Source: Caryophanales bacterium (GTDB lineage: Bacteria > Bacillota_I > Bacilli_A > RF39 > UBA660). Taken from it: DNA of 64,000 bases. Both the position numbers and the translations under genes were made by a program. Positions 1 to 64,000 of this stretch are shown here, in pieces (position 1 is the first letter of the stretch; every line of letters begins with the position of its first letter). The stretch lies in NCBI GenBank assembly GCA_016282155.1, contig JAEEJY010000037.1, positions 1 to 64,000 of the forward strand. The letters are read 5' to 3'. The notes below the pieces were generated by a model. The model was not told where the DNA came from. It worked only from the letters and a program-made list of their open reading frames with translations, and searched no databases.

Positions 1-135
1 GTTCCTAATTATAAAAGACTATATAAAGTGTTTACTAGCGAATGTGATAAATATGGAATACTTTATGATATGAAAGATATTATTAAAGCATATAAAAGAG
101 AAATAAAGGATAATGAACAAATATCATTGTTCTAG
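1..135 (+). CDS. C-terminal end of a probable radical SAM protein (partial)
   Basis: An open frame enters from the left edge and stops at a TAG at 133-135, giving 44 residues that end in QISLF. The tail, with KYGILYDMKDIIKAYKRE followed by an (Q)-I/L-SLF end, resembles the C-terminus of the SplB/Rv2578c-like radical SAM proteins, whose CxxxCxxC iron-sulfur site would lie upstream of the window. A terminator-like hairpin follows about 25 bases after the stop, so this is the end of a transcription unit. The family call comes from tail similarity only; the frame itself is clear. Confidence 0.5.
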   Translation, partial: VPNYKRLYKVFTSECDKYGILYDMKDIIKAYKREIKDNEQISLF

Positions 136-160
136 AATGATTGGAAGATTAAGATATTAG

Positions 161-183
161 GAGAATGTAAAAATTCTCTTTTT
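161..183 (+). terminator. Intrinsic terminator
   Basis: GAGAAT/ATTCTC stem with a 6-base loop and a T5 tract, just after the partial gene at the left edge. Confidence 0.6.
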
Positions 184-299
184 ATATGATAAAATAGATA
201 TATGATATAAATGTTAAAAATATTTGCGAAACTTCCAAAAAAAATTGGTAGATTAAATGAATAATAAAAATTAGAATGTTTAGTGAAAGGGATGATTAT

Positions 300-842
300 A
301 TGAATATTGGTCAAAATATTTTAAATTTAAGAAAAAGTGCTAATCTTTCACAAGAACAACTTGCTGAAAAAATGGGAGTAACAAGACAAACAATAAGCAA
401 CTGGGAATTAGATGAATCTACTCCAGATTTAAAACAAGGTAGAGAATTATCTAAAATATTTAATGTAAGTTTAGATGATTTAGCTGGTGATTCAGCATTT
501 GAATGCTTAGGTGAAACGAGTAGTGATAAAAAGATTACTATAATCTCGCCAATTGAAAATGTTATAGTAACTTGTAATAAAATCCAATCATCAAGTAAGT
601 ATAAAGGTGGTAAAGATTCACCAAAATATGCATTGTTTGGATGTGATGATACTAATTCTACTGCTTTTTCTACGAAAAACACTTTTTTAGGTTGGTATGA
701 AGATAAAGAACAAATATCAAAAGAAATTATGGCTATAAAAGAAGCGTTAATTTCTGACACACCTTCTTATGAACTAAAATATAATGTTGAAGTTGAAAAG
801 AAATTCATGGGTATGAAATTGAAAATGAAAAAGTTCAATTAA
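300..842 (+). CDS. XRE-family HTH transcriptional regulator
   Basis: A 180-residue cytoplasmic protein. Residues 5-60 form a helix-turn-helix of the XRE/Cro type (LSQEQLAEKMGVTRQTISNW, then the usual LDDL end). The C-terminal 110 residues have no recognised domain and no membrane segment. I start at ATG 300 rather than the in-frame ATG at 276 because AAAGGG at 286-291 is spaced properly only for the later codon. The gene stands alone between two terminators, and its stop codon lies inside the downstream terminator stem. It probably controls nearby or its own transcription; the target is not visible. The HTH assignment is sure, the role is not. Confidence 0.85.
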   Translation: MNIGQNILNLRKSANLSQEQLAEKMGVTRQTISNWELDESTPDLKQGRELSKIFNVSLDDLAGDSAFECLGETSSDKKITIISPIENVIVTCNKIQSSSKYKGGKDSPKYALFGCDDTNSTAFSTKNTFLGWYEDKEQISKEIMAIKEALISDTPSYELKYNVEVEKKFMGMKLKMKKFN

Positions 843-857
843 GTTTGAACTTTTTTG
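828..857 (+). terminator. Intrinsic terminator
   Basis: AAAAGTTCAA and TTTGAACTTTT arms around a TTAAG loop, then a T-run. It overlaps the last codons of the XRE gene. Confidence 0.8.
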
Positions 858-901
858 TATCTTACAATATGTTCATATTTATATAAATTATTAATATTAT
901 A

Positions 902-910
902 TGTTATAAT
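902..910 (+). promoter_or_regulatory. Extended -10 promoter
   Basis: TG-T-TATAAT, 26 bases before the start of the membrane protein gene at 936. No good -35 is seen. Confidence 0.55.
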
Positions 911-935
911 AGGAAAGGCGAAAAGGAGGAATAGT

Positions 936-1622
936 ATGAATAAATCTAAAATGAAGATAGCATTTATTTTAAATATTATAATTATATTAATGACAATATT
1001 TTCATTTGTAATGATGTTTACAGGATTCAAGTTTATGTCTGGACCAGAAACTACTATTGCTTCTAGTACAGTAGGTAGATTTAGATTCTTTACTATTGAC
1101 TCTAATCTTTTAATGGGAATAACAGCGTTAATATTTGCTATTCAAGAGTGGAAAGTATTAACGGGTAGACAAAAAGAAATTAATAGAAGATTTTACGTTT
1201 ATAAATTAATGGCTACTTGTGCTGTTGGATTAACTTTTATGATTGTATTTTTCTATTTAGGTAGAATTACTCCTAACGGATTTTTCTCTATATATATGAA
1301 CCAAAATTTATTCTTTCATGGATTAATACCATTATTAAGTATGATCAATTTTGTTTTATATGAGAAAACAAATAAGTTATGGATGAGACATACTTTTATG
1401 TCAATGCTACCGGTTTGTTTATACGCTATTTATTATGTTACAAATATCTTAATACATGTAGAAAATAATCATGTATCACCAGTATATGATTGGTACTGGT
1501 TTGTTCAAAAGGGAGTATTTAAAATTATAATCATTCTTCCATTAATATTTGTAATAACATATCTAATTGGTTTTACATTAATGCGTTTAAATAAAAGACG
1601 TTCAGTTTTGAAAGAATTATAA
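936..1622 (+). CDS. Pr6Pr-like integral membrane protein
   Basis: A 228-residue polytopic membrane protein with about six hydrophobic segments (near residues 7-29, 48-66, 85-105, 122-140, 152-172 and 190-212). The TIDSNLLM motif after the first loop, a FFHGLIPLLSMINFVLYE segment and a late DWYWF motif resemble the Pr6Pr (FAR-17a/AIG1-like) family of unknown bacterial function. ATG 936 is chosen because a strong AAGGAGGAA site (922-930) precedes it; the longer frame from 855 would begin upstream of the promoter -10. Single-gene unit, with its own promoter and terminator. Substrate or partner unknown. Confidence 0.6.
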   Translation: MNKSKMKIAFILNIIIILMTIFSFVMMFTGFKFMSGPETTIASSTVGRFRFFTIDSNLLMGITALIFAIQEWKVLTGRQKEINRRFYVYKLMATCAVGLTFMIVFFYLGRITPNGFFSIYMNQNLFFHGLIPLLSMINFVLYEKTNKLWMRHTFMSMLPVCLYAIYYVTNILIHVENNHVSPVYDWYWFVQKGVFKIIIILPLIFVITYLIGFTLMRLNKRRSVLKEL

Positions 1623-1652
1623 AACTAAGTTACTAGTTAACTTAGTTTTTTT
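1621..1652 (+). terminator. Intrinsic terminator
   Basis: A 10-bp stem AACTAAGTTA/TAACTTAGTT with loop CTAGT, then T7. Confidence 0.85.
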
Positions 1653-1656
1653 GTAG

Positions 1657-1662
1657 TATAAT
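1657..1662 (+). promoter_or_regulatory. -10 element overlapping a false start codon
   Basis: TATAAT five bases after the preceding T-tract. Its last bases belong to the ATG at 1661, so that ATG cannot be the translated start of the next gene. Confidence 0.6.
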
Positions 1663-1681
1663 GAAAATAGGAGTGATACTA

Positions 1682-2362
1682 ATGGAAGATGCAATATCTT
1701 TATATAATCAAGATAAATTATTAGTACGAGCAATGGACTGGCCTCAAATAAGTAGAGGATCAGATGGATTACAATATGATTGTACGTCTTGGGCAAACGA
1801 GTTTGATATGATGATGAATAGTATGCTATCTAGTGCTTCATCAACTTTATTAGTCCCAGGAGTAGGGGTATCTACATATAAGAATATTGGATTTTTGATA
1901 AATTCTGATAAGGCTAATTGCTTTCATATTGCTACATCAGATAGTGGAAGTAGTGGTGATATGGAAAATGGTGATTTCCATGCTAATAAAGCTGATTTTG
2001 AAACTATTAGTGAACTAGCAAATTATATTAAAGAAAATAATAGCACAGATTTAAATGAAGTAAATATAAATACTAATATTGATTCTGTAGTAGGATTATT
2101 TATTAATGAATGTCCATTACAAGAAAGATTATTACAAATGATTTATGTTGCTAAAAAATGTATTGAAAGTATGAGTGGTATAGATTATCCTGTATATTTA
2201 TATAATTCAAGTGAAGGTAAATTAAAACAAATGCAAATCTCACACGAAAAAGAAGAAGAGATAATTGCTTCTCTTCGTACAACCCAATTATTTTACTGGC
2301 CTGATACATATACTGAACCAGTAACAGAAGATTTAAACATGATGAAATCTCATATAATGTAA
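1682..2362 (+). CDS. Hypothetical cytoplasmic protein
   Basis: A 226-residue soluble protein with no domain I recognise. The N-terminal part contains RAMDWPQISRGSDGLQYD and several Met-rich helices; the centre has a Gly/Ser/Asp-rich segment (SDSGSSGDMENGD); the C-terminal third is helical and acidic. No signal peptide or membrane segment is seen. The start at ATG 1682 is chosen because GGAG at 1670-1673 fits it, while the upstream ATG 1661 lies within the -10 box. It is a single-gene unit closed by a strong terminator. Coding status is well supported by frame, ribosome site and flanking signals; function is unknown. Confidence 0.75.
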   Translation: MEDAISLYNQDKLLVRAMDWPQISRGSDGLQYDCTSWANEFDMMMNSMLSSASSTLLVPGVGVSTYKNIGFLINSDKANCFHIATSDSGSSGDMENGDFHANKADFETISELANYIKENNSTDLNEVNINTNIDSVVGLFINECPLQERLLQMIYVAKKCIESMSGIDYPVYLYNSSEGKLKQMQISHEKEEEIIASLRTTQLFYWPDTYTEPVTEDLNMMKSHIM

Positions 2363-2375
2363 TAATATGTAAATA

Positions 2376-2407
2376 AATAAAGCTAAGTATAATCTTAGCT
2401 TTATTTT
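2376..2407 (+). terminator. Intrinsic terminator
   Basis: A long stem (AATAAAGCTAAG and CTTAGCTTTATT) with a 6-base loop. Confidence 0.8.
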
Positions 2408-2442
2408 ATGATAAAATAAAAGTACATGATAGGAGGGTAAAC

Positions 2443-3723
2443 ATGAAGAAAGGATTTACATTAATTGAATTACTTGCTGTCATTTTGATCTTAGGAGTAA
2501 TAGCTTTAATTGCTGTGCCAACTATTAATAATATTATTGAAGATGCTAAATTTAATAGTGCACTTTCAAGTGTAGATAATTATGTTAAATCGGCAGATAG
2601 TATAGCAGCTTTAGATATGTTAGAAAATAAGACTAGTTTTACTGGATCTTATGAAACAGGAATAGATGATGGTGAACTAGCTAAAATTAAAGTACGAGGA
2701 AAAACTCCAAGTTATGTATATTTAGAATATGAAGATGGAGCTGTTAGTGAAGGACATTTTTGTATGAATAAATATAGCTTTATTTATGATGGTACAAAAA
2801 CTAAAGGAACAGATAATGACTATTGTAATGTTCAAAAAGTAGCAGGTTTATATGATGAACATAATGAATTAATTGTAAGTATGGATGATTTAATTAATAC
2901 ATATCATATGAATATGAATTGGCGTGCTACTGTAACTACTACAGGCTTTTATCAATATTATGATGCAACCATTATATCGTTAGAAGGAATTGGTGATACT
3001 ATAACTCAGGAAGGTTGGTATCATGTAACAGCAGATAGTAATGGTAATAATGTATATACTAAAGTTAATTATGAAGATATAGATTCATATCAACCAAACG
3101 TAGTAATATCTAAATTTCCTAATGCTAAGAAATTAATCATTAAAGATTTAGAAAGTATACCATTAGAAGCGTTTTTAGATATTAGGAATATTGATGAATT
3201 AATAATAGGTGATAATGTAGGAGAAATTGGTTTTGCGGCCTTTGATGAGTCAGGTTATAAAACAATAAAAATTCTTAGTAATATAGAAATGCCTAAATAT
3301 ATGTTCTTATATAACTATAACTTAGAGAATTTATATATATCTGGTAAGGTAGATACTGTTGGCAGTCATTCGTTTGAAGGATGTATTAAATTATCTTCAA
3401 TTACTTTTGGAGAAGGTATTAAAACAATAGGGGACTATTCTTTTGTGGAATGTAGTGCTTTAACTGATGTTACTATCCCGGCTAGTGTAACTCAAATTAG
3501 AGGGTCCTTTTATAGAACTAGTTTAAAAACTGCTACATTTGTAGATAAAGATTCTGAATGGGAAATGGGGTCTTCGGCTTATGGTTGTGCTGGTGATGTA
3601 TCTGATGAAGAGTGTCGAGCTAGAAACTTTACTGATATTTCAGTAAGTGATCCAGTACTTAACGCAACTAGATTATTAGGCGATAGTTCGAATGTTGATT
3701 TCTTTTACAAAAAGAGAAACTAG
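2443..3723 (+). CDS. Type IV pilin-like protein with BspA-type leucine-rich repeats
   Basis: A 426-residue secreted protein. Residues 1-26 are a class III prepilin leader and hydrophobic helix (KKG|FTLIELL, cleavage after Gly4, Glu at mature position 5). Residues of about 30-230 form a pilin-like globular region. Residues of about 225-400 hold leucine-rich repeats of the BspA/LRR_5 type, with phrases such as LKKLIIKD, GEIGFAAFDE, VDTVGSHSFEGC, IKTIGDYSFVEC and VTQI. Such repeats commonly bind host or matrix ligands. A GGAGGG site precedes ATG 2443. No pilus ATPase or prepilin peptidase is in the window, so assembly would depend on genes elsewhere. Likely a surface adhesin or minor pilin (inference). 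Confidence 0.8.
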   Translation: MKKGFTLIELLAVILILGVIALIAVPTINNIIEDAKFNSALSSVDNYVKSADSIAALDMLENKTSFTGSYETGIDDGELAKIKVRGKTPSYVYLEYEDGAVSEGHFCMNKYSFIYDGTKTKGTDNDYCNVQKVAGLYDEHNELIVSMDDLINTYHMNMNWRATVTTTGFYQYYDATIISLEGIGDTITQEGWYHVTADSNGNNVYTKVNYEDIDSYQPNVVISKFPNAKKLIIKDLESIPLEAFLDIRNIDELIIGDNVGEIGFAAFDESGYKTIKILSNIEMPKYMFLYNYNLENLYISGKVDTVGSHSFEGCIKLSSITFGEGIKTIGDYSFVECSALTDVTIPASVTQIRGSFYRTSLKTATFVDKDSEWEMGSSAYGCAGDVSDEECRARNFTDISVSDPVLNATRLLGDSSNVDFFYKKRN

Positions 3724-3740
3724 AAATAGTTTCTTTTTAT
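3709..3740 (+). terminator. Intrinsic terminator
   Basis: GAAACTA/TAGTTTC stem with loop GAAA and a T5 tract, overlapping the stop of the pilin-like gene. Confidence 0.75.
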
Positions 3741-3760
3741 ATAAAGATATAAGTAAGTAA

Positions 3761-3865
3761 TATTTTAAAACTGAAGAAACAAAGAAGAAAGAATTAAAAA
3801 TATTTAAAGATTGTCACTTTTATCCCGGTAAATTTTATTTAATTATTGGTAAAAGCGGATGTTAA
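3761..3865 (+). pseudogene. Relic of an ABC-transporter ATPase gene
   Basis: A short open stretch between stops reads as the start of an ABC ATPase: an LKIFKDCHFYPGKFYLIIGKSGC segment runs up to a Walker A-like GKSGC and then hits TAA at 3863-3865, just where the conserved GK(S/T) should follow. There is no start codon or ribosome site at the left, and the bases up to 3940 carry no continuing frame. I take it as a decayed gene fragment. The stretch is only 34 codons, so chance similarity cannot be excluded. Confidence 0.4.
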
Positions 3866-3941
3866 AATAATGAATTTTTCGATTTATGTAGATATATTTA
3901 TGTTTCCTATACCTACAAGTCTGATTTTTATATTAGTTTGT

Positions 3942-3977
3942 CATACATTTACAAAGCATAAGCTAAGTAAATGTATG
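3942..3977 (+). repeat. Inverted repeat, 11-bp arms
   Basis: Perfect arms CATACATTTAC (3942-3952) and GTAAATGTATG (3967-3977) around a 14-base loop, followed by TAAAAA. It lies between the ABC relic and the SDR unit. It could be a hairpin in a relic transcript or an operator; it has no proper T-tract of its own. Confidence 0.5.
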
Positions 3978-3979
3978 TA

Positions 3980-4005
3980 AAAAACTAGAGTAATCTAGTT
4001 TTTTT
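3980..4005 (+). terminator. Intrinsic terminator (CTAG family)
   Basis: AAACTAGA/TCTAGTTT stem with GTAA loop and T7. No intact gene lies directly before it, which fits decay of the upstream gene. Confidence 0.75.
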
Positions 4006-4006
4006 G

Positions 4007-4015
4007 TGCTATAAT
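4007..4015 (+). promoter_or_regulatory. Extended -10 promoter
   Basis: TG-C-TATAAT, two bases after the terminator T-tract; it drives the SDR gene. Confidence 0.6.
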
Positions 4016-4039
4016 TGTAATGTTAGGAGAGAAACAGAT

Positions 4040-4834
4040 ATGGAAATTAAAGAACAAAATGTAATAGTCACAGGAGCAGCTAGTGGATTAGGGCTTGAAC
4101 TAACAAAACAATTAATAAGTGCCGGAGCTAATGTAGCAGCTGTTGATATAAATAAGAATAATTTAGAAAAAATAGAAAAAGAAATTAATTCAAAAAATCT
4201 TAAAACATATGTTGTAGATATGGGAGATAGTAAATCTATTAAAGACTTTAAAGATAAATATATTAAAGACAATAAAACAGTTGATATTATTATCAATAAT
4301 GCTGGTATTATTCAACCATTCGTTAAAGTAGATGAATTAGATGATAATACTATTAATAGGGTTATGAATATTAATTTCTTTGGACCACTTAATTTAATTA
4401 GAAACTTTATGCCTGAAATTAAGAAAGATGATAAAGACAAATATATTGTTAATGTCGCAAGTATGGGTGGTTTCTTCCCATTCCCTGGACAAACTATTTA
4501 TGGTGCTTCTAAAGCAGCTTTGAAGATTTTTACTGAGGGTCTATATGCTGAATTAGCGAGTACTAAGGTTAAAGTAATGATAGTATTACCAGGGGCTATG
4601 AATACTAATATCACAGAGAATTCTAACGTTAAAATGGAAGCATCTAGTGATAATGCATCATTTAAAATGTTAAGTCCTGTAGATGGAGCTAAACAAGTTA
4701 TCGAAGGCATTAAAAAGAATAAATTTAAATTATTCTTAGGAAGTGATTCTAAATTTTTAAAATTCTTATATAAATTAAATTCTGTATGGGCTATTAATTT
4801 CATTAATAAGAAAATGAATAACATAAATAAATAA
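4040..4834 (+). CDS. Short-chain dehydrogenase/reductase (SDR)
   Basis: A 264-residue classical SDR oxidoreductase using NAD(H) or NADP(H). The Rossmann motif TGAASGLG is at residues 11-18, the NNAG motif near 86-89, and the catalytic pair is Tyr154/Lys158 in YGASK, with a Ser in the NVASMGG strand. Length matches the family. The C-terminus is basic (FINKKMNNINK), which could favour membrane association. I start at ATG 4040 behind an AGGAGAG site; the longer frame begins with a TTG inside the promoter region. Single-gene unit. The substrate cannot be told from sequence; lipid or sterol-type and sugar substrates are both possible. Confidence 0.88.
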   Translation: MEIKEQNVIVTGAASGLGLELTKQLISAGANVAAVDINKNNLEKIEKEINSKNLKTYVVDMGDSKSIKDFKDKYIKDNKTVDIIINNAGIIQPFVKVDELDDNTINRVMNINFFGPLNLIRNFMPEIKKDDKDKYIVNVASMGGFFPFPGQTIYGASKAALKIFTEGLYAELASTKVKVMIVLPGAMNTNITENSNVKMEASSDNASFKMLSPVDGAKQVIEGIKKNKFKLFLGSDSKFLKFLYKLNSVWAINFINKKMNNINK

Positions 4835-4857
4835 AACTAGAGCAATCTAGTTTTTTT
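4833..4857 (+). terminator. Intrinsic terminator (CTAG family)
   Basis: AAACTAGA/TCTAGTTT stem with GCAA loop and T7. Confidence 0.85.
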
Positions 4858-4858
4858 A

Positions 4859-4867
4859 TGTTATAAT
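4859..4867 (+). promoter_or_regulatory. Extended -10 promoter
   Basis: TG-T-TATAAT directly after the previous terminator; drives the GT8 gene. Confidence 0.6.
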
Positions 4868-4884
4868 AGCAATCGGTGATTTAA

Positions 4885-5859
4885 ATGGAAGAACTTAATG
4901 TCTTATATACAACTGATCGAAATTATTTTAAGTATATGATAACGTCTTTATATTCCTTGCTTGAAAATAATATGGATTTAAAATTAAATATTCATATTAT
5001 CTATGAAGGATTTACGGAGGAAGAATTTAACTTAACTAATCGTATAATTGCTTCTTTTCCTAATAGTAGAGTAATATATCATCCATTTGATAAGACAAGA
5101 AAAGAAATTGAAAAATATAATATTCCAAATTGGCGCGATACAAAGATAGCAAATGCCAGAATATTTTTTAGTTCTATCTTTAAAGATGAAAAGAATATGT
5201 TATATTTAGACTCTGATACTTTAGTAGTAGGTTCTTTAAAAGAATTATTAAATGCTGATGGAGCAGTTAATATGGTTAAAGATTTACTTCCAAGAGAAAA
5301 GGTTAATGAGTTAGGGATTCCAATTAAGAATTATTGTAATTCTGGAGTATTCTATATTAATATGGATAAATGGTATCGTGATGATTGTGATAAATTACTA
5401 GTTGATACTTTAAGTCACAAAAGTACTAGTTATAGTTATCCTGATCAAGATATTATTAATATATCTTTGAGAGATGAGATTGAATTATTACATCCTAAAT
5501 ATAATTTATTTTCGATTGATACATATTATAAGAGTATGCTAGCTATGAAGTTATATGATCGAAAAAATAGAATGGAAACAAGAGAAGATGAACAAAAAAT
5601 GGCTGAGGCTAAAAAGTCTCCAGTTATCTTACATGCAACTCCATTATGTTTTTTAAAGGGGCATAGAGTTGAAGAGGATGTTCATCCATACAATAAAATA
5701 TACTGTGATTATCGTCTTAAAGTAGATGGTAAAGTTATTGAGACAAGAAAGATAAGCATGAAAGAAAAAATGTTTATTGATACAGGGTTATATACAAAAT
5801 TAGTTGTTCCGAGTATCGTAAGAACAAAAGTAAAAAAAATATTAAAGAAAGAGAACTAG
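4885..5859 (+). CDS. Family 8 glycosyltransferase
   Basis: A 324-residue cytoplasmic glycosyltransferase of the GT8 (LgtC/GspA-like) family, which moves glucose or galactose from UDP-sugars to lipid or protein acceptors. The N-terminus LNVLYTTDRNYFKYMITSLYSLLENN is the typical nucleotide-binding strand, YLDSDTLV near residue 107 is the DxD metal site, and NYCNSGVFYINMDKW followed by YPDQDIIN and HATPLCFLKGH are the usual later motifs. Its end is basic. It sits far from the polysaccharide locus at 43-62 kb, so its acceptor may be a different surface glycan. Single-gene unit with a GGTGAT ribosome site. Confidence 0.88.
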   Translation: MEELNVLYTTDRNYFKYMITSLYSLLENNMDLKLNIHIIYEGFTEEEFNLTNRIIASFPNSRVIYHPFDKTRKEIEKYNIPNWRDTKIANARIFFSSIFKDEKNMLYLDSDTLVVGSLKELLNADGAVNMVKDLLPREKVNELGIPIKNYCNSGVFYINMDKWYRDDCDKLLVDTLSHKSTSYSYPDQDIINISLRDEIELLHPKYNLFSIDTYYKSMLAMKLYDRKNRMETREDEQKMAEAKKSPVILHATPLCFLKGHRVEEDVHPYNKIYCDYRLKVDGKVIETRKISMKEKMFIDTGLYTKLVVPSIVRTKVKKILKKEN

Positions 5860-5877
5860 GGTAACCTAGTTTTTTTA
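5854..5877 (+). terminator. Intrinsic terminator (CTAG family)
   Basis: AACTAGG/CCTAGTT stem with GTAA loop and T7. Confidence 0.85.
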
Positions 5878-5959
5878 TTTTAAAGTTCTACCAAAAGTAG
5901 AGTGGATATTATCTTAAAGTAGATAACTAGATAGTATAATTAAGATGTAAGGAGGGTAT

Positions 5960-6514
5960 ATGGAAACAAAGAAAGAAGCTTTAGCGAAGATAAAGACGTC
6001 TAAGAAAAATCTTTTACTTAAAATAGCGGATTTAGAAGAAGAAGATAATGTTAAAAAGTATCTTGAATTAAATAAGCTATTAGCTGACACTAATCGAGCT
6101 TATGACGAATTACTTTATGCTTGCAAATTAGAAGAATATGCATCATGTAAGCATTTATCAGTTTCGTTTGAAGATGATTATGATTATTATGAAGGGAGAC
6201 ATCATTATCGATATGGTTGTTTAAAATGTGGCTTAAATACATATTTGCTAGATGGTGATTTTATTTCGAGTATTGAAGAAAAAGCTAATAATGATTATAT
6301 AAAGAAACATTGTAAATTTGGCTTTCCGGGTGTCAATAATACAAAGTTATATATTGATACCTATGAAAATTTTGAAAGAGCACGCGTGCTATACAGTTCA
6401 TTTCGTAGACGCAATAAAGGTGTGTCTGATAAAATAATTATAGAAATGGTTAGTGAAGCTCTTGATAATGAGACAAAAAAAGCAAAAGAAAAATTAAAAA
6501 ATAAGAATATATAG
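5960..6514 (+). CDS. Hypothetical protein with coiled-coil start and Cys/His cluster
   Basis: A 184-residue protein of unknown function. Residues 1-50 are charged and helical, probably a coiled coil. Residues of about 50-95 hold a likely zinc site: a CKH pair, an acidic and Tyr-rich loop (DDYDYYEGRHHYRYG), then CLKCG. The rest is helical and basic, with a Lys-rich tail. No signal peptide or membrane segment is visible. GGAGGG directly precedes ATG 5960 and a TATAAT lies at 5935-5940. The next gene starts 33 bases downstream, with no terminator between. Metal binding is inference from residue spacing. Confidence 0.75.
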   Translation: METKKEALAKIKTSKKNLLLKIADLEEEDNVKKYLELNKLLADTNRAYDELLYACKLEEYASCKHLSVSFEDDYDYYEGRHHYRYGCLKCGLNTYLLDGDFISSIEEKANNDYIKKHCKFGFPGVNNTKLYIDTYENFERARVLYSSFRRRNKGVSDKIIIEMVSEALDNETKKAKEKLKNKNI

Positions 6515-6547
6515 TGTATAATAATTAGTAATGTATTTGGAGGTTTT

Positions 6548-7882
6548 ATGGAAAATATAAAGTTTGGTAATTATTTAACAGATTTAAGAAAAGAAAATGG
6601 TTTAACGCAAAGATATGTAGCTTATGAATTACAAGTTACAGATAAAGCGGTAAGTAAATGGGAAAATGGTAAATCTAAACCTAATATAGATGAACTTAAA
6701 AAACTTGCGGATTTATATGATGTGTCAATTAATGATTTAATTGATAATATTGAAGATACGAAAGATGTAAAAATATCTAAGATTGTTTTAACAGGTGGGC
6801 CTTGCGCTGGTAAAACAACAGCTTTATCTTGGATAGATAAATATTTTAGAGATAGAGGTTATACAGTTTTGTTTGTTCCTGAAACTGCAACTGAGTTAAT
6901 ACCTAACGGAGTAGCTCCTTGGGTATGTAAATCAAATTATGATTTTCAAAATGCTGTTGCAACACTTCAAAAAACTAAAGAAAAAGTATTTGAAGAAGTT
7001 GCTAAAGGAATGGATTCAGAAAAGATTTTAATCGTTTGTGATCGAGGATTACTTGATGGTAAAGCTTATATGACTAACCATGAATTTAAAAATCTATTAA
7101 AGAATATGGCTACTAACGAAGTAAAAGAAAGAGATTCATATGATGCTGTATTTCATTTAGTAACAGCGGCAAAAGGGAAAGAAGACTTCTATACTTTAGA
7201 TAACAACAATGCTCGTACAGAAACTAAAGAACAAGCAAGAGTGTTAGATGATAAGATTATATCTGCTTGGACAGGGCATCCACATTTTAGAATAATTGAT
7301 AATAGTACAGAATTTGAAGAAAAATTAGAGCGTTTATTAAAAGAGATAGCTTCCTTCTTAGGTGAACCAGAACCATTTGAAATAGAAAGAAAATATGTAA
7401 TATATTATCCTAATATTAAAGAGTTAGAAAATATGCCTAATTGTACTAAGGTTGAAATAGCTCAAACTTATTTAAAGAGTATTGATGACGTTGAAAGAAG
7501 AGTTAGAGCGCGTGGTATTGATGGTGACTATATGTATTATCTAACAGAAAAAAGAGAAATATCTGATTTAACAAGAGTAGAAGTTGAAAAAAGATTAACA
7601 CAAGATGAATATTTAAAACTATTAATGGATGCGGATAATAAATTACGTACAATTCATAAAACTAGATATTGCTTATCAGAAGCAAATCAATACTTTGAAA
7701 TAGATATATATCCTGAATGGGATAGACAAGCTATTATGGAGGTAGAACTTAGTAGTGAAGACACTAAAGTAGAAATACCACCTTTCATTAAAGTTGCTAG
7801 GGAAGTAACATATAATGAAAAATATCGTAATCATAATATGGCTAAAGAAATGCCAAAACAATTAATTAAAAAGAAAAACTAG
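6548..7882 (+). CDS. Three-domain HTH / P-loop kinase-like (AAA_28) / CYTH protein
   Basis: A 444-residue multidomain protein. Residues 4-62 are an XRE-type HTH (LTQRYVAYELQVTDKAVSKW). Residues of about 76-270 are an AAA_28/NadR-like P-loop domain with Walker A GGPCAGKTT at 83-91, a VPETATELIPNG loop and a CDRGLLDG segment. Residues of about 275-435 are a CYTH triphosphate-tunnel domain starting with EIERK (ExExK) and carrying further paired charged strands (VERRVRARG, YYLTEKREI, FEIDIYPEW, MEVEL). The P-loop-CYTH pairing recalls eukaryotic TTD14. The protein may sense a nucleotide or polyphosphate and change DNA binding (inference). GGAGG lies before ATG 6548. Confidence 0.85.
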   Translation: MENIKFGNYLTDLRKENGLTQRYVAYELQVTDKAVSKWENGKSKPNIDELKKLADLYDVSINDLIDNIEDTKDVKISKIVLTGGPCAGKTTALSWIDKYFRDRGYTVLFVPETATELIPNGVAPWVCKSNYDFQNAVATLQKTKEKVFEEVAKGMDSEKILIVCDRGLLDGKAYMTNHEFKNLLKNMATNEVKERDSYDAVFHLVTAAKGKEDFYTLDNNNARTETKEQARVLDDKIISAWTGHPHFRIIDNSTEFEEKLERLLKEIASFLGEPEPFEIERKYVIYYPNIKELENMPNCTKVEIAQTYLKSIDDVERRVRARGIDGDYMYYLTEKREISDLTRVEVEKRLTQDEYLKLLMDADNKLRTIHKTRYCLSEANQYFEIDIYPEWDRQAIMEVELSSEDTKVEIPPFIKVAREVTYNEKYRNHNMAKEMPKQLIKKKN

Positions 7883-7899
7883 GTAAAACTAGTTTTTTT
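7875..7899 (+). terminator. Intrinsic terminator (CTAG family)
   Basis: AAACTAG/CTAGTTT stem with a GTAAAA loop and T7. Confidence 0.8.
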
Positions 7900-7922
7900 A
7901 TTTTTTTTAAAAAATTTTGATT

Positions 7923-7956
7923 TTGTAACTTAGTTGTAACTTTGGGATTATATAAT
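7923..7956 (+). promoter_or_regulatory. Direct-repeat operator and promoter of the ABC transporter unit
   Basis: Two perfect copies of TTGTAACT (7923-7930 and 7934-7941) start 11 bp apart, and a TATAAT -10 follows at 7951-7956, nine bases after the second copy. No usable -35 hexamer is present; the repeats occupy that place. This geometry is the one OmpR/PhoB-type regulators use when they activate transcription. The operon downstream feeds into a gene for exactly such a regulator (11315-11971), so autoregulation by that protein is the natural reading (inference). Confidence 0.65.
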
Positions 7957-7979
7957 GGAATCATGAAAGGGAGGAAACT

Positions 7980-8651
7980 ATGGAAATTTTAAGAGTAGAA
8001 AACTTAACAAAAGTTTATGGAAAAGATACAACTAAGGTTGTAGCTTTAGATAATGTATCATTCTCAGTTAATAAAGGAGAATTTGTAGCGATAGTAGGAG
8101 CATCAGGATCAGGTAAATCAACTTTACTTCATTTAATAGGTGGTGTTGATCGTCCTACATCAGGTAAAGTATATATTGATGGAAAGGATATATTTAGTCT
8201 TAATGATGATAAATTAGCAATCTTTCGAAGAAGACAAATTGGTTTAATATATCAATTTTATAATTTAATACCAATTTTAAATGTTGAAGAAAATGTTACA
8301 CTTCCTTTAGCTCTTGATAATCGTGAAGTAGCTAAAGAAGATTTAAATGAATTGTTAAAATTATTAGGCTTAAGTAACCGAAAAAATCACTTACCTAATG
8401 AATTATCTGGTGGTCAACAACAAAGAACAAGTATTGGTAGAGCTTTAATTACTAATCCAACTATTATTCTTGCTGATGAGCCTACAGGAAATCTAGATTC
8501 TAAAGCTAGTGATGAAATAGTCGCTTTACTTAAGAAATCTAATAAAGAACTTAAACAAACTATTATTATGATTACACACAATATGGAAATAGCTAAAGTA
8601 GCAGATCGTATTATTAAAATTGAAGATGGAAAAATTGTTGAGGAGGTATAA
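7980..8651 (+). CDS. ABC transporter ATP-binding protein (MacB/LolD type)
   Basis: A 223-residue ATPase that powers the permease encoded next. Walker A GASGSGKST is at about residues 40-48, the signature LSGGQQQRTSIGRAL near 137-151, Walker B IILADEPTGNLD near 155-166, and the switch His lies in MITHNM. The sequence VALDNVSFSVNKGEFVAIVG and the length fit the MacB/LolD/FtsE class that works with FtsX-domain permeases, exporting or sensing peptides such as antimicrobials. GGGAGGA precedes ATG 7980; the permease starts 2 bases after its stop. Transcription comes from the direct-repeat promoter at 7923-7956. Confidence 0.95.
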   Translation: MEILRVENLTKVYGKDTTKVVALDNVSFSVNKGEFVAIVGASGSGKSTLLHLIGGVDRPTSGKVYIDGKDIFSLNDDKLAIFRRRQIGLIYQFYNLIPILNVEENVTLPLALDNREVAKEDLNELLKLLGLSNRKNHLPNELSGGQQQRTSIGRALITNPTIILADEPTGNLDSKASDEIVALLKKSNKELKQTIIMITHNMEIAKVADRIIKIEDGKIVEEV

Positions 8652-8653
8652 TT

Positions 8654-11257
8654 ATGAACTTACTTAACAAATTAACAACAAAAAATTTAAAATTAAATAA
8701 GAAAAGAACAATAGTAACCATTATAGGTATAATACTATCAGTTGCTTTAATTACTGCTGTCGCATCAATGTATGCAAGTGGAATTAATTCATTAATCGTT
8801 TTTGAAAAACATGAAAAAGGAAATTATCATGTTGCTTACATTGATGTTCCAAGTAATGAAATTGAAACATTTAAAAATAACCGCAAAATTGAAAAGATTA
8901 ATGTAGTTAAAAATATAGGTTATGCTAATATTGAATCTATTAATGAGTATAAACCTTACGTTTTTGTAAAAGGTTTTAGTAAAGATGCTTTAGAAAATTT
9001 AGCAATCAATATAACTAAAGGTCGTTTACCTAAAAATGATAAAGAAGTAATTATTCCTACACATTTAAATACTAATGGAAGAAATAATCTTAAATTAGGA
9101 GACACTATTACTTTAGATGTAGGTAGTAGAATGAGTGGAGAAATGGTTTTAACTCAAGAAGATGGTTTGACTGAAGATGAGAAAATAGTAAATACTTCAA
9201 AACAAACTTATAAAGTAGTAGGAGTTATGGAAAGACCTGCTTCTGGTATTGAACCATTTTATGCTCCAGGATATACATTTATTACACGTTTAGATGAAAA
9301 TAATATTTCTGGTTTAGTAGATGTATACTCACTTTATACAAGTAAAGGACTTAAAAACTGGACTGATGTAACAGGTGATATTATTCATGTAAATAAAAAA
9401 CTTCTTGCTAAGAGTGTAAGTAGTGAAAATATGAGTAGTAAAGAACTTGATGAGTTAGATAAAGAATTAAATAGTGCCAAATATCAAATTGGAACAAATA
9501 TTTATTTAATTGGTTTAGAAACAGATCCTATAAGAACTGCCGGAGTTGGAGGATTAGGTGGTGTTGTTTGTGTTGTTCTTGCCATAATTGTCTTTACTTC
9601 TGTATTCTGTATTAAAAATAGTTTTGATATTTCTATTACTGAAAAAATTAAACAATACGGAATGCTAAGAAGTATTGGAGCCACTAAAAAACAAATTAAG
9701 AAGAATGTATTCTTTGAAGCAACTATCCTAGGATTAATTGGTATTCCTTTAGGTATATTATTAGGATGTATAGCAACATTTATTCTAATTATGTTAAGTA
9801 ATTATTTATTAGTAGATGCATTTGCTAGTGGTATAAGATTAGTATATTCAACATCTTTAATTGCTATTATTATAGCTACTATTCTAGGTATAATAACTAT
9901 CTATTTTTCTGCCTTTAGTAGTGCAAGACGTGCTTCTAAAGTTTCACCAATTGACTCAATAAGAAATAGTGCTAATATTAAGATTAATTCTAAAAAAATA
10001 AAATCTCCAAAATACATAAAAAAATTATTTGGTGTTGGTGGAGATATCTCTTATAAAAATTTAAAGAGAAATCGTAAAAAATATCGTACAACAGTTATTT
10101 CAATAGTAGTATCAGTATTTATCTTTATTGCTTCTTCTAGTTTTATGACAATGTTATTTACGGAAGTTGATTCACAATTTAAAAGATCTGATTATAATAT
10201 TTCTGTATCAGGTACTATTAAAAAAGATAAGGAAACATATAATAAGTATTTATCTATTCTTACTTTAGATAATATTGATGACTATACTTTATTAAGAAGT
10301 GAAAATAGTGAATTTAAAAATATTAAATATAATTTAGAATATTTTAAATGGTTAAATCTTAAATATGAAGATTATATGATAGATGGAAGAGGTAATTACG
10401 CAAGTATCTATGCTTTAGGTGATAGTCAATATCGTAAATATTTAAAAATTTTAGGACTAGATTATAACGAAATGAAAGATAAAGCTATTCTTATGGATTA
10501 CTCTACTGTTAGTCGTACTAATCCTAAAACTAATAAAGTTGAAAATAAAGAGTTACGTCTTTATGATTATAAAGTAGGAGATGTATTAACTAGTGTAGAT
10601 AATAAATCTCTTGAAATTGGATATGTAACAAATATTAAACCTTTTGGATTAAAAGATATTGATAGTGAATATTTTGTCTTAAGTGAAGAAACTTACAATA
10701 AAATGGTAGATAATATTCTTCCAGAACGTATTGAACTTGTCTTTGCTTCTAGCAATGCTGATAAATTACAAAAACAAATTGATGATGTTTTAAAAAATGA
10801 AGATTATCGTGTTCGTAATGTTGATGAGGATTACCGAATGATTAATAATTTATTTACTTTAGTAGGAATCTTCTTATACGGATTTATTATTGTAATTTCA
10901 TTAATTGGTATTACAAATATCTTTAATACAATCACAACAAATATGGAACTTAGAAAGCCAGAATTTGCTATGTTAAAATCGATAGGAATGACAAAAAAAG
11001 AATTCTCAAGAATGATTCGTTTAGAAACAATCTTTATGGGTCTTAAAGCTTTAATTTTTGGTATTCCTATAGGAATTGGTTTATCATTCCTTATGTATAG
11101 TTTCCTTGAAGATGGAATTGATTTTATTTTCCCAACAACTTCAATAATAATTGCTATTTTAGCCGTATTTATTCTTATTTCACTAATTATGAAATATTCA
11201 ATTAATAAAATAAATAAACAAAATACAATTGAAACAATAAGAAATGAAAATATATAA
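8654..11257 (+). CDS. ABC transporter permease with two FtsX domains
   Basis: An 867-residue integral membrane protein with a dual MacB/FtsX architecture. TM1 is near residues 18-40, followed by a large extracytoplasmic domain (about 45-290), three TM segments (about 297-425) with the KQYGMLRSIGATKKQIKK coupling helix, a second N-terminal-type TM (about 475-500), a second extracytoplasmic domain to about 730, and three final TMs with a matching MLKSIGMTKKEFSRM coupling helix. It pairs with the preceding ATPase, and a two-component system follows. The set resembles peptide-sensing or detoxification modules. Substrate unknown. Ribosome site GAGGAGG. Confidence 0.93.
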   Translation: MNLLNKLTTKNLKLNKKRTIVTIIGIILSVALITAVASMYASGINSLIVFEKHEKGNYHVAYIDVPSNEIETFKNNRKIEKINVVKNIGYANIESINEYKPYVFVKGFSKDALENLAINITKGRLPKNDKEVIIPTHLNTNGRNNLKLGDTITLDVGSRMSGEMVLTQEDGLTEDEKIVNTSKQTYKVVGVMERPASGIEPFYAPGYTFITRLDENNISGLVDVYSLYTSKGLKNWTDVTGDIIHVNKKLLAKSVSSENMSSKELDELDKELNSAKYQIGTNIYLIGLETDPIRTAGVGGLGGVVCVVLAIIVFTSVFCIKNSFDISITEKIKQYGMLRSIGATKKQIKKNVFFEATILGLIGIPLGILLGCIATFILIMLSNYLLVDAFASGIRLVYSTSLIAIIIATILGIITIYFSAFSSARRASKVSPIDSIRNSANIKINSKKIKSPKYIKKLFGVGGDISYKNLKRNRKKYRTTVISIVVSVFIFIASSSFMTMLFTEVDSQFKRSDYNISVSGTIKKDKETYNKYLSILTLDNIDDYTLLRSENSEFKNIKYNLEYFKWLNLKYEDYMIDGRGNYASIYALGDSQYRKYLKILGLDYNEMKDKAILMDYSTVSRTNPKTNKVENKELRLYDYKVGDVLTSVDNKSLEIGYVTNIKPFGLKDIDSEYFVLSEETYNKMVDNILPERIELVFASSNADKLQKQIDDVLKNEDYRVRNVDEDYRMINNLFTLVGIFLYGFIIVISLIGITNIFNTITTNMELRKPEFAMLKSIGMTKKEFSRMIRLETIFMGLKALIFGIPIGIGLSFLMYSFLEDGIDFIFPTTSIIIAILAVFILISLIMKYSINKINKQNTIETIRNENI

Positions 11258-11283
11258 GATAAGGAGCCTAGCTCCTTATTTTG
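11258..11283 (+). terminator. Intrinsic terminator
   Basis: ATAAGGAG/CTCCTTAT stem with loop CCTAG and a short interrupted T-tract; probably leaky. Confidence 0.6.
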
Positions 11284-11292
11284 TGTTATAAT
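11284..11292 (+). promoter_or_regulatory. Extended -10 promoter of the two-component genes
   Basis: TG-T-TATAAT overlapping the in-frame ATG at 11291, which rules that ATG out as the regulator start. Confidence 0.55.
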
Positions 11293-11314
11293 GAGACTAG
11301 AGAGGAGAATATTT

Positions 11315-11971
11315 ATGAATATCTTATTAGTTGAGGATACAGAATCTATCATTAAAGGTCTAACTTATTCTTTTACTAAAGAAGGGTATAAATTAGAAGT
11401 TAAGACTAATATTTTAGATACTAAAAAATATTTATTAAATAATTCTCAAATAGATTTAATAATTTTAGATGTAACTTTACCTGATGGTGATGGTTTCGAT
11501 TTATTTGAAAAAGAAATTAAAAGTTTAAATATTCCAACTATTTTTCTTACTGCTAAAGATGAAGAAGATGATATTGTAAGAGGTTTAGAAGTAGGAGCAG
11601 AAGATTATATAACTAAACCTTTTAGTACTAAAGAATTACTAGCAAGAGTAAATAGAATATTATTAAGATCTAAGAAAAATAGTGTTATTAAAGTAAAAAA
11701 TATATCTTTTGACGTTGATAAACAAATACTACTTAAAGATGGTAAGCAAGTAGACTTATCAGCTCTAGAATTAAAATTAGTAAATTTACTTTTTACAAAT
11801 ATTAATAAAGTAGTAAGTAGAGATATTATTTTAGATAAGATATGGGAATGGACTGGTAATTATGTTGATGACCATACAGTAACAGTTTATTTTAAAAGAA
11901 TAAGAGAAAAAATAGAAACAGATATTATTATTACTATTAAGGGAATGGGTTATCGTATCGATGAAGAATAA
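11315..11971 (+). CDS. OmpR/PhoB-family response regulator
   Basis: A 218-residue DNA-binding response regulator. The receiver domain (1-115) has the acidic pair in LLVEDTE, the phosphoacceptor Asp52 in LIILDVTLPDGDGF, a Thr in FLTAKD and the conserved Lys in DYITKPF. The C-terminal winged helix (about 125-216) has the usual LSALELKLVNLL, DKIWEW, VDDHTVTVYFKRIREKI and IKGMGYR motifs. AGAGGAG precedes ATG 11315. The histidine kinase gene overlaps its end by 11 bases. The probable target is the 11-bp-phased repeat at 7923-7941 in front of the ABC transporter genes. Confidence 0.95.
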   Translation: MNILLVEDTESIIKGLTYSFTKEGYKLEVKTNILDTKKYLLNNSQIDLIILDVTLPDGDGFDLFEKEIKSLNIPTIFLTAKDEEDDIVRGLEVGAEDYITKPFSTKELLARVNRILLRSKKNSVIKVKNISFDVDKQILLKDGKQVDLSALELKLVNLLFTNINKVVSRDIILDKIWEWTGNYVDDHTVTVYFKRIREKIETDIIITIKGMGYRIDEE

Positions 11972-13175
11972 AGTTTCTTTAAAGAAGTTTTGTGTTGCGG
12001 TATTACTCGCAACAATTTGTTTATCCATTATGTTTCTATTTTTAAATATTTATGAATATAAAATTTATACAAAAAATTTTAATAATAAGATATCTATGAT
12101 AACTAGTATAGTTAAAAATAAATATCCTCAAGTAAGTGATAAAGAAATAATTGAAATATTAAATAATGATAAAAAAGGAGATAGTGATTTTTTTAAAAAG
12201 TATGGAATCGATATTGAAAAAGATACTGTTATTTTAGCTAACGAGAATAAGTTTCATACTTTCTTAATTATTAATTTAATTTATTTATTAGGAGCTATTA
12301 TAATTTTAATTTTAATCTTTATAAAATATAATCATAAAAAAGAAAAAGATATTGAGGACATTATAAAACAAATTGAACAAATTAATAAAAGAAATTACGA
12401 ATTAAAAATTGATTCTAATTCTGAAGATGAATTATCTATTCTTAAAAATGAAATATATAAAACAACAATTATGCTAAAAGAGGCAGCTGATAATTCTAAT
12501 AAAGATAAGATTAATCTTAAAAAATCATTAGAGGATATATCCCATCAATTAAAAACACCTTTAACTAGTGTTCTTGTAATGCTTGATAATATTATTGAAG
12601 ATCCAGATATGGATGAGGAAGTTAAAAAAGATTTTATTATTGATATAAAAAGAAATGTCGTAAATATAAATTTCTTAGTACAAGCAATATTAAAATTATC
12701 GAAGTTTGATTCCAATACAATTAATTTTATAAAAGAAGAAAATAAAGTTAAAGATATTGTTGATGAAGCAATTAAAAATGTCTTACCTTTATGTGATTTA
12801 AAGAATATCGATATTGATTTAAATGTTTTAAATGATTCAGTTATTTTATCAGACTTTAGATGGCAAGTAGAAGCAATCACAAATATCTTAAAGAATGCTG
12901 TTGATCATTCTTTAGAAAATAATAAAGTAACAATTAATATTGATAGTAATAATGTATATAGTTTAGTTGAAATTATTAATTATGGCAAAGTAATTGATAA
13001 GAAAGATTTAAAACATATATTTGAAAGATTTTATAAAGGGAAGAATGCTAAAGCTGATAGCATTGGTATTGGTCTTGCTCTAGCTAAATCAATAGTTGAA
13101 GAAGATAATGGTAATATTTCTGTAGAGTCAAATGATAATGAAACTAAATTTATCCTAAAGTATTTTAAAATATAG
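11961..13175 (+). CDS. Membrane sensor histidine kinase
   Basis: A 404-residue kinase that should phosphorylate the overlapping response regulator. TM1 is near residues 10-30, an extracytoplasmic region of about 65 residues follows, and TM2 is near 95-117. The dimerisation and phosphoacceptor helix has His195 in DISHQLKTPLTS. The ATPase domain shows the N-box (EAITNILKNAVDHS), an F-box-like region (FERFYKG) and a G-box (GIGLALAKSIVEEDNG). The external loop is larger than in BceS-type intramembrane kinases, so it may bind a ligand directly rather than only read transporter flux (inference). It starts inside the regulator gene, implying translational coupling. Confidence 0.95.
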   Translation: MKNKVSLKKFCVAVLLATICLSIMFLFLNIYEYKIYTKNFNNKISMITSIVKNKYPQVSDKEIIEILNNDKKGDSDFFKKYGIDIEKDTVILANENKFHTFLIINLIYLLGAIIILILIFIKYNHKKEKDIEDIIKQIEQINKRNYELKIDSNSEDELSILKNEIYKTTIMLKEAADNSNKDKINLKKSLEDISHQLKTPLTSVLVMLDNIIEDPDMDEEVKKDFIIDIKRNVVNINFLVQAILKLSKFDSNTINFIKEENKVKDIVDEAIKNVLPLCDLKNIDIDLNVLNDSVILSDFRWQVEAITNILKNAVDHSLENNKVTINIDSNNVYSLVEIINYGKVIDKKDLKHIFERFYKGKNAKADSIGIGLALAKSIVEEDNGNISVESNDNETKFILKYFKI

Positions 13176-13183
13176 AGGTGAGT

Positions 13184-13498
13184 ATGAGTAGAATCGAAAA
13201 AAATTATTGGTTTGTTAATGAACATGGTATGTCAATATCTCTAATGCGTTTTTATGTTGATATAAGAATAAGTAGAAATGATAATTTTATTTTTTACCAT
13301 TTGGATGTATATAGTAATGGAAAAACTGATTTAACACTTAATTTTTATTCTTTAGAAGACGCAGTTACGTTTACGGAAAAAGAAATTGATAAGAGTATTG
13401 ATAAAAAAGATATATTAAAGAGATATGTCAAAAAATTTAAAGGTGATGAATTTAAGCCAATGCCTAAAGTAAAGACTCTAGGAACAAAAAGAGATTAG
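13184..13498 (+). CDS. Small hypothetical protein in the two-component unit
   Basis: A 104-residue soluble protein with no recognised family. The N-terminal part is beta-rich (NYWFVNEHGMSISLMRFYVDIRIS, then YHLDVYSNGKTDLTLNFYS), and the C-terminus is Lys-rich and helical (KKDILKRYVKKFKG). I start at ATG 13184 because GAGGTG at 13175-13180 then sits at normal spacing; the GTG at 13178 is part of that ribosome site. It begins 8 bases after the kinase stop, so it is co-transcribed with the regulator and kinase and may be an accessory of the system. It ends in a strong terminator. Confidence 0.75.
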   Translation: MSRIEKNYWFVNEHGMSISLMRFYVDIRISRNDNFIFYHLDVYSNGKTDLTLNFYSLEDAVTFTEKEIDKSIDKKDILKRYVKKFKGDEFKPMPKVKTLGTKRD

Positions 13499-13516
13499 AT
13501 TTCTAATCTCTTTTTT
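13486..13516 (+). terminator. Intrinsic terminator (GATTAG family)
   Basis: A 14-bp stem of AAAAAGAGATTAGA and its complement, then T6. Confidence 0.9.
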
Positions 13517-13517
13517 G

Positions 13518-13526
13518 TGTTATAAT
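13518..13526 (+). promoter_or_regulatory. Extended -10 promoter
   Basis: TG-T-TATAAT one base after the terminator T-tract; drives the first CDF transporter. Confidence 0.6.
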
Positions 13527-13545
13527 ATATATGGGAGGTAAAAAA

Positions 13546-14430
13546 ATGAAGACTGATAAAAATATATTAGTGGCATTTTTATTAAATATATCATTTTCTA
13601 TATTAGAATTTTTTGGTGGAATATTTACTAATTCAGTAGCTATCTTATCAGATGCAATACATGATTTAGGAGATGCTATTTCAATTGGTATTTCTTATTT
13701 TATGGAAAGAAAAAGTAAGAAGAAAGCTAATAATAAGTATACTTACGGATATGTAAGATATTCTGTATTAGGAGGAGTAATTACAACAACTATTTTATTA
13801 GTTGGTTCTCTTTTAGTAATTTATGGAGCTATTAAACGATTATTTAATCCGGTAGAAGTAAATTATAGTGGGATGATTATATTTGCTATTATTGGTATTG
13901 TTTTAAATTCGCTAGCAGCATTTGTTACGCGTGAAGGGGATTCGATTAATCAGAAATCTGTTAATCTTCATATGCTTGAAGATGTTCTAGGATGGGTTGT
14001 AGTATTTATAGGTGCTATTGTTATGAAATTTACAGATATTAGAATTTTAGATTCTATTATGTGTATAGGTGTAGCAATATTTATCTTAATTAATTCATTA
14101 AAGAATTTAAAACAAGTACTAGATTTATTCTTAGAGAAAACACCAAACGATATTGATATTGAAAAATTAAAAGAACACTTATTAGAAATAAAAGGTGTTG
14201 ATGATATTCATCATATTCATGTATGGAGTATTGATGGATATAATAATTATGCAACTATGCATATTGTTTCTAAAGTTAAAGATATAGCTAAAATAAAAAA
14301 AGAAATTCGTGAAGAATTAGAAGAACATAATATAGGCCATGCTATTTTAGAAACGGAAGAAGAAGTATGTGATGATAAAGAATGTCATATTGAGATTAAG
14401 AGTGGTGTACACCACCATCATCATCATTAA
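13546..14430 (+). CDS. Cation diffusion facilitator (Zn/metal exporter) with a His6 tail
   Basis: A 294-residue CDF antiporter that exports Zn2+ or similar divalent metals using the proton gradient. About six TM helices span residues 8-200. The metal sites are seen in ILSDAIHDLGDAISIG (HxxxD type in TM2) and LHMLEDVLGWVVV (TM5). The cytoplasmic domain contains DDIHHIHVWSIDG. The end is unusual: CDDKECHIEIKSGV followed by six His residues, a natural metal-binding tail. ATG 13546 is used because the earlier ATG 13531 overlaps the GGGAGGT ribosome site. Own promoter and terminator. Confident family; exact metal unknown. Confidence 0.93.
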   Translation: MKTDKNILVAFLLNISFSILEFFGGIFTNSVAILSDAIHDLGDAISIGISYFMERKSKKKANNKYTYGYVRYSVLGGVITTTILLVGSLLVIYGAIKRLFNPVEVNYSGMIIFAIIGIVLNSLAAFVTREGDSINQKSVNLHMLEDVLGWVVVFIGAIVMKFTDIRILDSIMCIGVAIFILINSLKNLKQVLDLFLEKTPNDIDIEKLKEHLLEIKGVDDIHHIHVWSIDGYNNYATMHIVSKVKDIAKIKKEIREELEEHNIGHAILETEEEVCDDKECHIEIKSGVHHHHHH

Positions 14431-14431
14431 T

Positions 14432-14458
14432 AAAAACTAGAGTAATCTCTAGTTTTTT
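14432..14458 (+). terminator. Intrinsic terminator (CTAG family)
   Basis: AAAACTAGAG/CTCTAGTTTT stem with TAAT loop and T6. Confidence 0.9.
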
Positions 14459-14466
14459 GTTATAAT
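14458..14466 (+). promoter_or_regulatory. Extended -10 promoter
   Basis: TG-T-TATAAT beginning in the last base of the previous T-tract; drives the second CDF gene. Confidence 0.55.
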
Positions 14467-14501
14467 AATATTAGTTATTCTAATAGAAATGAGGAAATAA
14501 C

Positions 14502-15613
14502 ATGAAAAATAAAAGAGAGAAAATAATAATTAGAACAAGTATTATTAGTATTATAACTAATATTTTATTAGCAGGATTTAAAGCATTTGTTGGATTACTT
14601 GCTAATTCTATAGCAATTATTTCCGATGCAGTTAATAATTTAAGTGATGCTTTATCGGGTATCATTACGATAATAGGGACTAAACTTGCTGGTAAAGCTC
14701 CTAATAAAAAACATCCTTATGGTTATGGAAGAATAGAATATATTACTTCTTTAACAGTATCAGGAATTGTTTTATATGCTGGTATCACTGCTTTAGTTGA
14801 ATCAGTTAAAAAATAATTAATCCGGGTGAAGTAGATTATAATGTTGTTACATTAGTTATTTTAGTAGCTGCTATTATTGTTAAATTTATTTTAGGAACAT
14901 ACGTTAAGAATAAAGGTAAACATATTAATTCTGATTCTCTAGTAGCAAGTGGCTTAGATGCTTTTAATGATGCTATATTATCAATTTCTGTATTAGTATC
15001 AGCTATTATATATTTAATATTTAAGATAAATATTGAAGCTTATGTAGGTGCAGTTCTTTCAATCTTTATTATTAAAGCTGGATTTGAGCTTATCAAAGAA
15101 TCTGTTGATAATATGCTTGGAACTAGAATTGAAAGTGATTTAGCACATAGTATTAAAAAAGATATAATCGCTTTTGATGATGTAGATGGAGCATTTGATT
15201 TAATTTTAAATGATTATGGCCCTAATAGATATTTAGGTTCTGTTCATATCGAAGTTAAAGATACTTTAACAGCGAGTGACATTGACCGTATATCACGTGA
15301 TATATCAGAAAAGATTTTAGATAAATATGGGGTAGTACTTCATACAATAGGTGTTTACTCAGTTAACACTAAAGATAAAGAAATAGAAGAAATAAGAAAA
15401 GATATTCACGATATAGTATTTAAACATGATGGTGTTTTACAAATGCATGGTTTCTATTTAGATAAAGAAAGTAAAACAATTAGTTTTGATATTATAATTG
15501 ATTTTAAAGTAAAAGATATAAATGCTTTATATAAGAAAATAGCTAAAGAAATTGAAAATAAATATAAAGACTATGAAATTAATATTGCATTAGATTTAGA
15601 TATAAGTGATTAG
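14502..15613 (+). pseudogene. Second CDF cation transporter, interrupted by a -1 frameshift
   Basis: A CDF-family transporter of about 370 residues in two frames. The first part (104 residues) covers TM1-3 with the metal motif IISDAVNNLSDALSG and HPYGYGRIEY, and stops at TAA 14814-14816. The rest continues one frame back: INPGEVDY, TM4-6 with SDSLVASGLDAFNDAILS, then a long C-terminal domain to TAG 15611-15613. The break lies at GTT-AAA-AAA-TAA; one more A in this A6 run restores VKKIINPGEVDY. It may be a real mutation, a sequencing error in a homopolymer, or slippage on A-AAA-AAT. Both halves are otherwise well conserved. Confidence 0.85.
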
Positions 15614-15622
15614 GAGGATTTT

Positions 15623-16162
15623 ATGAATATATATGATTGCAAAGTAAAAAAAAGAGATGGTAAAGAAGTATCTTTAAAAGATTTTAAAGATAAAGTGCTT
15701 ATTATCGTTAATACTGCAACCGGCTGTGGTTTTACTCCTCAATACGAGGGACTTGAAAAGTTATATAAAAAATATCATGATAAAGGACTTGAAATACTAG
15801 ATTTTCCGTGTAACCAATTTGGTAATCAAGCTCCCGGTAGTGATGAAGAAATCCATGAGTTTTGTACTTTTAAATATGATACAACGTTTGATCAATTTAT
15901 GAAGGTAGATGTAAACGGAGAAGACGAAATAGAATTATTTAAAATTATTAAAAATGAGATTAAGGATGACAAAATAAAAGGGTTAAAGAATAAACTAGCA
16001 ATGAAAGCTATTAAATAAATTAGTAAAACTGCGAAGAATGAAGAAGATATTAAATGGAATTTTACTAAATTCTTAGTAGATAGAGAAGGTAATGTAGTAG
16101 GAAGATATTCGCCAACTTATTTACCAGAAGATATGGAAGAAGATATTAAGAAACTTATATAG
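15623..16162 (+). pseudogene. Glutathione peroxidase-like gene with an in-frame stop
   Basis: A thiol peroxidase of the GPx/BsaA family that reduces peroxides. The first 131 residues have VNTATGCGFTPQYEGLEKL with the peroxidatic Cys and LDFPCNQFGNQAPGSDEEI. A TAA at 16016-16018 then interrupts, but the same frame goes on with [21 protein letters not shown], which holds the conserved catalytic WNF(T)KF motif, to TAG 16160-16162. One A-to-T change in a Lys codon explains the lesion. Full length would be 179 residues, usual for the family. A truncated product would lack the active-site Trp and Asn. GGAGGA precedes ATG 15623, ten bases after the broken CDF gene. Confidence 0.88.
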
Positions 16163-16169
16163 GTGAATT

Positions 16170-16802
16170 ATGGATAATATTCGTAAAAAGGAAGCCAAAT
16201 TTGTATTAAAAAAAGAATGGATTAAATTACTTCTAGTATTATTACTAGGAGTAATTTTAGGAGTATTTTCCAAATGGTTAGATGAACTAGCTATTAATGA
16301 TAGTATTTGGTGGCAAAAAGTAATAGGCATTCTTGATTTAGGAAACTTCTTTTCTAATTTAGGAATATGGTTATTTATTGCACTTACTTTATCTATTTAT
16401 AGTAAGAATCCCATTGAAGCTAGTATTAAAGTATTTTTATTCTTTCTAGGAATGAATGTAAGTTATCATTTATATACAATTTATGTAGGGGGATTTAATC
16501 CTAAATATTATATGTTAGGATGGTATACATTAACACTTATATCTCCTTTAATAGCGTATATAACTTGGTATAGTAAAAGTAGTAATAAGATAGTTATTAT
16601 CTTAAATAGTATTATTTTATTTGTAATGTTAAAAACATCTTTTAGTATGGGGATGTGGTATTTCTCATTTAATAATATTTTAGATACCCTAGTTTTTCTA
16701 GGGGTAAATTTCGTAATATATAAAAATCTTAAAATATCAGGGATAAGTTTATTAATTGCGTTAATATTTGCATTTATATTAAGAATTCCTTATTTAGGAT
16801 AA
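16170..16802 (+). CDS. Hypothetical polytopic membrane protein
   Basis: A 210-residue membrane protein with six to seven hydrophobic helices (near residues 17-36, 53-74, 86-106, 112-132, 137-157, 160-180 and 184-204). The N-terminus is basic (MDNIRKKEAKFVLKKEW) and cytoplasmic by the positive-inside rule. No family motif was recognised. It begins seven bases after the end of the broken peroxidase gene with a GGTGA site, so it is likely in the same transcript. No clear terminator is seen before the next gene. Function unknown. Confidence 0.75.
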   Translation: MDNIRKKEAKFVLKKEWIKLLLVLLLGVILGVFSKWLDELAINDSIWWQKVIGILDLGNFFSNLGIWLFIALTLSIYSKNPIEASIKVFLFFLGMNVSYHLYTIYVGGFNPKYYMLGWYTLTLISPLIAYITWYSKSSNKIVIILNSIILFVMLKTSFSMGMWYFSFNNILDTLVFLGVNFVIYKNLKISGISLLIALIFAFILRIPYLG

Positions 16803-16871
16803 CCCTAGTGATATTTCCTGTAAAAAATCATACAGATGTACTATGATTAAAGCAAGAAAGGGAGATTTATT

Positions 16872-18020
16872 ATGAATCAAGAAAAAATTGGAAAATTTAT
16901 TGCGAAATGTCGCAAAGAAAAAAAGCTAACGCAAAGCGATTTAGCTGAAAAATTAGGAGTTACTGATAAATCTATTGGTAACTGGGAAAATGGCCGTAAT
17001 ATGCCAGACTTATCTTTATTTAAGCCTCTATGTGATGAACTAGGTATAAGTATTAATGATTTATTATCTGGAGAAAGAATAAGCGAAGATAAGTATCAAG
17101 AAAAGTTTGAAGAGAATATTGTTAATACAATTGATTATTCAACTAAGAAGATAAACTTAAGTAGTAACTTAGTAGGAGTAGTATTAATAGTTGCTGGAGT
17201 ATTAATCTCTTTAACAGCAATGTCTATATTTGCTTCAGATAGTTCTTGGGGAAGTATCTATGCTGTATTTGGAGCTATTATCTCTTTAATAGGAGTATGT
17301 AAGTTAACAAGAAAATTTAAATACACTAAAAGATTATTAATATGTCTTAGTTATTTTGTTTTATATAACTTAGTATTATTTACAATTGATTATATGAGTG
17401 TAGTTAGTTTAAAACAATTACCTAGATTTTGTTATGTTAAAGAATATTTTGAAAATGGAGTAGTATGTAAAAATACATTCTATAATGTATATCGTATTAA
17501 TCCTGATACACCTAATGAATATGTAATTATTGATACTAAAAAAGAGTATAAGGAAGATACTCTTCCTATCGTACCATTTAATCGTAATAAAGCAGGCATT
17601 GATAATATTATCAAGTGTGCAAGTAAGTATGTAGGAGATAATAGTAATGATAGTTATTTAATATCATTATTACCACTTTCAGAATATGGTTATGTATTTG
17701 AAATAGATCCTAAAAATCTAGGTCTTACAATTGATTATCATATTACTGATTGGTATATTAATGAAAATTATTATCTTGAAAAGAGTATAGTATATAACTC
17801 AGTTTCAATATTTGCTTTAATAGATAATGTTGAATACATTAAATATAATTTTAGTGGTAAAAGTTATACCGTTACAAGAGACAAAATCGAGAATAATTTT
17901 CCTAACTACAAAGATATAAAAGATAAGACAATCAATAAAGATAATTTCAATAAATATTTAGAAAGTAAAATTAATGATACTAGCTTTATTGATAGCGTAT
18001 TTAAAAATATAGTTGCTTAA
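16872..18020 (+). CDS. Membrane-linked XRE-family regulator
   Basis: A 382-residue protein. Residues 5-62 form an XRE-type HTH (LTQSDLAEKLGVTDKSIGNWENGRNMPDLSLF). Three hydrophobic segments follow, near residues 96-115, 122-144 and 153-176. The remaining 200 residues form a domain with two Cys residues (CYVKEYFENGVVCKN) and many aromatic residues, presumably extracytoplasmic. HTH proteins with a membrane part of this type are common in Firmicutes, but their signals are mostly unknown. AAAGGGAG precedes ATG 16872. Single-gene unit with a strong terminator. It could sense an envelope condition directly (inference). Confidence 0.83.
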   Translation: MNQEKIGKFIAKCRKEKKLTQSDLAEKLGVTDKSIGNWENGRNMPDLSLFKPLCDELGISINDLLSGERISEDKYQEKFEENIVNTIDYSTKKINLSSNLVGVVLIVAGVLISLTAMSIFASDSSWGSIYAVFGAIISLIGVCKLTRKFKYTKRLLICLSYFVLYNLVLFTIDYMSVVSLKQLPRFCYVKEYFENGVVCKNTFYNVYRINPDTPNEYVIIDTKKEYKEDTLPIVPFNRNKAGIDNIIKCASKYVGDNSNDSYLISLLPLSEYGYVFEIDPKNLGLTIDYHITDWYINENYYLEKSIVYNSVSIFALIDNVEYIKYNFSGKSYTVTRDKIENNFPNYKDIKDKTINKDNFNKYLESKINDTSFIDSVFKNIVA

Positions 18021-18047
18021 AAGAAGGTTGATATTCCTTCTTTTTTG
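18018..18047 (+). terminator. Intrinsic terminator
   Basis: AAAAGAAGG/CCTTCTTTT arms with loop TTGATATT, then a T-run; a TATAAT follows at 18051-18056. Confidence 0.85.
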
Positions 18048-18078
18048 TTATATAATAGCACTAATTTTGGAGGTACTT

Positions 18079-18681
18079 ATGGGTAAAATAACTAAATTAG
18101 ATTTTAAAACAAATTTCTTCTTATATATGACTAAGGCAAAGAAAGTAGAACATATGCCAGTAACACTTGTTAAAAATAAAAAAAGAATGTATGTTTCAAC
18201 AATTAGACCTAATGAAGTATATGTGTTTGAAAATCATGATGAATATCGTCGATTCTTCAAAATGTTTTTTGATAATGTTGAGGATAGTCTTATTGATTTA
18301 GCTATCTATACAAGAGGGAAAAAGGGACAAGTAGTTGCGATTAAGGATTTATGTAAGCAAATTATAATTAAGAATCAAACGATTGATGCTTATGCTAAAA
18401 TGGATAAGGATAAATTAGAAGAAATTCATAAAAGAGGTAAATTTGCTAATGTTGATATGGTAGATTACTGTAGAGCATTAGATATATGTGCACCAGCTAA
18501 TCAAGGAGGAATACTTGAAAAATCACACTGTGATTTCTTTGGCTGTGATTGTCGTTTATGTTTAGCGGAACATTTTTCTAGATGTGAGGAATATGATATA
18601 CCAGATACAAGTTATCTAGATGAAGAAGAACAAGCAAAAGTAAAAAAACTAATAGATCAAGTTAATAAAAAAATAGATTAG
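18079..18681 (+). CDS. Hypothetical protein with C-terminal Cys cluster
   Basis: A 200-residue soluble protein not assigned to a family. Residues 1-80 look like a mixed alpha/beta domain (MPVTLVKNKKRMYVSTIRPNEVYVF). The C-terminal part holds CRALDICAP and then a dense cluster HCDFFGCDCRLCLAEHFSRC, which could bind zinc or an iron-sulfur cluster. It ends with an acidic, then Lys-rich helix. Start at ATG 18079 follows GGAGGT; the longer frame begins inside the previous terminator. The next unit encodes a TtcA-like PP-loop enzyme that also uses Cys motifs, but a terminator separates them. Metal binding is inferred from spacing. Confidence 0.75.
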   Translation: MGKITKLDFKTNFFLYMTKAKKVEHMPVTLVKNKKRMYVSTIRPNEVYVFENHDEYRRFFKMFFDNVEDSLIDLAIYTRGKKGQVVAIKDLCKQIIIKNQTIDAYAKMDKDKLEEIHKRGKFANVDMVDYCRALDICAPANQGGILEKSHCDFFGCDCRLCLAEHFSRCEEYDIPDTSYLDEEEQAKVKKLIDQVNKKID

Positions 18682-18698
18682 TAATTAATCTATTTTTC
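18669..18698 (+). terminator. Intrinsic terminator (GATTAG family)
   Basis: AAAATAGATTA/TAATCTATTTT arms around a short GTAAT loop, then T-run. Confidence 0.85.
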
Positions 18699-18704
18699 TA
18701 TTTG

Positions 18705-18713
18705 TGATATAAT
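18705..18713 (+). promoter_or_regulatory. Extended -10 promoter
   Basis: TG-A-TATAAT seven bases after the terminator; drives the PP-loop gene. Confidence 0.55.
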
Positions 18714-18736
18714 TAATGCGTATTTGAGGAGTTATT

Positions 18737-19567
18737 ATGGAAAGATATGAAGAAATAGAAAGAAGTTTAATTACTAAATATCGTAAAGATATTTGGTCAA
18801 AGTTTGTTAAAGCAGTCGCTGAATATGAACTTATAAAAGAAAATGATAATGTTATGGTTTGTATTTCTGGTGGTAAAGATTCTTTTGTATTAGCTAAATG
18901 TATTCAAGAATTAATCCGTCACGGCAAATTTAAATTTGAGGCCCATTATGTTGTAATGGATCCAGGATATAATAAAATAAATAGAGATTTAATAATTGAA
19001 AATGCTAAAACAATGAATATTCCTATCGAGATATTTGAAAGTGATATCTTTGATATTGTAACTAATGTTAAGGAAAGCCCATGTTATTTATGCGCAAGAA
19101 TGCGTAGGGGTTTCTTATATAGTAAAGCTAAAGAACTAGGCTGTAATAAAATAGCGTTAGGTCATCATTTTAATGATGTTATTGAAACATCTTTATTATC
19201 GATGTTTTATGGATCAGAAGTAAAAACAATGATGCCTAAACTACATAGTGATAACTTTGAAGGACTAGAATTAATTAGACCTCTCTATTTAGTAAGAGAA
19301 GACGATATCATATCTTTTAAAAACTATAATAAATTAACTTTCTTAAATTGTGCTTGTAAGTTTACAGAAGAAAGTTCACATGATGAAAGTTTAAGTAAAA
19401 GAAAAGAAATAAAAAATTTAATTAAAGAGATAAAGAAGACTAATCCTAATATTGAACATAATTTATTTACTTCTTTAGGTAATGTTAATATGAACTGTAT
19501 TTTAGGATGGAAAAAGGGTAATGATAAACATTCTTTCTTAGAAGAATATGATAGTAAAAAAGATTAG
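18737..19567 (+). CDS. TtcA-family PP-loop ATPase (tRNA thiolation-like)
   Basis: A 276-residue adenylating enzyme of the TtcA/TilS superfamily, which activates tRNA bases for 2-thiolation or related modification. The PP-loop SGGKDS is at residues 44-49. A CYLCARMRRG motif (CxxC) and a later CAC pair mark the iron-sulfur cluster ligands of TtcA proteins; ALGHHFNDVIETSLLSMFYG is the typical helix after them. Length fits the family. GAGGAG precedes ATG 18737. Single-gene unit. TtcA itself makes 2-thiocytidine 32; the exact tRNA target of this Firmicute-type paralogue is not established by the sequence. Confidence 0.85.
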   Translation: MERYEEIERSLITKYRKDIWSKFVKAVAEYELIKENDNVMVCISGGKDSFVLAKCIQELIRHGKFKFEAHYVVMDPGYNKINRDLIIENAKTMNIPIEIFESDIFDIVTNVKESPCYLCARMRRGFLYSKAKELGCNKIALGHHFNDVIETSLLSMFYGSEVKTMMPKLHSDNFEGLELIRPLYLVREDDIISFKNYNKLTFLNCACKFTEESSHDESLSKRKEIKNLIKEIKKTNPNIEHNLFTSLGNVNMNCILGWKKGNDKHSFLEEYDSKKD

Positions 19568-19586
19568 AAATTCTAATCTTTTTTTA
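19557..19586 (+). terminator. Intrinsic terminator (GATTAG family)
   Basis: AAAGATTAGAA and TTCTAATCTTT arms, then T-run. Confidence 0.85.
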
Positions 19587-19593
19587 TTCCTTA

Positions 19594-19602
19594 TGTTATA
19601 AT
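19594..19602 (+). promoter_or_regulatory. Extended -10 promoter
   Basis: TG-T-TATAAT eight bases after the terminator. Confidence 0.55.
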
Positions 19603-19623
19603 TTAAATAATGGGGGAGATAAT

Positions 19624-20502
19624 ATGAAATTAAATTATCCAATTAAATATGCAGCGATGCCTGTAAGAGATTCTGGTAGATGGGGAAACAATGAATTAAT
19701 TTGTTATATTGTTTCTAAATGTTTTGTCGTTGGTGAAGAAAAAGTCTATGATGCCGATGGTAAAGAAAAACAAAAATGTAAGGTTGTATTTCCTTATGTA
19801 CAAGGAGAAATAGACTGGGAATATAATATACCAACTTATTATGATTATTCTTGTAATAACTATACTACTATTGATAAAGTATTTGATACTAAAGAAGAAG
19901 CACTGAAAGATAAAGATTATAAAAATGATCGTTTAAGAAAAGAATCTTGGGCTTATTTACCATTCTCATTTGATATTGAAGAACAAATAGAAGATAAAGA
20001 AAGAGAATTTAATGATAACTTAGCAGAATTTGAATTACTTGAAGCAAAGATTGAAGAAAATACAGAGTTCTTGCTTAATATGCCTCGTAAGAAACTTAAA
20101 AGAGCTATTAGTGATAAAGGTATCTCTGGTACTATTTATGATGTGCTTGCTTTACAAGCAGGACAATACTTAGTATATTCTGTAGATGATGAAGCATATG
20201 ATAAAAATAGAGGTAATATTAAAGAATTACTTAAAGATGCTAAACTTAGTGTTGTATTTGATGGTGATTACATTTATTTAATTAATGGTATGTATATTGA
20301 TAGATGGAATAGATTAAGAAATGATGATAAAATACCTGAACTTACCGAAGAAAAACTTGGTAGAATTAAGGGTGGAGCATCTATTTATGTAACTAACGAA
20401 TCTTTAGAAGATATTATGGAATCTTATAAGGTTCGTGAGGATATAAGAATCTCTGATCTTAAAAAAGAACAAAACAAAAAACTAGGACAAAAGACATTAT
20501 AA
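19624..20502 (+). CDS. Hypothetical soluble protein
   Basis: A 292-residue cytoplasmic protein with no family recognised. The first 110 residues are beta-rich with several Tyr and Trp (RWGNNELICYIVSKCFVVGE, PYVQGEIDWEYNIPTYYDY). Residues of about 118-155 form a strongly charged coiled coil (EEQIEDKEREFNDNLAEFE). The C-terminal domain includes LKRAISDKGISGTIYDVLAL and an INGMYIDRWNRLR strand. It is acidic overall with a Lys-rich end. GGGGGAG precedes ATG 19624 and its own promoter and terminator flank it, so the coding call is firm. Function unknown. Confidence 0.75.
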   Translation: MKLNYPIKYAAMPVRDSGRWGNNELICYIVSKCFVVGEEKVYDADGKEKQKCKVVFPYVQGEIDWEYNIPTYYDYSCNNYTTIDKVFDTKEEALKDKDYKNDRLRKESWAYLPFSFDIEEQIEDKEREFNDNLAEFELLEAKIEENTEFLLNMPRKKLKRAISDKGISGTIYDVLALQAGQYLVYSVDDEAYDKNRGNIKELLKDAKLSVVFDGDYIYLINGMYIDRWNRLRNDDKIPELTEEKLGRIKGGASIYVTNESLEDIMESYKVREDIRISDLKKEQNKKLGQKTL

Positions 20503-20528
20503 AAAGATTAGAATTTCTAATCTTTTTT
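20501..20528 (+). terminator. Intrinsic terminator (GATTAG family)
   Basis: AAAAAGATTAGAA and TTCTAATCTTTTT arms with a minimal loop, then T-run. Confidence 0.88.
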
Positions 20529-20545
20529 ATTTTAATTTTATAGGG

Positions 20546-20574
20546 TTGCAAAAAAAGTAAAAATCTAGTATAAT
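20546..20574 (+). promoter_or_regulatory. Two-box sigma-A promoter of pyk
   Basis: TTGCAA, a 17-bp spacer, then TATAAT. One of the few promoters here with both hexamers. Confidence 0.7.
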
Positions 20575-20607
20575 TTTGCTCGTTTGCGTTTAAAAAGGAG
20601 GATTATT

Positions 20608-22023
20608 ATGAAAAAGACAAAAATAGTAACAAGTATGGGACCAGCAAGTACTTCGGTAGAAGTATTTACTAAGATGGTAGAAAATGGAGCAAATGTTGCT
20701 CGTATAAACTTTTCACATGCAACTTTAGAAGAAAGAGAAAATGTAGTTAAAGTTGTTAAAGAAGTAAGAAAGAATTTAAATAAGGCTATCGGTATCTTAT
20801 ATGATACTAAAGGACCTGAATTTAGAAATGGTGAAGTAGTAGAAGAAGGTATTAAATTAGAACCTGGAAAATTAATTAAAGTAGTTAAAGAAGATGTTAT
20901 TGGTAACCAAGAAAGATTTTCTTTAAATCATCCAGAAGCTATTGATGCTTTAGAAGTAGGAAATACTATCTTACTTGAAAATGGACTTATGTCTATTGAA
21001 GTTGTTGAAAAAGATAGTGATTCATTAACTTGTAAAGTTATTAATGGAGGAACTTTATATTCAAGAAAAAGTTTAGCTGCTCCAGGTGTTGATTTAAATA
21101 TTGAATTTATTTCAAAGACTGATGAAGAAGATATTCGTTATGCATGTCGTCATGATGGTAATTATTTAGCTGCATCATTTGTTCAATGCAAGGAAGATGT
21201 TTTAGCTATTAGAAAAATTCTAAAAGAAGAAAATAGAGAAGATATGAAAATAATTTCTAAAATTGAATCTCAAAGAGGAATTGATAATATGGAAGAAATT
21301 ATTGAAGTTTCTGACGGAGCTATGGTAGCAAGAGGAGACTTAGGTGTTGAAGTACCTATGTCATTATTACCTATTTATCAAAAGAAAATAGTAGCAACTT
21401 GTCGTAAAAATAAAAAGACATGTATCGTTGCAACTGAAATGTTAGAATCTATGAAACATAACCCACGTCCAACAAGAGCAGAAGTTACAGACGTAGCTAA
21501 TGCTGTATATAATGGTACAGATGCAGTTATGTTATCAGGAGAAACTACAACAGGAGAATATCCTGCTGTTACAGTTAAAGCAATGGCTGATATTGCTGAA
21601 GATATTGAAAAATCTATTACATATAAGAATATTTATGCTGAATTTAATGTTAATAATTTAACAGACGCTATTATTAAATCAGTAGCGGAAGCAGCAAACT
21701 CATTAGATGCTAAATTAATAGTAGTTCCAACAATGAGTGGAACAAGTGCTAGATTAATATCTAACCTTGAACCAAAATGTCCTATTTTAGCGCTTGTAAG
21801 TGATGAGGAAATAGGTAATAGTTTATCATTAAATTATGGTGTATCAAGTAAAGTTGTAAATTACTGGAATGATTTAGATGAAATAATTAAAGAATCTATT
21901 AAAGAAGCTAAGGAATTTACAGATTTAAAAGAAGGAGATCATATTATTATCACAGGTGGATTTAACTTATTAGATCAAAAAGAAGTATCTCCAACTAACT
22001 TTATGCGTATTGAAAAAATATAA
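20608..22023 (+). CDS. pyk: Pyruvate kinase
   Basis: A 471-residue glycolytic enzyme making pyruvate and ATP from phosphoenolpyruvate and ADP. It opens with KKTKIVTSMGPAS, has NFSHA, the DTKGPEFR loop, the conserved KIESQRGIDNMEEII active-site Lys region, MVARGDLGVEVP, and TEMLESMKHNPRPTRAEVTDVANAV before the C-terminal allosteric domain (VPTMSGTSARLIS, then HIIITGG). It lacks the extra PEP-utiliser domain found at the end of many Bacillus-type enzymes. Start ATG 20608 follows AAAGGAGG; the frame upstream is untranslated leader. Own strong promoter and terminator. Confidence 0.97.
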   Translation: MKKTKIVTSMGPASTSVEVFTKMVENGANVARINFSHATLEERENVVKVVKEVRKNLNKAIGILYDTKGPEFRNGEVVEEGIKLEPGKLIKVVKEDVIGNQERFSLNHPEAIDALEVGNTILLENGLMSIEVVEKDSDSLTCKVINGGTLYSRKSLAAPGVDLNIEFISKTDEEDIRYACRHDGNYLAASFVQCKEDVLAIRKILKEENREDMKIISKIESQRGIDNMEEIIEVSDGAMVARGDLGVEVPMSLLPIYQKKIVATCRKNKKTCIVATEMLESMKHNPRPTRAEVTDVANAVYNGTDAVMLSGETTTGEYPAVTVKAMADIAEDIEKSITYKNIYAEFNVNNLTDAIIKSVAEAANSLDAKLIVVPTMSGTSARLISNLEPKCPILALVSDEEIGNSLSLNYGVSSKVVNYWNDLDEIIKESIKEAKEFTDLKEGDHIIITGGFNLLDQKEVSPTNFMRIEKI

Positions 22024-22044
22024 GAAGACTTTGTCTTCTTTTTA
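22022..22044 (+). terminator. Intrinsic terminator of pyk
   Basis: AAGAAGAC/GTCTTCTT stem with a tiny loop, then T5. Confidence 0.85.
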
Positions 22045-22046
22045 AT

Positions 22047-22075
22047 TTGACATATATTTGATCTTATGTTAAATT
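22047..22075 (+). promoter_or_regulatory. Promoter of the T-box/asnA unit
   Basis: TTGACA, then a TAAATT -10 after 17 bp (or TTAAAT after 16, preceded by TG). It begins right after the pyk terminator. Confidence 0.6.
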
Positions 22076-22079
22076 AAAG

Positions 22080-22365
22080 GTGCTTTGAGGGAGAAAAGTA
22101 CTCAAATAAGTTATTCAAGTGAGTTAGGTATAGTGGAAACTAATAATAACATTTGACGAAAGAACACTCCTGAGCTGACTACCGAAAAGATTGCTGAGTA
22201 GACTAGTCCGGGTATGTAGTCCGTTATCATACTACTAGGTTTGTTAGAACTGAAAAAAGATTACAGAATAACAAACTACTATTTTTAGTAGTTTTTTTGT
22301 AATAAATTAAGGTGGCACCACGGATACCCGTATTCGTCCTTATTGTAGGATGATACGGGTTTTTT
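22080..22365 (+). promoter_or_regulatory. T-box riboswitch, probably tRNA-Asn responsive
   Basis: A leader of about 285 bases with the conserved T-box element near 22306-22323 (AAGGTGGCACCACGG), followed by a terminator. In stem I the arms CAAAT and ATTTG can pair, and the bases just 5' of ATTTG read AAT-AAC at 22145-22150; both are Asn codons, so the specifier is Asn whichever triplet is used. The gene downstream is asparagine synthetase, which agrees. Uncharged tRNA-Asn would bind and favour the antiterminator. Stem I appears short. The T-box call is firm; the specifier placement was folded by eye. Confidence 0.9.
22326..22365 (+). terminator. Regulated terminator of the T-box
   Basis: ACCCGTAT/ATACGGGT arms with an inner CGTCCT/AGGATG pairing, then T6. 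The 5' arm overlaps the sequence that would form the antiterminator with the T-box bulge. Confidence 0.85.
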
Positions 22366-22384
22366 AGTAGAAGGAAGTGATGTT

Positions 22385-22426
22385 ATGGAAAGTGATAATA
22401 AAAGAAATACAAGTATTTATATTTGA
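22385..22426 (+). CDS. Possible 13-residue ORF between T-box and asnA
   Basis: ATG-start frame reading MESDNKRNTSIYI, preceded by AAGGAAGTGA at a suitable distance. It lies after the regulated terminator and before asnA. It may be a short translated leader or only a chance frame; nothing beyond the ribosome-site match supports it. Confidence 0.2.
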   Translation: MESDNKRNTSIYI

Positions 22427-22478
22427 TAGTTCCTACAATCTATCTTAATTTTAAAAGATTAAGAAAGAAGGTTTAAAA

Positions 22479-23444
22479 ATGAAAGAATTAAGTTATTTAG
22501 AAACAGTAAAATTAATATCAGAAATTAAAAAGTATTTTGAGAAACAATTAGAAGTAAGATTATCTCTTACTAAAGTAGAAGCCCCTTTATTTGTAAGAAA
22601 GGATTCAGGGTTACAAGATTATTTATCATTAAAAGAAAAGGGTGTAGGTTTTAAAAAAGATGGAGTTGATTTTGAAATAGTGCATTCGCTTGCTAAATGG
22701 AAAAGATTTGCTTTAGGTAAATATGATTTTCCTATGCATACAGGTCTATATACCGAAATGCGTGCAATTAGAAAAGATGAAGAAGTAGATTATCTTCACT
22801 CTTTATATGTTGAACAATATGACTGGGAAAAAGTTATTAGTAAGGAAGACCGTACTGTAGAGTACTTAGAAGAAACTGTTAAAAGTATTTATAAAGCTTT
22901 ACGCCAAACAGGGATCTATTTAAAAGATAAGTATCATTATTTGGATACTACTTTACCTAAAACTATTACTTTTATAACTACACAGGAATTAGAAGATATG
23001 TATCCATCTTTAACACCTAAAGAAAGAGAAGAAAAGATAGTTAAAGATAAGAAGGCTGTCTTTATAATTGGTATTGGTGATAAATTAAAATCAGGTAAAG
23101 TTCATGACTTAAGAAGCCCTGATTATGATGATTGGAGTTTAGATGGTGATATCCTTGTTTATGATAAAATATTAGACTGTGCTATTGAAATTAGTTCAAT
23201 GGGTATTAGGGTAGATAAAGATTCTTTATATACTCAACTTACTAAAACAAAAACTCTTGATAAAGTAACTCTTCCATATCATAAAATGATTTTAGAAGAT
23301 AAACTTCCTCTTACTATCGGTGGGGGAATTGGAATTTCAAGAATACTATTACTGTTTTTGAAAAAAGCCCATATTGCGGAAGTACAAGCTTCAAGTTGGG
23401 ATGATAAAACACTTGCAGAAATAAAAAAATACAAATCACTATAA
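22479..23444 (+). CDS. asnA: Aspartate-ammonia ligase (asparagine synthetase A)
   Basis: A 321-residue ATP-dependent ligase forming asparagine from aspartate and ammonia, with a class II tRNA-synthetase-like fold. Family motifs are VEAPLFVRKDSGLQDYLS near the start, HSLAKWKRFALGKY, GLYTEMRAIRKDE, LHSLYVEQYDWEKVI, DGDILVYDKILDCAIEISSMGIRV and the final IGGGIGISRILLLFLKKAHIAEVQASSW. Length is normal. AGAAGG precedes ATG 22479. Expression is set by the T-box leader, so it rises when tRNA-Asn is uncharged. Single gene with its own terminator. Confidence 0.95.
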   Translation: MKELSYLETVKLISEIKKYFEKQLEVRLSLTKVEAPLFVRKDSGLQDYLSLKEKGVGFKKDGVDFEIVHSLAKWKRFALGKYDFPMHTGLYTEMRAIRKDEEVDYLHSLYVEQYDWEKVISKEDRTVEYLEETVKSIYKALRQTGIYLKDKYHYLDTTLPKTITFITTQELEDMYPSLTPKEREEKIVKDKKAVFIIGIGDKLKSGKVHDLRSPDYDDWSLDGDILVYDKILDCAIEISSMGIRVDKDSLYTQLTKTKTLDKVTLPYHKMILEDKLPLTIGGGIGISRILLLFLKKAHIAEVQASSWDDKTLAEIKKYKSL

Positions 23445-23459
23445 GATTTGTATTTTTTA
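23427..23459 (+). terminator. Intrinsic terminator of asnA
   Basis: AAATACAAATC/GATTTGTATTT stem, 7-base loop, T6; a TATAAT follows at 23463-23468. Confidence 0.88.
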
Positions 23460-23483
23460 TTGTATAATTAAATAGGTGATAAT

Positions 23484-24152
23484 ATGCTAGAGAAACTATA
23501 TGCTTTAGAAGATTTAGAATATAAGAAACTTGTTAGTAAACTAACGCCTAATATTAGTATGGATTCTATCATTGGTGTAAGAATCCCAGAAACTAGAAAA
23601 CTTGCCAAAGAAAGTGTTAATACTAAAGAGGCAGAATTATTTTTAAATAATTTACCTCATAAGTATTATGATGAAAATATTCTTCATGGATCACTTCTTA
23701 GTGAGATAAAAGATTATGATAAATGTATAGAATATATAGATAAGTTTTTACCATATATTGATAACTGGGCAGTATGTGATACATTACTTCCTAAAGTATT
23801 TAAGAAGAATACGGATAAATTAATAGAAAAAATAAATATATGGATTAAAGATAAACATATCTATACAGTTAGATTTGCGATAAGTATGTTAATGCGTCTT
23901 TATTTAGATGATAATTATGATAAGAAGTATCTAAATATGGTAAGTAAAGTAAAAACAGATGAGTATTATCTTAAGATGATGGTTGCTTGGTATTTTGCAA
24001 CGGCTCTTGCTAAAAGATGGGATGATGCTGTTTATTATTTAGAAAATAATAAGTTAGATACTTGGATTCATAATAAGACAATTACTAAAGCATGCGAAAG
24101 TTTTAGAATTACTGATGAACAAAAAGAATATTTAAGAAAATTAAAAAGATAA
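23484..24152 (+). CDS. AlkD-like DNA alkylation repair protein
   Basis: A 222-residue all-helical protein of HEAT-like repeats in the AlkC/AlkD DNA glycosylase family, which removes alkylated bases. Typical motifs are IIGVRIPETRKLAKE, YDENILHGSLLSEI, PYIDNWAVCDTLLPKVFKK (with the conserved Trp and Asp) and YLKMMVAWYFATALAKRWDDA. Length matches AlkD-type proteins. GGTGATA precedes ATG 23484. A 54-base gap without a clear terminator leads to the next gene. Small paralogues of this family in Firmicutes are often annotated only as DNA alkylation repair proteins; activity is inferred. Confidence 0.9.
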   Translation: MLEKLYALEDLEYKKLVSKLTPNISMDSIIGVRIPETRKLAKESVNTKEAELFLNNLPHKYYDENILHGSLLSEIKDYDKCIEYIDKFLPYIDNWAVCDTLLPKVFKKNTDKLIEKINIWIKDKHIYTVRFAISMLMRLYLDDNYDKKYLNMVSKVKTDEYYLKMMVAWYFATALAKRWDDAVYYLENNKLDTWIHNKTITKACESFRITDEQKEYLRKLKR

Positions 24153-24206
24153 ATTGATTTTAAATAAATAATAATATAATATATTTATATAGAATAGAGG
24201 GATATA

Positions 24207-25493
24207 ATGGATGAACAAAATGAAATGGCAAGCTTAGATAGAACTAGTGTTATAGATTTACCAGAGCCATCTTTAAAAGTAAAAAATAGTGATATAACAC
24301 CAACTAAGAAAGAAAAGAATGTATTAAAGATAGTTGCTATATTAATTTGTGTTCTTGATATAGTGTTAGGTTCTATTTTAGGAACATATTATTACTTTTC
24401 AAGATCTAAAAATATTTATAGTAATGTTTTAAAAATGGCTTCTACTTATTTAGCAAATAATATAGAGACTAATTATACAACCGTTGAAAATAACTATAAG
24501 TTAAAATTTAATGTTGAATCAAAAGAAGAAAATGTTTTTGCTGATTTCCTAAACAAATTAGATTTTAATTTAAATAGTTTTATTGATTTTGAAAATAAGA
24601 AAGCTTATTTTGATGTTGACACTAAATATAATAAAAAGAATTTATTAAAATTGAGTTCTTTAGTCTTAGAAGATAAATTATATGTTGACTTAGATGATTT
24701 ATTTGATAAAAAGATTGTTAATGATATTGAATATGATGGGAATATTTTTGATACATTTAAACCAACTAATGATACTAATTTAATAGATCCAATACTTGAA
24801 GCTATTCAAGTATCATTAAAAGATGAATACTTTAGTACTAAGACAAGTCATGGGTTTAATAACTGTGCTAAATTAACTTTGAATAGTGTTCAATTTACAG
24901 ACTTAAAAATAGATGTTTTAACTGTTTTATATAGTAATAAAGCATTTATGGATACTTTAGCTGATAAAACTAAGATTAGTACAAGTGTTTTAAAAACACT
25001 TATAAATTCTAAAATAGGAGAGTATCGTAATGAAAAGAAAATGTATTTAAAGGAAGAACTTCCTATAAATACTTATATGATTGCAATCTATACAAAAGGT
25101 TTCTTTCATGATTTAGAAAAAATTGAAGCTGTATCTAAAGCAAGCGGCAATAAGGTTACTCTTATGTTAGATGAAGAAAATATTAAAGCAGAATTTGACT
25201 ATAATAATACTAAATCTATAGTTAATATAGATGTGAAAACAAGTGACTCTTTAAAAGAATATAAAGTTACAATTACTAATGATCTTATTAATATGAGTTT
25301 TGATTATAGTGTAACAACTATTTATAATAAGAAGGATTCACATACTTTTAAAACAGATGAAGCTGTTAATTATAAAGATTTAACAGAAGAAGACATTCTT
25401 ACAATAATCGCAAATTTAGGAAATAAAGAAGCGCTTAATGATATTTTAGGTATGTTTTTACCTACAGAAAACGATACAGAAGATATTATTTAA
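24207..25493 (+). CDS. Hypothetical membrane-anchored extracytoplasmic protein
   Basis: A 428-residue protein with a 37-residue charged cytoplasmic start, one TM helix near residues 40-66 (VLKIVAILICVLDIVLGSILGTYYYF), and a large outer domain of about 360 residues. The outer part is rich in Asn, Lys and Asp, lacks Cys except one NNCAK, and has repeated beta-strand patterns (FIDFENKKAYFDVDTKYN). No family was recognised. It ends with an acidic tail. AGAGGGATA precedes ATG 24207. It lies before nusB but is cut off from it by a terminator. Function unknown; possibly cell-envelope related by topology. Confidence 0.75.
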   Translation: MDEQNEMASLDRTSVIDLPEPSLKVKNSDITPTKKEKNVLKIVAILICVLDIVLGSILGTYYYFSRSKNIYSNVLKMASTYLANNIETNYTTVENNYKLKFNVESKEENVFADFLNKLDFNLNSFIDFENKKAYFDVDTKYNKKNLLKLSSLVLEDKLYVDLDDLFDKKIVNDIEYDGNIFDTFKPTNDTNLIDPILEAIQVSLKDEYFSTKTSHGFNNCAKLTLNSVQFTDLKIDVLTVLYSNKAFMDTLADKTKISTSVLKTLINSKIGEYRNEKKMYLKEELPINTYMIAIYTKGFFHDLEKIEAVSKASGNKVTLMLDEENIKAEFDYNNTKSIVNIDVKTSDSLKEYKVTITNDLINMSFDYSVTTIYNKKDSHTFKTDEAVNYKDLTEEDILTIIANLGNKEALNDILGMFLPTENDTEDII

Positions 25494-25498
25494 AATAT

Positions 25499-25528
25499 TA
25501 AAAAGTAATTTAAATATTACTTTTTTTT
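25499..25528 (+). terminator. Intrinsic terminator
   Basis: AAAAGTAAT/ATTACTTTT stem with TTAAA loop and T8. Confidence 0.85.
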
Positions 25529-25540
25529 AATGGGTAGATA

Positions 25541-25549
25541 TGCTATAAT
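25541..25549 (+). promoter_or_regulatory. Extended -10 promoter of nusB-xseAB
   Basis: TG-C-TATAAT, 17 bases before the nusB start. Confidence 0.55.
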
Positions 25550-25565
25550 TATATTGGTGATTTTG

Positions 25566-25967
25566 ATGGAAACAAAAAGTAGAAGCGAATTAAGAAAAGA
25601 TATAATGACTATTCTTTATCAAATTAATGTTTATGAGAATAATAATATGGCTTATGACATTGATAAAGTAATTAAAGAAGTAGTTGAAATAGATAATGAA
25701 TTTGTTAAAGAAGTAGTTTATGGAGTAATAACATATAAAAACGAAATAGATGAGTTAGCAAATAAATATTTAAATGGTTGGAAAATTACGCGTTTAGGTA
25801 ATACTGATCAAGCAATTATAAGAATGGGTATCTATGAACTTATGTATACAAAAACACCTGAAGTTGTTGCTATTAACGAAGCTATAGAATTAGCTAAAGC
25901 TTATAGCGATGACGATGTAAGAAAAATGATTAATGGAGTATTAGACAAAGTTTATCATAATAAATAA
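25566..25967 (+). CDS. nusB: Transcription antitermination factor NusB
   Basis: A 133-residue all-helical protein that binds boxA RNA with NusE (S10) in antitermination complexes on rRNA operons. The N-terminal [16 protein letters not shown] and C-terminal [51 protein letters not shown] are the classic motifs. ATG 25566 is chosen because GGTGAT at 25556-25561 precedes it; the longer frame runs through the promoter. It leads a nusB-xseA-xseB unit, a common Firmicute order, with 14 bases to xseA. Confidence 0.95.
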
Positions 25968-25981
25968 AAGGTAGTGATAAT

Positions 25982-27178
25982 ATGCAAGAAGCTAGATATT
26001 TAACAATATCGGAATTTACATCTCGTCTTAAGGGATTCTTTGATGCATCACATGCATTTCAGAATATGTATCTAAAAGGCGAGATTTCTAATTTTAAAAA
26101 GCATTCATCAGGACATTTATATTTCTCTATCAAAGATGAAGGTAGTGTTATAAATGCAATGATGTGGGATAGAGATGCTAAGAAACTAAACTTTGAGCCT
26201 GTTGAAGGTACCAAAGTATTAGTTCATGGACGTGTAACTGTTTATGAAGCAAGAGGAACATATCAAATTTATGTTGATGAAATGCAAGAAGATGGTGTAG
26301 GTAATTTATATGCCATGTATGAGAAATTAAAAAAGGATTTAGAAAAAGAAGGTTTATTTAAAGAAGAACATAAAAAACCAATTCCTAAATATCCTAAAAG
26401 AGTAGGAGTTATAACAGCACCTACCGGAGCTGCTATTCGTGATATCATATCTACTATTAAAAGAAGATATCCTATCTGCGAAATATTATTATTTCCAAGT
26501 TTAGTACAAGGAGATGGCGCAGCTAGTAATATCGTTAATAATATTAAAAAAGCAGAAGACTATGACTTAGATGTGTTAATCGTTGGTCGTGGTGGTGGAT
26601 CAATAGAAGACTTATGGGCTTTTAATGAAGAAATAGTTGCCCGAGTAATATATGCTTCTAATATTCCAATTATTAGTGCTGTGGGTCATGAAACTGATTT
26701 TACTATCGCAGATTTTGTTGCTGATAAAAGAGCAGCAACTCCTACCGGAGCAGCTGAAATTGCTGTACCAAGTATTAATGATATATTAAATAATTTAAAA
26801 CAATTAAATATTAGATTAAACGAAGCTATTATAAAGAGAGTTAAATATAGTAGATTGATTTTAGATAAGTATAAAAAGTCATATATTATTACAAATCCAG
26901 AAATAATTTATGAAAATAAGAAAGTACAACTTGATCAAGCTAGAGAAAAATTAAATATGCTTATTAAACATAAACTTGAAATAGCTAAAAAAGAATATTT
27001 AAATTTAATAGATAAATTAGAACTATTAAATCCTCTTAATACATTAAAAAGAGGATATTCAATTACTTATTATAATGATAAGACACTTACAAGCATTAAA
27101 AAGGTAAAAGTTAATGATGAAGTAAGTATTAGATTAAGTGATGGTAGTATTAAAGCTACTATTAATGAGGTGAAATAA
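25982..27178 (+). CDS. xseA: Exodeoxyribonuclease VII large subunit
   Basis: A 398-residue subunit of the single-strand-specific exonuclease VII. It opens with an OB-fold domain (LTISEFTSRLKGFFD, LKGEISNFKKHSSGHLYFSIKDE), then the catalytic domain with KRVGVITAPTGAAIRDI, GRGGGSIEDLWAFNEE and SAVGHETDFTIADFVADKRAATPTGAAE, and a coiled-coil end with LNPLNTLKRGYSI. Length is slightly below E. coli XseA. AAGGTAGTGATA precedes ATG 25982. Its stop overlaps the xseB start by one base (TAATG), giving coupled translation of the two subunits. Confidence 0.97.
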   Translation: MQEARYLTISEFTSRLKGFFDASHAFQNMYLKGEISNFKKHSSGHLYFSIKDEGSVINAMMWDRDAKKLNFEPVEGTKVLVHGRVTVYEARGTYQIYVDEMQEDGVGNLYAMYEKLKKDLEKEGLFKEEHKKPIPKYPKRVGVITAPTGAAIRDIISTIKRRYPICEILLFPSLVQGDGAASNIVNNIKKAEDYDLDVLIVGRGGGSIEDLWAFNEEIVARVIYASNIPIISAVGHETDFTIADFVADKRAATPTGAAEIAVPSINDILNNLKQLNIRLNEAIIKRVKYSRLILDKYKKSYIITNPEIIYENKKVQLDQAREKLNMLIKHKLEIAKKEYLNLIDKLELLNPLNTLKRGYSITYYNDKTLTSIKKVKVNDEVSIRLSDGSIKATINEVK

Positions 27179-27393
27179 TGAAATTTGAAGAAAAGATTAA
27201 TAAAATTGATGAAATCATTACTGAGCTTGAAAAAGATGAAGTAAATTTAGATGATTCAATCAATAAATATACGGAAGCTATGAAATTAATAAAAGAGTGC
27301 GATAGTACCTTAAAGAAAGCTGAAGAAAAGATTACTAAGTTAGTAACAGAAAATGGAGAGTTAGAAGATTTTAAAGATTTAGAAGAAAACTAA
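27178..27393 (+). CDS. xseB: Exodeoxyribonuclease VII small subunit
   Basis: A 71-residue helical protein that coats the coiled-coil of XseA. The motif KFEEKINKIDEIITELEKDEVNLDDSINKYTEAMKLI is cut here to its key parts: FEEKI, LEKDEVNLDDSINKY and KECDSTLKKAEEKI. Length is normal. The ATG shares its A with the xseA stop. No hairpin terminator directly follows; the sRNA promoter begins 20 bases later. Confidence 0.95.
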   Translation: MKFEEKINKIDEIITELEKDEVNLDDSINKYTEAMKLIKECDSTLKKAEEKITKLVTENGELEDFKDLEEN

Positions 27394-27413
27394 CTTGCCT
27401 TAAATAAATAATG

Positions 27414-27422
27414 TGCTATAAT
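27414..27422 (+). promoter_or_regulatory. Extended -10 promoter of a small RNA
   Basis: TG-C-TATAAT after xseB with no start codon and ribosome site downstream; predicted transcription start near 27429. Confidence 0.55.
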
Positions 27423-27428
27423 GAATAT

Positions 27429-27534
27429 GTGATTGATTTGCCCATCAATTAATATTGTGTTTGCCCACACAAATAATGCCCATATATTTATTTTTTTAAT
27501 TGTTAATTACAAGCCGGTTTTACCGGTTTTTTTA
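27429..27534 (+). ncRNA. Candidate small RNA with repeated UUGCCC hairpin loops
   Basis: About 105 bases between an extended -10 promoter and a strong terminator, with no coding frame. Hairpin 1: ATTGAT (27432-27437), loop TTGCCC, ATCAAT (27444-27449). Hairpin 2: TTGTGT (27455-27460), the identical loop TTGCCC, ACACAA (27467-27472). The two stems differ while the loops match exactly. A weaker third hairpin displays GCCC at 27478-27481 between AAATAAT and an AT[A]UAUUU-type arm. Then an AT-rich single-stranded stretch and the terminator. The conserved loops suggest base pairing with targets or binding of a protein (inference). No known RNA family was recognised. Confidence 0.6.
27511..27534 (+). 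terminator. Intrinsic terminator of the small RNA
   Basis: CCGGT/ACCGG stem (27514-27518, 27522-27526) with TTT loop, extended by A-T pairs, then T8. The most GC-rich terminator stem nearby. Confidence 0.88.
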
Positions 27535-27558
27535 TTTATGTAAAATAATGTTTTAATA

Positions 27559-27635
27559 TTTACAAAACATATAAATAATGGTACAATTTATTTGTAATAG
27601 TACGAATTTGACAAATGGGAAAATAATGATATAAT
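27559..27635 (+). promoter_or_regulatory. Tandem promoters of the Cys-rich surface protein gene
   Basis: Upstream promoter: TTTACA (27559), 17-bp spacer, TACAAT (27582-27587). Downstream promoter: TTGACA (27608), 16-bp spacer, TATAAT (27630-27635) with TG-A before it. An inverted repeat TACAA-TTTAT-TTGTA (27582-27596) covers the first -10 and could be an operator. Such a strong arrangement suggests high expression. Confidence 0.6.
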
Positions 27636-27662
27636 ATGTTCCAATTTGAAAGGGGAAAGTAT

Positions 27663-29339
27663 ATGTATAACGACGAAAGAAAAGGCTTCACAGCCAAAGA
27701 TATTTTAATTCAATTATTATTTATCATTTTATTTGTATTTATTATGGTTTGGTTATTTCCAACTAAATCAAGTATCAATTTATTATCTGATAAATTAGAT
27801 ATATTAACTGGTACTATCTTTAATACAAATATCCAAAATATGAAAACTGCAGCAGTTTCATATTACACAACAGAAAGATTACCAAAAGCTGTTAACGATG
27901 TTGAAAAAATGACATTACAACAAATGTTAGATAAGAAATTATTAGTTGACTTTGTTGATGGTAATGGTAAAGCGTGTGATGCTACAGCTTCATATGTAGA
28001 AGTTATCAAATTAGATGACGAATATCAAATGAAAGTAAATTTATCTTGTTCAGACAATGATGCATACATAATCGTTCATTTAGGATGTTATGATTATTGT
28101 AAAGCTTCAGGTGTTTGTACAAAAGAAGAAAAAGTTAAAGTTGTAGAAAATAAACCTACACCTACACCAAAACCAACACCAGTTGTTACTTGCCAATATG
28201 AATATTTAAAAGTAACAGATGGTAAATGGGGTGAATTTGGTGAATGGTCTTCATGGTCAACTACAAAAGCTGATGAAACAGATTACCGTAGAGTAGAAAT
28301 GAAGACTGAAAAAGTTGCAACAGGTAAAGAAGAAGTTAAAGGATCTAAAGTTGAAACTGTAGATGCTACAGCAACAACTTCATCATACTGTCCATCAGGA
28401 TATACTAAGAATGGTTCAACTTGTTCAAGAGTTGCAACAGGATATTACAATGCTAAATGTCCAGTAGGATATACATTAAATGGAGATGGAACTTGTTCAG
28501 GAACTGTTTCAACAACAACTAAATATAGTCCATCATGTCCATCAGGATATACAAGAAGTGGAGCAACTTGTTATAAAGTTAACTCATCAAGTATTTCCGT
28601 TGCTGCAACATGTCCATCAGGATATACTTTAAGTGGCTCAACTTGTGTTAAATCATCAACAACAGGTGGTACTACTACTTGTACAAAAGGTGCATATATA
28701 ACAACATTAACAGGAACTACTGTTCCAGCTAATAATAACAGTTATATCTATGAAACTGTATCAAGTGATTATGTTTATAAATGTAATGATGAATGTGCAT
28801 TTAGATGGGAATATATATATAGAAAATATAAAGCAAACTGTACAACAACAGGAGCATCTACAACTACACAAACTGCTAATCCAACATGTCCATCAGGATA
28901 TAATGGTCCAACAAATGGTAGATGTTATAAAACTACATCATCAACTGATAGTGTAGCAGCTACATGTAATAATGGTGGTTACTTATCTGGTGATATATGT
29001 TATGTATCAGGTTCAAGAGTTAATGTTGTATCTGCAACATGTCCAACTGGATTTAACTTAACTGGTAATAGATGTTATGGAACTAAAACTGTAACTACAA
29101 ATCTTGTAACTACAACTTCATACTCATGTAAAGAAGGTTACACATTAAGTGGAAACAAATGTACAAGAACTGTACAAACTTCTGAATGGGTAACAAAATA
29201 TGAAAATGTTAAATATTATAGATATAAAACTAGAACTTATATTTCTGGTACAAGATTAGTTGAATGGAGTAAATCACAAAACGATACTTATTTAATTAGT
29301 CAAGGATACAAATTAACAGGAAATAAAAAATGTGCATAA
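27663..29339 (+). CDS. Surface protein with Cys-rich CPSGY-type repeats
   Basis: A 558-residue membrane-anchored protein. A basic start is followed by a TM helix near residues 13-35, a 120-residue outer domain with SCSDNDAYIIVHLGCYDYC, a Thr/Pro spacer (KPTPTPKPTP), and then about eight repeats of the form C-P-S-G-Y-x5-8-G-x-T/R-C (residues of about 240-505). Each repeat has a Cys pair, so disulfide-stabilised EGF-like units are likely. The C-terminal 50 residues repeat WSK/YKTRTY phrases. ATG 27663 follows AAAGGGGAAAG; the ATG at 27636 abuts the -10. Codons favour TCA for Ser more than in most neighbours. Role unknown; adhesion or coat function is inference. Confidence 0.8.
   Translation: MYNDERKGFTAKDILIQLLFIILFVFIMVWLFPTKSSINLLSDKLDILTGTIFNTNIQNMKTAAVSYYTTERLPKAVNDVEKMTLQQMLDKKLLVDFVDGNGKACDATASYVEVIKLDDEYQMKVNLSCSDNDAYIIVHLGCYDYCKASGVCTKEEKVKVVENKPTPTPKPTPVVTCQYEYLKVTDGKWGEFGEWSSWSTTKADETDYRRVEMKTEKVATGKEEVKGSKVETVDATATTSSYCPSGYTKNGSTCSRVATGYYNAKCPVGYTLNGDGTCSGTVSTTTKYSPSCPSGYTRSGATCYKVNSSSISVAATCPSGYTLSGSTCVKSSTTGGTTTCTKGAYITTLTGTTVPANNNSYIYETVSSDYVYKCNDECAFRWEYIYRKYKANCTTTGASTTTQTANPTCPSGYNGPTNGRCYKTTSSTDSVAATCNNGGYLSGDICYVSGSRVNVVSATCPTGFNLTGNRCYGTKTVTTNLVTTTSYSCKEGYTLSGNKCTRTVQTSEWVTKYENVKYYRYKTRTYISGTRLVEWSKSQNDTYLISQGYKLTGNKKCA
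28389..28902 (+). repeat. Four identical 16-bp copies inside the Cys-rich repeat gene
   Basis: TGTCCATCAGGATATA occurs at 28389-28404, 28536-28551, 28611-28626 and 28887-28902, always in the same frame encoding C-P-S-G-Y. Degenerate copies lie between and after. Exact DNA identity points to recent duplication or recombination among repeats. Confidence 0.9.
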
Positions 29340-29340
29340 G

Positions 29341-29368
29341 GTTTAGATGTGAATGCATCTAAATCTTT
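29341..29368 (+). terminator. Hairpin after the Cys-rich protein gene
   Basis: TTTAGATG/CATCTAAA stem with loop TGAATG but only a weak T-tract; may allow read-through into the next gene. Confidence 0.5.
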
Positions 29369-29394
29369 GTATTAAAACCTAATGGAGGGATAAT

Positions 29395-30675
29395 ATGTTA
29401 AAAAAAGTAAGTGAAAGCGTTAAAGGTAACATATATACAAGAGTATGTATTGATACTGTAACAGGTAAGAAAGTAGTAAGAGAATTACCAGTTCTTTTAG
29501 AAAAAGGTCGTCGTAATCCAGAACTTTATCAATTAATTAAAGATGACTTAGCACTAGCAGTTGAAGAAAAGAAAATGGCGGCTCGTGAAGATAACTTTGA
29601 TATGGATAGAGCTGCTCGTGGAATTAACGATTACGCTGAAGAAGTTAAAGAAGAAGCTAGACAAGAAGCTGCTAAAGCAGAACCTGTTGAAATTGAAGAA
29701 AATGAAGAAGTAGTAAAAGAAGACAACAAATTAGTTGGTAAACATAAAATTAAAGAAGAAAAAGAAGAAAAAGATAATAAAAAATTAAAACATGCGATTG
29801 CAACTTTAGCAGGTGGATTTACAATTGGTATGATTGTTATGGCATGCTTAAAAGGTTGTGGTAAAACAGAAGAAATTCCTACTGTTGAACCAACAGCAAT
29901 TGTTACAGAAGTTGAGGAAACTGTTGAAGGGCCAACTTTAGAAGATTTTAAAAACGATAGTAGATATACTGAAATAACTGAAGAGGATTTTACTAAAAGA
30001 GTTGAAGCTTTAATTAATGAGTATGCTGAACATGGTATTGAAATTAAAGGTGAAGATGCAGTAACATTCGTAGCTGTAGCTAATATTACACATTTAGAAC
30101 ATACTAATCCAGAGTTATTAAGTAATGTTTTAGGTGATGAACCTGTATCTGAAGAAGTATTAGCTAAATGTGGTCATATAATTGGCCAAATTGGTAATTT
30201 AGAAAACATTGCTAAAGATGAACAAGTTGATTGGACAATTGCTTTTATGGATGATACTGATAGAGAAATTGCACAAGACAATATCAAAGATGTTATTGAA
30301 GGATCTAAAGAAATCGCCGCAGATAAAGAATTAACAGATGAAGAAAAAGGTGAAAAGATTAGAGAAAACATTAACGAAAACTTTATTCAACCAAATTTAG
30401 ATAAAACAAATGGTTATGAATTAGCTGATGGATCTTCAACTAAATTATCACAAGAAGATGGTGCTGACTTTATAACTGATGCTATCATTACTGGTATTTT
30501 AATTGGTGATGATGTATTAAGAAACTATACTGATGGTACGAAAGTTGGTAAAGATCTAGAAGCGCTTAGTTTTAATAAAGATGTTGTATCTAATATTATG
30601 ACAATTATTGATGGTTGTGCTTATACAGGCGAAGTAGAAGCTACTGAAGAAGTAACTGAGACAAAAGTAAAATAA
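29395..30675 (+). CDS. Hypothetical single-span membrane protein
   Basis: A 426-residue protein. Residues 1-135 are cytoplasmic and highly charged, with an initial KGNIYTRVCIDTVTGKKVVREL segment and a long Glu/Lys-rich stretch. One TM helix lies near residues 138-158 (LKHAIATLAGGFTIGMIVMACLKGCGK). A Thr/Glu/Pro linker leads to an acidic helical outer domain (about 180-410). No family was recognised. GGAGGGATA precedes ATG 29395. Only a weak hairpin separates it from the Cys-rich repeat gene, so the two are probably co-expressed and may act together at the surface (inference). Confidence 0.75.
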   Translation: MLKKVSESVKGNIYTRVCIDTVTGKKVVRELPVLLEKGRRNPELYQLIKDDLALAVEEKKMAAREDNFDMDRAARGINDYAEEVKEEARQEAAKAEPVEIEENEEVVKEDNKLVGKHKIKEEKEEKDNKKLKHAIATLAGGFTIGMIVMACLKGCGKTEEIPTVEPTAIVTEVEETVEGPTLEDFKNDSRYTEITEEDFTKRVEALINEYAEHGIEIKGEDAVTFVAVANITHLEHTNPELLSNVLGDEPVSEEVLAKCGHIIGQIGNLENIAKDEQVDWTIAFMDDTDREIAQDNIKDVIEGSKEIAADKELTDEEKGEKIRENINENFIQPNLDKTNGYELADGSSTKLSQEDGADFITDAIITGILIGDDVLRNYTDGTKVGKDLEALSFNKDVVSNIMTIIDGCAYTGEVEATEEVTETKVK

Positions 30676-30702
30676 GATATATCAATTGATATATCTTTTT
30701 TT
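30673..30702 (+). terminator. Intrinsic terminator
   Basis: AAGATATATC/GATATATCTT palindrome with AATT centre, then T7. Confidence 0.85.
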
Positions 30703-30712
30703 ATGTCATCTA

Positions 30713-30721
30713 TGATATAAT
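30713..30721 (+). promoter_or_regulatory. Extended -10 promoter of uppP
   Basis: TG-A-TATAAT, 16 bases before the uppP start. Confidence 0.55.
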
Positions 30722-30736
30722 ATTATAGGTGATAAT

Positions 30737-31570
30737 ATGAAAATAATAGAATATTTAATACTAGGATTCATACAAGGAATAACTGAACCAATACCTGTAT
30801 CAAGTAGTGGTCATATTCTTATATTTAAAGCTTTACTTGGTAATGTATTTGGTAATATAAAAATAGACTATGAAGTTTTAGCTACTTTAACTAATTTTGG
30901 TAGTTTTATTGCGATATTGTTATTCTTTAGAAAAGACATAATTCGTTTAGTAGGGGCTTTCTTTACTTTTATATTTAATAAACGTAAAAGAAAAGATGAA
31001 AATACAAAGATTAATTATAAATATTGTTGGTATATTGTAGTAGGATCAATTCCAGTAGGTATACTAGGATTATTAGTTGAAAAACTTGATATTTTTGATT
31101 TCCTAGAAGAAAATATTAAATTTGTAGGATTAATGCTTGTAGTTACATCATTATTCTTATATTTAATTAAAGATTTTAAAGGATTTAAAGATAAAGCTGA
31201 TATTACTTTTAAAGATGCTTTATTAATTGGTTTTGCACAAGTAATAGCTTTAATACCTGGTATAAGTAGAAGTGGAGCTACAATTGTTGGTAGTATGTAT
31301 CGTGGCTTAAATAGAGAAACAGCATTTAATTTCTCATTTATGTTATATTTGCCAGTATCTATTGCAACAGGCCTACTTGGAGTACTAGATTTAATGGAGT
31401 TAAATCTATCTGTTAGTGAAGTAATCTATTATTTACTTGCAACATTTATGGCATTTATTTTTACTTATTTAGCAACAGCTTGGTTTAATAAAGTTGTTAA
31501 ACAAGGAAAACTTGCATATTTTTCTATCTACTGTTTAATAGTAGGTATTCTTGTAGTGATATTTTTATAA
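30737..31570 (+). CDS. uppP: Undecaprenyl-diphosphatase
   Basis: A 277-residue integral membrane phosphatase (BacA type) that recycles undecaprenyl pyrophosphate to the monophosphate carrier needed for wall and polysaccharide synthesis; it also gives bacitracin resistance. Motifs are FIQGITEPIPVSSSGH (SSSGH at 22-26, with the catalytic Glu and His region) and ALIPGISRSGATIVGSMYRGL near 172-190. About eight TM helices. Length is normal. GGTGATA precedes ATG 30737. It serves both the mur genes just downstream and the glycan locus at 43-62 kb. Own terminator with UUCG loop. Confidence 0.96.
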   Translation: MKIIEYLILGFIQGITEPIPVSSSGHILIFKALLGNVFGNIKIDYEVLATLTNFGSFIAILLFFRKDIIRLVGAFFTFIFNKRKRKDENTKINYKYCWYIVVGSIPVGILGLLVEKLDIFDFLEENIKFVGLMLVVTSLFLYLIKDFKGFKDKADITFKDALLIGFAQVIALIPGISRSGATIVGSMYRGLNRETAFNFSFMLYLPVSIATGLLGVLDLMELNLSVSEVIYYLLATFMAFIFTYLATAWFNKVVKQGKLAYFSIYCLIVGILVVIFL

Positions 31571-31593
31571 GATAGCTTCGGCTATCTTTTTTA
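31569..31593 (+). terminator. Intrinsic terminator with UUCG tetraloop
   Basis: AGATAGC-TTCG-GCTATCT, then T6. Confidence 0.92.
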
Positions 31594-31634
31594 CATTATT
31601 TACATTATTAAAACTTTATAATAAAGGGATAGTA

Positions 31635-31643
31635 TGCTATAAT
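31635..31643 (+). promoter_or_regulatory. Extended -10 promoter of murG-murB-ftsQ
   Basis: TG-C-TATAAT. Transcription would start near 31650, which leaves no ribosome site before GTG 31655 and supports the later start of murG. Confidence 0.55.
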
Positions 31644-31663
31644 TTATATAGGATGTGAATAAA

Positions 31664-32743
31664 GTGAGAGTAATAATTTCAGCAGGTGGAACTGGAGGAC
31701 ATATCTATCCAGCTTTAGCAATAATTGATAAAATTAAAGAAAAAGAACCTAATTCAGAATTTTTATATATAGGAACACATAATCGTATGGAAAAAGATAT
31801 TGTTCCTAAAAAAGGAATACCATATAAATCTATTGAGATATATGGTTTTAATCGTAAGCATTTATTAAAAAACTTTAATGTTTTAAAATGCTTAATTAAA
31901 GCTAAAAAAGATGTACGTAAAATTATTAAAGACTTTAATCCTGATGTTGTTATTGGGGTAGGAGGATATGTCACTTATCCTGTTATAACGGAAGCTAAAA
32001 AAATGGGTTATAAAACTTTTATTCATGAACAAAATAGTATTCCAGGTAAAGCAAATGCTTATATGGAAAAATATGCTGATATAATTGGTGTTTCTTTTGA
32101 ATCATCAAAGAAATACTTTAAGACTAATAAAGTAGAATTTACAGGTAATCCTTGTAGTGAAAATTCTTTAAAAGAAAAAGCAGCATCTAAGAAAGAATTT
32201 GGTTTATCGGATAATAAAAAATTAGTATTATTTGTTATGGGATCTTTAGGATCTTCTAAAGTTAATGATTATCTTTTTAAATTAGTTCCTAAATTTAAGG
32301 ATAAAGATTATGAAGTTGTTATTGTAACAGGTGAAAATTTATATAAAGATATTGATTTAAAGAATATTCCCAAGAATGTATTTGTTTTCCCATATATTGA
32401 TAATTTAGTAAGATTAATGAAGAAGACAGACGTTATAGTATCTCGTGCTGGAGCATCTACTTTAAGTGAATTAACTACTTTAAATCTTCCATCTATCTTA
32501 GTACCAAGTCCTTATGTAGCTAATAACCATCAATATATTAACGCAATGGACTTTAAAGAAAATGGTGCTTGTTTAGTGATTGAAGAAAAAGATTTAAATG
32601 ATGAATTAGTACTTAAAGATATTGATTTACTTCTTAATGATGAAGAAGTAAGAGAAAAAATGAAAGAATCACTTGAAAAATTAAGCGTAAAAGATAGTGC
32701 AACTAAAATATATAATTTGTTAAAAGAATTAGTAGGTAGATAA
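31664..32743 (+). CDS. murG: UDP-GlcNAc:lipid I GlcNAc transferase MurG
   Basis: A 359-residue GT28 enzyme that adds GlcNAc to lipid I, making lipid II at the inner face of the membrane. The first glycine loop ISAGGTGGHIYPALA is at residues 5-20; GVGGYVTYPV and FIHEQNSIPGKAN follow; the donor site is GSLGSSKVN and SRAGASTLSELTTLNLPSILVPSP. I use GTG 31664, giving MRVIISAGGTGG as in most homologues, with AGGATG at a good distance; GTG 31655 would lie nearly at the transcript start. murB follows one base after its stop. Confidence 0.95.
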   Translation: MRVIISAGGTGGHIYPALAIIDKIKEKEPNSEFLYIGTHNRMEKDIVPKKGIPYKSIEIYGFNRKHLLKNFNVLKCLIKAKKDVRKIIKDFNPDVVIGVGGYVTYPVITEAKKMGYKTFIHEQNSIPGKANAYMEKYADIIGVSFESSKKYFKTNKVEFTGNPCSENSLKEKAASKKEFGLSDNKKLVLFVMGSLGSSKVNDYLFKLVPKFKDKDYEVVIVTGENLYKDIDLKNIPKNVFVFPYIDNLVRLMKKTDVIVSRAGASTLSELTTLNLPSILVPSPYVANNHQYINAMDFKENGACLVIEEKDLNDELVLKDIDLLLNDEEVREKMKESLEKLSVKDSATKIYNLLKELVGR

Positions 32744-32744
32744 G

Positions 32745-33641
32745 ATGATTAATGTAAGTGAAATTAAAAAGAAAAAATTTGGTCGTGTTGTAGAAAATGC
32801 TAACTTAAAAGACTATACAACATATAAAGCAGGAGGACACGCTAAAGCTATTGTATATCCTGAAAGTATTGATAAACTAAAAGAATTAGTTAAATATTTA
32901 AAAGATAATAATATTAAACATATGATTTTAGGTAATGGATCTAATTTAATATTTAATGACGGTATTTATGAAGGAGTATTAATTAAATTAGATTGCTTTA
33001 ATGATATGAATATTAATGGAACTAAGATTGTTGTTGGAGCAGGTTTCCCATTAATCAAACTTAGTTTAATAGCAGCTAGAAATTCCTTAGCAGGTTTAGA
33101 ATTTGCTAGTGGTATCCCAGGAAGTTTAGGTGGAGCAGTCTATATGAATGCGGGAGCTTACAAGAGTGATATGGGATATATTGTTGAAAGTGTTAAAGTT
33201 TTAACTCCGGACTATGAAGTTAAAGAACTTTCAAATAAAGAAATGGATTTCCATTATCGTTCTTCTTTTTTACAAAAAAATAAAGACTATATTTGTTTAG
33301 AAGCAACAATTAAACTACGTCGTGGTAATCGTGATGCTATTTTAGAAGTAATTCGTGATCGTAAATTAAGAAGAATTGAAAGTCAACCTTTAGAATATCC
33401 TTCAGCAGGATCTGTATTTAGAAATCCTGAAGGAGATTTTGCTGGTAGATTAATTGAAGAATTAGGCTACAAAGGCAAAAAAATAGGTGGCGCAATGGTT
33501 AGTTTAAAACATGCTAATTTCATTGTAAATGCTGGACATGCTAAAGGTGAAGATATAAAGAAATTAATCTTAGAAATAAAAGATAAAGTTAAAGAAAAAT
33601 ATAATATTGATTTAAAGATTGAACAAGAATTCGTAGAATAA
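32745..33641 (+). CDS. murB: UDP-N-acetylenolpyruvoylglucosamine reductase MurB
   Basis: A 298-residue FAD enzyme that reduces enolpyruvyl-UDP-GlcNAc with NADPH to UDP-MurNAc. Motifs are the FAD-binding LKDYTTYKAGGHAKAIVYP, LGNGSNLIFNDG, the ASGIPGSLGGAVYMNAGAY loop, HYRSSFLQ, the catalytic Ser in YPSAGSVFRNPEGDFAGRLIEE, and the final ISLKHANFIVN type motif (VSLKHANFIVNAGHAKGEDI). The length and lack of insert match type II (B. subtilis-like) MurB. The start is one base after the murG stop. The ribosome site is weak (AGGTAG), suggesting coupling to murG. Confidence 0.96.
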   Translation: MINVSEIKKKKFGRVVENANLKDYTTYKAGGHAKAIVYPESIDKLKELVKYLKDNNIKHMILGNGSNLIFNDGIYEGVLIKLDCFNDMNINGTKIVVGAGFPLIKLSLIAARNSLAGLEFASGIPGSLGGAVYMNAGAYKSDMGYIVESVKVLTPDYEVKELSNKEMDFHYRSSFLQKNKDYICLEATIKLRRGNRDAILEVIRDRKLRRIESQPLEYPSAGSVFRNPEGDFAGRLIEELGYKGKKIGGAMVSLKHANFIVNAGHAKGEDIKKLILEIKDKVKEKYNIDLKIEQEFVE

Positions 33642-33653
33642 TAGGTGGTTAAG

Positions 33654-34337
33654 TTGAGAGAAACTCGTATGAAGAAAAAAAGAGGCAAACTTAAGATTAA
33701 AAGAGTTTTAATTTTTATCTTAAGCCTTGCCTTAATAGGATATATTATTTATAGTTTACTAGATATGCCGATAAAGAATATCGAAGTAAAAGGAGTAGAT
33801 TATTTATCTGATTGGGAAGTTATTAAATTAGCTAAATTAGATAATTATCCATCTATTCTTACGGTTAATCCAAGTAAGATAAAAAAACGTTTAGAAAAGA
33901 ATAATTACATTATAAGCGCAACAGTAAAAAGTAATTTTATATCTAAAATAACTATAAATATTGATGAGAATTATCCTATATTTTATGATTTAACGAGTAG
34001 TACAACAGTTTTAAAAGACGGAACTATAATCCCTGAAAAAGAAAGTACAACCTATTTAACTAATACAGTAGGTTCTACTATGTATAAAACATTAATTAAA
34101 AAGATGGCTTTAGTAAATAAAGATATTTTAACTAAGATATCTGAGATAACATATTTTCCGGATTCTGTTGATGATGAAAGATTCTATTTATTAATGACAG
34201 ATGGTAATTATGTTTATTTAACTCTTAAGAAGTTTTATTTAATTAATGATTATAATAGTTATGTAAAGGAATTTGGTACGAAGAAGGGTGTCTTATACTT
34301 AAATTCTGGTGGTTATTTTAAAATAATTGAAAATTAA
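33654..34337 (+). CDS. ftsQ: Cell-division protein FtsQ/DivIB
   Basis: A 227-residue bitopic divisome protein. A basic cytoplasmic start (KKKRGKLKIKR) is followed by a TM helix near residues 14-36, a POTRA domain (MPIKNIEVKGVDYLSDWEVIKLAKL), and a beta domain of about 100 residues (IDENYPIFYD and later strands). Length is somewhat short for the family. I use TTG 33654 because AGGTGG at 33643-33648 is correctly spaced for it; GTG 33645 is part of that site. It follows murB directly, as in classic division and wall clusters. A terminator separates it from ftsA. Confidence 0.88.
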   Translation: MRETRMKKKRGKLKIKRVLIFILSLALIGYIIYSLLDMPIKNIEVKGVDYLSDWEVIKLAKLDNYPSILTVNPSKIKKRLEKNNYIISATVKSNFISKITINIDENYPIFYDLTSSTTVLKDGTIIPEKESTTYLTNTVGSTMYKTLIKKMALVNKDILTKISEITYFPDSVDDERFYLLMTDGNYVYLTLKKFYLINDYNSYVKEFGTKKGVLYLNSGGYFKIIEN

Positions 34338-34360
34338 GTTCTTAATGAACTTTTTTTCTT
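34336..34360 (+). terminator. Intrinsic terminator
   Basis: AAGTTC/GAACTT stem with TTAAT loop and T7. Confidence 0.85.
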
Positions 34361-34422
34361 TTAGTCTTTTACTTTTACTTATTTTATAGTATAATTGTTA
34401 TAGATTGTAGGAGATGATATAT

Positions 34423-35667
34423 TTGAAGAATATATTTACTAGTATTGATATTGGTTCAGATAACATTAAAGTAGTTACATGTGAACTATATAATAATAAA
34501 TTAAATTTACTAGCAGCATCTTCTATGAAGTCAAAAGGAGTAAAACTTGGGATGATTGTTAATCCTCAAGAAGCATCTTTATCAATAAGAAGATGTTTAG
34601 ATGAAGTTGAAAGTCAACTAGGTATTCAAATTAAAAAAGTTTTAGCAACTGTACCTAGTAATTTTGCAGAATTTGAATTTATTAAAGGTAGTGTTGAACT
34701 TACTAATGAAACAGGTATTGTTAGTGGTAGTGATATTGCTTTAGTTATGCAAAATGCAATGGAAGAAAAAATTACTCCAGATAAAGAAATGATTACAATT
34801 ATTCCTATCAATTTTAAAGTTAATGATGAAGAAATTGTAAGTAATCCTATAGGTATGAAAGCCCATTCTCTTCAAACTAGAGCTATTATGGCTACAACAC
34901 CTAAAAAGAATGTATATTCTGTGTTAAGTGTTCTTGAAGATGTAGGTGTCCAAGTAATTGATATTATGCTAAATGGTATTGGGGATATTAATTCTCTTAA
35001 AAATATGAGGACAGATAATAAAATTGGTGCTATAATAAATATAGGTGCTGAAACTATGAATGTGGCTTTATTTAATAAGAATGTCATAGTTAAAAATTCG
35101 ACAATAGGTATTGGAAGTAAAGAAGTTGATAAAGTTATTTCTAGTACTTATAAAATAGAATTACAAGAAGCAAGAAAGATAAAAGAGAAATTTGCTTACG
35201 CACATAAAAAGAAAGCTAGTGTTGATACTTTCTATGATGTTACTAATATATATAATGAGGATATAAAAATTAATCAATATGATGTATCTGAACTATGTAT
35301 GAATAAATTAGAAGAACTTATAGATTTAGGTGTTAAAGAAACTAGAATGTTATCTGGTAGAGATCTTGATTATATTATCTTTACTGGAGGTATTACAATG
35401 ATGTCACACTTTGATTATTTAATTAAAAACTTTATTGGTGAAACAGCTGAAGTTGGACAAGTTAAAATAATTGGAGTTAGAAACAATATGTTCTCATCAA
35501 GCGTAGGTAATATTATATATTTTATAAATAAATTGAAATTAAAGGGGAAGAACTACTCAATGGTTAGTTCAAGTGATATGGAAGATTTATCATCGCGTAA
35601 AAGTGGAGCGACTATTGCAAGTGATAGTATGCTTGGCAAGTTAGCTGATTACTTTTTCGGCGAATAA
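34423..35667 (+). CDS. ftsA: Cell-division protein FtsA
   Basis: A 414-residue actin-like ATPase that ties FtsZ filaments to the membrane. It starts with FTSIDIGSDNIKVVTCEL (phosphate 1), has the SHS2/1C domain near 80-160, NIGAETMNVALFNKN (phosphate 2) and DYIIFTGGITMM (adenosine). The end (MLGKLADYFFGE) is an amphipathic helix suitable as membrane anchor. I start at TTG 34423 because AGGAG at 34409-34413 abuts the ATG at 34414 but is correctly spaced for the TTG. A TATAAT lies at 34390-34395. ftsZ follows 12 bases after its stop. Confidence 0.93.
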   Translation: MKNIFTSIDIGSDNIKVVTCELYNNKLNLLAASSMKSKGVKLGMIVNPQEASLSIRRCLDEVESQLGIQIKKVLATVPSNFAEFEFIKGSVELTNETGIVSGSDIALVMQNAMEEKITPDKEMITIIPINFKVNDEEIVSNPIGMKAHSLQTRAIMATTPKKNVYSVLSVLEDVGVQVIDIMLNGIGDINSLKNMRTDNKIGAIINIGAETMNVALFNKNVIVKNSTIGIGSKEVDKVISSTYKIELQEARKIKEKFAYAHKKKASVDTFYDVTNIYNEDIKINQYDVSELCMNKLEELIDLGVKETRMLSGRDLDYIIFTGGITMMSHFDYLIKNFIGETAEVGQVKIIGVRNNMFSSSVGNIIYFINKLKLKGKNYSMVSSSDMEDLSSRKSGATIASDSMLGKLADYFFGE

Positions 35668-35679
35668 GGAGGACAAAAT

Positions 35680-36753
35680 ATGTTTGATTTAGAAATGGAT
35701 CAATTAGCAAAAATTAAAGTAATTGGTGTAGGTGGAGGCGGAAATAACGCTGTTAACCGAATGATTGAATCAGGAGTACAAGGTGTTGAATTTATCGTAG
35801 CAAATACTGATTTACAAGTACTTAATGCTTCAAAAGCCCCAGTTAAAATTCAAATAGGACAAAAACTAACTAATGGACTAGGAGCAGGAGCTAATCCAGA
35901 TATTGGAAAACAAGCTGCTTTAGAGTCAAAACAAGATATTGAAAACGCTATTGAAGGCGCTGACATGGTATTTGTTACTTGTGGTATGGGTGGAGGAACT
36001 GGTACAGGTGCTGCTCCAGTTATCGCTGATATTGCTCAACAAATGGGTGCTTTAACAGTAGGTATCGTTACTAAACCATTCTCATTTGAAGGTAAAAAGA
36101 GAATGCTTCATGCTGAAGAAGGTTTAGCAGAACTTAAAAAACATGTAGATACATTAATTGTTATACCTAACGATCGTTTAAGAGAAATTATTGATAAGAC
36201 TACACCACTTTTAGAGTCATTTAAAGAAGTAGACAATGTATTACGTCGTGGTGTTCAATCCATATCTGATTTAATTGCCGTAGCAGGATTAATTAATCTA
36301 GACTTTGCCGATGTTAAAACAGTTATGGAAAAACGTGGTAATGCCTTAATTGGTATTGGTATTGGTGTAGGTGAAGGAAGAGCTGCTGAAGCTGCTCGTC
36401 AAGCTGTTACATCTCCACTTCTTGAAACAAGTATTCAAGGTGCTACAGATGCAATTGTTAACGTAACAGGTGGATCTAACTTAGCTTTATTTGAAGTTGA
36501 AGAAGCAAATGAAGTTATTAGAGCTGCATCAGGAAATGATATTAATACAATCTTTGGAGCTGTTATTAATGAAAATTTAACTGATGAAATTATCGTTACA
36601 GTTATTGCAACAGGATTTGAAAAGAACGAAAAAGATAAAGAAGTAGCTCCAAGTCATACAAAAATCGAAACTTTAACAGAAGATGATGTTACTGGTGGCG
36701 ACGATGATGATGATGGATATATTTTCTCAAGTTTAAGAAATAGAAGTTTCTAA
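35680..36753 (+). CDS. ftsZ: Cell-division GTPase FtsZ
   Basis: A 357-residue tubulin-like GTPase that forms the division ring. Motifs: [19 protein letters not shown] near the start, NTDLQVL, the tubulin signature [10 protein letters not shown] near residues 105-114, [10 protein letters not shown] and the T7 loop [11 protein letters not shown]. The linker is short and acidic (GGDDDDDG), and the C-terminal peptide [11 protein letters not shown] is a variant of the conserved tail that binds FtsA. AGGAGGAC precedes ATG 35680. It is co-transcribed with ftsA. Confidence 0.98.
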
Positions 36754-36776
36754 AGTATAGCGTGCTATACTTTTTC
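36752..36776 (+). terminator. Intrinsic terminator of ftsAZ
   Basis: AAAGTATAG/CTATACTTT stem with CGTG loop and T5. Confidence 0.88.
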
Positions 36777-36790
36777 TTTTGACTAAGATA

Positions 36791-36799
36791 TGTTATAAT
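36791..36799 (+). promoter_or_regulatory. Extended -10 promoter
   Basis: TG-T-TATAAT, 16 bases before the zinc-ribbon protein gene. Confidence 0.55.
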
Positions 36800-36814
36800 T
36801 AAATAGGTGATAAG

Positions 36815-37519
36815 ATGAGAATATGTTCAAGATGTAATAAAGAATTAAAGAAAACTGATTTAGTATGTCCACGATGTGGAGTATCTACAGTTCGTGATAT
36901 ATATGGAAAAAGAGTAACTAATTTTGCTACAACAAAGAATTATCATGGTAAAAATGTAAATTTAAATACGAAGAATAATCCTAAAGCAGCTATTGTTGCA
37001 TCAATTATATGTTTTGTAATCCCATTATTTATTTCTTTTATAACAGGAATCTCTAATGTTGTAACGAATAAAAATAGTGATAAAATACAAATTGAAAATT
37101 ATACAAGTGGAATTATTCGTTATAATGAAGCTATGTTAGACATGCTAGAAGAATTTAATAATGGTGAAATCGGTGATTCAGCATACATTAAAGAAAGCTT
37201 AAATTCAGATGATGAAATAGGAACTTCATGTTTGTTATATGATTTATATCCTGAAGAAAATAATTTAATTAGTTGTGTTAAAGAATTAAATTATACTAAT
37301 CGGCAACTTATAACTGACAAAGCGGATGAATTCTATACAATGATATATCGTATGAATGATAGCCCTCTTAAAACTCTTTTAACAGAAATATATGGGGTAG
37401 CGTATGATATATATTATTTACCAGATAATTATATTTCTTATGAAGACTATCAAGATGCTTATGATGAATTAAGAGAAGAATATGATTCTTTAATTGAAAA
37501 TTACGAAAAAGAGTATTAA
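36815..37519 (+). CDS. Zinc-ribbon membrane protein
   Basis: A 234-residue protein. The N-terminus is a zinc ribbon (CSRCNKELKKTDLVCPRCG, four Cys within residues 4-22). A TM helix lies near residues 60-85 (AAIVASIICFVIPLFISFITGI). The outer part of about 145 residues is acidic and helical, with one CLLYDLYPEENNLISC Cys pair and a Tyr-rich end. This layout is common among Firmicute zinc-ribbon membrane proteins of unknown role. AGGTGATA precedes ATG 36815. Single-gene unit between ftsZ and the suf genes. Confidence 0.8.
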   Translation: MRICSRCNKELKKTDLVCPRCGVSTVRDIYGKRVTNFATTKNYHGKNVNLNTKNNPKAAIVASIICFVIPLFISFITGISNVVTNKNSDKIQIENYTSGIIRYNEAMLDMLEEFNNGEIGDSAYIKESLNSDDEIGTSCLLYDLYPEENNLISCVKELNYTNRQLITDKADEFYTMIYRMNDSPLKTLLTEIYGVAYDIYYLPDNYISYEDYQDAYDELREEYDSLIENYEKEY

Positions 37520-37535
37520 AAATAATACTTTTTTT
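37512..37535 (+). terminator. Intrinsic terminator
   Basis: AGTATTA/TAATACT stem overlapping the stop codon, then T7. Confidence 0.8.
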
Positions 37536-37588
37536 CTTTTAATGAACTAATAAATAATGTATAATATTACTAGAAATGAAGGGATACT

Positions 37589-38341
37589 ATGAGTACTTTA
37601 AAAATAGATAATTTAAATGTTATGGTGGATGGAAAACATATTCTAAAAGATTTTAGTTTAACCATAAATGAAGGTGAAATCCATACAATTATGGGGCCTA
37701 ATGGAACAGGTAAATCTACATTAACTAAAGTTATTATGGGTGACGATAATTATAAAATAACAAAAGGAACAATCGTATTTAATGATAAAGATATAACTAA
37801 AATGACTGTTGATGAAAGAGCGCGTTTAGGTATTTTTTTAGGTATGCAACTACCTCCTGAAATAGAAGGAGTTACTAATGCTGACTTTTTAAGAAATGCC
37901 GTTAGCACCAAAGAAGGTACTAATTTTAAATTAATGCCTTTCATTAAAAAGATTAATAAAATTACTAAAGATTTAAGTATGAATCCTGAAATGATTCATC
38001 GTAGTATTAATTTAGGTTTTTCAGGAGGAGAAAGAAAGAAAAATGAAATTCTTCAAATGTATATGTTAGAACCTAGTTTAGTAATGCTTGATGAAATAGA
38101 TTCAGGACTAGATGTAGATAGTTTAAGAATAGTAGGAGAATCAGTAATGCGTTATTATGAAGAAAAGAATCCAGGTATTCTACTTATCACACATTACGAA
38201 AGATTACTTGATTATATAAAACCAAATTTTGTACATGTTATGTATGAAGGAAAAATAATTAAAACTGGTGATTTTTCTTTAGTTAAAGAGATTGAAGAAA
38301 AAGGTTATACTGAAGTAGTAAACTCAGCTAATAATGAATAG
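37589..38341 (+). CDS. sufC: Fe-S cluster assembly ATPase SufC
   Basis: A 250-residue ABC-type ATPase of the SUF system; it drives the SufB-SufD scaffold rather than transport. Walker A GPNGTGKST is at 36-44, followed by LGIFLGMQLPPEIEGVTNADFLRNA (a SufC-specific stretch), the signature LGFSGGERKKNEILQM, and Walker B LVMLDEIDSGLDVDSL. The His switch is in LLITHYERLL. GAAGGGATA precedes ATG 37589 and TATAAT is at 37560-37565. It overlaps the next gene by 8 bases. Confidence 0.96.
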   Translation: MSTLKIDNLNVMVDGKHILKDFSLTINEGEIHTIMGPNGTGKSTLTKVIMGDDNYKITKGTIVFNDKDITKMTVDERARLGIFLGMQLPPEIEGVTNADFLRNAVSTKEGTNFKLMPFIKKINKITKDLSMNPEMIHRSINLGFSGGERKKNEILQMYMLEPSLVMLDEIDSGLDVDSLRIVGESVMRYYEEKNPGILLITHYERLLDYIKPNFVHVMYEGKIIKTGDFSLVKEIEEKGYTEVVNSANNE

Positions 38342-39131
38342 AATAAAGTTATTTCGTGATCAAATTCGAAGTACAAATATAGATGATTCAATTATATTAG
38401 ATGTTATACCAAGAAATGAATTCTTTGATGTAACAACAATCAATCTAAAAATAGTAAAGGATACAGAATTATTACTTGAATATAATACTAAAAGACCAGT
38501 TAAATTAAATATAAAAATTGAAGTAGATAAAGATGTTAATTTTACTTTAAAAGAATACCGTTATGGTACTAACTTTAAAGTACAATACTTATATTATCTA
38601 AAAGAAAATTCTAATTCAAAGGTATATAAATTTTATGATGTATCTGGTATTAAAGAAATGAGTATCATATATTTACAAGAAAAGAATGCTAATATTGATT
38701 ATTTCTTTAAGACAATTGCAACAGGTTGTGAAAAATATAGTATGCGTATATATCATAATGCCCCAAATACAAATAGTAATATAAATAATGGTGGTGTTAA
38801 TGTTTTAAATGGTAATTTAAGCTTTAGTATATCTTCATTTGTTAATGAGGGTAATAAAGAATGTGATGTTTACCAAAATAGTCGTATTATTAATTTAACC
38901 GAAAATAAATGCCAAATATATCCAAATTTATTTATTGATGAATATAATGTTAATGCTAATCATGCAGCCAACATTGGAACATTTGATGAAAGCGATATCT
39001 TCTATTTAATGAGTAGAGGAATTTCGAGAGAAAACGCTGTAAATATGCTTATAAATGGTTATATGATAAAAGATATGCCAGAATACTTTATTAACCGAAT
39101 TAAGCGCAATTTAATTAAATATAGAGGGTGA
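38334..39131 (+). CDS. sufD: SufB/SufD-family scaffold protein, most like SufD
   Basis: A 265-residue SUF scaffold component, shorter than usual SufD (about 400) and SufB (about 470). The C-terminal half carries the family beta-helix and end motifs: FVNEGNKECDVYQNSRIINLTENKCQIYPNLFID, the conserved VNANHAANIGTFDESDIFYLMSRGIS with its His, and ENAVNMLINGYM. The N-terminal 100 residues are poorly conserved. It starts inside sufC and ends in TGA, so the gene also shows that TGA is a stop here. I choose SufD over SufB by length and gene order; this is not certain. Confidence 0.8.
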   Translation: MNRIKLFRDQIRSTNIDDSIILDVIPRNEFFDVTTINLKIVKDTELLLEYNTKRPVKLNIKIEVDKDVNFTLKEYRYGTNFKVQYLYYLKENSNSKVYKFYDVSGIKEMSIIYLQEKNANIDYFFKTIATGCEKYSMRIYHNAPNTNSNINNGGVNVLNGNLSFSISSFVNEGNKECDVYQNSRIINLTENKCQIYPNLFIDEYNVNANHAANIGTFDESDIFYLMSRGISRENAVNMLINGYMIKDMPEYFINRIKRNLIKYRG

Positions 39132-39136
39132 TTAAA

Positions 39137-40309
39137 ATGAATAGAGAAGATTTTAATATACTAAGTAGTAATATTATATATTTTGATAATGCTGCTACTT
39201 CATTAAAACCTAATAGTGTTATTGATGCAATGAATGATTATTATAATAATTATCCAGCTAATATACATAGAGGAGATTATGATATTAGTTTAAAAGCATC
39301 AAATAAATATGAAGAAGCAAGAGAAGAAGTAGCTAAATTTATTAATGCTGATAAAGATAATATTGTCTTTACTAGCGGTACAACAGATAGTTTAAATAAA
39401 ATTATCTTTGGTTATTTTAATGATCATTTAACTTTAGAAGATGAAGTTTTAACTACAAAAGCAGAACATGCTTCTTTAATTCTTCCTTTATTTAATACTA
39501 AAGCAAGGATTAAATATATCCCTCTAGATAATAATTATCATTTAACAGTAGATAACGTAATTAAAAGTATTACGCCTAATACTAAAGTAATAGCTTTAGC
39601 TTATGTTACTAATATAGTTGGTGATATAAGAGATATAAAAGCAATTATTAAATATGCTCATGAACATAATATTTTAGTAATTGTAGATGCTGCTCAAGCA
39701 GTTAGTCATATTAAGATAGATATTAAGGACTTAGATATTGATTTTTTAGCATTCTCAGCTCATAAAATGTTAGGACCTACAGGAGTAGGAGTTTTATATG
39801 CTAAGAAAGAATTACTTGAAGATACACTTCCTATAATCTATGGGGGAGATATGAATGCTAACTTTACTTCCGATAGAGAAGTAACATATAATTCATTACC
39901 TTCAAGATTAGAAGCAGGAACTCCTAATATCGCAGGTGTTATTGGATTTGCTGAGGCTATTAAATATATAAATAAATTAAACAATGTTTTAGAATATGAA
40001 AAAGACTTAAGAGATTATTTAATAAGTAAATTAAAAACTAATCCTAATATTACGATTTATAACGAAGTATCAGATACAGGAATAGTAATATTTAATTACA
40101 ATAATATCTTTAGTCAAGATTTAGCTGTATATTTAGATAAATATAATATTTGTGTACGTGCTGGTAGTCACTGTACTAAATTATTTGTTGATGAATTAGG
40201 TGTTAAGAATACTGTTCGTATTAGTTTATCTTTCTATAATACAAAAGAAGAAATAGATAAATTAATCGAAGTATTAAATAATCCTAATATTGAAAAAGAA
40301 ATTATATAA
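39137..40309 (+). CDS. sufS: Cysteine desulfurase SufS
   Basis: A 390-residue PLP enzyme that takes sulfur from cysteine for Fe-S cluster assembly. Motifs: YFDNAATSLKP at the start, NIHRGDYDIS, FTSGTTDSLN, the PLP-binding Lys210 in FSAHKMLGPTGVG, the RLEAGTPNI loop and the catalytic Cys346 in VRAGSHCTKL. Length and motifs are those of group II desulfurases. I start at ATG 39137 because GAGGGTGAT precedes it; GTG 39128 is inside that site. No sufU or sufB gene follows: a terminator ends the unit. Confidence 0.95.
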   Translation: MNREDFNILSSNIIYFDNAATSLKPNSVIDAMNDYYNNYPANIHRGDYDISLKASNKYEEAREEVAKFINADKDNIVFTSGTTDSLNKIIFGYFNDHLTLEDEVLTTKAEHASLILPLFNTKARIKYIPLDNNYHLTVDNVIKSITPNTKVIALAYVTNIVGDIRDIKAIIKYAHEHNILVIVDAAQAVSHIKIDIKDLDIDFLAFSAHKMLGPTGVGVLYAKKELLEDTLPIIYGGDMNANFTSDREVTYNSLPSRLEAGTPNIAGVIGFAEAIKYINKLNNVLEYEKDLRDYLISKLKTNPNITIYNEVSDTGIVIFNYNNIFSQDLAVYLDKYNICVRAGSHCTKLFVDELGVKNTVRISLSFYNTKEEIDKLIEVLNNPNIEKEII

Positions 40310-40336
40310 AAAAGAGGTCTTTATAGACCTCTTATT
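40309..40336. terminator. Shared terminator between convergent genes
   Basis: AAGAGGTCT/AGACCTCTT stem. The A6 on the left makes a strong T-tract for the minus strand; on the plus strand the tail is TTATTA, weaker. Confidence 0.8.
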
Positions 40337-40476
40337 AAACTAATGATATAAAAGCCAATCATCATGATTAACATAATTATAACAACAAGTTTAGCGAAGA
40401 AAGCTTTAATGCTTTCTTTTTTATTTCTTTTTTTGATATTCTTTTCGTTTACTAAGTTCTTATTATCTTTTTTCAT
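40321..40476 (-). CDS. 51-residue basic single-span membrane protein
   Basis: A short minus-strand gene. On its strand GGAGGTG lies 6 bases before ATG (40476-40474), and the frame runs 51 codons to TAA at 40323-40321. The first 25 residues are very basic (KKDNKNLVNEKNIKKRNKKE), followed by a TM helix (FFAKLVVIIMLIMMIGFYII). The layout recalls DUF4044-type small membrane proteins of Firmicutes. A TATAAT on the minus strand corresponds to plus bases near 40494-40500, and the shared hairpin terminates it. It is the only evident gene between sufS and the FMN-binding lipoprotein. Confidence 0.8.
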   Translation of the reverse strand: MKKDNKNLVNEKNIKKRNKKESIKAFFAKLVVIIMLIMMIGFYIISLIRGL

Positions 40477-40620
40477 AATACACCTCTAAATAATATTATA
40501 GTATAAAATATATATTTTTAAAAGATAAATATGTAAAAAACTAGTGTCTATTTGTATGTAAATATATTGAAAATAGGATGAATACTATGTTAATATATAG
40601 ATAGTAGGGAGGATACAAAA

Positions 40621-41070
40621 ATGAAGAAACTTTTAACTTTTATGATGGCACTAGTTGCTGTATTTACTTTAGCAGGCTGCGAAAAAGTTGCTACTTATAA
40701 AGAAGGAACTTATGAAGCTGAAGTACTTGATCAATATCGAGCTAATCCTAGTGATGAATTAAATACTGCTACAGCTAAAGTAGTAATTAACAAGAAAGGT
40801 GAAATTGAATCAGTATACTTAGATACAACATACCAAGGAACAACTAAGAAAACTTTAAAAGATGATTATAATATGCTTAAAAATCCTTCAGCTTCTGGCG
40901 AATGGTATGTTCAAGTAGAAAAATTAGAAAAAGCAATCGTTGAGCATAATGGTATTGATTTTATTACTTTAAAAGATGATTCAACTACTGATGCAGTTAG
41001 TGGCTGTACTATTAAAGTAGATGCTTTAGTAGAAGCAACAAAACAAGCGTTAGAAAAAGCAAAAAATTAA
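40621..41070 (+). CDS. FMN-binding lipoprotein
   Basis: A 149-residue lipoprotein. The signal peptide ends in a lipobox LAGC with lipidated Cys20. The mature part is an FMN-binding domain (RnfG/NqrC/PplA type): TATAKVVINKKGEIESVYLDTTYQGT, then TTDAVSGCTIKVDALVEA, where the Thr after SGC corresponds to the site to which ApbE attaches FMN (usual motif D-x-x-S/T-G-A-T). Such proteins carry electrons at the cell surface, for example in flavin-based extracellular electron transfer. No apbE or ndh2 gene is nearby. GGGAGGATA precedes ATG 40621. Confidence 0.9.
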   Translation: MKKLLTFMMALVAVFTLAGCEKVATYKEGTYEAEVLDQYRANPSDELNTATAKVVINKKGEIESVYLDTTYQGTTKKTLKDDYNMLKNPSASGEWYVQVEKLEKAIVEHNGIDFITLKDDSTTDAVSGCTIKVDALVEATKQALEKAKN

Positions 41071-41090
41071 GTTTTACTTAATTTTTTTTT
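41062..41090 (+). terminator. Intrinsic terminator
   Basis: AAAATTAAG/CTTAATTTT stem with TTTTA loop and T9. Confidence 0.85.
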
Positions 41091-41091
41091 A

Positions 41092-41100
41092 TGCTATAAT
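41092..41100 (+). promoter_or_regulatory. Extended -10 promoter
   Basis: TG-C-TATAAT one base after the terminator; drives the small pilin-like gene. Confidence 0.6.
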
Positions 41101-41116
41101 TTTAATAGGTGATGAT

Positions 41117-41485
41117 ATGAAAAAGGGTTTTACATTAGTAGAATTACTAGGTGTTATTATATTAATAGGAATTGTTATTTTAATAGCGGTACCAATTATG
41201 AATAATTCAACAGATAAATCAGAATTAAGTGCTTTTAAAACGTCAGTAAATAATGTTGTTACGGAACTTGAAAGATATGTTGTAGAAAATAGAAATCTAG
41301 AGAAGAATGTTGAAATGGATATTCCTTATAATAAACTTGAATTAAGTACTGATAGTGTTTATGATGGCACATTTATTATTGACAGTAATGGTAATGTTAA
41401 AGTTGATAAAATAACTGATGGTAAATATTGTATTGTAAGCTATAGTTTACGTGGTAAACTTGATGTAGCTAAATGTGATGATTAA
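41117..41485 (+). CDS. Small type IV pilin-like protein
   Basis: A 122-residue prepilin-like protein. The leader MKKG is followed by FTLVELLGVIILIGIVILIAVP, so cleavage is expected after Gly4 and Glu sits at mature position 5. The globular part of about 95 residues ends with KYCIVSYSLRGKLDVAKCDD, with two Cys that may form a C-terminal disulfide loop as in major pilins. It resembles the N-terminus of the larger protein at 2443-3723. GGTGATGATATG start. Single gene; assembly machinery is not in the window. Confidence 0.85.
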   Translation: MKKGFTLVELLGVIILIGIVILIAVPIMNNSTDKSELSAFKTSVNNVVTELERYVVENRNLEKNVEMDIPYNKLELSTDSVYDGTFIIDSNGNVKVDKITDGKYCIVSYSLRGKLDVAKCDD

Positions 41486-41517
41486 AAAAGAATAGATTTG
41501 AATCTATTCTTTTTTTA
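41484..41517. terminator. Bidirectional terminator
   Basis: AAAAAAGAATAGAT/ATCTATTCTTTTTT palindrome with TTGA loop: A-run on one side and T-run on the other serve both convergent genes. Confidence 0.9.
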
Positions 41518-43407
41518 ACTTACAAGAATTATTGTATATGTTTTACCTTGAGTGAAATAATTTTGTTGCCCTTTGATAGGAGAATCTTCATGGAACATAC
41601 CAGAACTCTTTGAATTATCAGATTTACTAATAATATTAAAAGTAACTCCCGGACATCTAGATTGAAGATTACGAAGTAAACTTGCTCTAGATTCACTATA
41701 AGAACCAAACTTTAACCATGTATCTTCAATATAAACAGTGAATGTTTGAGCAGGTCCGCTACTTAAACCAATACTAACATAAGTACCAGCAATAACTTTA
41801 CTTCCTTGTGTAACATTTTGGGTAGTAGCAACATCTTTTGCAGTAGCACTATATCCAGTATAGTAGAACCCACAACTTAATCCTAATTTTCTACAATTAT
41901 TTGTAATTGTATTTTTACTTTGACCTCTAAAGTTTGGAACAGTAATAGGTGCTCCTTGCGATAATGTAATAACAATTTCATCATTAGCAGGATCTATTTT
42001 ACAACCAACTTCTTTAGATACTTTAATTATTTCTCCACGCTTAACAGAATTATTAAATTCATAACGTTCAGTGTGTTTAACATTATTTGTATTTGCCCAG
42101 CTAAGTAGTTCAGCTGTGGAATTATATTTAGGTAAAATAAGTGGTCCTTTAGATGTATTAATAATAATCTTAGTACCTTCTTTAATTACATCACCTTTAT
42201 TATAGTTAATATTAATTAATTTACCATTTTTAACTTTTAAGTCATAACTTTCCGTAAATGAAAGTTTTAAATTATTTTTACTAGCCCAGTCAATAACATC
42301 ATTAACATCTTTATTACTAAAGTCAGGAACAACAATCTTTTTACCTTCCGAAATTGTTAAGGTAACTGTATCACTCTTAGGAGATACTGTTGAACCAACT
42401 TTCTTATCTTGACTGATAACATATCCTTTTTTAACTGTATCACTAAAATCATATTTTAATTCATATTTGATACCATTTCTTTTTAAATATAGAGTAGCAT
42501 CAAATTCTTTTTTATTTACTAGATTATCAATTTTAATATCTTTTAAAGCATCTTTATTACCTAAAGATATATAAAATGTAACTTTATCTTTTCTTAAGAT
42601 TGTTCCTTTAATTGATTGAGATATAACTACATCTTTTTCTTCGGAATCACTTACTTCATAAATAATTTCAACATTACTTAAGTGTTTTTCATTTATTGTA
42701 TTTAAAACATCATCTAATTTTAAACCTATTAAACTAGATAAGATAACTTCTTTATCATAATTAGGTCCATCAGATACTACAAAATTAATTTCTTTTACTT
42801 TTTTAAGTAGAGTTCCTGGTAGAACATCTTGAGTAATTATATTACCTTCTAAGATGTTATCAGAATACTCATAAGTAGAATTAATATCTATTTTATTTTT
42901 ACTTGCCCATTTCATTACTTCACTTATATTAGTATTTTTATAATCTTTTAATACTTGATAAGTAGGTAATTTTAATATATCTTTATTATTTAAAACATTA
43001 ACAGTAACAATACCAATAACAAGTAGGGCACTTAAAGTACCAAATATATTTCTTAAACTCTTATTTTTACTTACCGCTAGATAAGATAGAATAACTATTC
43101 CAAGAATTGAGGAAGCATTTAATATTCTTAAGAAATAATTGGCATCATTAAAAGCATTTTTAATATAGATGATAAAGTAAGTAATCGCAAATATTACAGC
43201 GATAAGTAGGACTAGATTTTTAATTACCCAGTCTTTATTCTTATCTTTTTTTACTTCTTTTTTCTCTAAAGTTTCTATTTCTCTTTCTTTTAATTCTTCA
43301 TCAACTTTTATTTCTTTTTCTTTAACTTCATCAAAGAATTCTTTTAATTCTTTATTTTCTCCGATACTTTTAGTTTGTTTTTTTGTATTTTTCTTTTTGT
43401 TTGCCAT
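41515..43407 (-). CDS. Membrane protein with multiple PASTA-type repeats, no kinase domain
   Basis: A 630-residue protein on the minus strand. Residues 1-58 are cytoplasmic and highly charged. Three TM helices follow near 62-83, 90-110 and 117-138. The remaining 490 residues hold about six PASTA-like units with phrases LPTYQVLKDYKNTNISEVMKWASK, VISQSIKGTILRKDKVTFYISLG, GYVISQDKKVGSTVSPKSDTV, VPDFSNKDVNDVIDWASKNN and VPNFRGQSKNTITNNCRKLG, and then a C-terminal beta domain. PASTA units bind muropeptides or peptidoglycan in Ser/Thr kinases and PBPs; here no kinase or transpeptidase domain is attached. Probably a wall-binding protein (inference). GGTGAT precedes its ATG at 43407. Confidence 0.85.
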   Translation of the reverse strand: MANKKKNTKKQTKSIGENKELKEFFDEVKEKEIKVDEELKEREIETLEKKEVKKDKNKDWVIKNLVLLIAVIFAITYFIIYIKNAFNDANYFLRILNASSILGIVILSYLAVSKNKSLRNIFGTLSALLVIGIVTVNVLNNKDILKLPTYQVLKDYKNTNISEVMKWASKNKIDINSTYEYSDNILEGNIITQDVLPGTLLKKVKEINFVVSDGPNYDKEVILSSLIGLKLDDVLNTINEKHLSNVEIIYEVSDSEEKDVVISQSIKGTILRKDKVTFYISLGNKDALKDIKIDNLVNKKEFDATLYLKRNGIKYELKYDFSDTVKKGYVISQDKKVGSTVSPKSDTVTLTISEGKKIVVPDFSNKDVNDVIDWASKNNLKLSFTESYDLKVKNGKLININYNKGDVIKEGTKIIINTSKGPLILPKYNSTAELLSWANTNNVKHTERYEFNNSVKRGEIIKVSKEVGCKIDPANDEIVITLSQGAPITVPNFRGQSKNTITNNCRKLGLSCGFYYTGYSATAKDVATTQNVTQGSKVIAGTYVSIGLSSGPAQTFTVYIEDTWLKFGSYSESRASLLRNLQSRCPGVTFNIISKSDNSKSSGMFHEDSPIKGQQNYFTQGKTYTIILVS

Positions 43408-43492
43408 ATCATCACCTAGTATAATTATACCTTAATTTTATTTAAAGATATATGCATTTTACATATAAATTTGCAAATTAGACATAAATGTG

Positions 43493-43501
43493 TGTTATAA
43501 T
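43493..43501 (+). promoter_or_regulatory. Extended -10 promoter of the rhamnose operon
   Basis: TG-T-TATAAT, 28 bases before the rfbA start. Confidence 0.55.
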
Positions 43502-43529
43502 AAATTCATATACTTTTAAGGAGGAAAAT

Positions 43530-44426
43530 ATGAAAGGTATAGTTTTAGCAGGAGGAAGTGGAACAAGATTATATCCCATAACAGAAGGTGTAAGTAAACA
43601 AGTACTACAAGTTTATGATAAACCTATGGTATATTATCCTATTTCTACATTAATGTTAGCTGGTATTAAAGATATCGCTATCATCACAACACCTGAAGAT
43701 CAAAACCAATTTAAAAGAGTATTAGGGGATGGCAGTAAGTTTGGGGTTAACTTTAATTATATAGTTCAACCATCACCAGACGGACTTGCACAAGCATTTA
43801 TTTTAGGAAAAGATTTTATAGGAGATGACGAATGTGCGATGGTACTAGGAGATAACATCTTCTATGGTGGTGATTTCACTAAAATCTTAAATAACGCAAG
43901 AGAAAATGCCGAACATGGAAAAGCAACAATTTTTGGGTATCGTGTAAAAGATCCTCAAAGATTTGGAATAATGGAATTAGATGACGATAACAATGTTATC
44001 GGAGTTGAAGAAAAACCAGAACATCCAAAAAGTGATTATTGTATTACAGGACTATATTTCTATCCAAAAGGGGTAGCAGATATGGCAAGTAAAGTTGTTC
44101 CTTCGAAAAGAGGAGAACTTGAAATCACTAGTTTAAATGATATGTATTTAAGAAATGGTGACTTAAAAGCTGAATTATTAAATCGTGGATTTAAATGGTT
44201 TGATACAGGAACTACTGATAGTTTACTTGCGGCAAATAACTTTGTTCAATTTGAGCAAAATGAACTTGATACAATTATTGCTTGTTTAGAACAAATTGGC
44301 TACCAAAATGGATGGCTAGATAAAGATGCTTTACTAGCTAGAGCTGATCTGCTTCGTAAAAATAATTATGGTGCATATTTAAAACGTATAGCAGAAGAAG
44401 AAAAAACATTTAAGATAAGGAAGTAA
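43530..44426 (+). CDS. rfbA: Glucose-1-phosphate thymidylyltransferase
   Basis: A 298-residue nucleotidyltransferase making dTDP-glucose from dTTP and glucose-1-phosphate, the first step to dTDP-L-rhamnose. Motifs: MKGIVLAGGSGTRLYPIT, SKQVLQVYDKPMVYYPISTLMLAGI, VLGDNIFYG with the metal Asp, FGYRVKDPQRFGIMELD, VGVEEKPEHPKS-like (VIGVEEKPEHPKS) and GFKWFDTGTTDSLL. Full family length. Start ATG 43530 follows AAGGAGGAAA. It opens the rfbA-rfbCD-rfbB operon; the fused gene starts 4 bases later. Confidence 0.97.
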   Translation: MKGIVLAGGSGTRLYPITEGVSKQVLQVYDKPMVYYPISTLMLAGIKDIAIITTPEDQNQFKRVLGDGSKFGVNFNYIVQPSPDGLAQAFILGKDFIGDDECAMVLGDNIFYGGDFTKILNNARENAEHGKATIFGYRVKDPQRFGIMELDDDNNVIGVEEKPEHPKSDYCITGLYFYPKGVADMASKVVPSKRGELEITSLNDMYLRNGDLKAELLNRGFKWFDTGTTDSLLAANNFVQFEQNELDTIIACLEQIGYQNGWLDKDALLARADLLRKNNYGAYLKRIAEEEKTFKIRK

Positions 44427-44430
44427 GAAT

Positions 44431-45909
44431 ATGGACAAAGTAGGAACAGGTTTAAAAGATTGTTACATCATAGTGCCAGATAAGTTTGGTGATGAAAGAG
44501 GATACTACAGTCCCTTCTTTGTAGATAAAGAAGGTGCTACTAGTATAAAAGGTGTAGTACAAGGAGCTAGAAGTAAAAGTAGTAAAGGTGTACTTAGAGG
44601 AATGCATTTCCAAGAAGTACCTTATGATCAAGCTAAACTTGTTGAATGTTTATCTGGTGCCGTACTTGATGTAGCCTATGACTTAAGAAAAGATTCACCT
44701 ACATATAAAAAATATGTAGCTGTTGAATTAACTCCCGAAAATGGAATACAATTATTTATTCCTAAAGGATTTGCTCACGGATTTGTAGCTTTAAAAGATA
44801 ATACTTTATTTCAATACCTAGTTGATAGTGATTATCGCCCAGAACTTGAAAATGGATTTTCTGTTTTCGATATTCCTGAATTAGTAGAAGAAATTAAAGA
44901 GTATGGGGTAGAACCTATTGTTAGTGAGAAAGATAAGGCTAGAGGTCATGTTGATGATCTAGAAACTAATTTCTATACACATTACAGATACTTAGTTACT
45001 GGAGTTAAAGGTCAATTAGGATATGAAATAGTTAAGGAATTAAATAATCGTGGTATATACGATATCATCGCTGTTGATTCAGATACAATGGATTTAACTA
45101 ATGAAAGAGAAGTATCTAAAATTATTGAAGACTATAAACCTGACGTAATATTTAACTGTGCTGCTTATACAGCAGTAGATAAAGCAGAAGTTGATTCAAC
45201 TCTTGCTTATGATGTTAATGTTAAAGGTACTAAATACTTAATTGATTCTGCTAGAAAAGTAGGATCAAAAGTAATTCAAATAAGTAGTGATTACGTATTT
45301 GACGGAACTAAAGAAGGTTTATATACAACAGAAGATAAAGTAAACCCATTAAATGTTTATGGTAAAACAAAAGCTTTATGCGAAGATATAACTCTTAATT
45401 ATGATAAATCGTTTGTTGTAAGAACTTGTGGAGTATTTGGTATTAATGGTAAGAACTTTGTTCGTACTATGCGTGAATTAGCTAAAACTCATAGGGAATT
45501 ACGAGTTGTTAATGACCAAATTATGTCACCAACAAGTGCTAAAGATTTAGCTTGCTTATTAGTTGATATGAGTAATACTGAAAAATATGGTTTATACCAT
45601 GCAACTAATACAGGTTTCTGTAGCTGGGCTGAATTTGCAGCTTATGCAATTAAAGATTTAGACTGCGAAATTATTCCTGTAACAACAGAAGAATATTATG
45701 CTCCTCAATATCGTCAAGCTAAACATGATGGTATAGAATTACATATTGCAGAACGTCCAAGAAATGAGCGATTAGATAAAACTTCACTTGTTGAAAATGG
45801 ATTCTATGAACTATCTCATTGGCATCGTGCAGTAGATAATTATATTGAAGAGTTAGAAGCTGAAAAAGAAAACGAAAAAGCAAAAGTTAAAACTATGGAG
45901 ATGAAATAA
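44431..45909 (+). CDS. Fused dTDP-4-dehydrorhamnose 3,5-epimerase and reductase (RmlC-RmlD)
   Basis: A 492-residue bifunctional protein doing the last two steps to dTDP-L-rhamnose. Residues 1-185 are an RmlC cupin (DERGYYSPFF, VLRGMHFQEVP with catalytic His59, FIPKGFAHGFVAL with the second His). Residues of about 187-480 are an RmlD reductase, an SDR with VTGVKGQLGYEI, DVIFNCAAYTAVDKAE, SSDYVFDG, YGKTK (Tyr and Lys of the active site) and VNDQIMSPTSAKDLA. The short linker has no stop. Fusion guarantees equal amounts and may channel the unstable keto intermediate. Its stop overlaps the rfbB start (TAATG). Confidence 0.95.
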   Translation: MDKVGTGLKDCYIIVPDKFGDERGYYSPFFVDKEGATSIKGVVQGARSKSSKGVLRGMHFQEVPYDQAKLVECLSGAVLDVAYDLRKDSPTYKKYVAVELTPENGIQLFIPKGFAHGFVALKDNTLFQYLVDSDYRPELENGFSVFDIPELVEEIKEYGVEPIVSEKDKARGHVDDLETNFYTHYRYLVTGVKGQLGYEIVKELNNRGIYDIIAVDSDTMDLTNEREVSKIIEDYKPDVIFNCAAYTAVDKAEVDSTLAYDVNVKGTKYLIDSARKVGSKVIQISSDYVFDGTKEGLYTTEDKVNPLNVYGKTKALCEDITLNYDKSFVVRTCGVFGINGKNFVRTMRELAKTHRELRVVNDQIMSPTSAKDLACLLVDMSNTEKYGLYHATNTGFCSWAEFAAYAIKDLDCEIIPVTTEEYYAPQYRQAKHDGIELHIAERPRNERLDKTSLVENGFYELSHWHRAVDNYIEELEAEKENEKAKVKTMEMK

Positions 45910-46913
45910 TGAAAGTATTAGTAACTGGAGGAGCCGGATTTATCGGTAGTAATTTCCTACACTATATGGTAAATAAATATCCTGAATATGAATTCGTATG
46001 TTTAGATGCATTAACATATGCAGGTAATTATAATAATTTAAAACCTATTGAAGGTAAAAAGAATTTTAAATTTGTTAAGGGAAACATTTGTGATAAAGAA
46101 TTAGTTGATAAATTATTTGATGATGAAAAATTTGATTGGGTAATCAATTTTGCGGCTGAAAGCCATGTAGATAATTCAATTAAAAATCCAGGTATATTTG
46201 TTGAGACAAATGTAATGGGAACATATAATTTACTTGATGCATCAAGAAGACATGATGTAAAAAGATATCATCAAGTATCAACTGATGAAGTATATGGTGA
46301 TCTTCCTCTTGATAGACCAGACTTATTATTTACAGAAGATACACCTATAAAACCATCAAGTCCATATTCAGCAAGTAAAGCTTCTGCTGATCACTTAGTA
46401 AGAGCTTACTTTCGTACTTTTGGACTTCCAATAACAATCTCAAATTGTTCAAATAATTATGGACCATATCAATTCCCTGAAAAATTAATACCACTTATGG
46501 TGTCTAAAGCTGTTAATGATGAAAAATTACCAGTTTATGGCAAGGGCGAAAATGTTCGTGATTGGATTCATGTACATGACCATAATGTTGGTGTTGATAT
46601 GATTATGCATAACGGAAGAATTGGTGAGACTTACAACTTAGGAGGACGTTCAGAAAGAACTAATCTAGAGGTTGTTAAAACTATTCTTAAACAACTTGGT
46701 AAAAGTGAAGACTTAATTACTTATGTAACTGATCGCCCAGGACATGATTTAAGATACGCTATTGATTCAACTAAAGCTGAGACAGAATTAGGTTGGGAAA
46801 GAACTTATAATTTTGAAGATGGTATTAAAGAAACAATAGATTGGTATGTTAATAATCAAGATTGGATTGATGATATTAAATCAGGAGCATATCAAAAAGT
46901 ATACAAAAAATAA
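45909..46913 (+). CDS. rfbB: dTDP-glucose 4,6-dehydratase
   Basis: A 334-residue extended SDR that converts dTDP-glucose to dTDP-4-keto-6-deoxyglucose, the second step of the rhamnose pathway. Motifs: VTGGAGFIGSNFLHY, ALTYAGNYNNL, FAAESHVDNSI, VSTDEVYGDL (catalytic Thr-Asp-Glu), PSSPYSASKASADHLVRA (Tyr and Lys), SNCSNNYGPYQFPEKLIPLM, and VRDWIHVHDHN. Length is typical. The ATG overlaps the stop of the fused gene, so translation is coupled. A strong terminator ends the operon. Confidence 0.97.
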   Translation: MKVLVTGGAGFIGSNFLHYMVNKYPEYEFVCLDALTYAGNYNNLKPIEGKKNFKFVKGNICDKELVDKLFDDEKFDWVINFAAESHVDNSIKNPGIFVETNVMGTYNLLDASRRHDVKRYHQVSTDEVYGDLPLDRPDLLFTEDTPIKPSSPYSASKASADHLVRAYFRTFGLPITISNCSNNYGPYQFPEKLIPLMVSKAVNDEKLPVYGKGENVRDWIHVHDHNVGVDMIMHNGRIGETYNLGGRSERTNLEVVKTILKQLGKSEDLITYVTDRPGHDLRYAIDSTKAETELGWERTYNFEDGIKETIDWYVNNQDWIDDIKSGAYQKVYKK

Positions 46914-46932
46914 GAGTTATCTCTTATTTTTT
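46905..46932 (+). terminator. Intrinsic terminator of the rhamnose operon
   Basis: AAAAATAAGAG/CTCTTATTTTT stem with TTAT loop. Confidence 0.9.
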
Positions 46933-46934
46933 TA

Positions 46935-46943
46935 TGTTATAAT
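46935..46943 (+). promoter_or_regulatory. Extended -10 promoter
   Basis: TG-T-TATAAT three bases after the terminator; drives the GT-C-like gene. Confidence 0.6.
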
Positions 46944-46961
46944 AAAAACGGAGTTGATAAT

Positions 46962-48836
46962 ATGAGTTTTATACTACCTTTAATATTTTTATTACTAACA
47001 AATTTAACTAATGTAGTTGTATTTAAAAAAAGTTTTGGTAAATTAATACCTTTAGCTTTTATTATTCCTACACTTATTATGTATCTTACAGGTATAATAT
47101 TTGATTCTTTAATACCAGGATATATAATTAGTATTCTTTATTCGTTAATAGGAATAGGGTATGTTATATATAAGTTTATCAAGAAAGATTTAAAAACTAT
47201 TAAAGATAATTATTTTGATTTAGGATTTATCTTATTCATGATAATTTATGTTCTTGTATTTGTTATGAATATAGGAAGACATTTTACATGGTGGGATGAA
47301 TATGGCTTCTGGGGATATGCAGTTAAACATATGCTTCCTAACAATAAGCTTTTTATAGATCAATTCTTATATGGTAAAGAGGTTTATCTTGGCCATCCAC
47401 CATTTATTTCAATATGGGAATATTTTATATGTAAGTTAAGTGGAGGATATAGTGAAGCAACTCTTACTTTCGCTATTCAATTATTTGAATTTACTATTTT
47501 AATACCATTTGCTTCTTACTTAAATGTAAAAGATAAATTAATAAATAAAATAATTAAGAGTTTTCTTTTAGTTATTTCAACATTTCTTATCATATATCAA
47601 ATGGATATTGCGTATACCGCAACTAATTCATATACTGATATATATATGATGCTATATTTTGCTTATATTTTTGGAATTGTTATCTTTATGAATGATTTTA
47701 AAGATAAGTCTAATATAATCATCTTTGTTCTAGCAGCATCAGGGGCCCTTCTTAATAAGCAAATAATGTTACCACTTTATCTTGTTATTATATTCTATTT
47801 AGTCTTAAAAGCATTAATAGATAAAAAACAAATAAATAAAAAAACAATTTTAGTATTTGCTTTAATGTTTATAATTCCTTTCTTGTTTAATATGACATGG
47901 GGAATGTATCTTAATTTTAAATATAGTGGAACTGGTACTGCTTTAACAGGTGGAATTTTAAATAATATAATAGATTTTATTAAAGGAACAAATCGTGAAT
48001 TTCCAAGATCTGTTATTAGTCAATATATTACTTCGATATCAGAAGCACATATCTTTGAATCACCACTTATTAATTTAAGTTATTTTCCAATGATTTTTAT
48101 AGGATTGGCAGCTTTAGTAATTATTAAAAAACGTTATCAAAAAGAATTTGATAATAGTAAATTTATATCTATTTTTTGGAGTATTGTCGTAGCAGCCTTA
48201 GGATATGCATTTACTTTTATGATTTTATACGCGTTTGGAGTATTTAGTGCTGATGAAGGCTATAACTGTGCTTCATATACAAGATATTTTTCTACTTTCG
48301 TAATTGGAATATACGCTATTATTCTTATTATGTATTTAAATATTAAGAGTAAAGAAAAGAATATTAAAATTGAATATAAGACAATATTATTAATAATGAC
48401 TATTGTATTTATAACAACTTCAACTATTAAAATATTCTATTTTATGCCACAAAGTTTTAGAGCAAATAACAATAATACATTAGGATTATCTAAATTTATA
48501 AATAATGCTGAAATACTAAAAAATAATGTTGAGAGTGGCAAAAAAGTTTTAATAATATCAAACGATATTCAAACGCCAACTTATACAAGATATTATGTTC
48601 CAGAATTAAAGATTGAACAAACAAAATGGTGTAATGAAAAATACTTTTTAGAACAAGAAAATTATCTTGAAGAATTTCCTAAATATTTATTAAAATATGA
48701 TTATTTATTTGTAAGTGATAGTTATAAATTATTTGAAGATAATTTTGGATATTTATTCGAAAATAAGATTGAAGATCAAAAAGTATATGAGATTGTAAAA
48801 GATGGTAAAAATATAACACTTAAAGTAAAAAACTAG
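46962..48836 (+). CDS. Large polytopic membrane protein, GT-C glycosyltransferase-like
   Basis: A 624-residue membrane protein with about 12-13 TM helices spread over residues 1-520 and a C-terminal domain of about 100 residues. The first long extracytoplasmic loop contains FTWWDEYGFWGYAVKHML, an acidic WDE motif after TM3-4, and LGHPPFISIWEY; such an acidic pair in the first outer loop is a mark of GT-C enzymes that use polyprenyl-phosphate sugars. No exact family was recognised. It sits between the dTDP-rhamnose and ABC exporter units, which suggests a role in modifying the exported glycan outside the membrane. Role inferred. Confidence 0.7.
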   Translation: MSFILPLIFLLLTNLTNVVVFKKSFGKLIPLAFIIPTLIMYLTGIIFDSLIPGYIISILYSLIGIGYVIYKFIKKDLKTIKDNYFDLGFILFMIIYVLVFVMNIGRHFTWWDEYGFWGYAVKHMLPNNKLFIDQFLYGKEVYLGHPPFISIWEYFICKLSGGYSEATLTFAIQLFEFTILIPFASYLNVKDKLINKIIKSFLLVISTFLIIYQMDIAYTATNSYTDIYMMLYFAYIFGIVIFMNDFKDKSNIIIFVLAASGALLNKQIMLPLYLVIIFYLVLKALIDKKQINKKTILVFALMFIIPFLFNMTWGMYLNFKYSGTGTALTGGILNNIIDFIKGTNREFPRSVISQYITSISEAHIFESPLINLSYFPMIFIGLAALVIIKKRYQKEFDNSKFISIFWSIVVAALGYAFTFMILYAFGVFSADEGYNCASYTRYFSTFVIGIYAIILIMYLNIKSKEKNIKIEYKTILLIMTIVFITTSTIKIFYFMPQSFRANNNNTLGLSKFINNAEILKNNVESGKKVLIISNDIQTPTYTRYYVPELKIEQTKWCNEKYFLEQENYLEEFPKYLLKYDYLFVSDSYKLFEDNFGYLFENKIEDQKVYEIVKDGKNITLKVKN

Positions 48837-48855
48837 AGTATATTTCTAGTTTTTT
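48827..48855 (+). terminator. Intrinsic terminator (CTAG family)
   Basis: AAAACTAGA/TCTAGTTTT stem with a GTATATT loop, then T6. Confidence 0.88.
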
Positions 48856-48866
48856 ATTATGTATTA

Positions 48867-48875
48867 TGATATAAT
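48867..48875 (+). promoter_or_regulatory. Extended -10 promoter of the glycan export operon
   Basis: TG-A-TATAAT, 30 bases before the Wzt-like ATPase; no terminator is seen again until 58928, so it may drive a 10-kb operon. Confidence 0.55.
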
Positions 48876-48904
48876 ACTTAAAGAAACATTGTAGAGGTGG
48901 ACAT

Positions 48905-49645
48905 ATGAAAAATGATAGTAATGCAGTAGTAGTAAGTGGTTTAACAAAATCATTTAAATTATATTATGATAAAGCTAGTACACTTAAAGAAAAATTAATC
49001 TTTTGGAAGAGAAATCAAAATGAATTAAAGACGGTTTTAAAAGATATTAATTTAACTATTAAAAAAGGTGAAACTGTTGCTTTAATAGGTACTAACGGTA
49101 GTGGTAAATCTACACTACTTAAATTAATTACAAAGATTATATATCCAACTAAAGGTAAAGTAACAGTTAAAGGTAAACTAACTTCTTTACTAGAATTAGG
49201 AGCAGGATTCCATCCTGATTTCTCAGGTAGAGAAAACATTTACTTTAATGCATCAATTTTTGGATTAACTAAAAAACAAATTGATGAACGTTTAGAAGAT
49301 ATAATTGAATTTTCTGAATTAAGAGAATTTATTGATAATCCTGTAAGAACATATTCTTCAGGTATGTATATGCGTTTAGCATTTAGTATTGCGATTAATG
49401 TAGATGCAGATATCTTATTAATTGATGAAATTCTTGCGGTTGGTGATCAACATTTTCAAGATAAATGTTATAAACGTTTAGGCGAACTTAGAGATAACGA
49501 AAACGTAACTGTTGTTATGGTTACTCATGATTTAGATCGTGTTAAAGAATTATGTACTCGTGCTATTTGGATTTACAATGGTGAAGTACGTGAAGATGGA
49601 GAACCAAATAAAGTAATAGATAGTTATATGGAAGTATGTAAGTAG
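48905..49645 (+). CDS. Polysaccharide/teichoic-acid ABC exporter ATPase (Wzt/TagH type)
   Basis: A 246-residue ATPase that pairs with the permease encoded 8 bases downstream to export a lipid-linked polysaccharide. Walker A GTNGSGKSTLL is near residues 61-71; KGKLTSLLELGAGFHPDFSGRENIYFNASIFGL is the hallmark stretch of Wzt/TagH/RfbE proteins; the signature is YSSGMYMRLAFS and Walker B ILLIDEILAVGD. There is no C-terminal carbohydrate-binding extension, so chain-end recognition of the Wzt O9a kind is not expected. The order ATPase before permease is the reverse of many loci. Confidence 0.94.
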   Translation: MKNDSNAVVVSGLTKSFKLYYDKASTLKEKLIFWKRNQNELKTVLKDINLTIKKGETVALIGTNGSGKSTLLKLITKIIYPTKGKVTVKGKLTSLLELGAGFHPDFSGRENIYFNASIFGLTKKQIDERLEDIIEFSELREFIDNPVRTYSSGMYMRLAFSIAINVDADILLIDEILAVGDQHFQDKCYKRLGELRDNENVTVVMVTHDLDRVKELCTRAIWIYNGEVREDGEPNKVIDSYMEVCK

Positions 49646-49653
49646 GTGATAAG

Positions 49654-50427
49654 ATGCAATTATTTAAAGATTTAAAACAATATAGAGAATTCTTAAAATC
49701 TAATGTAAAAAAAGAAATAAGAGGTAAATATAAAGGTTCATTCTTAGGAGTATTATGGAGTTTTATTAATCCATTACTTCAAGTAGTAGTATATGCAATT
49801 ATATTCCCATATATTATGCGTATGAGTATGGACCACTATCTAATCTACTTAATTACAGGTATTATTCCATGGACTTTCTTTACAACAAGTATTAATACAG
49901 CAATGATTTCAGTTCTTGTTAATGCTAATATTATTAAAAAGGTATATTTTCCAAGAATTATTTTACCAATATCTAGTGTTACAAGTGCTTTAGTAAACTT
50001 CTTAATATCATGTATTATCATTTGTATATTTATTCTATTTAGTGGTATGGGATTTAGTATTTATTTAATCTATTTACCAATTATAGTAGTTATTCAATAC
50101 ATTTTATTACTTGGTATTACATTTATCTTAAGTGCAATTGATATCTACTCAAGAGATATAGAAAATATAATGATGTTCTTAATAAATATGTTATTTTATG
50201 CAACACCAATATTATATAAACCAGATATCTTCCCAGCAAAGATGCAGTGGGTATTAACTTTAAATCCGATGGCTCATATAATTAATGCATATCGTGATAT
50301 ATTTTATTATCAACGTACACCAGAATTTATTAGTTTAGCAGCAGTCTTACTAGTAAGTATTGGTATATTCTTTATCGGCTATAGAATATTTGAAAAATTA
50401 CAAAAGGGATTCGCAGAAGAGGTTTAG
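49654..50427 (+). CDS. Polysaccharide ABC exporter permease (Wzm/TagG type)
   Basis: A 257-residue ABC-2 type permease with six TM helices. The start LFKDLKQYREFLKSNVKKEIRGKYKGSFLGVLWSFINPLLQ is the classical amphipathic region of Wzm/TagG/KpsM transporters, and the end has ATPILYKPDIFPAKMQWVLTLNPMAHIINAYRDIFYYQ. It forms a channel for lipid-linked glycan with the preceding ATPase. GGTGATA precedes ATG 49654. The next gene begins one base after its stop, linking export to the glycosyltransferases. Confidence 0.95.
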   Translation: MQLFKDLKQYREFLKSNVKKEIRGKYKGSFLGVLWSFINPLLQVVVYAIIFPYIMRMSMDHYLIYLITGIIPWTFFTTSINTAMISVLVNANIIKKVYFPRIILPISSVTSALVNFLISCIIICIFILFSGMGFSIYLIYLPIIVVIQYILLLGITFILSAIDIYSRDIENIMMFLINMLFYATPILYKPDIFPAKMQWVLTLNPMAHIINAYRDIFYYQRTPEFISLAAVLLVSIGIFFIGYRIFEKLQKGFAEEV

Positions 50428-50428
50428 T

Positions 50429-52564
50429 ATGAAAAACAACTTTGAAGTGACTTTAAGCGGTTATAAAAGAATATATTTATGTATAAAGGGAAAGAAGAAA
50501 GACAATGATACTCTTTCCCTTTTAGTCGATAATAAAGAAGTAAAATTAAATGTTGAAGAACAATTAAATCATAATTCAATATTTGCTAAAAAAGATACAG
50601 TTAAGTTTTTTACAGCGATAGCTTATTTAAAAAGAAGTAGTCGTAATATTAAATTATATTTTAATGATGAATTAGTATATGAATACCAAACTAATTATTT
50701 TAAAACTAGTTTCTTAATGTTTAAGAAATCAGTTGAAAGAGTAGGAATGATTGGTAAAAAGATTATTAAAGTATTTAAAAGACATGGTGGTTTTATTCCT
50801 CCATATCTATTAAAAAGATATTTTATTTCATTCCTAAATAAATTTAAAGTAGATAAAGGAATGACCGCTACAGAGTTTTATAATCCTTTAAATCAAGATG
50901 ATTATAATAAGTGGTTAGATGAAAATAAAGAAGTAGTTAAATATGAGAAGTTTAAATATAATCCTTTAATTTCAATTATTATTCCAGTATATAATGTTGA
51001 TCCTAGCTATTTAGAAGATTGTTTAGATAGTGTTTTAGAACAAACATACACTAACTTTGAAATATGTATTGCTGATGATCATTCAACAAACAAAGATACT
51101 ATTAAAACATTAAAAGAATATGAAAAGAAAGATAAACGTATTAAAGTAGTTTATCGCAAGAAAAATGGTCATATATCAGAAGCTAGTAATAGCGCTATTG
51201 AAATAGCAAAAGGTGAATTTATTTCACTTCTTGATAATGATGATGTTCTTGATAAAGATGCATTATATTATGTAGTAAAAGAATTAAATAATAATAAAAA
51301 ATTAGATTTAATTTATACTGATGAAGACAAATTAGATTTTAATGGTTTATTTAAAGATCCTTATTTTAAACCAGACTATGCTCATGAAACATTTACAGGA
51401 GCAAATTATATTTGTCATTTTACAACTATTCGAAAAAGTCTTGTTGATGAAGTTGGTGGCTTTGATAGTAAATATAATGGTGCTCAAGATTATGATTTAT
51501 TCTTAAGAATAATAGAAAAAACTAAAAATATTTATCATATACCAAGAGTTTTATATCACTGGCGTATGAGTGAAACTTCAACAGCAGCTAATTTATGTAG
51601 TAAAAATTACGCAGTTGAGGCTAGTGTAAAAGCTCTAGAAGCGCATTTTAAAAGAATTGGTAAAGATGCTACTATTACATTTATGCCAGATAGTAATATG
51701 TACTATGTTAATTATGTAGTAAAAAAAGAACCTAAGATTAGTATTTTAATACCAACAAGAGATCTTAAAAAGATTACAGAAAGATGTCTTAAATCAATTT
51801 ATAAAAGGACAAATTATAAGAACTTTGAAATAGTTTTACTTGATAATGGTTCTGTTAAAAAAGAAACGTTAAAAATGTTTGATAAGTATAAAAATAAATA
51901 TGATAATTTTAAAGTTGTTCGTATTGATGAAGAATTTAATTATTCAAGAATTAATAATATCGGAGCTAAAGAAGCTACAGGTGAATATCTAGTTCTTTTA
52001 AACAATGATATTGAAGTTATTAGTGAAAATTGGCTTACTGATATGGTAGGTTACGCAATGCAAGAAGATATTGGTTGCGTTGGAGCTAAACTTTTATATC
52101 CAGAAAGAAGTATTCAACATGTAGGTGTTCTTCTTGGTTTAGGCGGTATCGCAGGACACATTTATTGTGGCTATGAAAATTATAATTTAGGATATTTTAA
52201 TGTTTTAGCTACACAAAGAAATGTAAGTGCAGTAACAGCTGCTTGTTTGATGATTAAAAAATCTAAATATGAAAAAATAGGTGGCTTAGATGAAAAATTA
52301 AAAGTTGCTTATAATGATGTTGACTTAAATATGAAAGCCCTAGAAGCAGGGTATAGAAATGTATTACTTCCTCATACTATTTTAATTCACTATGAATCAG
52401 CTACGCGCGGTTCAGATATGGAAGCAGGTAAGAAAGCAAGATGGGAAAAAGAAGTTGCTTATATGAAAAATAAATGGGGAAATAAGATGTTAGAAGATAG
52501 TTGTTATAACATTAATTTAAGTAAAAATAGTAATTATCTTTTAGAAAAGAAAAATGGTGATTAG
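50429..52564 (+). CDS. Tandem family 2 glycosyltransferase, first paralogue
   Basis: A 711-residue protein with two GT2 domains. Residues 1-165 are a beta-rich then basic helical region. GT2-A (about 178-400) has PLISIIIPVYNV, ADDHST, LLDNDDVLDKDA, YTDEDKLD, GAQDYDLFLR and LYHWRMSETSTA. GT2-B (about 434-700) has KISILIPTRD, LLDNGS, LLNNDIEVI, RSIQHVGVLLG-like and YNDVDLNMKALEAGYRN. Such two-domain GT2s often make rhamnan or other alternating backbones. ATG 50429 follows AGAAGAGG, one base after the permease stop. Acceptor and sugars are inferred from the dTDP-rhamnose genes nearby. Confidence 0.92.
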   Translation: MKNNFEVTLSGYKRIYLCIKGKKKDNDTLSLLVDNKEVKLNVEEQLNHNSIFAKKDTVKFFTAIAYLKRSSRNIKLYFNDELVYEYQTNYFKTSFLMFKKSVERVGMIGKKIIKVFKRHGGFIPPYLLKRYFISFLNKFKVDKGMTATEFYNPLNQDDYNKWLDENKEVVKYEKFKYNPLISIIIPVYNVDPSYLEDCLDSVLEQTYTNFEICIADDHSTNKDTIKTLKEYEKKDKRIKVVYRKKNGHISEASNSAIEIAKGEFISLLDNDDVLDKDALYYVVKELNNNKKLDLIYTDEDKLDFNGLFKDPYFKPDYAHETFTGANYICHFTTIRKSLVDEVGGFDSKYNGAQDYDLFLRIIEKTKNIYHIPRVLYHWRMSETSTAANLCSKNYAVEASVKALEAHFKRIGKDATITFMPDSNMYYVNYVVKKEPKISILIPTRDLKKITERCLKSIYKRTNYKNFEIVLLDNGSVKKETLKMFDKYKNKYDNFKVVRIDEEFNYSRINNIGAKEATGEYLVLLNNDIEVISENWLTDMVGYAMQEDIGCVGAKLLYPERSIQHVGVLLGLGGIAGHIYCGYENYNLGYFNVLATQRNVSAVTAACLMIKKSKYEKIGGLDEKLKVAYNDVDLNMKALEAGYRNVLLPHTILIHYESATRGSDMEAGKKARWEKEVAYMKNKWGNKMLEDSCYNINLSKNSNYLLEKKNGD

Positions 52565-54628
52565 ATGAAAAAGATTAATATTAAGAGATTAATAGGAATT
52601 ACTTGTATACCTTTAATTTATCTTGCTATGTTCTTAGCATGTAAAAAGATATCAATAATTAATTTTTCCTATGACTTATTATTCTTAACAACTTTAGGTA
52701 TTGTTTTCTTTGAATTACATTTTTTCTTAGATATTAAGAAAATGTATAACTGGATATTTAAATGGCGTGTCTTACTAGCAATAGGTATATTTGCCTTTCT
52801 AGTAGCAGCCGGATATCACGGTTCATCAATGTCATACTGGGATTATATTATTAATCCTCATACACAAGTTGAGGGTAGTAAACCAGTTTTAGGTGTTGTT
52901 AGAGGAATTAGATCAGATGAATGGATGGTAGGTACACCATCTAATATATCTAACTCATATAATAATTTTAGTAGATATAATGAAGTTATGAATGCTAAAG
53001 TAACTGATGTAAGTTTTTATCCAAGACTTCCGGTTAAAGGATTATCTGCTCTTACTAAACCAGCATATTGGGGATTTTTCTTCCTACCTTTAGAAAATGG
53101 TTATTCTTGGTTCTGGTATTTTGATATATTTTTCTCATTCTTACTTGCAATGCAATTATTCTTAATACTAACAAAGAATAACAAAATACTTTCTTATTTA
53201 GGAGCTTTACTTACAGCATATGCAGCTCATAATCAATGGTGGAATGGTTCTCAAGCTGTTACTTATGGATGTTTAGCTTTAATTACAATTTATTATTTTT
53301 ATAAAACTAAAGATATTAAATTAAAATTATTGTGTTCTTTAGTATTAGGTTGGGCAGCAGCTTGCTTTGTTTCAATTATGTATCCAGCTTGGATGATTCC
53401 ATATGCATACTTTTATTTAGCTTTATTTATTTATATTTTATATTTAAATAAGAAAGAGTTAAAAAAGACGGATATATTATATATGGTACTTGCACTTCTT
53501 GTATGTGCTGGATTATTCCTACCATTATATTTTGGTAGTAAAGATGTTTTAGCTCTTACTTTAAATACCGTATATCCAGGTAAAAGAGAGATGCTATCAG
53601 GAAGTAAAGAAATATTATATTCACTTTTATATCCAATTGAAATTCTTTTACCAATAAGTGAAAATATAAATCCTTGTGAATTATCAAATTATATATCATT
53701 ATTCCCATTACCACTTGTAATGGCGATATATTATTTAATTAAGAATAAAAAAGAAGGTAAGAAGTTAGATATGTTTTTAGTATTAACTTTAATTCCTTTA
53801 ATATTCTTAGTTGTTATGTGTACATTTAATATGCCTGACATATTATACAAAGTTACTTTACTTAGTATGTCAACAGTTACTCGTGCACAAAATATAATTG
53901 GTTATATCTCAATATTTATATTTATTTATATTTTAAATAAATATGAAGAAAAAGAACTTAACTATAAATGGATTAAGTTAGTTATTGGTGTTATTCTAGG
54001 TGTCTTAGTAATATATGGTGCTAATAAGATATTAATTATGGATAATGTTATGGATCTAAGTAAAGTTAAATTAATCTTAATAGGTATAATTAATGTTGTA
54101 TTATTTGCTTTAGCAATTTTAAATTACAAAAAAACAAATAAATACCTAATAGGAATGTTAATATTCTTAAATTTAGCTTCAACCTTAACTATTCATCCTA
54201 TTTCAAGAGGATTAAATATTTTATTTGATAAGCCATTTGCTAAAGAAATACAATATCTTACTTCTGTTGATAGTGATAGTAGATTCTTAGCTAAGAATAT
54301 ATTCTTATCAAATTATGTAATGGTAAATGGTGGTAAATCTATAATGTCAACTAATTATGTACCTAACTTTGATGTATGGTATAAATTAGATGAAACTAAA
54401 AAATATGAAAATGTTTATAACAGATATGCACATATTGATACAGAAATTACTGATGAAGAAACAACTTTCTCAATAGTGCATGAAGACGCCATTAAAGCAA
54501 GTATAAACTATAAGGATATATGTAAGATTGATACTGATTATGTTGTATATCCTGAAGAATTAGATTATCCAAATCTAGAAAAAATATATTACTATGATGG
54601 TATATATGTTTATAAAGCAGAATGTTAG
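52565..54628 (+). CDS. Large integral membrane protein (DUF7657/GT-C-like)
   Basis: A 687-residue membrane protein with about 13 TM helices and a C-terminal outer domain of about 120 residues. The first large loop (about 85-170) contains SMSYWDYIINPHTQVEG and LGVVRGIRSDEWMVGTPS, with the RSDEW motif typical of a family of Firmicute surface-glycan membrane proteins (DUF7657-like). Later helices include AHNQWWNGSQAVTYG. It resembles GT-C/YfhO-type enzymes that add side sugars outside the membrane. It starts directly after the stop of the tandem GT2, so the two are coupled. Exact reaction unknown. Confidence 0.75.
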   Translation: MKKINIKRLIGITCIPLIYLAMFLACKKISIINFSYDLLFLTTLGIVFFELHFFLDIKKMYNWIFKWRVLLAIGIFAFLVAAGYHGSSMSYWDYIINPHTQVEGSKPVLGVVRGIRSDEWMVGTPSNISNSYNNFSRYNEVMNAKVTDVSFYPRLPVKGLSALTKPAYWGFFFLPLENGYSWFWYFDIFFSFLLAMQLFLILTKNNKILSYLGALLTAYAAHNQWWNGSQAVTYGCLALITIYYFYKTKDIKLKLLCSLVLGWAAACFVSIMYPAWMIPYAYFYLALFIYILYLNKKELKKTDILYMVLALLVCAGLFLPLYFGSKDVLALTLNTVYPGKREMLSGSKEILYSLLYPIEILLPISENINPCELSNYISLFPLPLVMAIYYLIKNKKEGKKLDMFLVLTLIPLIFLVVMCTFNMPDILYKVTLLSMSTVTRAQNIIGYISIFIFIYILNKYEEKELNYKWIKLVIGVILGVLVIYGANKILIMDNVMDLSKVKLILIGIINVVLFALAILNYKKTNKYLIGMLIFLNLASTLTIHPISRGLNILFDKPFAKEIQYLTSVDSDSRFLAKNIFLSNYVMVNGGKSIMSTNYVPNFDVWYKLDETKKYENVYNRYAHIDTEITDEETTFSIVHEDAIKASINYKDICKIDTDYVVYPEELDYPNLEKIYYYDGIYVYKAEC

Positions 54629-54639
54629 TGGGTGATTAG

Positions 54640-55797
54640 ATGAAAAATATTATTATTATAGGAGCAAGAGGTTATGAAGCTAAATATGGTGGCTGGGAAA
54701 CTTTTGTTACTAATTTATTAAAAAATTATAATGATAAAGATGTTAATTTTCATGTAGTAGAATTAACTAATAATAAAAAAGAAGATTATACCGTTATTAA
54801 AAAAGGAGGGGTAAATTGTCTTGAGACATATGCCCCTAATAACGGATCTGCTATGATGTTTATTTATGCTTTAAGAGGTTTAAGACAAGTAAATAAATAT
54901 ATTAAAGATAATAATTTAGAAAATGTATTTGTTTATGTGTTAGGTTGCCGTATGGGGCCATTCTATCCATTTTTAATTCATCCACTTAAGAAACGTGGAG
55001 TTAAAGTATATTTAAACCCAGATGGTCTTGAGTGGACAAGAGATAAATGGAATTTTATTGTTAAAACTTATTTTAAAATAAGTGAAAGAGTAATGATTAA
55101 ATATAGTGATAAAGTAATATGCGATTCTAAAGCTATTAAAAAATATGTTGATGAAAAATATAAAAAATATAATAAAGATACATATTTTATAGCTTATGGA
55201 GCATATTTAGATAAAGAAATTGTTAAAACTGATAGTGTTAAATCATTATTTAAAGAATATAAAATAAAAGAAAATAATTATTATTTAATTGTAGGTAGAT
55301 TTGTTCCGGAAAATAATTATGAAATAATTATTAAGGAATTTATGAAAAGTAAAGTTAAAAGAGACTTAGTAATTATTTCTAACATTGAAAACAATCCATA
55401 TTATGAAGTATTAAAAGAAAAGACTCATTTTGATCAAGATAAACGTATCAAATTTGTTGGTAGTTTCTATGATGCAGTTGGACTTGTTTATATTCGAAAT
55501 AATGCTTTTAGTTATCTTCATGGACATAGTGCTGGTGGAACTAATCCTTCATTACTTGAAGCTTTAGCAACTACCAATTTAAACATTTTATTTGATGTAG
55601 CTTACAATAAAGAAGTAGGAGAAAAAGCAACTCTATATTTTAATAAAAAAACTGGTAGCTTAAGTAAAGTATTAAATAAAGTTGATACTTTTACAAAGAA
55701 AGATTTAAATAAATATGGTAAACTTGCTAAAGAAAGAATTTTAAAAGAATATACATGGGAGTATGTCGTTGAAAGATATAAAGAAATTTTTAAATAA
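54640..55797 (+). CDS. DUF1972/GT4 glycosyltransferase (rhamnosyltransferase-like)
   Basis: A 385-residue cytoplasmic GT-B enzyme. The start KNIIIIGARGYEAKYGGWETFVTNLL is the DUF1972 signature (usual form GxRGxPAxYGGFET) found in rhamnosyltransferases of the Cps2T/RgpA-like group, which add the first rhamnose to a lipid-linked sugar. The C-terminal half is a GT4 donor domain with NYYLIVGRFVPENNYEIIIKEF, KFVGSFYDAVGLVYIRNNAFSYLHGHSAGGTNPSLLEALA (Glu of the EX7E motif). It ends overlapping the next gene. This supports a rhamnose-containing primer step (family knowledge plus inference). Confidence 0.9.
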   Translation: MKNIIIIGARGYEAKYGGWETFVTNLLKNYNDKDVNFHVVELTNNKKEDYTVIKKGGVNCLETYAPNNGSAMMFIYALRGLRQVNKYIKDNNLENVFVYVLGCRMGPFYPFLIHPLKKRGVKVYLNPDGLEWTRDKWNFIVKTYFKISERVMIKYSDKVICDSKAIKKYVDEKYKKYNKDTYFIAYGAYLDKEIVKTDSVKSLFKEYKIKENNYYLIVGRFVPENNYEIIIKEFMKSKVKRDLVIISNIENNPYYEVLKEKTHFDQDKRIKFVGSFYDAVGLVYIRNNAFSYLHGHSAGGTNPSLLEALATTNLNILFDVAYNKEVGEKATLYFNKKTGSLSKVLNKVDTFTKKDLNKYGKLAKERILKEYTWEYVVERYKEIFK

Positions 55798-57130
55798 TAA
55801 TTTAATATTTGCAATCATTGTATTCTTAGTTTGTTTTATATTCTCAGTATTAATACCTTATTATCAAGTGCCTGATGAGTTTAAGCATATTGGATTCATC
55901 TATCAAGAATTAGGATCTGATATTGATATTAGTTATGAATCATATGCTGGTGGTAAAGATATTGCGCTTGATCTTAATAAAAAGTTTGATATTAAAAACT
56001 ATGATTTAAAAGATAAAGGGCCTAAATTAACTTTAGGTACGCCAAAGATTACAATGCTAGGTCATTTACCTCAAGCAGTCGGTATTTTAATAGGTAATGT
56101 ATTTAAATTGCCTTATGTGATTACTATTATATTAGGGGAAATGTTTGCCGCTTTATTCTATGCATTCTTTGTATATAAAGCATTAAAGTATTATCCTTAT
56201 AACAAATTACCATTTAAGTTGATAATGCTTTTACCTATTTGTATTCAACAAGCAGGGTCATTTTCTTATGATGTAATGTTATTTAGTTTATCTTATTTAT
56301 TAATAGCTTATATACTACATATTAAAGAAAAGAAAAATGAGTTTGAAACTAAAGACGCTATATATATTCTCTTAATGTTAATGGGGATAGCTTTAGTAAA
56401 AATACCTTATATTTTATTAGGAACATTAATATTCTTAATACCTCTTAAAAAATATGATTTAAAAATAGGTAAATTTGTAATCAATGAAGATGTTATTAAA
56501 AAGAATAAAATATTTATTATAATAGCTTTTATAATTATTTTTATTCTTGGAATACTAGTAGTTAAACGTATAGGTGAATATAATGTGTTACTTGCATTCT
56601 TATTAAATCCAATAGGTTTAATAAAAACGATTTTCTTTACTTTAAAAGAACATGTATTTGGTTATGTTTATACTTTAGTAGGTAATTTAGCATGGCTTAA
56701 TATTAAAACATCTTATATATATGGAATATTTATCTTCCTAACATATTTCATCTTTATGACTTGTGTTAAAGAAGAAAAGAAAGTTAATTTAAGTAAAAGA
56801 GATAAAATATTTATATTTATATTTATTCTAATATTCTTTATAATTATTCAACTTGCTTTATATGACTGGACAGTTCGTAATGTATATGATTTTAAAGAAT
56901 TTAGTGGTATAGGAATACTTGATAAAGTAAAATATATAAGTGAACATAATATTGGAGTTAGTGGTGTTCAAGGAAGATACTTTATACCATTATTACCATT
57001 ATTTAGTTTACTATTTGTGCGTACTGGGAAAAATAAAAATATAAAAATATTTAAAATATATGAAATAGTATATTATATAATTTTAGTAGGCTATTTAGCT
57101 TACGTTATTATAAATAGATTTTGGATATAG
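55769..57130 (+). CDS. DUF2142-like polytopic membrane protein
   Basis: A 453-residue membrane protein with about ten TM helices. The first outer loop opens with IPYYQVPDEFKHIGFIYQEL, the P-DE-H pattern of the DUF2142 family, and another loop has GTPKITMLGHLPQAVGILIGN. DUF2142 proteins are common in surface-polysaccharide loci and are thought to be GT-C-like. I use TTG 55769, spaced 7 bases from GGGAG at 55757-55761; the ATG at 55763 is too close to it. It overlaps the GT4 gene by 29 bases. Exact function unknown. Confidence 0.75.
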   Translation: MKDIKKFLNNNLIFAIIVFLVCFIFSVLIPYYQVPDEFKHIGFIYQELGSDIDISYESYAGGKDIALDLNKKFDIKNYDLKDKGPKLTLGTPKITMLGHLPQAVGILIGNVFKLPYVITIILGEMFAALFYAFFVYKALKYYPYNKLPFKLIMLLPICIQQAGSFSYDVMLFSLSYLLIAYILHIKEKKNEFETKDAIYILLMLMGIALVKIPYILLGTLIFLIPLKKYDLKIGKFVINEDVIKKNKIFIIIAFIIIFILGILVVKRIGEYNVLLAFLLNPIGLIKTIFFTLKEHVFGYVYTLVGNLAWLNIKTSYIYGIFIFLTYFIFMTCVKEEKKVNLSKRDKIFIFIFILIFFIIIQLALYDWTVRNVYDFKEFSGIGILDKVKYISEHNIGVSGVQGRYFIPLLPLFSLLFVRTGKNKNIKIFKIYEIVYYIILVGYLAYVIINRFWI

Positions 57131-57138
57131 GAGGGTTT

Positions 57139-58929
57139 ATGAAAAAGTTTGGTAAAGTATTTAGATTAATAAAAAAGGCTATCTATTTTGCTTGGTATAG
57201 ACATCATTTTTTAATACCACCAAAAGCAATGAAAAAATATATTAAGTCATTCATTACTGTTCTTAAAAGAAGTGGTGGTGTATCTACTCTATATGTTGAT
57301 AGTAAGGCTTATAATAAATGGATTTTAGAAACAGAAAAAGATTTTGTACATAAGAAATTCAAATATAATCCATTAATATCTGTTATTATTCCAACATATA
57401 ATGTTAGTAGAAAATTACTTAGTGAATGCTTGGATAGTATTTTAGAGCAATCATATACTAATTTTGAAATCTGTATTGCTGATGATAATTCTTCTAATCC
57501 AGAAACTAAAGAAACTTTAGAAGAATATAAGAAAAAAGATAAACGTGTTAAAGTAGTTTATCGTAAGAAAAATGGCATGATTTCAAAAGCTAGTAATAGT
57601 GCTATTGAAATAGCAACCGGCGAATTTATTATGTTAGTTGATAATGACGATACTGTTGCTAAAGATGCTATGTATTTTATGGTTGAAGCTTTAAATAAGA
57701 ATAAAGAATTAGATTTTATTTATTCAGATGAAGATAAACTTGATTATAATGGTAAAAGAATTGAACCACATTTTAAACCTGATTATTCGCCAGACACTTT
57801 TATGGCAGTTAATTATATTTGCCATTTATCAATGATTAGAAAAAGTATTGTTGATAGTGTAGGTGGTTTTCGAAGTGAATATGATGGATCACAAGATTAT
57901 GATTTATTCTTAAGAGTTGTTGAGAAAACAAACAATATTTATCATATACCAAGAATTTTATATCACTGGCGTATGAGTGCTACTTCAACAGCGGGATATT
58001 TAGGAAATAAAGATTATACTAATGATGCTTCAATTAAAGCTTTAACTGATGCTTTAAAAAGAAGAAAGATTAAAGGAAAAGTATATCCTAATCCTAAAGT
58101 AAGTACATATTTAATTGATTATGAACATGATAATCCATTAGTTTCAATTATTATACCAACTCGTAATTATGGTATATTAGTTAAAACATGTGTTGATTCA
58201 TTATACAATAAATGTACTTATAAAAATTTTGAAATTATCTTAGTAGATAATGATTCTGATGAAGAAGAATCAATTAAATTATTTAAAGAATATGAAAGTA
58301 AACATAAAAACTTCCATATTGTAAAAGCAGAAGGCCCATTTAATTACTCAAAGATTAATAATTTAGGAGTTAAAAAATCAAAAGGTAAATATATCTTACT
58401 TCTTAATAATGATACAGAAGTAATTGAACCTGATTTCCTAGATAAAATGGTAGGATACGCTAGTCAAAAGCATGTTGGAGCGGTTGGTATTAAATTATTA
58501 TATCCAGATAATAAAGTTCAACATGCTGGTGTTGTTCTAGGTTATGGTGGTGTAGCTGGACATATTTATGTAGCCGCAGATAAAAATGATTGTGGTTTAA
58601 TGGGAAGACTTGTTATGCCATTTGATTATTCAGCCGTAACAGCCGCTTGTTTACTTGTTTCACGTAAGAAATGGGATGAAGTAGGAGGTTTAGATGAAAA
58701 TCTTACCGTAGCTTTAAATGACGTTGATTTTAACTTAAAATTACTTAAAAAAGGATATTATAATGTTTGCTTATCAAATATTACAATGTATCACTATGAA
58801 TCTCGTTCACGTGGATACGAAGTAACAGAAGAAAAAGCTAATAGATTTAAAAAAGAACAAGAATATATGCAAGATAAATGGAAAGATTATCTTGATAATG
58901 ATAGATTCTTTAGTAAAAACAATTTTTAG
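57139..58929 (+). CDS. Tandem family 2 glycosyltransferase, second paralogue
   Basis: A 596-residue protein with two GT2 domains, clearly homologous to 50429-52564 but with a shorter N-terminal region. GT2-A (about 77-300) has PLISVIIPTYNV, CIADDNSSN, LVDNDDTVAKDA, YSDEDKLD, GSQDYDLFLR and LYHWRMSATSTA. GT2-B (about 332-590) has LVSIIIPTRNYG, LVDNDSD, LLNNDTEVIEPDF, KVQHAGVVLGYGG and ALNDVDFNLKLLKKGYYN. ATG 57139 follows GGAGGG. It ends the long export operon before a terminator. The two paralogues may extend the same polymer with different linkages (inference). Confidence 0.92.
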   Translation: MKKFGKVFRLIKKAIYFAWYRHHFLIPPKAMKKYIKSFITVLKRSGGVSTLYVDSKAYNKWILETEKDFVHKKFKYNPLISVIIPTYNVSRKLLSECLDSILEQSYTNFEICIADDNSSNPETKETLEEYKKKDKRVKVVYRKKNGMISKASNSAIEIATGEFIMLVDNDDTVAKDAMYFMVEALNKNKELDFIYSDEDKLDYNGKRIEPHFKPDYSPDTFMAVNYICHLSMIRKSIVDSVGGFRSEYDGSQDYDLFLRVVEKTNNIYHIPRILYHWRMSATSTAGYLGNKDYTNDASIKALTDALKRRKIKGKVYPNPKVSTYLIDYEHDNPLVSIIIPTRNYGILVKTCVDSLYNKCTYKNFEIILVDNDSDEEESIKLFKEYESKHKNFHIVKAEGPFNYSKINNLGVKKSKGKYILLLNNDTEVIEPDFLDKMVGYASQKHVGAVGIKLLYPDNKVQHAGVVLGYGGVAGHIYVAADKNDCGLMGRLVMPFDYSAVTAACLLVSRKKWDEVGGLDENLTVALNDVDFNLKLLKKGYYNVCLSNITMYHYESRSRGYEVTEEKANRFKKEQEYMQDKWKDYLDNDRFFSKNNF

Positions 58930-58949
58930 AAGCGTAAAGCTTCTTTTTT
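58928..58949 (+). terminator. Intrinsic terminator
   Basis: AGAAGC/GCTTCT stem with GTAAA loop and T6. Confidence 0.88.
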
Positions 58950-58950
58950 A

Positions 58951-58959
58951 TGCTATAAT
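58951..58959 (+). promoter_or_regulatory. Extended -10 promoter
   Basis: TG-C-TATAAT one base after the T-tract; drives the single GT2. Confidence 0.6.
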
Positions 58960-58990
58960 ATGCCTAGATATTTATTAAAGGGGAAATACT

Positions 58991-59758
58991 ATGAGAATTT
59001 CAATAATAACCACTTCTTATAATTCTGGTAAAACTATCGAGGATACTTTAAAATCTGTTTTAAAACAGGATTATGATAATTATGAATATTTAATTATTGA
59101 TGGTAAAAGTAAAGATAATACTTTAGATATTGTTGATAAATATAAAGATAAATTCAAAGGCAAATTAAAAGTAATATCAGAAAAAGATACAGGTTTATAT
59201 AACGCTATGAATAAAGGTATTAATTTAGCAAGTGGCGATATCATTGGTTTTATTAATTCAGATGACGTTTTAGCGAGTACTCATGTATTTAGTGATATAG
59301 TTAAAAATATAAAAGATGTAGATGGAGTATATTCTAATTTATTAATGTTAGATAATAAATTAGAAAAACCATATCGTTATTTAAAGTATGGTAATGTTAA
59401 GAAAAGATTAGCTTGGCATCCACCACACCCAACTTTATATTTAAAAAAAGAAGTGTATGCTAAATATGGATCATTTGATGAAAAATATCATATCACAGCT
59501 GATTTAGACTTTATGGTTCGTATCATTAATAAAGATGTTAAATTAAAATATATTGATAAGACTTTTGTATTTATGCGTAGTGGTGGAGTTAGTACTAACG
59601 GTTTAAAAGGATACTATAATAATTTTAAAGAAAGTTATAAAGTGCTTTTAAAGAATAAGGTAAAATTTCCTTTAACAGCGAATATCTTACGTATTTTAGG
59701 ATTATTTATTGAAAAGAATAAAGCTAAAAAAATTGATATAAATGCATTAAAAAAATAG
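58991..59758 (+). CDS. Family 2 glycosyltransferase (WcaA-like)
   Basis: A 255-residue single-domain GT2 enzyme. Motifs: ISIITTSYNSGKTIEDTLKSVLKQDYDNYEYLIIDGKSKDNTLDI, of which the DGKSKD is the donor-binding Asp, EKDTGLYNAMNKGINLASGDIIGFINSDD with the DxD-like metal site, and HPPHPTLYLKKEVY followed by ITADLDFMVRI. It resembles colanic-acid WcaA/WcaE transferases. AAAGGGGAAA precedes ATG 58991. It lies in its own transcript between terminators but is clearly part of the glycan locus. Confidence 0.92.
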   Translation: MRISIITTSYNSGKTIEDTLKSVLKQDYDNYEYLIIDGKSKDNTLDIVDKYKDKFKGKLKVISEKDTGLYNAMNKGINLASGDIIGFINSDDVLASTHVFSDIVKNIKDVDGVYSNLLMLDNKLEKPYRYLKYGNVKKRLAWHPPHPTLYLKKEVYAKYGSFDEKYHITADLDFMVRIINKDVKLKYIDKTFVFMRSGGVSTNGLKGYYNNFKESYKVLLKNKVKFPLTANILRILGLFIEKNKAKKIDINALKK

Positions 59759-59778
59759 AAGCAATGCTTCTATTTTTT
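59750..59778 (+). terminator. Intrinsic terminator
   Basis: AAAAATAGAAGC/GCTTCTATTTTT stem with AAT loop. Confidence 0.92.
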
Positions 59779-59786
59779 GTTATTTA

Positions 59787-59795
59787 TGATATACT
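59787..59795 (+). promoter_or_regulatory. Extended -10 promoter
   Basis: TG-A-TATACT, 16 bases before the deacetylase start. Confidence 0.5.
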
Positions 59796-59810
59796 TATTA
59801 TGGTGATAAT

Positions 59811-61070
59811 ATGGGCGTATCTAAAAAGAAAAAAATTATTTTTATAATTATTGTAGTTCTATTTTTATTAGCAGCCGGTTTTGATATATATTATTTTATT
59901 GATAGACATAATAAAGAAGTAAAGAAAACTAATAAAGAACATAGCTTAATCTTAAAAAATATTAAAGCAAATTATAATACTTATGTTAAAACAGTTAATG
60001 AGACAGCTTTATATAAAAAAGATAAAGATAAATATGTTTTAGCAGGATCTATTTCAGGTGATATGAATCTCATCTTAGAAGATAAAAAAATAAAAGACTA
60101 TAAAGATGAGTATTTTAAAATAAAAGATTTAGATTATTATGTTAAATATACAAGTGTTAGTAAAACTGATGAATTTACATATGATACGCGTTTTACAAAT
60201 TATATTCCGTTTAATAAGAATGTCGTAACTGAAGCAGTTACAAGATTCTATGATGATAAGGGGAATAATTTATCAATTAAAGAAGGTATTGATTTACCAC
60301 TTTTAATTAATGATACAGATAAATATTATGTAGCTTATAATAATCAATTATTCTATATCAAGAAAGATGAAGCAACATTAAAAGATAATAGTAATACGCA
60401 AACTGTCGGAGCAGACCGTATTCCTGTAGTTTTGTATCATTATGTATATAATGATAGTAATAAGAATCAATGTTCAAATACTGTAATTTGTTCTAGTATT
60501 GCACAAGTAGATGAACATTATAAATATTTAAAAGATCATAACTACTATACAACTACAATGCGTGATTTAGATTTATGGTTAGATGGTAAAATTAATTTAC
60601 CTAAGAATAGTATTACAATTACTATTGATGATGGTTGGTTTGTTGACGAAAATCTAAATTTACTTCGTAAATATGATTTACATGCAACACTATTTATGAT
60701 TACCAGTCTATATAAGAATGCTAAAGTATATAATTCTAAATATATTGAAACACATTCACATACAGATAATCTTCACTATACAGGAGCTTGTCCTGGTGGA
60801 CAAGGAAGTCCGATTAAGTGTTTAGATAAAAATAAAATATTAACTGATCTTAAATTAAGCAGAGAAAAATTAGATAACACAACATATTTTTCTTGGCCTT
60901 TCTATGAATATAATGATTATTCCATGAACTTATTAAAAGAAGCCGGATTTACGATGGCTTTTAAGGGTGGTAGAGAACATGCTACTAAAGGAATTAATAA
61001 ATTCTTAGTACCAAGAAAAACAATTCATAACACAACAAGTTTAAGTGAATTTATATCAATGATAAGTTAG
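59811..61070 (+). CDS. Membrane-anchored polysaccharide deacetylase
   Basis: A 419-residue carbohydrate esterase 4 (NodB) protein facing outward. A basic start and TM helix near residues 7-29 anchor it. An N-terminal domain of about 170 residues precedes the catalytic part, which has VVLYHYVYND, the TIDDGW motif with catalytic Asp near residue 270, and THSHTDNLHYTGACPG with the metal His pair (HxxxxH type). It ends in MAFKGGREHATKGINKFLVPRKTI. It probably removes acetyl groups from the surface glycan or peptidoglycan. GGTGATA precedes ATG 59811; the next gene starts 12 bases after its stop. Confidence 0.92.
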   Translation: MGVSKKKKIIFIIIVVLFLLAAGFDIYYFIDRHNKEVKKTNKEHSLILKNIKANYNTYVKTVNETALYKKDKDKYVLAGSISGDMNLILEDKKIKDYKDEYFKIKDLDYYVKYTSVSKTDEFTYDTRFTNYIPFNKNVVTEAVTRFYDDKGNNLSIKEGIDLPLLINDTDKYYVAYNNQLFYIKKDEATLKDNSNTQTVGADRIPVVLYHYVYNDSNKNQCSNTVICSSIAQVDEHYKYLKDHNYYTTTMRDLDLWLDGKINLPKNSITITIDDGWFVDENLNLLRKYDLHATLFMITSLYKNAKVYNSKYIETHSHTDNLHYTGACPGGQGSPIKCLDKNKILTDLKLSREKLDNTTYFSWPFYEYNDYSMNLLKEAGFTMAFKGGREHATKGINKFLVPRKTIHNTTSLSEFISMIS

Positions 61071-61082
61071 GAGGTTTTTATC

Positions 61083-61880
61083 TTGAAAAAAGAAATAATA
61101 CATACTTTCGTTGTACTTGCTTATAAAGAATCACCATATTTAGAAGAGTGTATTAAGTCTGTACAAAACCAAAAATATAAATCAGAAGTTGTTATTGCAA
61201 CTTCAACACCAAACGATTTTATAACTAAAATTGCTAAAAAATATAAATTAGATATTATCGTTAATAAAGGTAAAAAAGGTATTGGTTATGATTTTGATTT
61301 TGCTATTAAAGCTGGTAAAACTAAATTAGTAACTGTAGCTCATCAAGATGATATCTATGATTATGAATATTCTAGTAAAGTAGTTGAATATTATAATAAA
61401 TATAATGATGCTTTAATAATATTCCCTAATTACTATGAAATGCGTGATACAGGTAATACTACTAATGGTATTAATATGCGTATTAAAAATATTCTTTTAA
61501 AACCATTATTAAATATTGCAAGAAGTAATGAACTTAAAAGAAAAAGAAAAGTACTTGCTTACGGATGCTCAATATGTTGCCCAGCCGTAACATTTAATAA
61601 AGATAAAGTTAAGTTTCCTATATATGCTAGTGAATTAAAGTGCGATGTCGATTGGAATGCTTGGGAAAGATTATCTAAATTAGATGGTAGATTTGTTTAT
61701 ATACCAGAACATTTAATGGGACATAGAATTCATAGTGATTCTACAACAACTGCTATTATAAAAGATAATATTCGTACCAAAGAAGACTATGAAATATTAA
61801 AAAGATTCCATAATAAAGTAGTAGCTTATTTAATAGCTAAAGTCTATTCATTATCGGAGATAAGTAATGGCAAAAAATAA
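61083..61880 (+). CDS. Family 2-like glycosyltransferase
   Basis: A 265-residue GT2-type enzyme. It starts with TFVVLAYKESPYLEECIKSVQNQKYKSEVVIATSTPND, has VTVAHQDDIYDYEYSSKVVEYY with the metal-binding Asp residues, and later SICCPAVTFNKDKV and SELKCDVDWNAWERLSK. The translation start is TTG 61083, nine bases after a strong AGGAGG. It sits between the deacetylase and the acyltransferase in one transcript and overlaps the latter by 14 bases. The donor sugar is unknown. Confidence 0.85.
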   Translation: MKKEIIHTFVVLAYKESPYLEECIKSVQNQKYKSEVVIATSTPNDFITKIAKKYKLDIIVNKGKKGIGYDFDFAIKAGKTKLVTVAHQDDIYDYEYSSKVVEYYNKYNDALIIFPNYYEMRDTGNTTNGINMRIKNILLKPLLNIARSNELKRKRKVLAYGCSICCPAVTFNKDKVKFPIYASELKCDVDWNAWERLSKLDGRFVYIPEHLMGHRIHSDSTTTAIIKDNIRTKEDYEILKRFHNKVVAYLIAKVYSLSEISNGKK

Positions 61881-62820
61881 TTCATATAGTTTATTAAAAT
61901 TAACAGCAGCTATTATGGTAATTGTTTCCCATATTAGGCCTATATCAACAGGGGAAGTAAATAGTGTAAGTAGCTTCCTAGGGAAGTTTGCTGTAAGTAT
62001 ATTCTTTGTTATTAGTGGATACTTTATTACTAAAAGTTGTATTGGGGCAGATGCTAAAACATACTTTGTAAAAAGAGTTAAAAGAATATTCCCACCATTA
62101 ATTATTATGTTATTTATAACTACATTTTTAATAGCACCAATATTCTATGATGAAAGTTTATTTACTTATTTAAATAGTGGTTCTATTTTATATTTTGTTA
62201 TGAATTCACTTCTTATAACAACCCATAAAATAAGTGGTGTATTTGTAAATAATGTTTATAGTGATTCAATAAATGGATCTCTTTGGACTATACCAGTAGA
62301 ATTTTTGTGTTATATAGGAATATTTATTCTTTATAAATTGAAAATATTAGAAAAGAAGAATCTTAAATTACAAATAGGTTTATTAGGATGTGGCATATTA
62401 GTAGCTGCGCTACTAATAAATAATGCATTATTTATTCCTTTATCTTTAGCTCTAATATTTTATATGAGCGGTTTATTTTATATTCATAAGGATAAAATTA
62501 AATTTGATTTAAAACTAACTTTAGGATTAACTGTTATATTTATAATAGCTACTATCTTAGGATATTTTGATATAGCTAAAATAACAATTCTTCCATATAT
62601 TATTTTATCGATAGGTTATAACTTTAAGTTCCATATTCCTGTTTTAGAAGATATAACATATGAAATATATTTATATTCATTCTTTATTCAACAATGTGTA
62701 TGTGCATTATTTAATGGGCATATGAATATGTATTTAAACTTAGTTATAGCGCTTCCAATTATTCTAATTATTGCTTATTTTACTAATAAATTAAATAAAT
62801 TAGTAATGAAGCGTATCTAG
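61867..62820 (+). CDS. Membrane acyltransferase (acyltransferase family 3)
   Basis: A 317-residue membrane protein with about ten TM helices of the OafA/WecH-like acyltransferase 3 family, which usually acetylates surface sugars. Motifs: YSLLKLTAAIMVIVSHIRPIS with the conserved His, FLGKFAVSIFFVISGYFITKS, VKRVKRIFPPLIIML with the Arg-rich strand, and SINGSLWTIPVEFLCYIGIFI. Length matches the membrane domain alone; there is no SGNH part. GGAGATA precedes ATG 61867. Its partner action to the deacetylase in the same transcript would set the acetylation of the glycan (inference). Confidence 0.93.
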   Translation: MAKNNSYSLLKLTAAIMVIVSHIRPISTGEVNSVSSFLGKFAVSIFFVISGYFITKSCIGADAKTYFVKRVKRIFPPLIIMLFITTFLIAPIFYDESLFTYLNSGSILYFVMNSLLITTHKISGVFVNNVYSDSINGSLWTIPVEFLCYIGIFILYKLKILEKKNLKLQIGLLGCGILVAALLINNALFIPLSLALIFYMSGLFYIHKDKIKFDLKLTLGLTVIFIIATILGYFDIAKITILPYIILSIGYNFKFHIPVLEDITYEIYLYSFFIQQCVCALFNGHMNMYLNLVIALPIILIIAYFTNKLNKLVMKRI

Positions 62821-62824
62821 CTCA

Positions 62825-62855
62825 TTTTGACAAAATTGTCAAAATATGCTATTAT
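62825..62855 (+). promoter_or_regulatory. Promoter of the OLE-like RNA with an inverted-repeat operator
   Basis: TTGACA (62827-62832), 17-bp spacer, TATTAT (62850-62855) with TG-C before it: a near-consensus sigma-A promoter. The perfect inverted repeat TTTTGACAA-AA-TTGTCAAAA (62825-62844) covers the -35 and part of the spacer and is a good candidate operator. Predicted transcript start is near 62862. Confidence 0.75.
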
Positions 62856-62861
62856 TAATAC

Positions 62862-63497
62862 ATAAATTTGATTGGCGCATTATTCTAGTCAATGGGATTT
62901 ATTACGAAGATGGACCTAAAAAGCCATTAAAGAGCATATCTGTGAAGCCTGTGGTGCTTGCTTCTTACGCCCAGTTTGGGGTGAGTGCTGGAGGAAATGA
63001 AATATTGGGCGACCGTAATGGCATACGATCCCGACCCAATGTTTTGGGAGACCTAGTCTTGTGGTAAGCATATACATATATTGCATATTGACTTGACTTA
63101 TTACGAACTAGGATTAAACCTATCATGTGGCGAAAGCTATGGATAGTGTAGCTTGTCTTGAGTGAGTACGAGGGATAAACGAGCAATTTTATTTAATTTT
63201 TAGCTAGAATCAAATAAAGATCGCGTTTTGAAATCCTATTTGCAAAAAAGAATTAGTAATAAATTAGTTGCTGAGGAAATCTCCTAGAGTGTAATATCAA
63301 ATAGGTTTATAGTGTGTACTAAGTGGTAATCAAGTCGTATGACCGGTAACGCCATACACAATTCTTTAAAGGGGAACCGCATTTCTGGTAACGGATTTGT
63401 AGAGTTGGGGGAAATCTTACTTGACCTAAGACACAAAGTTAACTATTTGGTTAGCCATCGATTTCAATTAATTAGGACGTAAGTCCTTTTTATTTTT
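62862..63497 (+). ncRNA. ole: Large structured RNA, probable OLE RNA
   Basis: About 635 bases without a credible gene, less AT-rich than the surroundings, between a strong promoter and a terminator. Several distant pairings are visible: CGCCCA (62968-62973) with TGGGCG (63006-63011); CCCAA (63035-63039) with TTGGG (63044-63048); CCTAGT (63052-63057) with ACTAGG (63107-63112); AAGCTA (63134-63139) with TAGCTT (63149-63154); CCTATTTG (63235-63242) with CAAATAGG (63298-63305). OLE RNAs are about 600 bases long, lie directly upstream of the gene for the membrane protein OapA, and bind it at the membrane. The gene downstream fits OapA. The identity rests on size, structure and neighbour. Confidence 0.75.
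63472..63497 (+). terminator. Intrinsic terminator of the OLE-like RNA
   Basis: AGGAC/GTCCT stem with GTAA loop, then TTTTTATTTTT. Confidence 0.82.
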
Positions 63498-63498
63498 G

Positions 63499-63507
63499 TG
63501 TTATAAT
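63499..63507 (+). promoter_or_regulatory. Extended -10 promoter of the OapA-like gene
   Basis: TG-T-TATAAT directly after the OLE terminator; the protein gene can therefore be transcribed apart from the RNA. Confidence 0.6.
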
Positions 63508-63523
63508 GGATGTAGGTGATAAT

Positions 63524-64000
63524 ATGTTTAAAAAAGAAAAAAAGAAAAATTCAAATATAGGATGGATATTAACAATATCTTTATTAGCTTTTGCTATATC
63601 ATTTGTCTTTTCCTTTGCGTCAACATCAATCTTAAATGATGTTAATATGATTGTGGGAATAATAGTATTACTAGTATTTATATTTATTGGTATAATGTTT
63701 GATATGATTGGAGTAGCAGTAACAAGCGCAGATATTGGCCCATTAAATGCGATGAGTGCAAGAAAAATTAAGGGTGCGGATATCGCGGTATTAATGATAA
63801 AAAATAGTGCTAAAGTAGCTTCTGTATGTAATGACGTAGTCGGTGATATCTGTGGCATTATCTCAGGTACTGCAGCAGCTACATTATCCGTATTAGTAGC
63901 AAACGCTTTAAATTCATCACTTTTACTCGTATCTTTAATTGTAACAGCAATAACTGCTTCTCTTACAATCGGAGGTAAAGCAATATTTAAAGAAATAGCT
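63524..64000 (+). CDS. oapA: OLE-associated membrane protein OapA-like (3' end cut by the window)
   Basis: The first 159 residues of an integral membrane protein; the frame is open to the window edge. A Lys-rich start (KKEKKKNS) precedes TM1 near 13-33 and TM2 near 43-65. Next come the conserved DMIGVAVTSADIGPLNAM and KGADIAVLMIKNSAKVAS stretches, VCNDVVGDIC at 101-110 and GIISGTAAATLSVLVANAL, then TM3-4. This motif set, with its CNDVVGDICGIISG core, matches proteins encoded next to OLE RNA, distantly like DUF21/CNNM proteins. AGGTGATA precedes ATG 63524. OapA binds OLE RNA and holds it at the membrane; the complex affects stress and Mg2+ or energy homeostasis in studied species. Confidence 0.78.
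   Translation, partial: MFKKEKKKNSNIGWILTISLLAFAISFVFSFASTSILNDVNMIVGIIVLLVFIFIGIMFDMIGVAVTSADIGPLNAMSARKIKGADIAVLMIKNSAKVASVCNDVVGDICGIISGTAAATLSVLVANALNSSLLLVSLIVTAITASLTIGGKAIFKEIA

Follow-up and report, generated by a model that had tools for sequence, protein, structure and literature searches.

To our knowledge, OLE RNA ranks with the largest conserved RNAs of bacteria for which no biochemical function is known, and in the OLE dimer of C. acetobutylicum loop L9.3 is an intermolecular kissing loop. The cryo-EM work places an inter-chain A-A dimer contact and a proposed OapA site at loop L4, and describes a kink-turn formed by J4a/5 and J6/7 (PMC12286853); one proposal puts domain 2 on the membrane's far side (PMC12265935). 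The partner protein OapA is distinguished from CNNM proteins by a DxxxD motif, and it is the next-closest match to the PF01595 (CNNM) model after MpfA (PMC11332333). OLE together with OapA has been reported for RF39/TANB77 by Fernando & Breaker 2024 (PMC11332333).

The DNA analysed here, referred to as the window, is a stretch of 64,000 nucleotides (contig JAEEJY010000037.1, positions 1 to 64,000) from a Caryophanales bacterium of the RF39 family UBA660. It was found to carry a genuine OLE RNA and its partner gene oapA in a small-genome gut-type bacterium. The covariance model RF01071 matched positions 62856-63474 over model positions 1-616 with 394 bits (E 1.9e-113), the gathering score being 50 and a score over the full model being taken as the membership criterion, and the Rfam scan gave no other RNA family above its own threshold in the ole region. 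The initial annotation had read this non-coding structured element as OLE, which the full-length match bears out, with no rival large RNA class matching. The features of the locus are as follows.

62827..62855, + strand: probable OLE promoter, TTGACA-17 nt-TATTAT, 11/12 matches to consensus
62856..63474, + strand: OLE RNA gene (RF01071), 619 nt by the model
62909..62928, + strand: P4 hairpin with L4 CUAAAAA, from the RF01071 alignment
62940..62945, + strand: kink-turn strand one, J4a/5, C-UGU-GA, from sequence and motif scan
63047..63052, + strand: kink-turn strand two, J6/7, GGAGAC, from sequence and motif scan
63201..63206, + strand: L9.3 loop core UAGCUA, self-complementary, a predicted homotypic kissing loop
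63474..63497, + strand: intrinsic-terminator-like hairpin, AGGAC-GTAA-GTCCT with a T-rich tail, between OLE and oapA
63499..63507, + strand: possible oapA promoter, extended -10 TGTTATAAT, read from the sequence
63524..64000, continuing to contig position 64072, + strand: oapA, 182 aa in full
63833-63847, + strand: DxxxD motif (DVVGD) of OapA

The same annotation had spoken of a divergent OLE; it is an OLE, but not a notably divergent one within the family (rank 37 of 160), for which it is ordinary. As the pair is already known from such lineages, the window locus adds one member of an established type. Elsewhere in the window, the sole other RNA match was a T-box leader (RF00230) at 22076-22344, with 98.9 bits.

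Like the RF01071 RNAs of H. halodurans and C. acetobutylicum, the window OLE retains all conserved segments, P4-P9.3, P10 and P12-P14, the kink-turn motif and a palindromic L9.3, and adjoins oapA. It differs from them in the missing hairpin at model 424-435, which is also absent from the aligned family members, in a 17-nt insert in the P7 loop, in its AU-rich stems, and in belonging to a genome apparently without OapB and OapC. With the variant 1 and variant 2 OLE RNAs of TANB77/RF39 (PMC11332333) it shares a reduced-genome, uncultured type of host from which OapB and OapC appear to be absent. Six family RNAs among those examined lack P7 and P8, as variant 2 does; the window RNA differs from variant 2 in retaining P7, P8 and P9.3, and three relatives lose more than variant 2, namely P5-P8.

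The kink-turn strands were scanned as C-N3-GA and GGAGAC, which is our reading of the cryo-EM motif. Both occurred in 17 of 24 family RNAs, neither in 7 of 24 and one alone in none, and this joint retention or loss in 24/24 supports the J4a/5-J6/7 pairing of the cryo-EM structures. The pattern of these sequences suggests that the kink-turn persists in genomes without any L7Ae protein. The L9.3 loop was self-complementary in 81 of the 83 RNAs bearing P9.3 against 45 expected from shuffled loops, a figure uncorrected for relatedness, and its cores in the family include GGCC, AGCU, GUAC and GCGC among others. Pairing between the two ends of the RNA takes the form UGGC/GCCA (16/27) or UGGU/ACCA (11/27), with mismatches in 0/27; this covariation, like the co-occurrence given below, was counted over related sequences, so that the counts are inflated and overstate independent events. 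The paired ends are taken as a putative outermost stem of domain 2 that is unmarked in the Rfam model.

The promoter of OLE is of the sigma-70 type and ends exactly where the RF01071 match begins. That it is near-consensus, as first annotated, was confirmed by the sequence match and by an arrangement kept in a congener and three distant relatives, in each of which a promoter of equal quality stands upstream of OLE with the same spacing. A ten-base inverted repeat, ATTTTGACAA-AA-TTGTCAAAAT (window 62824-62845), spans the -35 box of this promoter. The palindrome ATTTTGACAAAATTGTCAAAAT on the -35 box was considered as an operator or regulon site and rejected, having no exact duplicate elsewhere in the genome and not being conserved in the congener. 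The annotated terminator after OLE is present as a hairpin with a T-rich tail, though a short one (63474-63487, 5 pairs), and one such hairpin was found against 0.5 expected in shuffles. As for a promoter of its own for oapA, the extended -10 element was recovered, while no recognisable -35 precedes it and the promoter consensus scan did not list it. The pair had been placed after a surface-glycan locus; polysaccharide genes go on downstream of oapA, encoding a glycosyltransferase, a DegT aminotransferase, a hexapeptide transferase and a GHMP kinase-nucleotidyltransferase fusion, so the pair sits inside the locus. The fusion (L002:10066-11982, contig 70065-71981) is a GHMP-type sugar kinase/nucleotidyltransferase of 638 aa (PF00288, PF00483).

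The membrane protein with the VCNDVVGDICGIISG motif is present as annotated, with a likely start at ATG 63524, preceded by AGGTGA, and an end at contig position 64072; an earlier ATG at 63506 overlaps the TATAAT box, and the last 23 residues fall beyond the window end. No substitution of either DVVGD aspartate occurs among 19 family proteins or among 36 drawn from a broader sample. The window protein is intact and carries all invariant residues, with 38-61% identity to its family relatives; this apparent sequence divergence is what sets it apart from other OapAs, which it resembles in the invariant DxxxD, a weak CNNM similarity, a length of about 180 aa, a helical membrane character and a gene adjoining ole. 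The full protein scored below the curated cut-off of PF01595 (27.9 bits in the genome search), and a weak match of this kind was obtained for 15 of the 19 family OapAs, in agreement with the published ranking of OapA by this model (PMC11332333). No family was returned by Pfam or NCBIfam for the window-truncated protein, and no sequence relative by the PDB for the OapA profile.

The portion of the protein encoded inside the window was modelled with AlphaFold2 (pLDDT 84.6), and the archaeal CNNM protein MtCorB (7m1t/7m1u) came out as the top Foldseek match, with probabilities of 0.91-1.00 and a TM of about 0.56; the E-values were weak (0.31-1.8), and CNNM entries were the only ones to reach high probability. 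As modelled, OapA is a CNNM-like fold without CBS or CorC domains. It would thus have a membrane domain fold in common (7m1t) with the MpfA/CorB CNNM Mg2+ exporters, from which it differs in the absence of those two domains and in forming a separate clade (100/100). In the tree the window protein was found with OLE-adjacent OapAs of Oscillospiraceae (Clostridia) and of its own family, the CNNM domains of MpfA standing apart on a 100/100 branch. The invariant DxxxD, the CNNM-like fold and this placement inside OapA and apart from MpfA identify the downstream membrane protein as OapA, in line with its first annotation. The family alignment also displayed a Lys/Arg-rich N-terminal tail in most OapAs paired with longer OLE RNAs, which is lacking in those paired with P7/P8-less RNAs; the tail of the window OapA is short, hence the link between tail and RNA length is loose.

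Among 60 genomes, the window's own included, OLE was found in 24, all of them in the window's family (24/37). OapA was present in 23 of these 24 and in none of the 13 family genomes lacking OLE (p 4e-9, over related genomes). Among 243 family genomes, 159 had OLE and 162 OapA, 157 having both, five OapA only and two OLE only. Across the class (296 genomes) OLE was confined to 26 of the 38 listed family members, with none in the 258 remaining sampled genomes. Judged by its reduced genomes and OLE variants, the family would correspond to the RF39-type clade of PMC11332333. Two of the five genomes with OapA only had the 3' end of OLE cut by a contig end, the third had 61 bases of contig remaining beyond oapA, the fourth was a marginal match (E 9e-4), and the fifth (G416) belongs to the same genus as G005. 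In G005 the two genes are found on separate contigs, C3 and C12 (L012, L048), which indicates that the pair can be unlinked. In G036 (L016) an OLE of 359 bits was found and no OapA, though the contig extends to both sides. G002 has a second OapA, nearly identical to the first and located where a contig ends, which probably represents a strain variant. A second OLE copy in G027 (L026:1446-1914) was rejected: its unmatched 5' part runs over the last bases of a coding frame, and the contig stops within its 3' side. It is treated as a remnant or an assembly fault, and G027 also has a full OLE (L006).

The other known partners of the RNA appear to be absent from this lineage. Not one of the 37 family genomes yielded a member of the L7Ae family (OapC/YbxF or YlxQ), whereas 21/23 genomes from elsewhere in the class did. 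OapB was searched for with the proteins encoded between map and infA in two Oscillospiraceae, and one of these proteins matches the solved OapB 7k9b (E 3.5e-5); the resulting profile had no match in the 37 family genomes, a searched set that held no positive control. Between map and infA, where Oscillibacter has the OapB gene, the window's own genome and G018 have 4 nt, so that the canonical OapB slot is empty in both. The own genome is 92% complete and 6.5% contaminated, which makes each single gene absence soft; the counts agree with the loss of OapB and OapC reported for RF39 and TANB77 (PMC11332333). Hence the check on these two genes that accompanied the initial annotation ended with both apparently absent from the own genome. 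MpfA was present in 1/37 family genomes against 20/23 others, and within the family its relation to OLE gave p 0.35, with MpfA in that one genome only. In twelve family genomes out of 37, OLE/OapA and MpfA are all missing; another system may take on the presumed metal-export role there, the role may be dispensable, or the assemblies may be incomplete.

The reading that best accounts for the ole-oapA unit, to which we give a probability of about 0.9, is a trans-acting OLE RNA that works with OapA in a membrane complex for metal and stress. The 619-nt OLE would be transcribed from its own promoter, ending near the short terminator, and would act in trans with the product of the next gene, the small CNNM-like membrane protein OapA. 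Two copies most likely dimerise via domain 1, through L4 A-A contacts, L5-L7 and the self-complementary L9.3, and the dimer may then dock on OapA at the membrane. The resulting RNA-protein counterpart of the MpfA exporters would sense or control the flux of divalent metals (Mg2+ and similar) as well as adaptation to stress. The sequence comparisons support dimerisation and the partnership with OapA; a membrane RNP, its dimeric form and its metal/stress role are presumed here by analogy with the H. halodurans and cryo-EM work. RNA and OapA are probably all that the complex needs in this lineage, since OapB, L7Ae-type kink-turn binders and nearly all MpfA seem to have been discarded and these two components must suffice.

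It might instead be supposed that OLE is mainly a cis-acting leader, controlling oapA by termination or read-through rather than acting in trans. The terminator-like hairpin between the two and the usual position of family OLE shortly upstream of oapA would suit such a leader, which is nevertheless hard to reconcile with the separation of OLE from OapA in G005 (two contigs) and in G007 (about 1.2 kb), with the conserved dimer loop, or with the trans-acting RNP shown in H. halodurans (PMC11332333), so that we hold it to be very improbable. There is equally little chance that the RNP is of standard composition and that genes for OapB and OapC exist but are missing from the assemblies: these are of metagenome type and the own genome is incomplete, yet the disparity in L7Ae counts, the 4 nt between map and infA, which leave no slot, and the same loss published for RF39 and TANB77 (PMC11332333) all speak against such gaps.

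Slightly less credible still is a reading of OLE as a relic that is decaying within a reduced genome. The loss of P7-P8 or P5-P8 in relatives and the lack of an OLE match in 84/243 family genomes are what decay could produce, but no conserved segment has gone from the window OLE, which also keeps its kink-turn, its palindromic loop and a good promoter; its OapA is intact with all invariant residues, and OLE and OapA are retained or lost jointly. The trans-acting OLE-OapA complex is accordingly preferred, and the locus offers a clean case of it in a lineage seemingly without OapB, L7Ae-type binders and most MpfA.

The family also contains much shorter RNAs. In three genomes of two genera, OLE measures 378-381 nt and scores 134-139 bits, still over model positions 1-616.

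L196:1669-2046 (G239): ultra-short OLE RNA, directly upstream of an intact OapA
L197:1663-2043 (G299): ultra-short OLE RNA, directly upstream of an intact OapA
L206 (G433): ultra-short OLE RNA, directly upstream of an intact OapA

These RNAs lack P5, P6, P7 and P8 altogether, and of P9 a stub is left from which P9.3 is missing; still present are the conserved 5' strand, P4 with CUAAAAA, P10 and P12-P14. The loss of P5-P8 and P9.3 would also remove two of the three dimer bridges, together with the kink-turn and the region of bS21. Each has a promoter of the TTGACA-17-TA(A/T)NAT type at the usual distance, and each adjoining OapA carries DxxxD. In the tree the three OapAs cluster together (100/99), next to the OapAs that accompany P7/P8-less RNAs (100/99), and a deletion common to two related genera may be a single event. 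The published survey retained matches of at least 235 bits to its own model (PMC11332333), a cut-off above the present scores, and probably left these RNAs out for that reason. Published OLE variation concerns the J6/7-P8 region, and no description of a minimal OLE without P5-P8 was found in that literature (PMC11332333, PMC12265935).

We think it likely that a natural minimal OLE of 378-381 nt exists in the family and that, if it is functional, the indispensable core would be domain 2 with the membrane-crossing P3-P4, and not the large cytoplasmic domain 1 of the cryo-EM structures. The graded loss of domain 1 inside one family is a more interesting outcome than the window locus itself. From the full-length RNA to the form without P7-P8 and on to that without P5-P8, with an intact OapA each time, it amounts to a natural deletion series, which makes the question of which part of OLE is essential directly testable by experiment, and its extremely shortened member may reveal the indispensable part.
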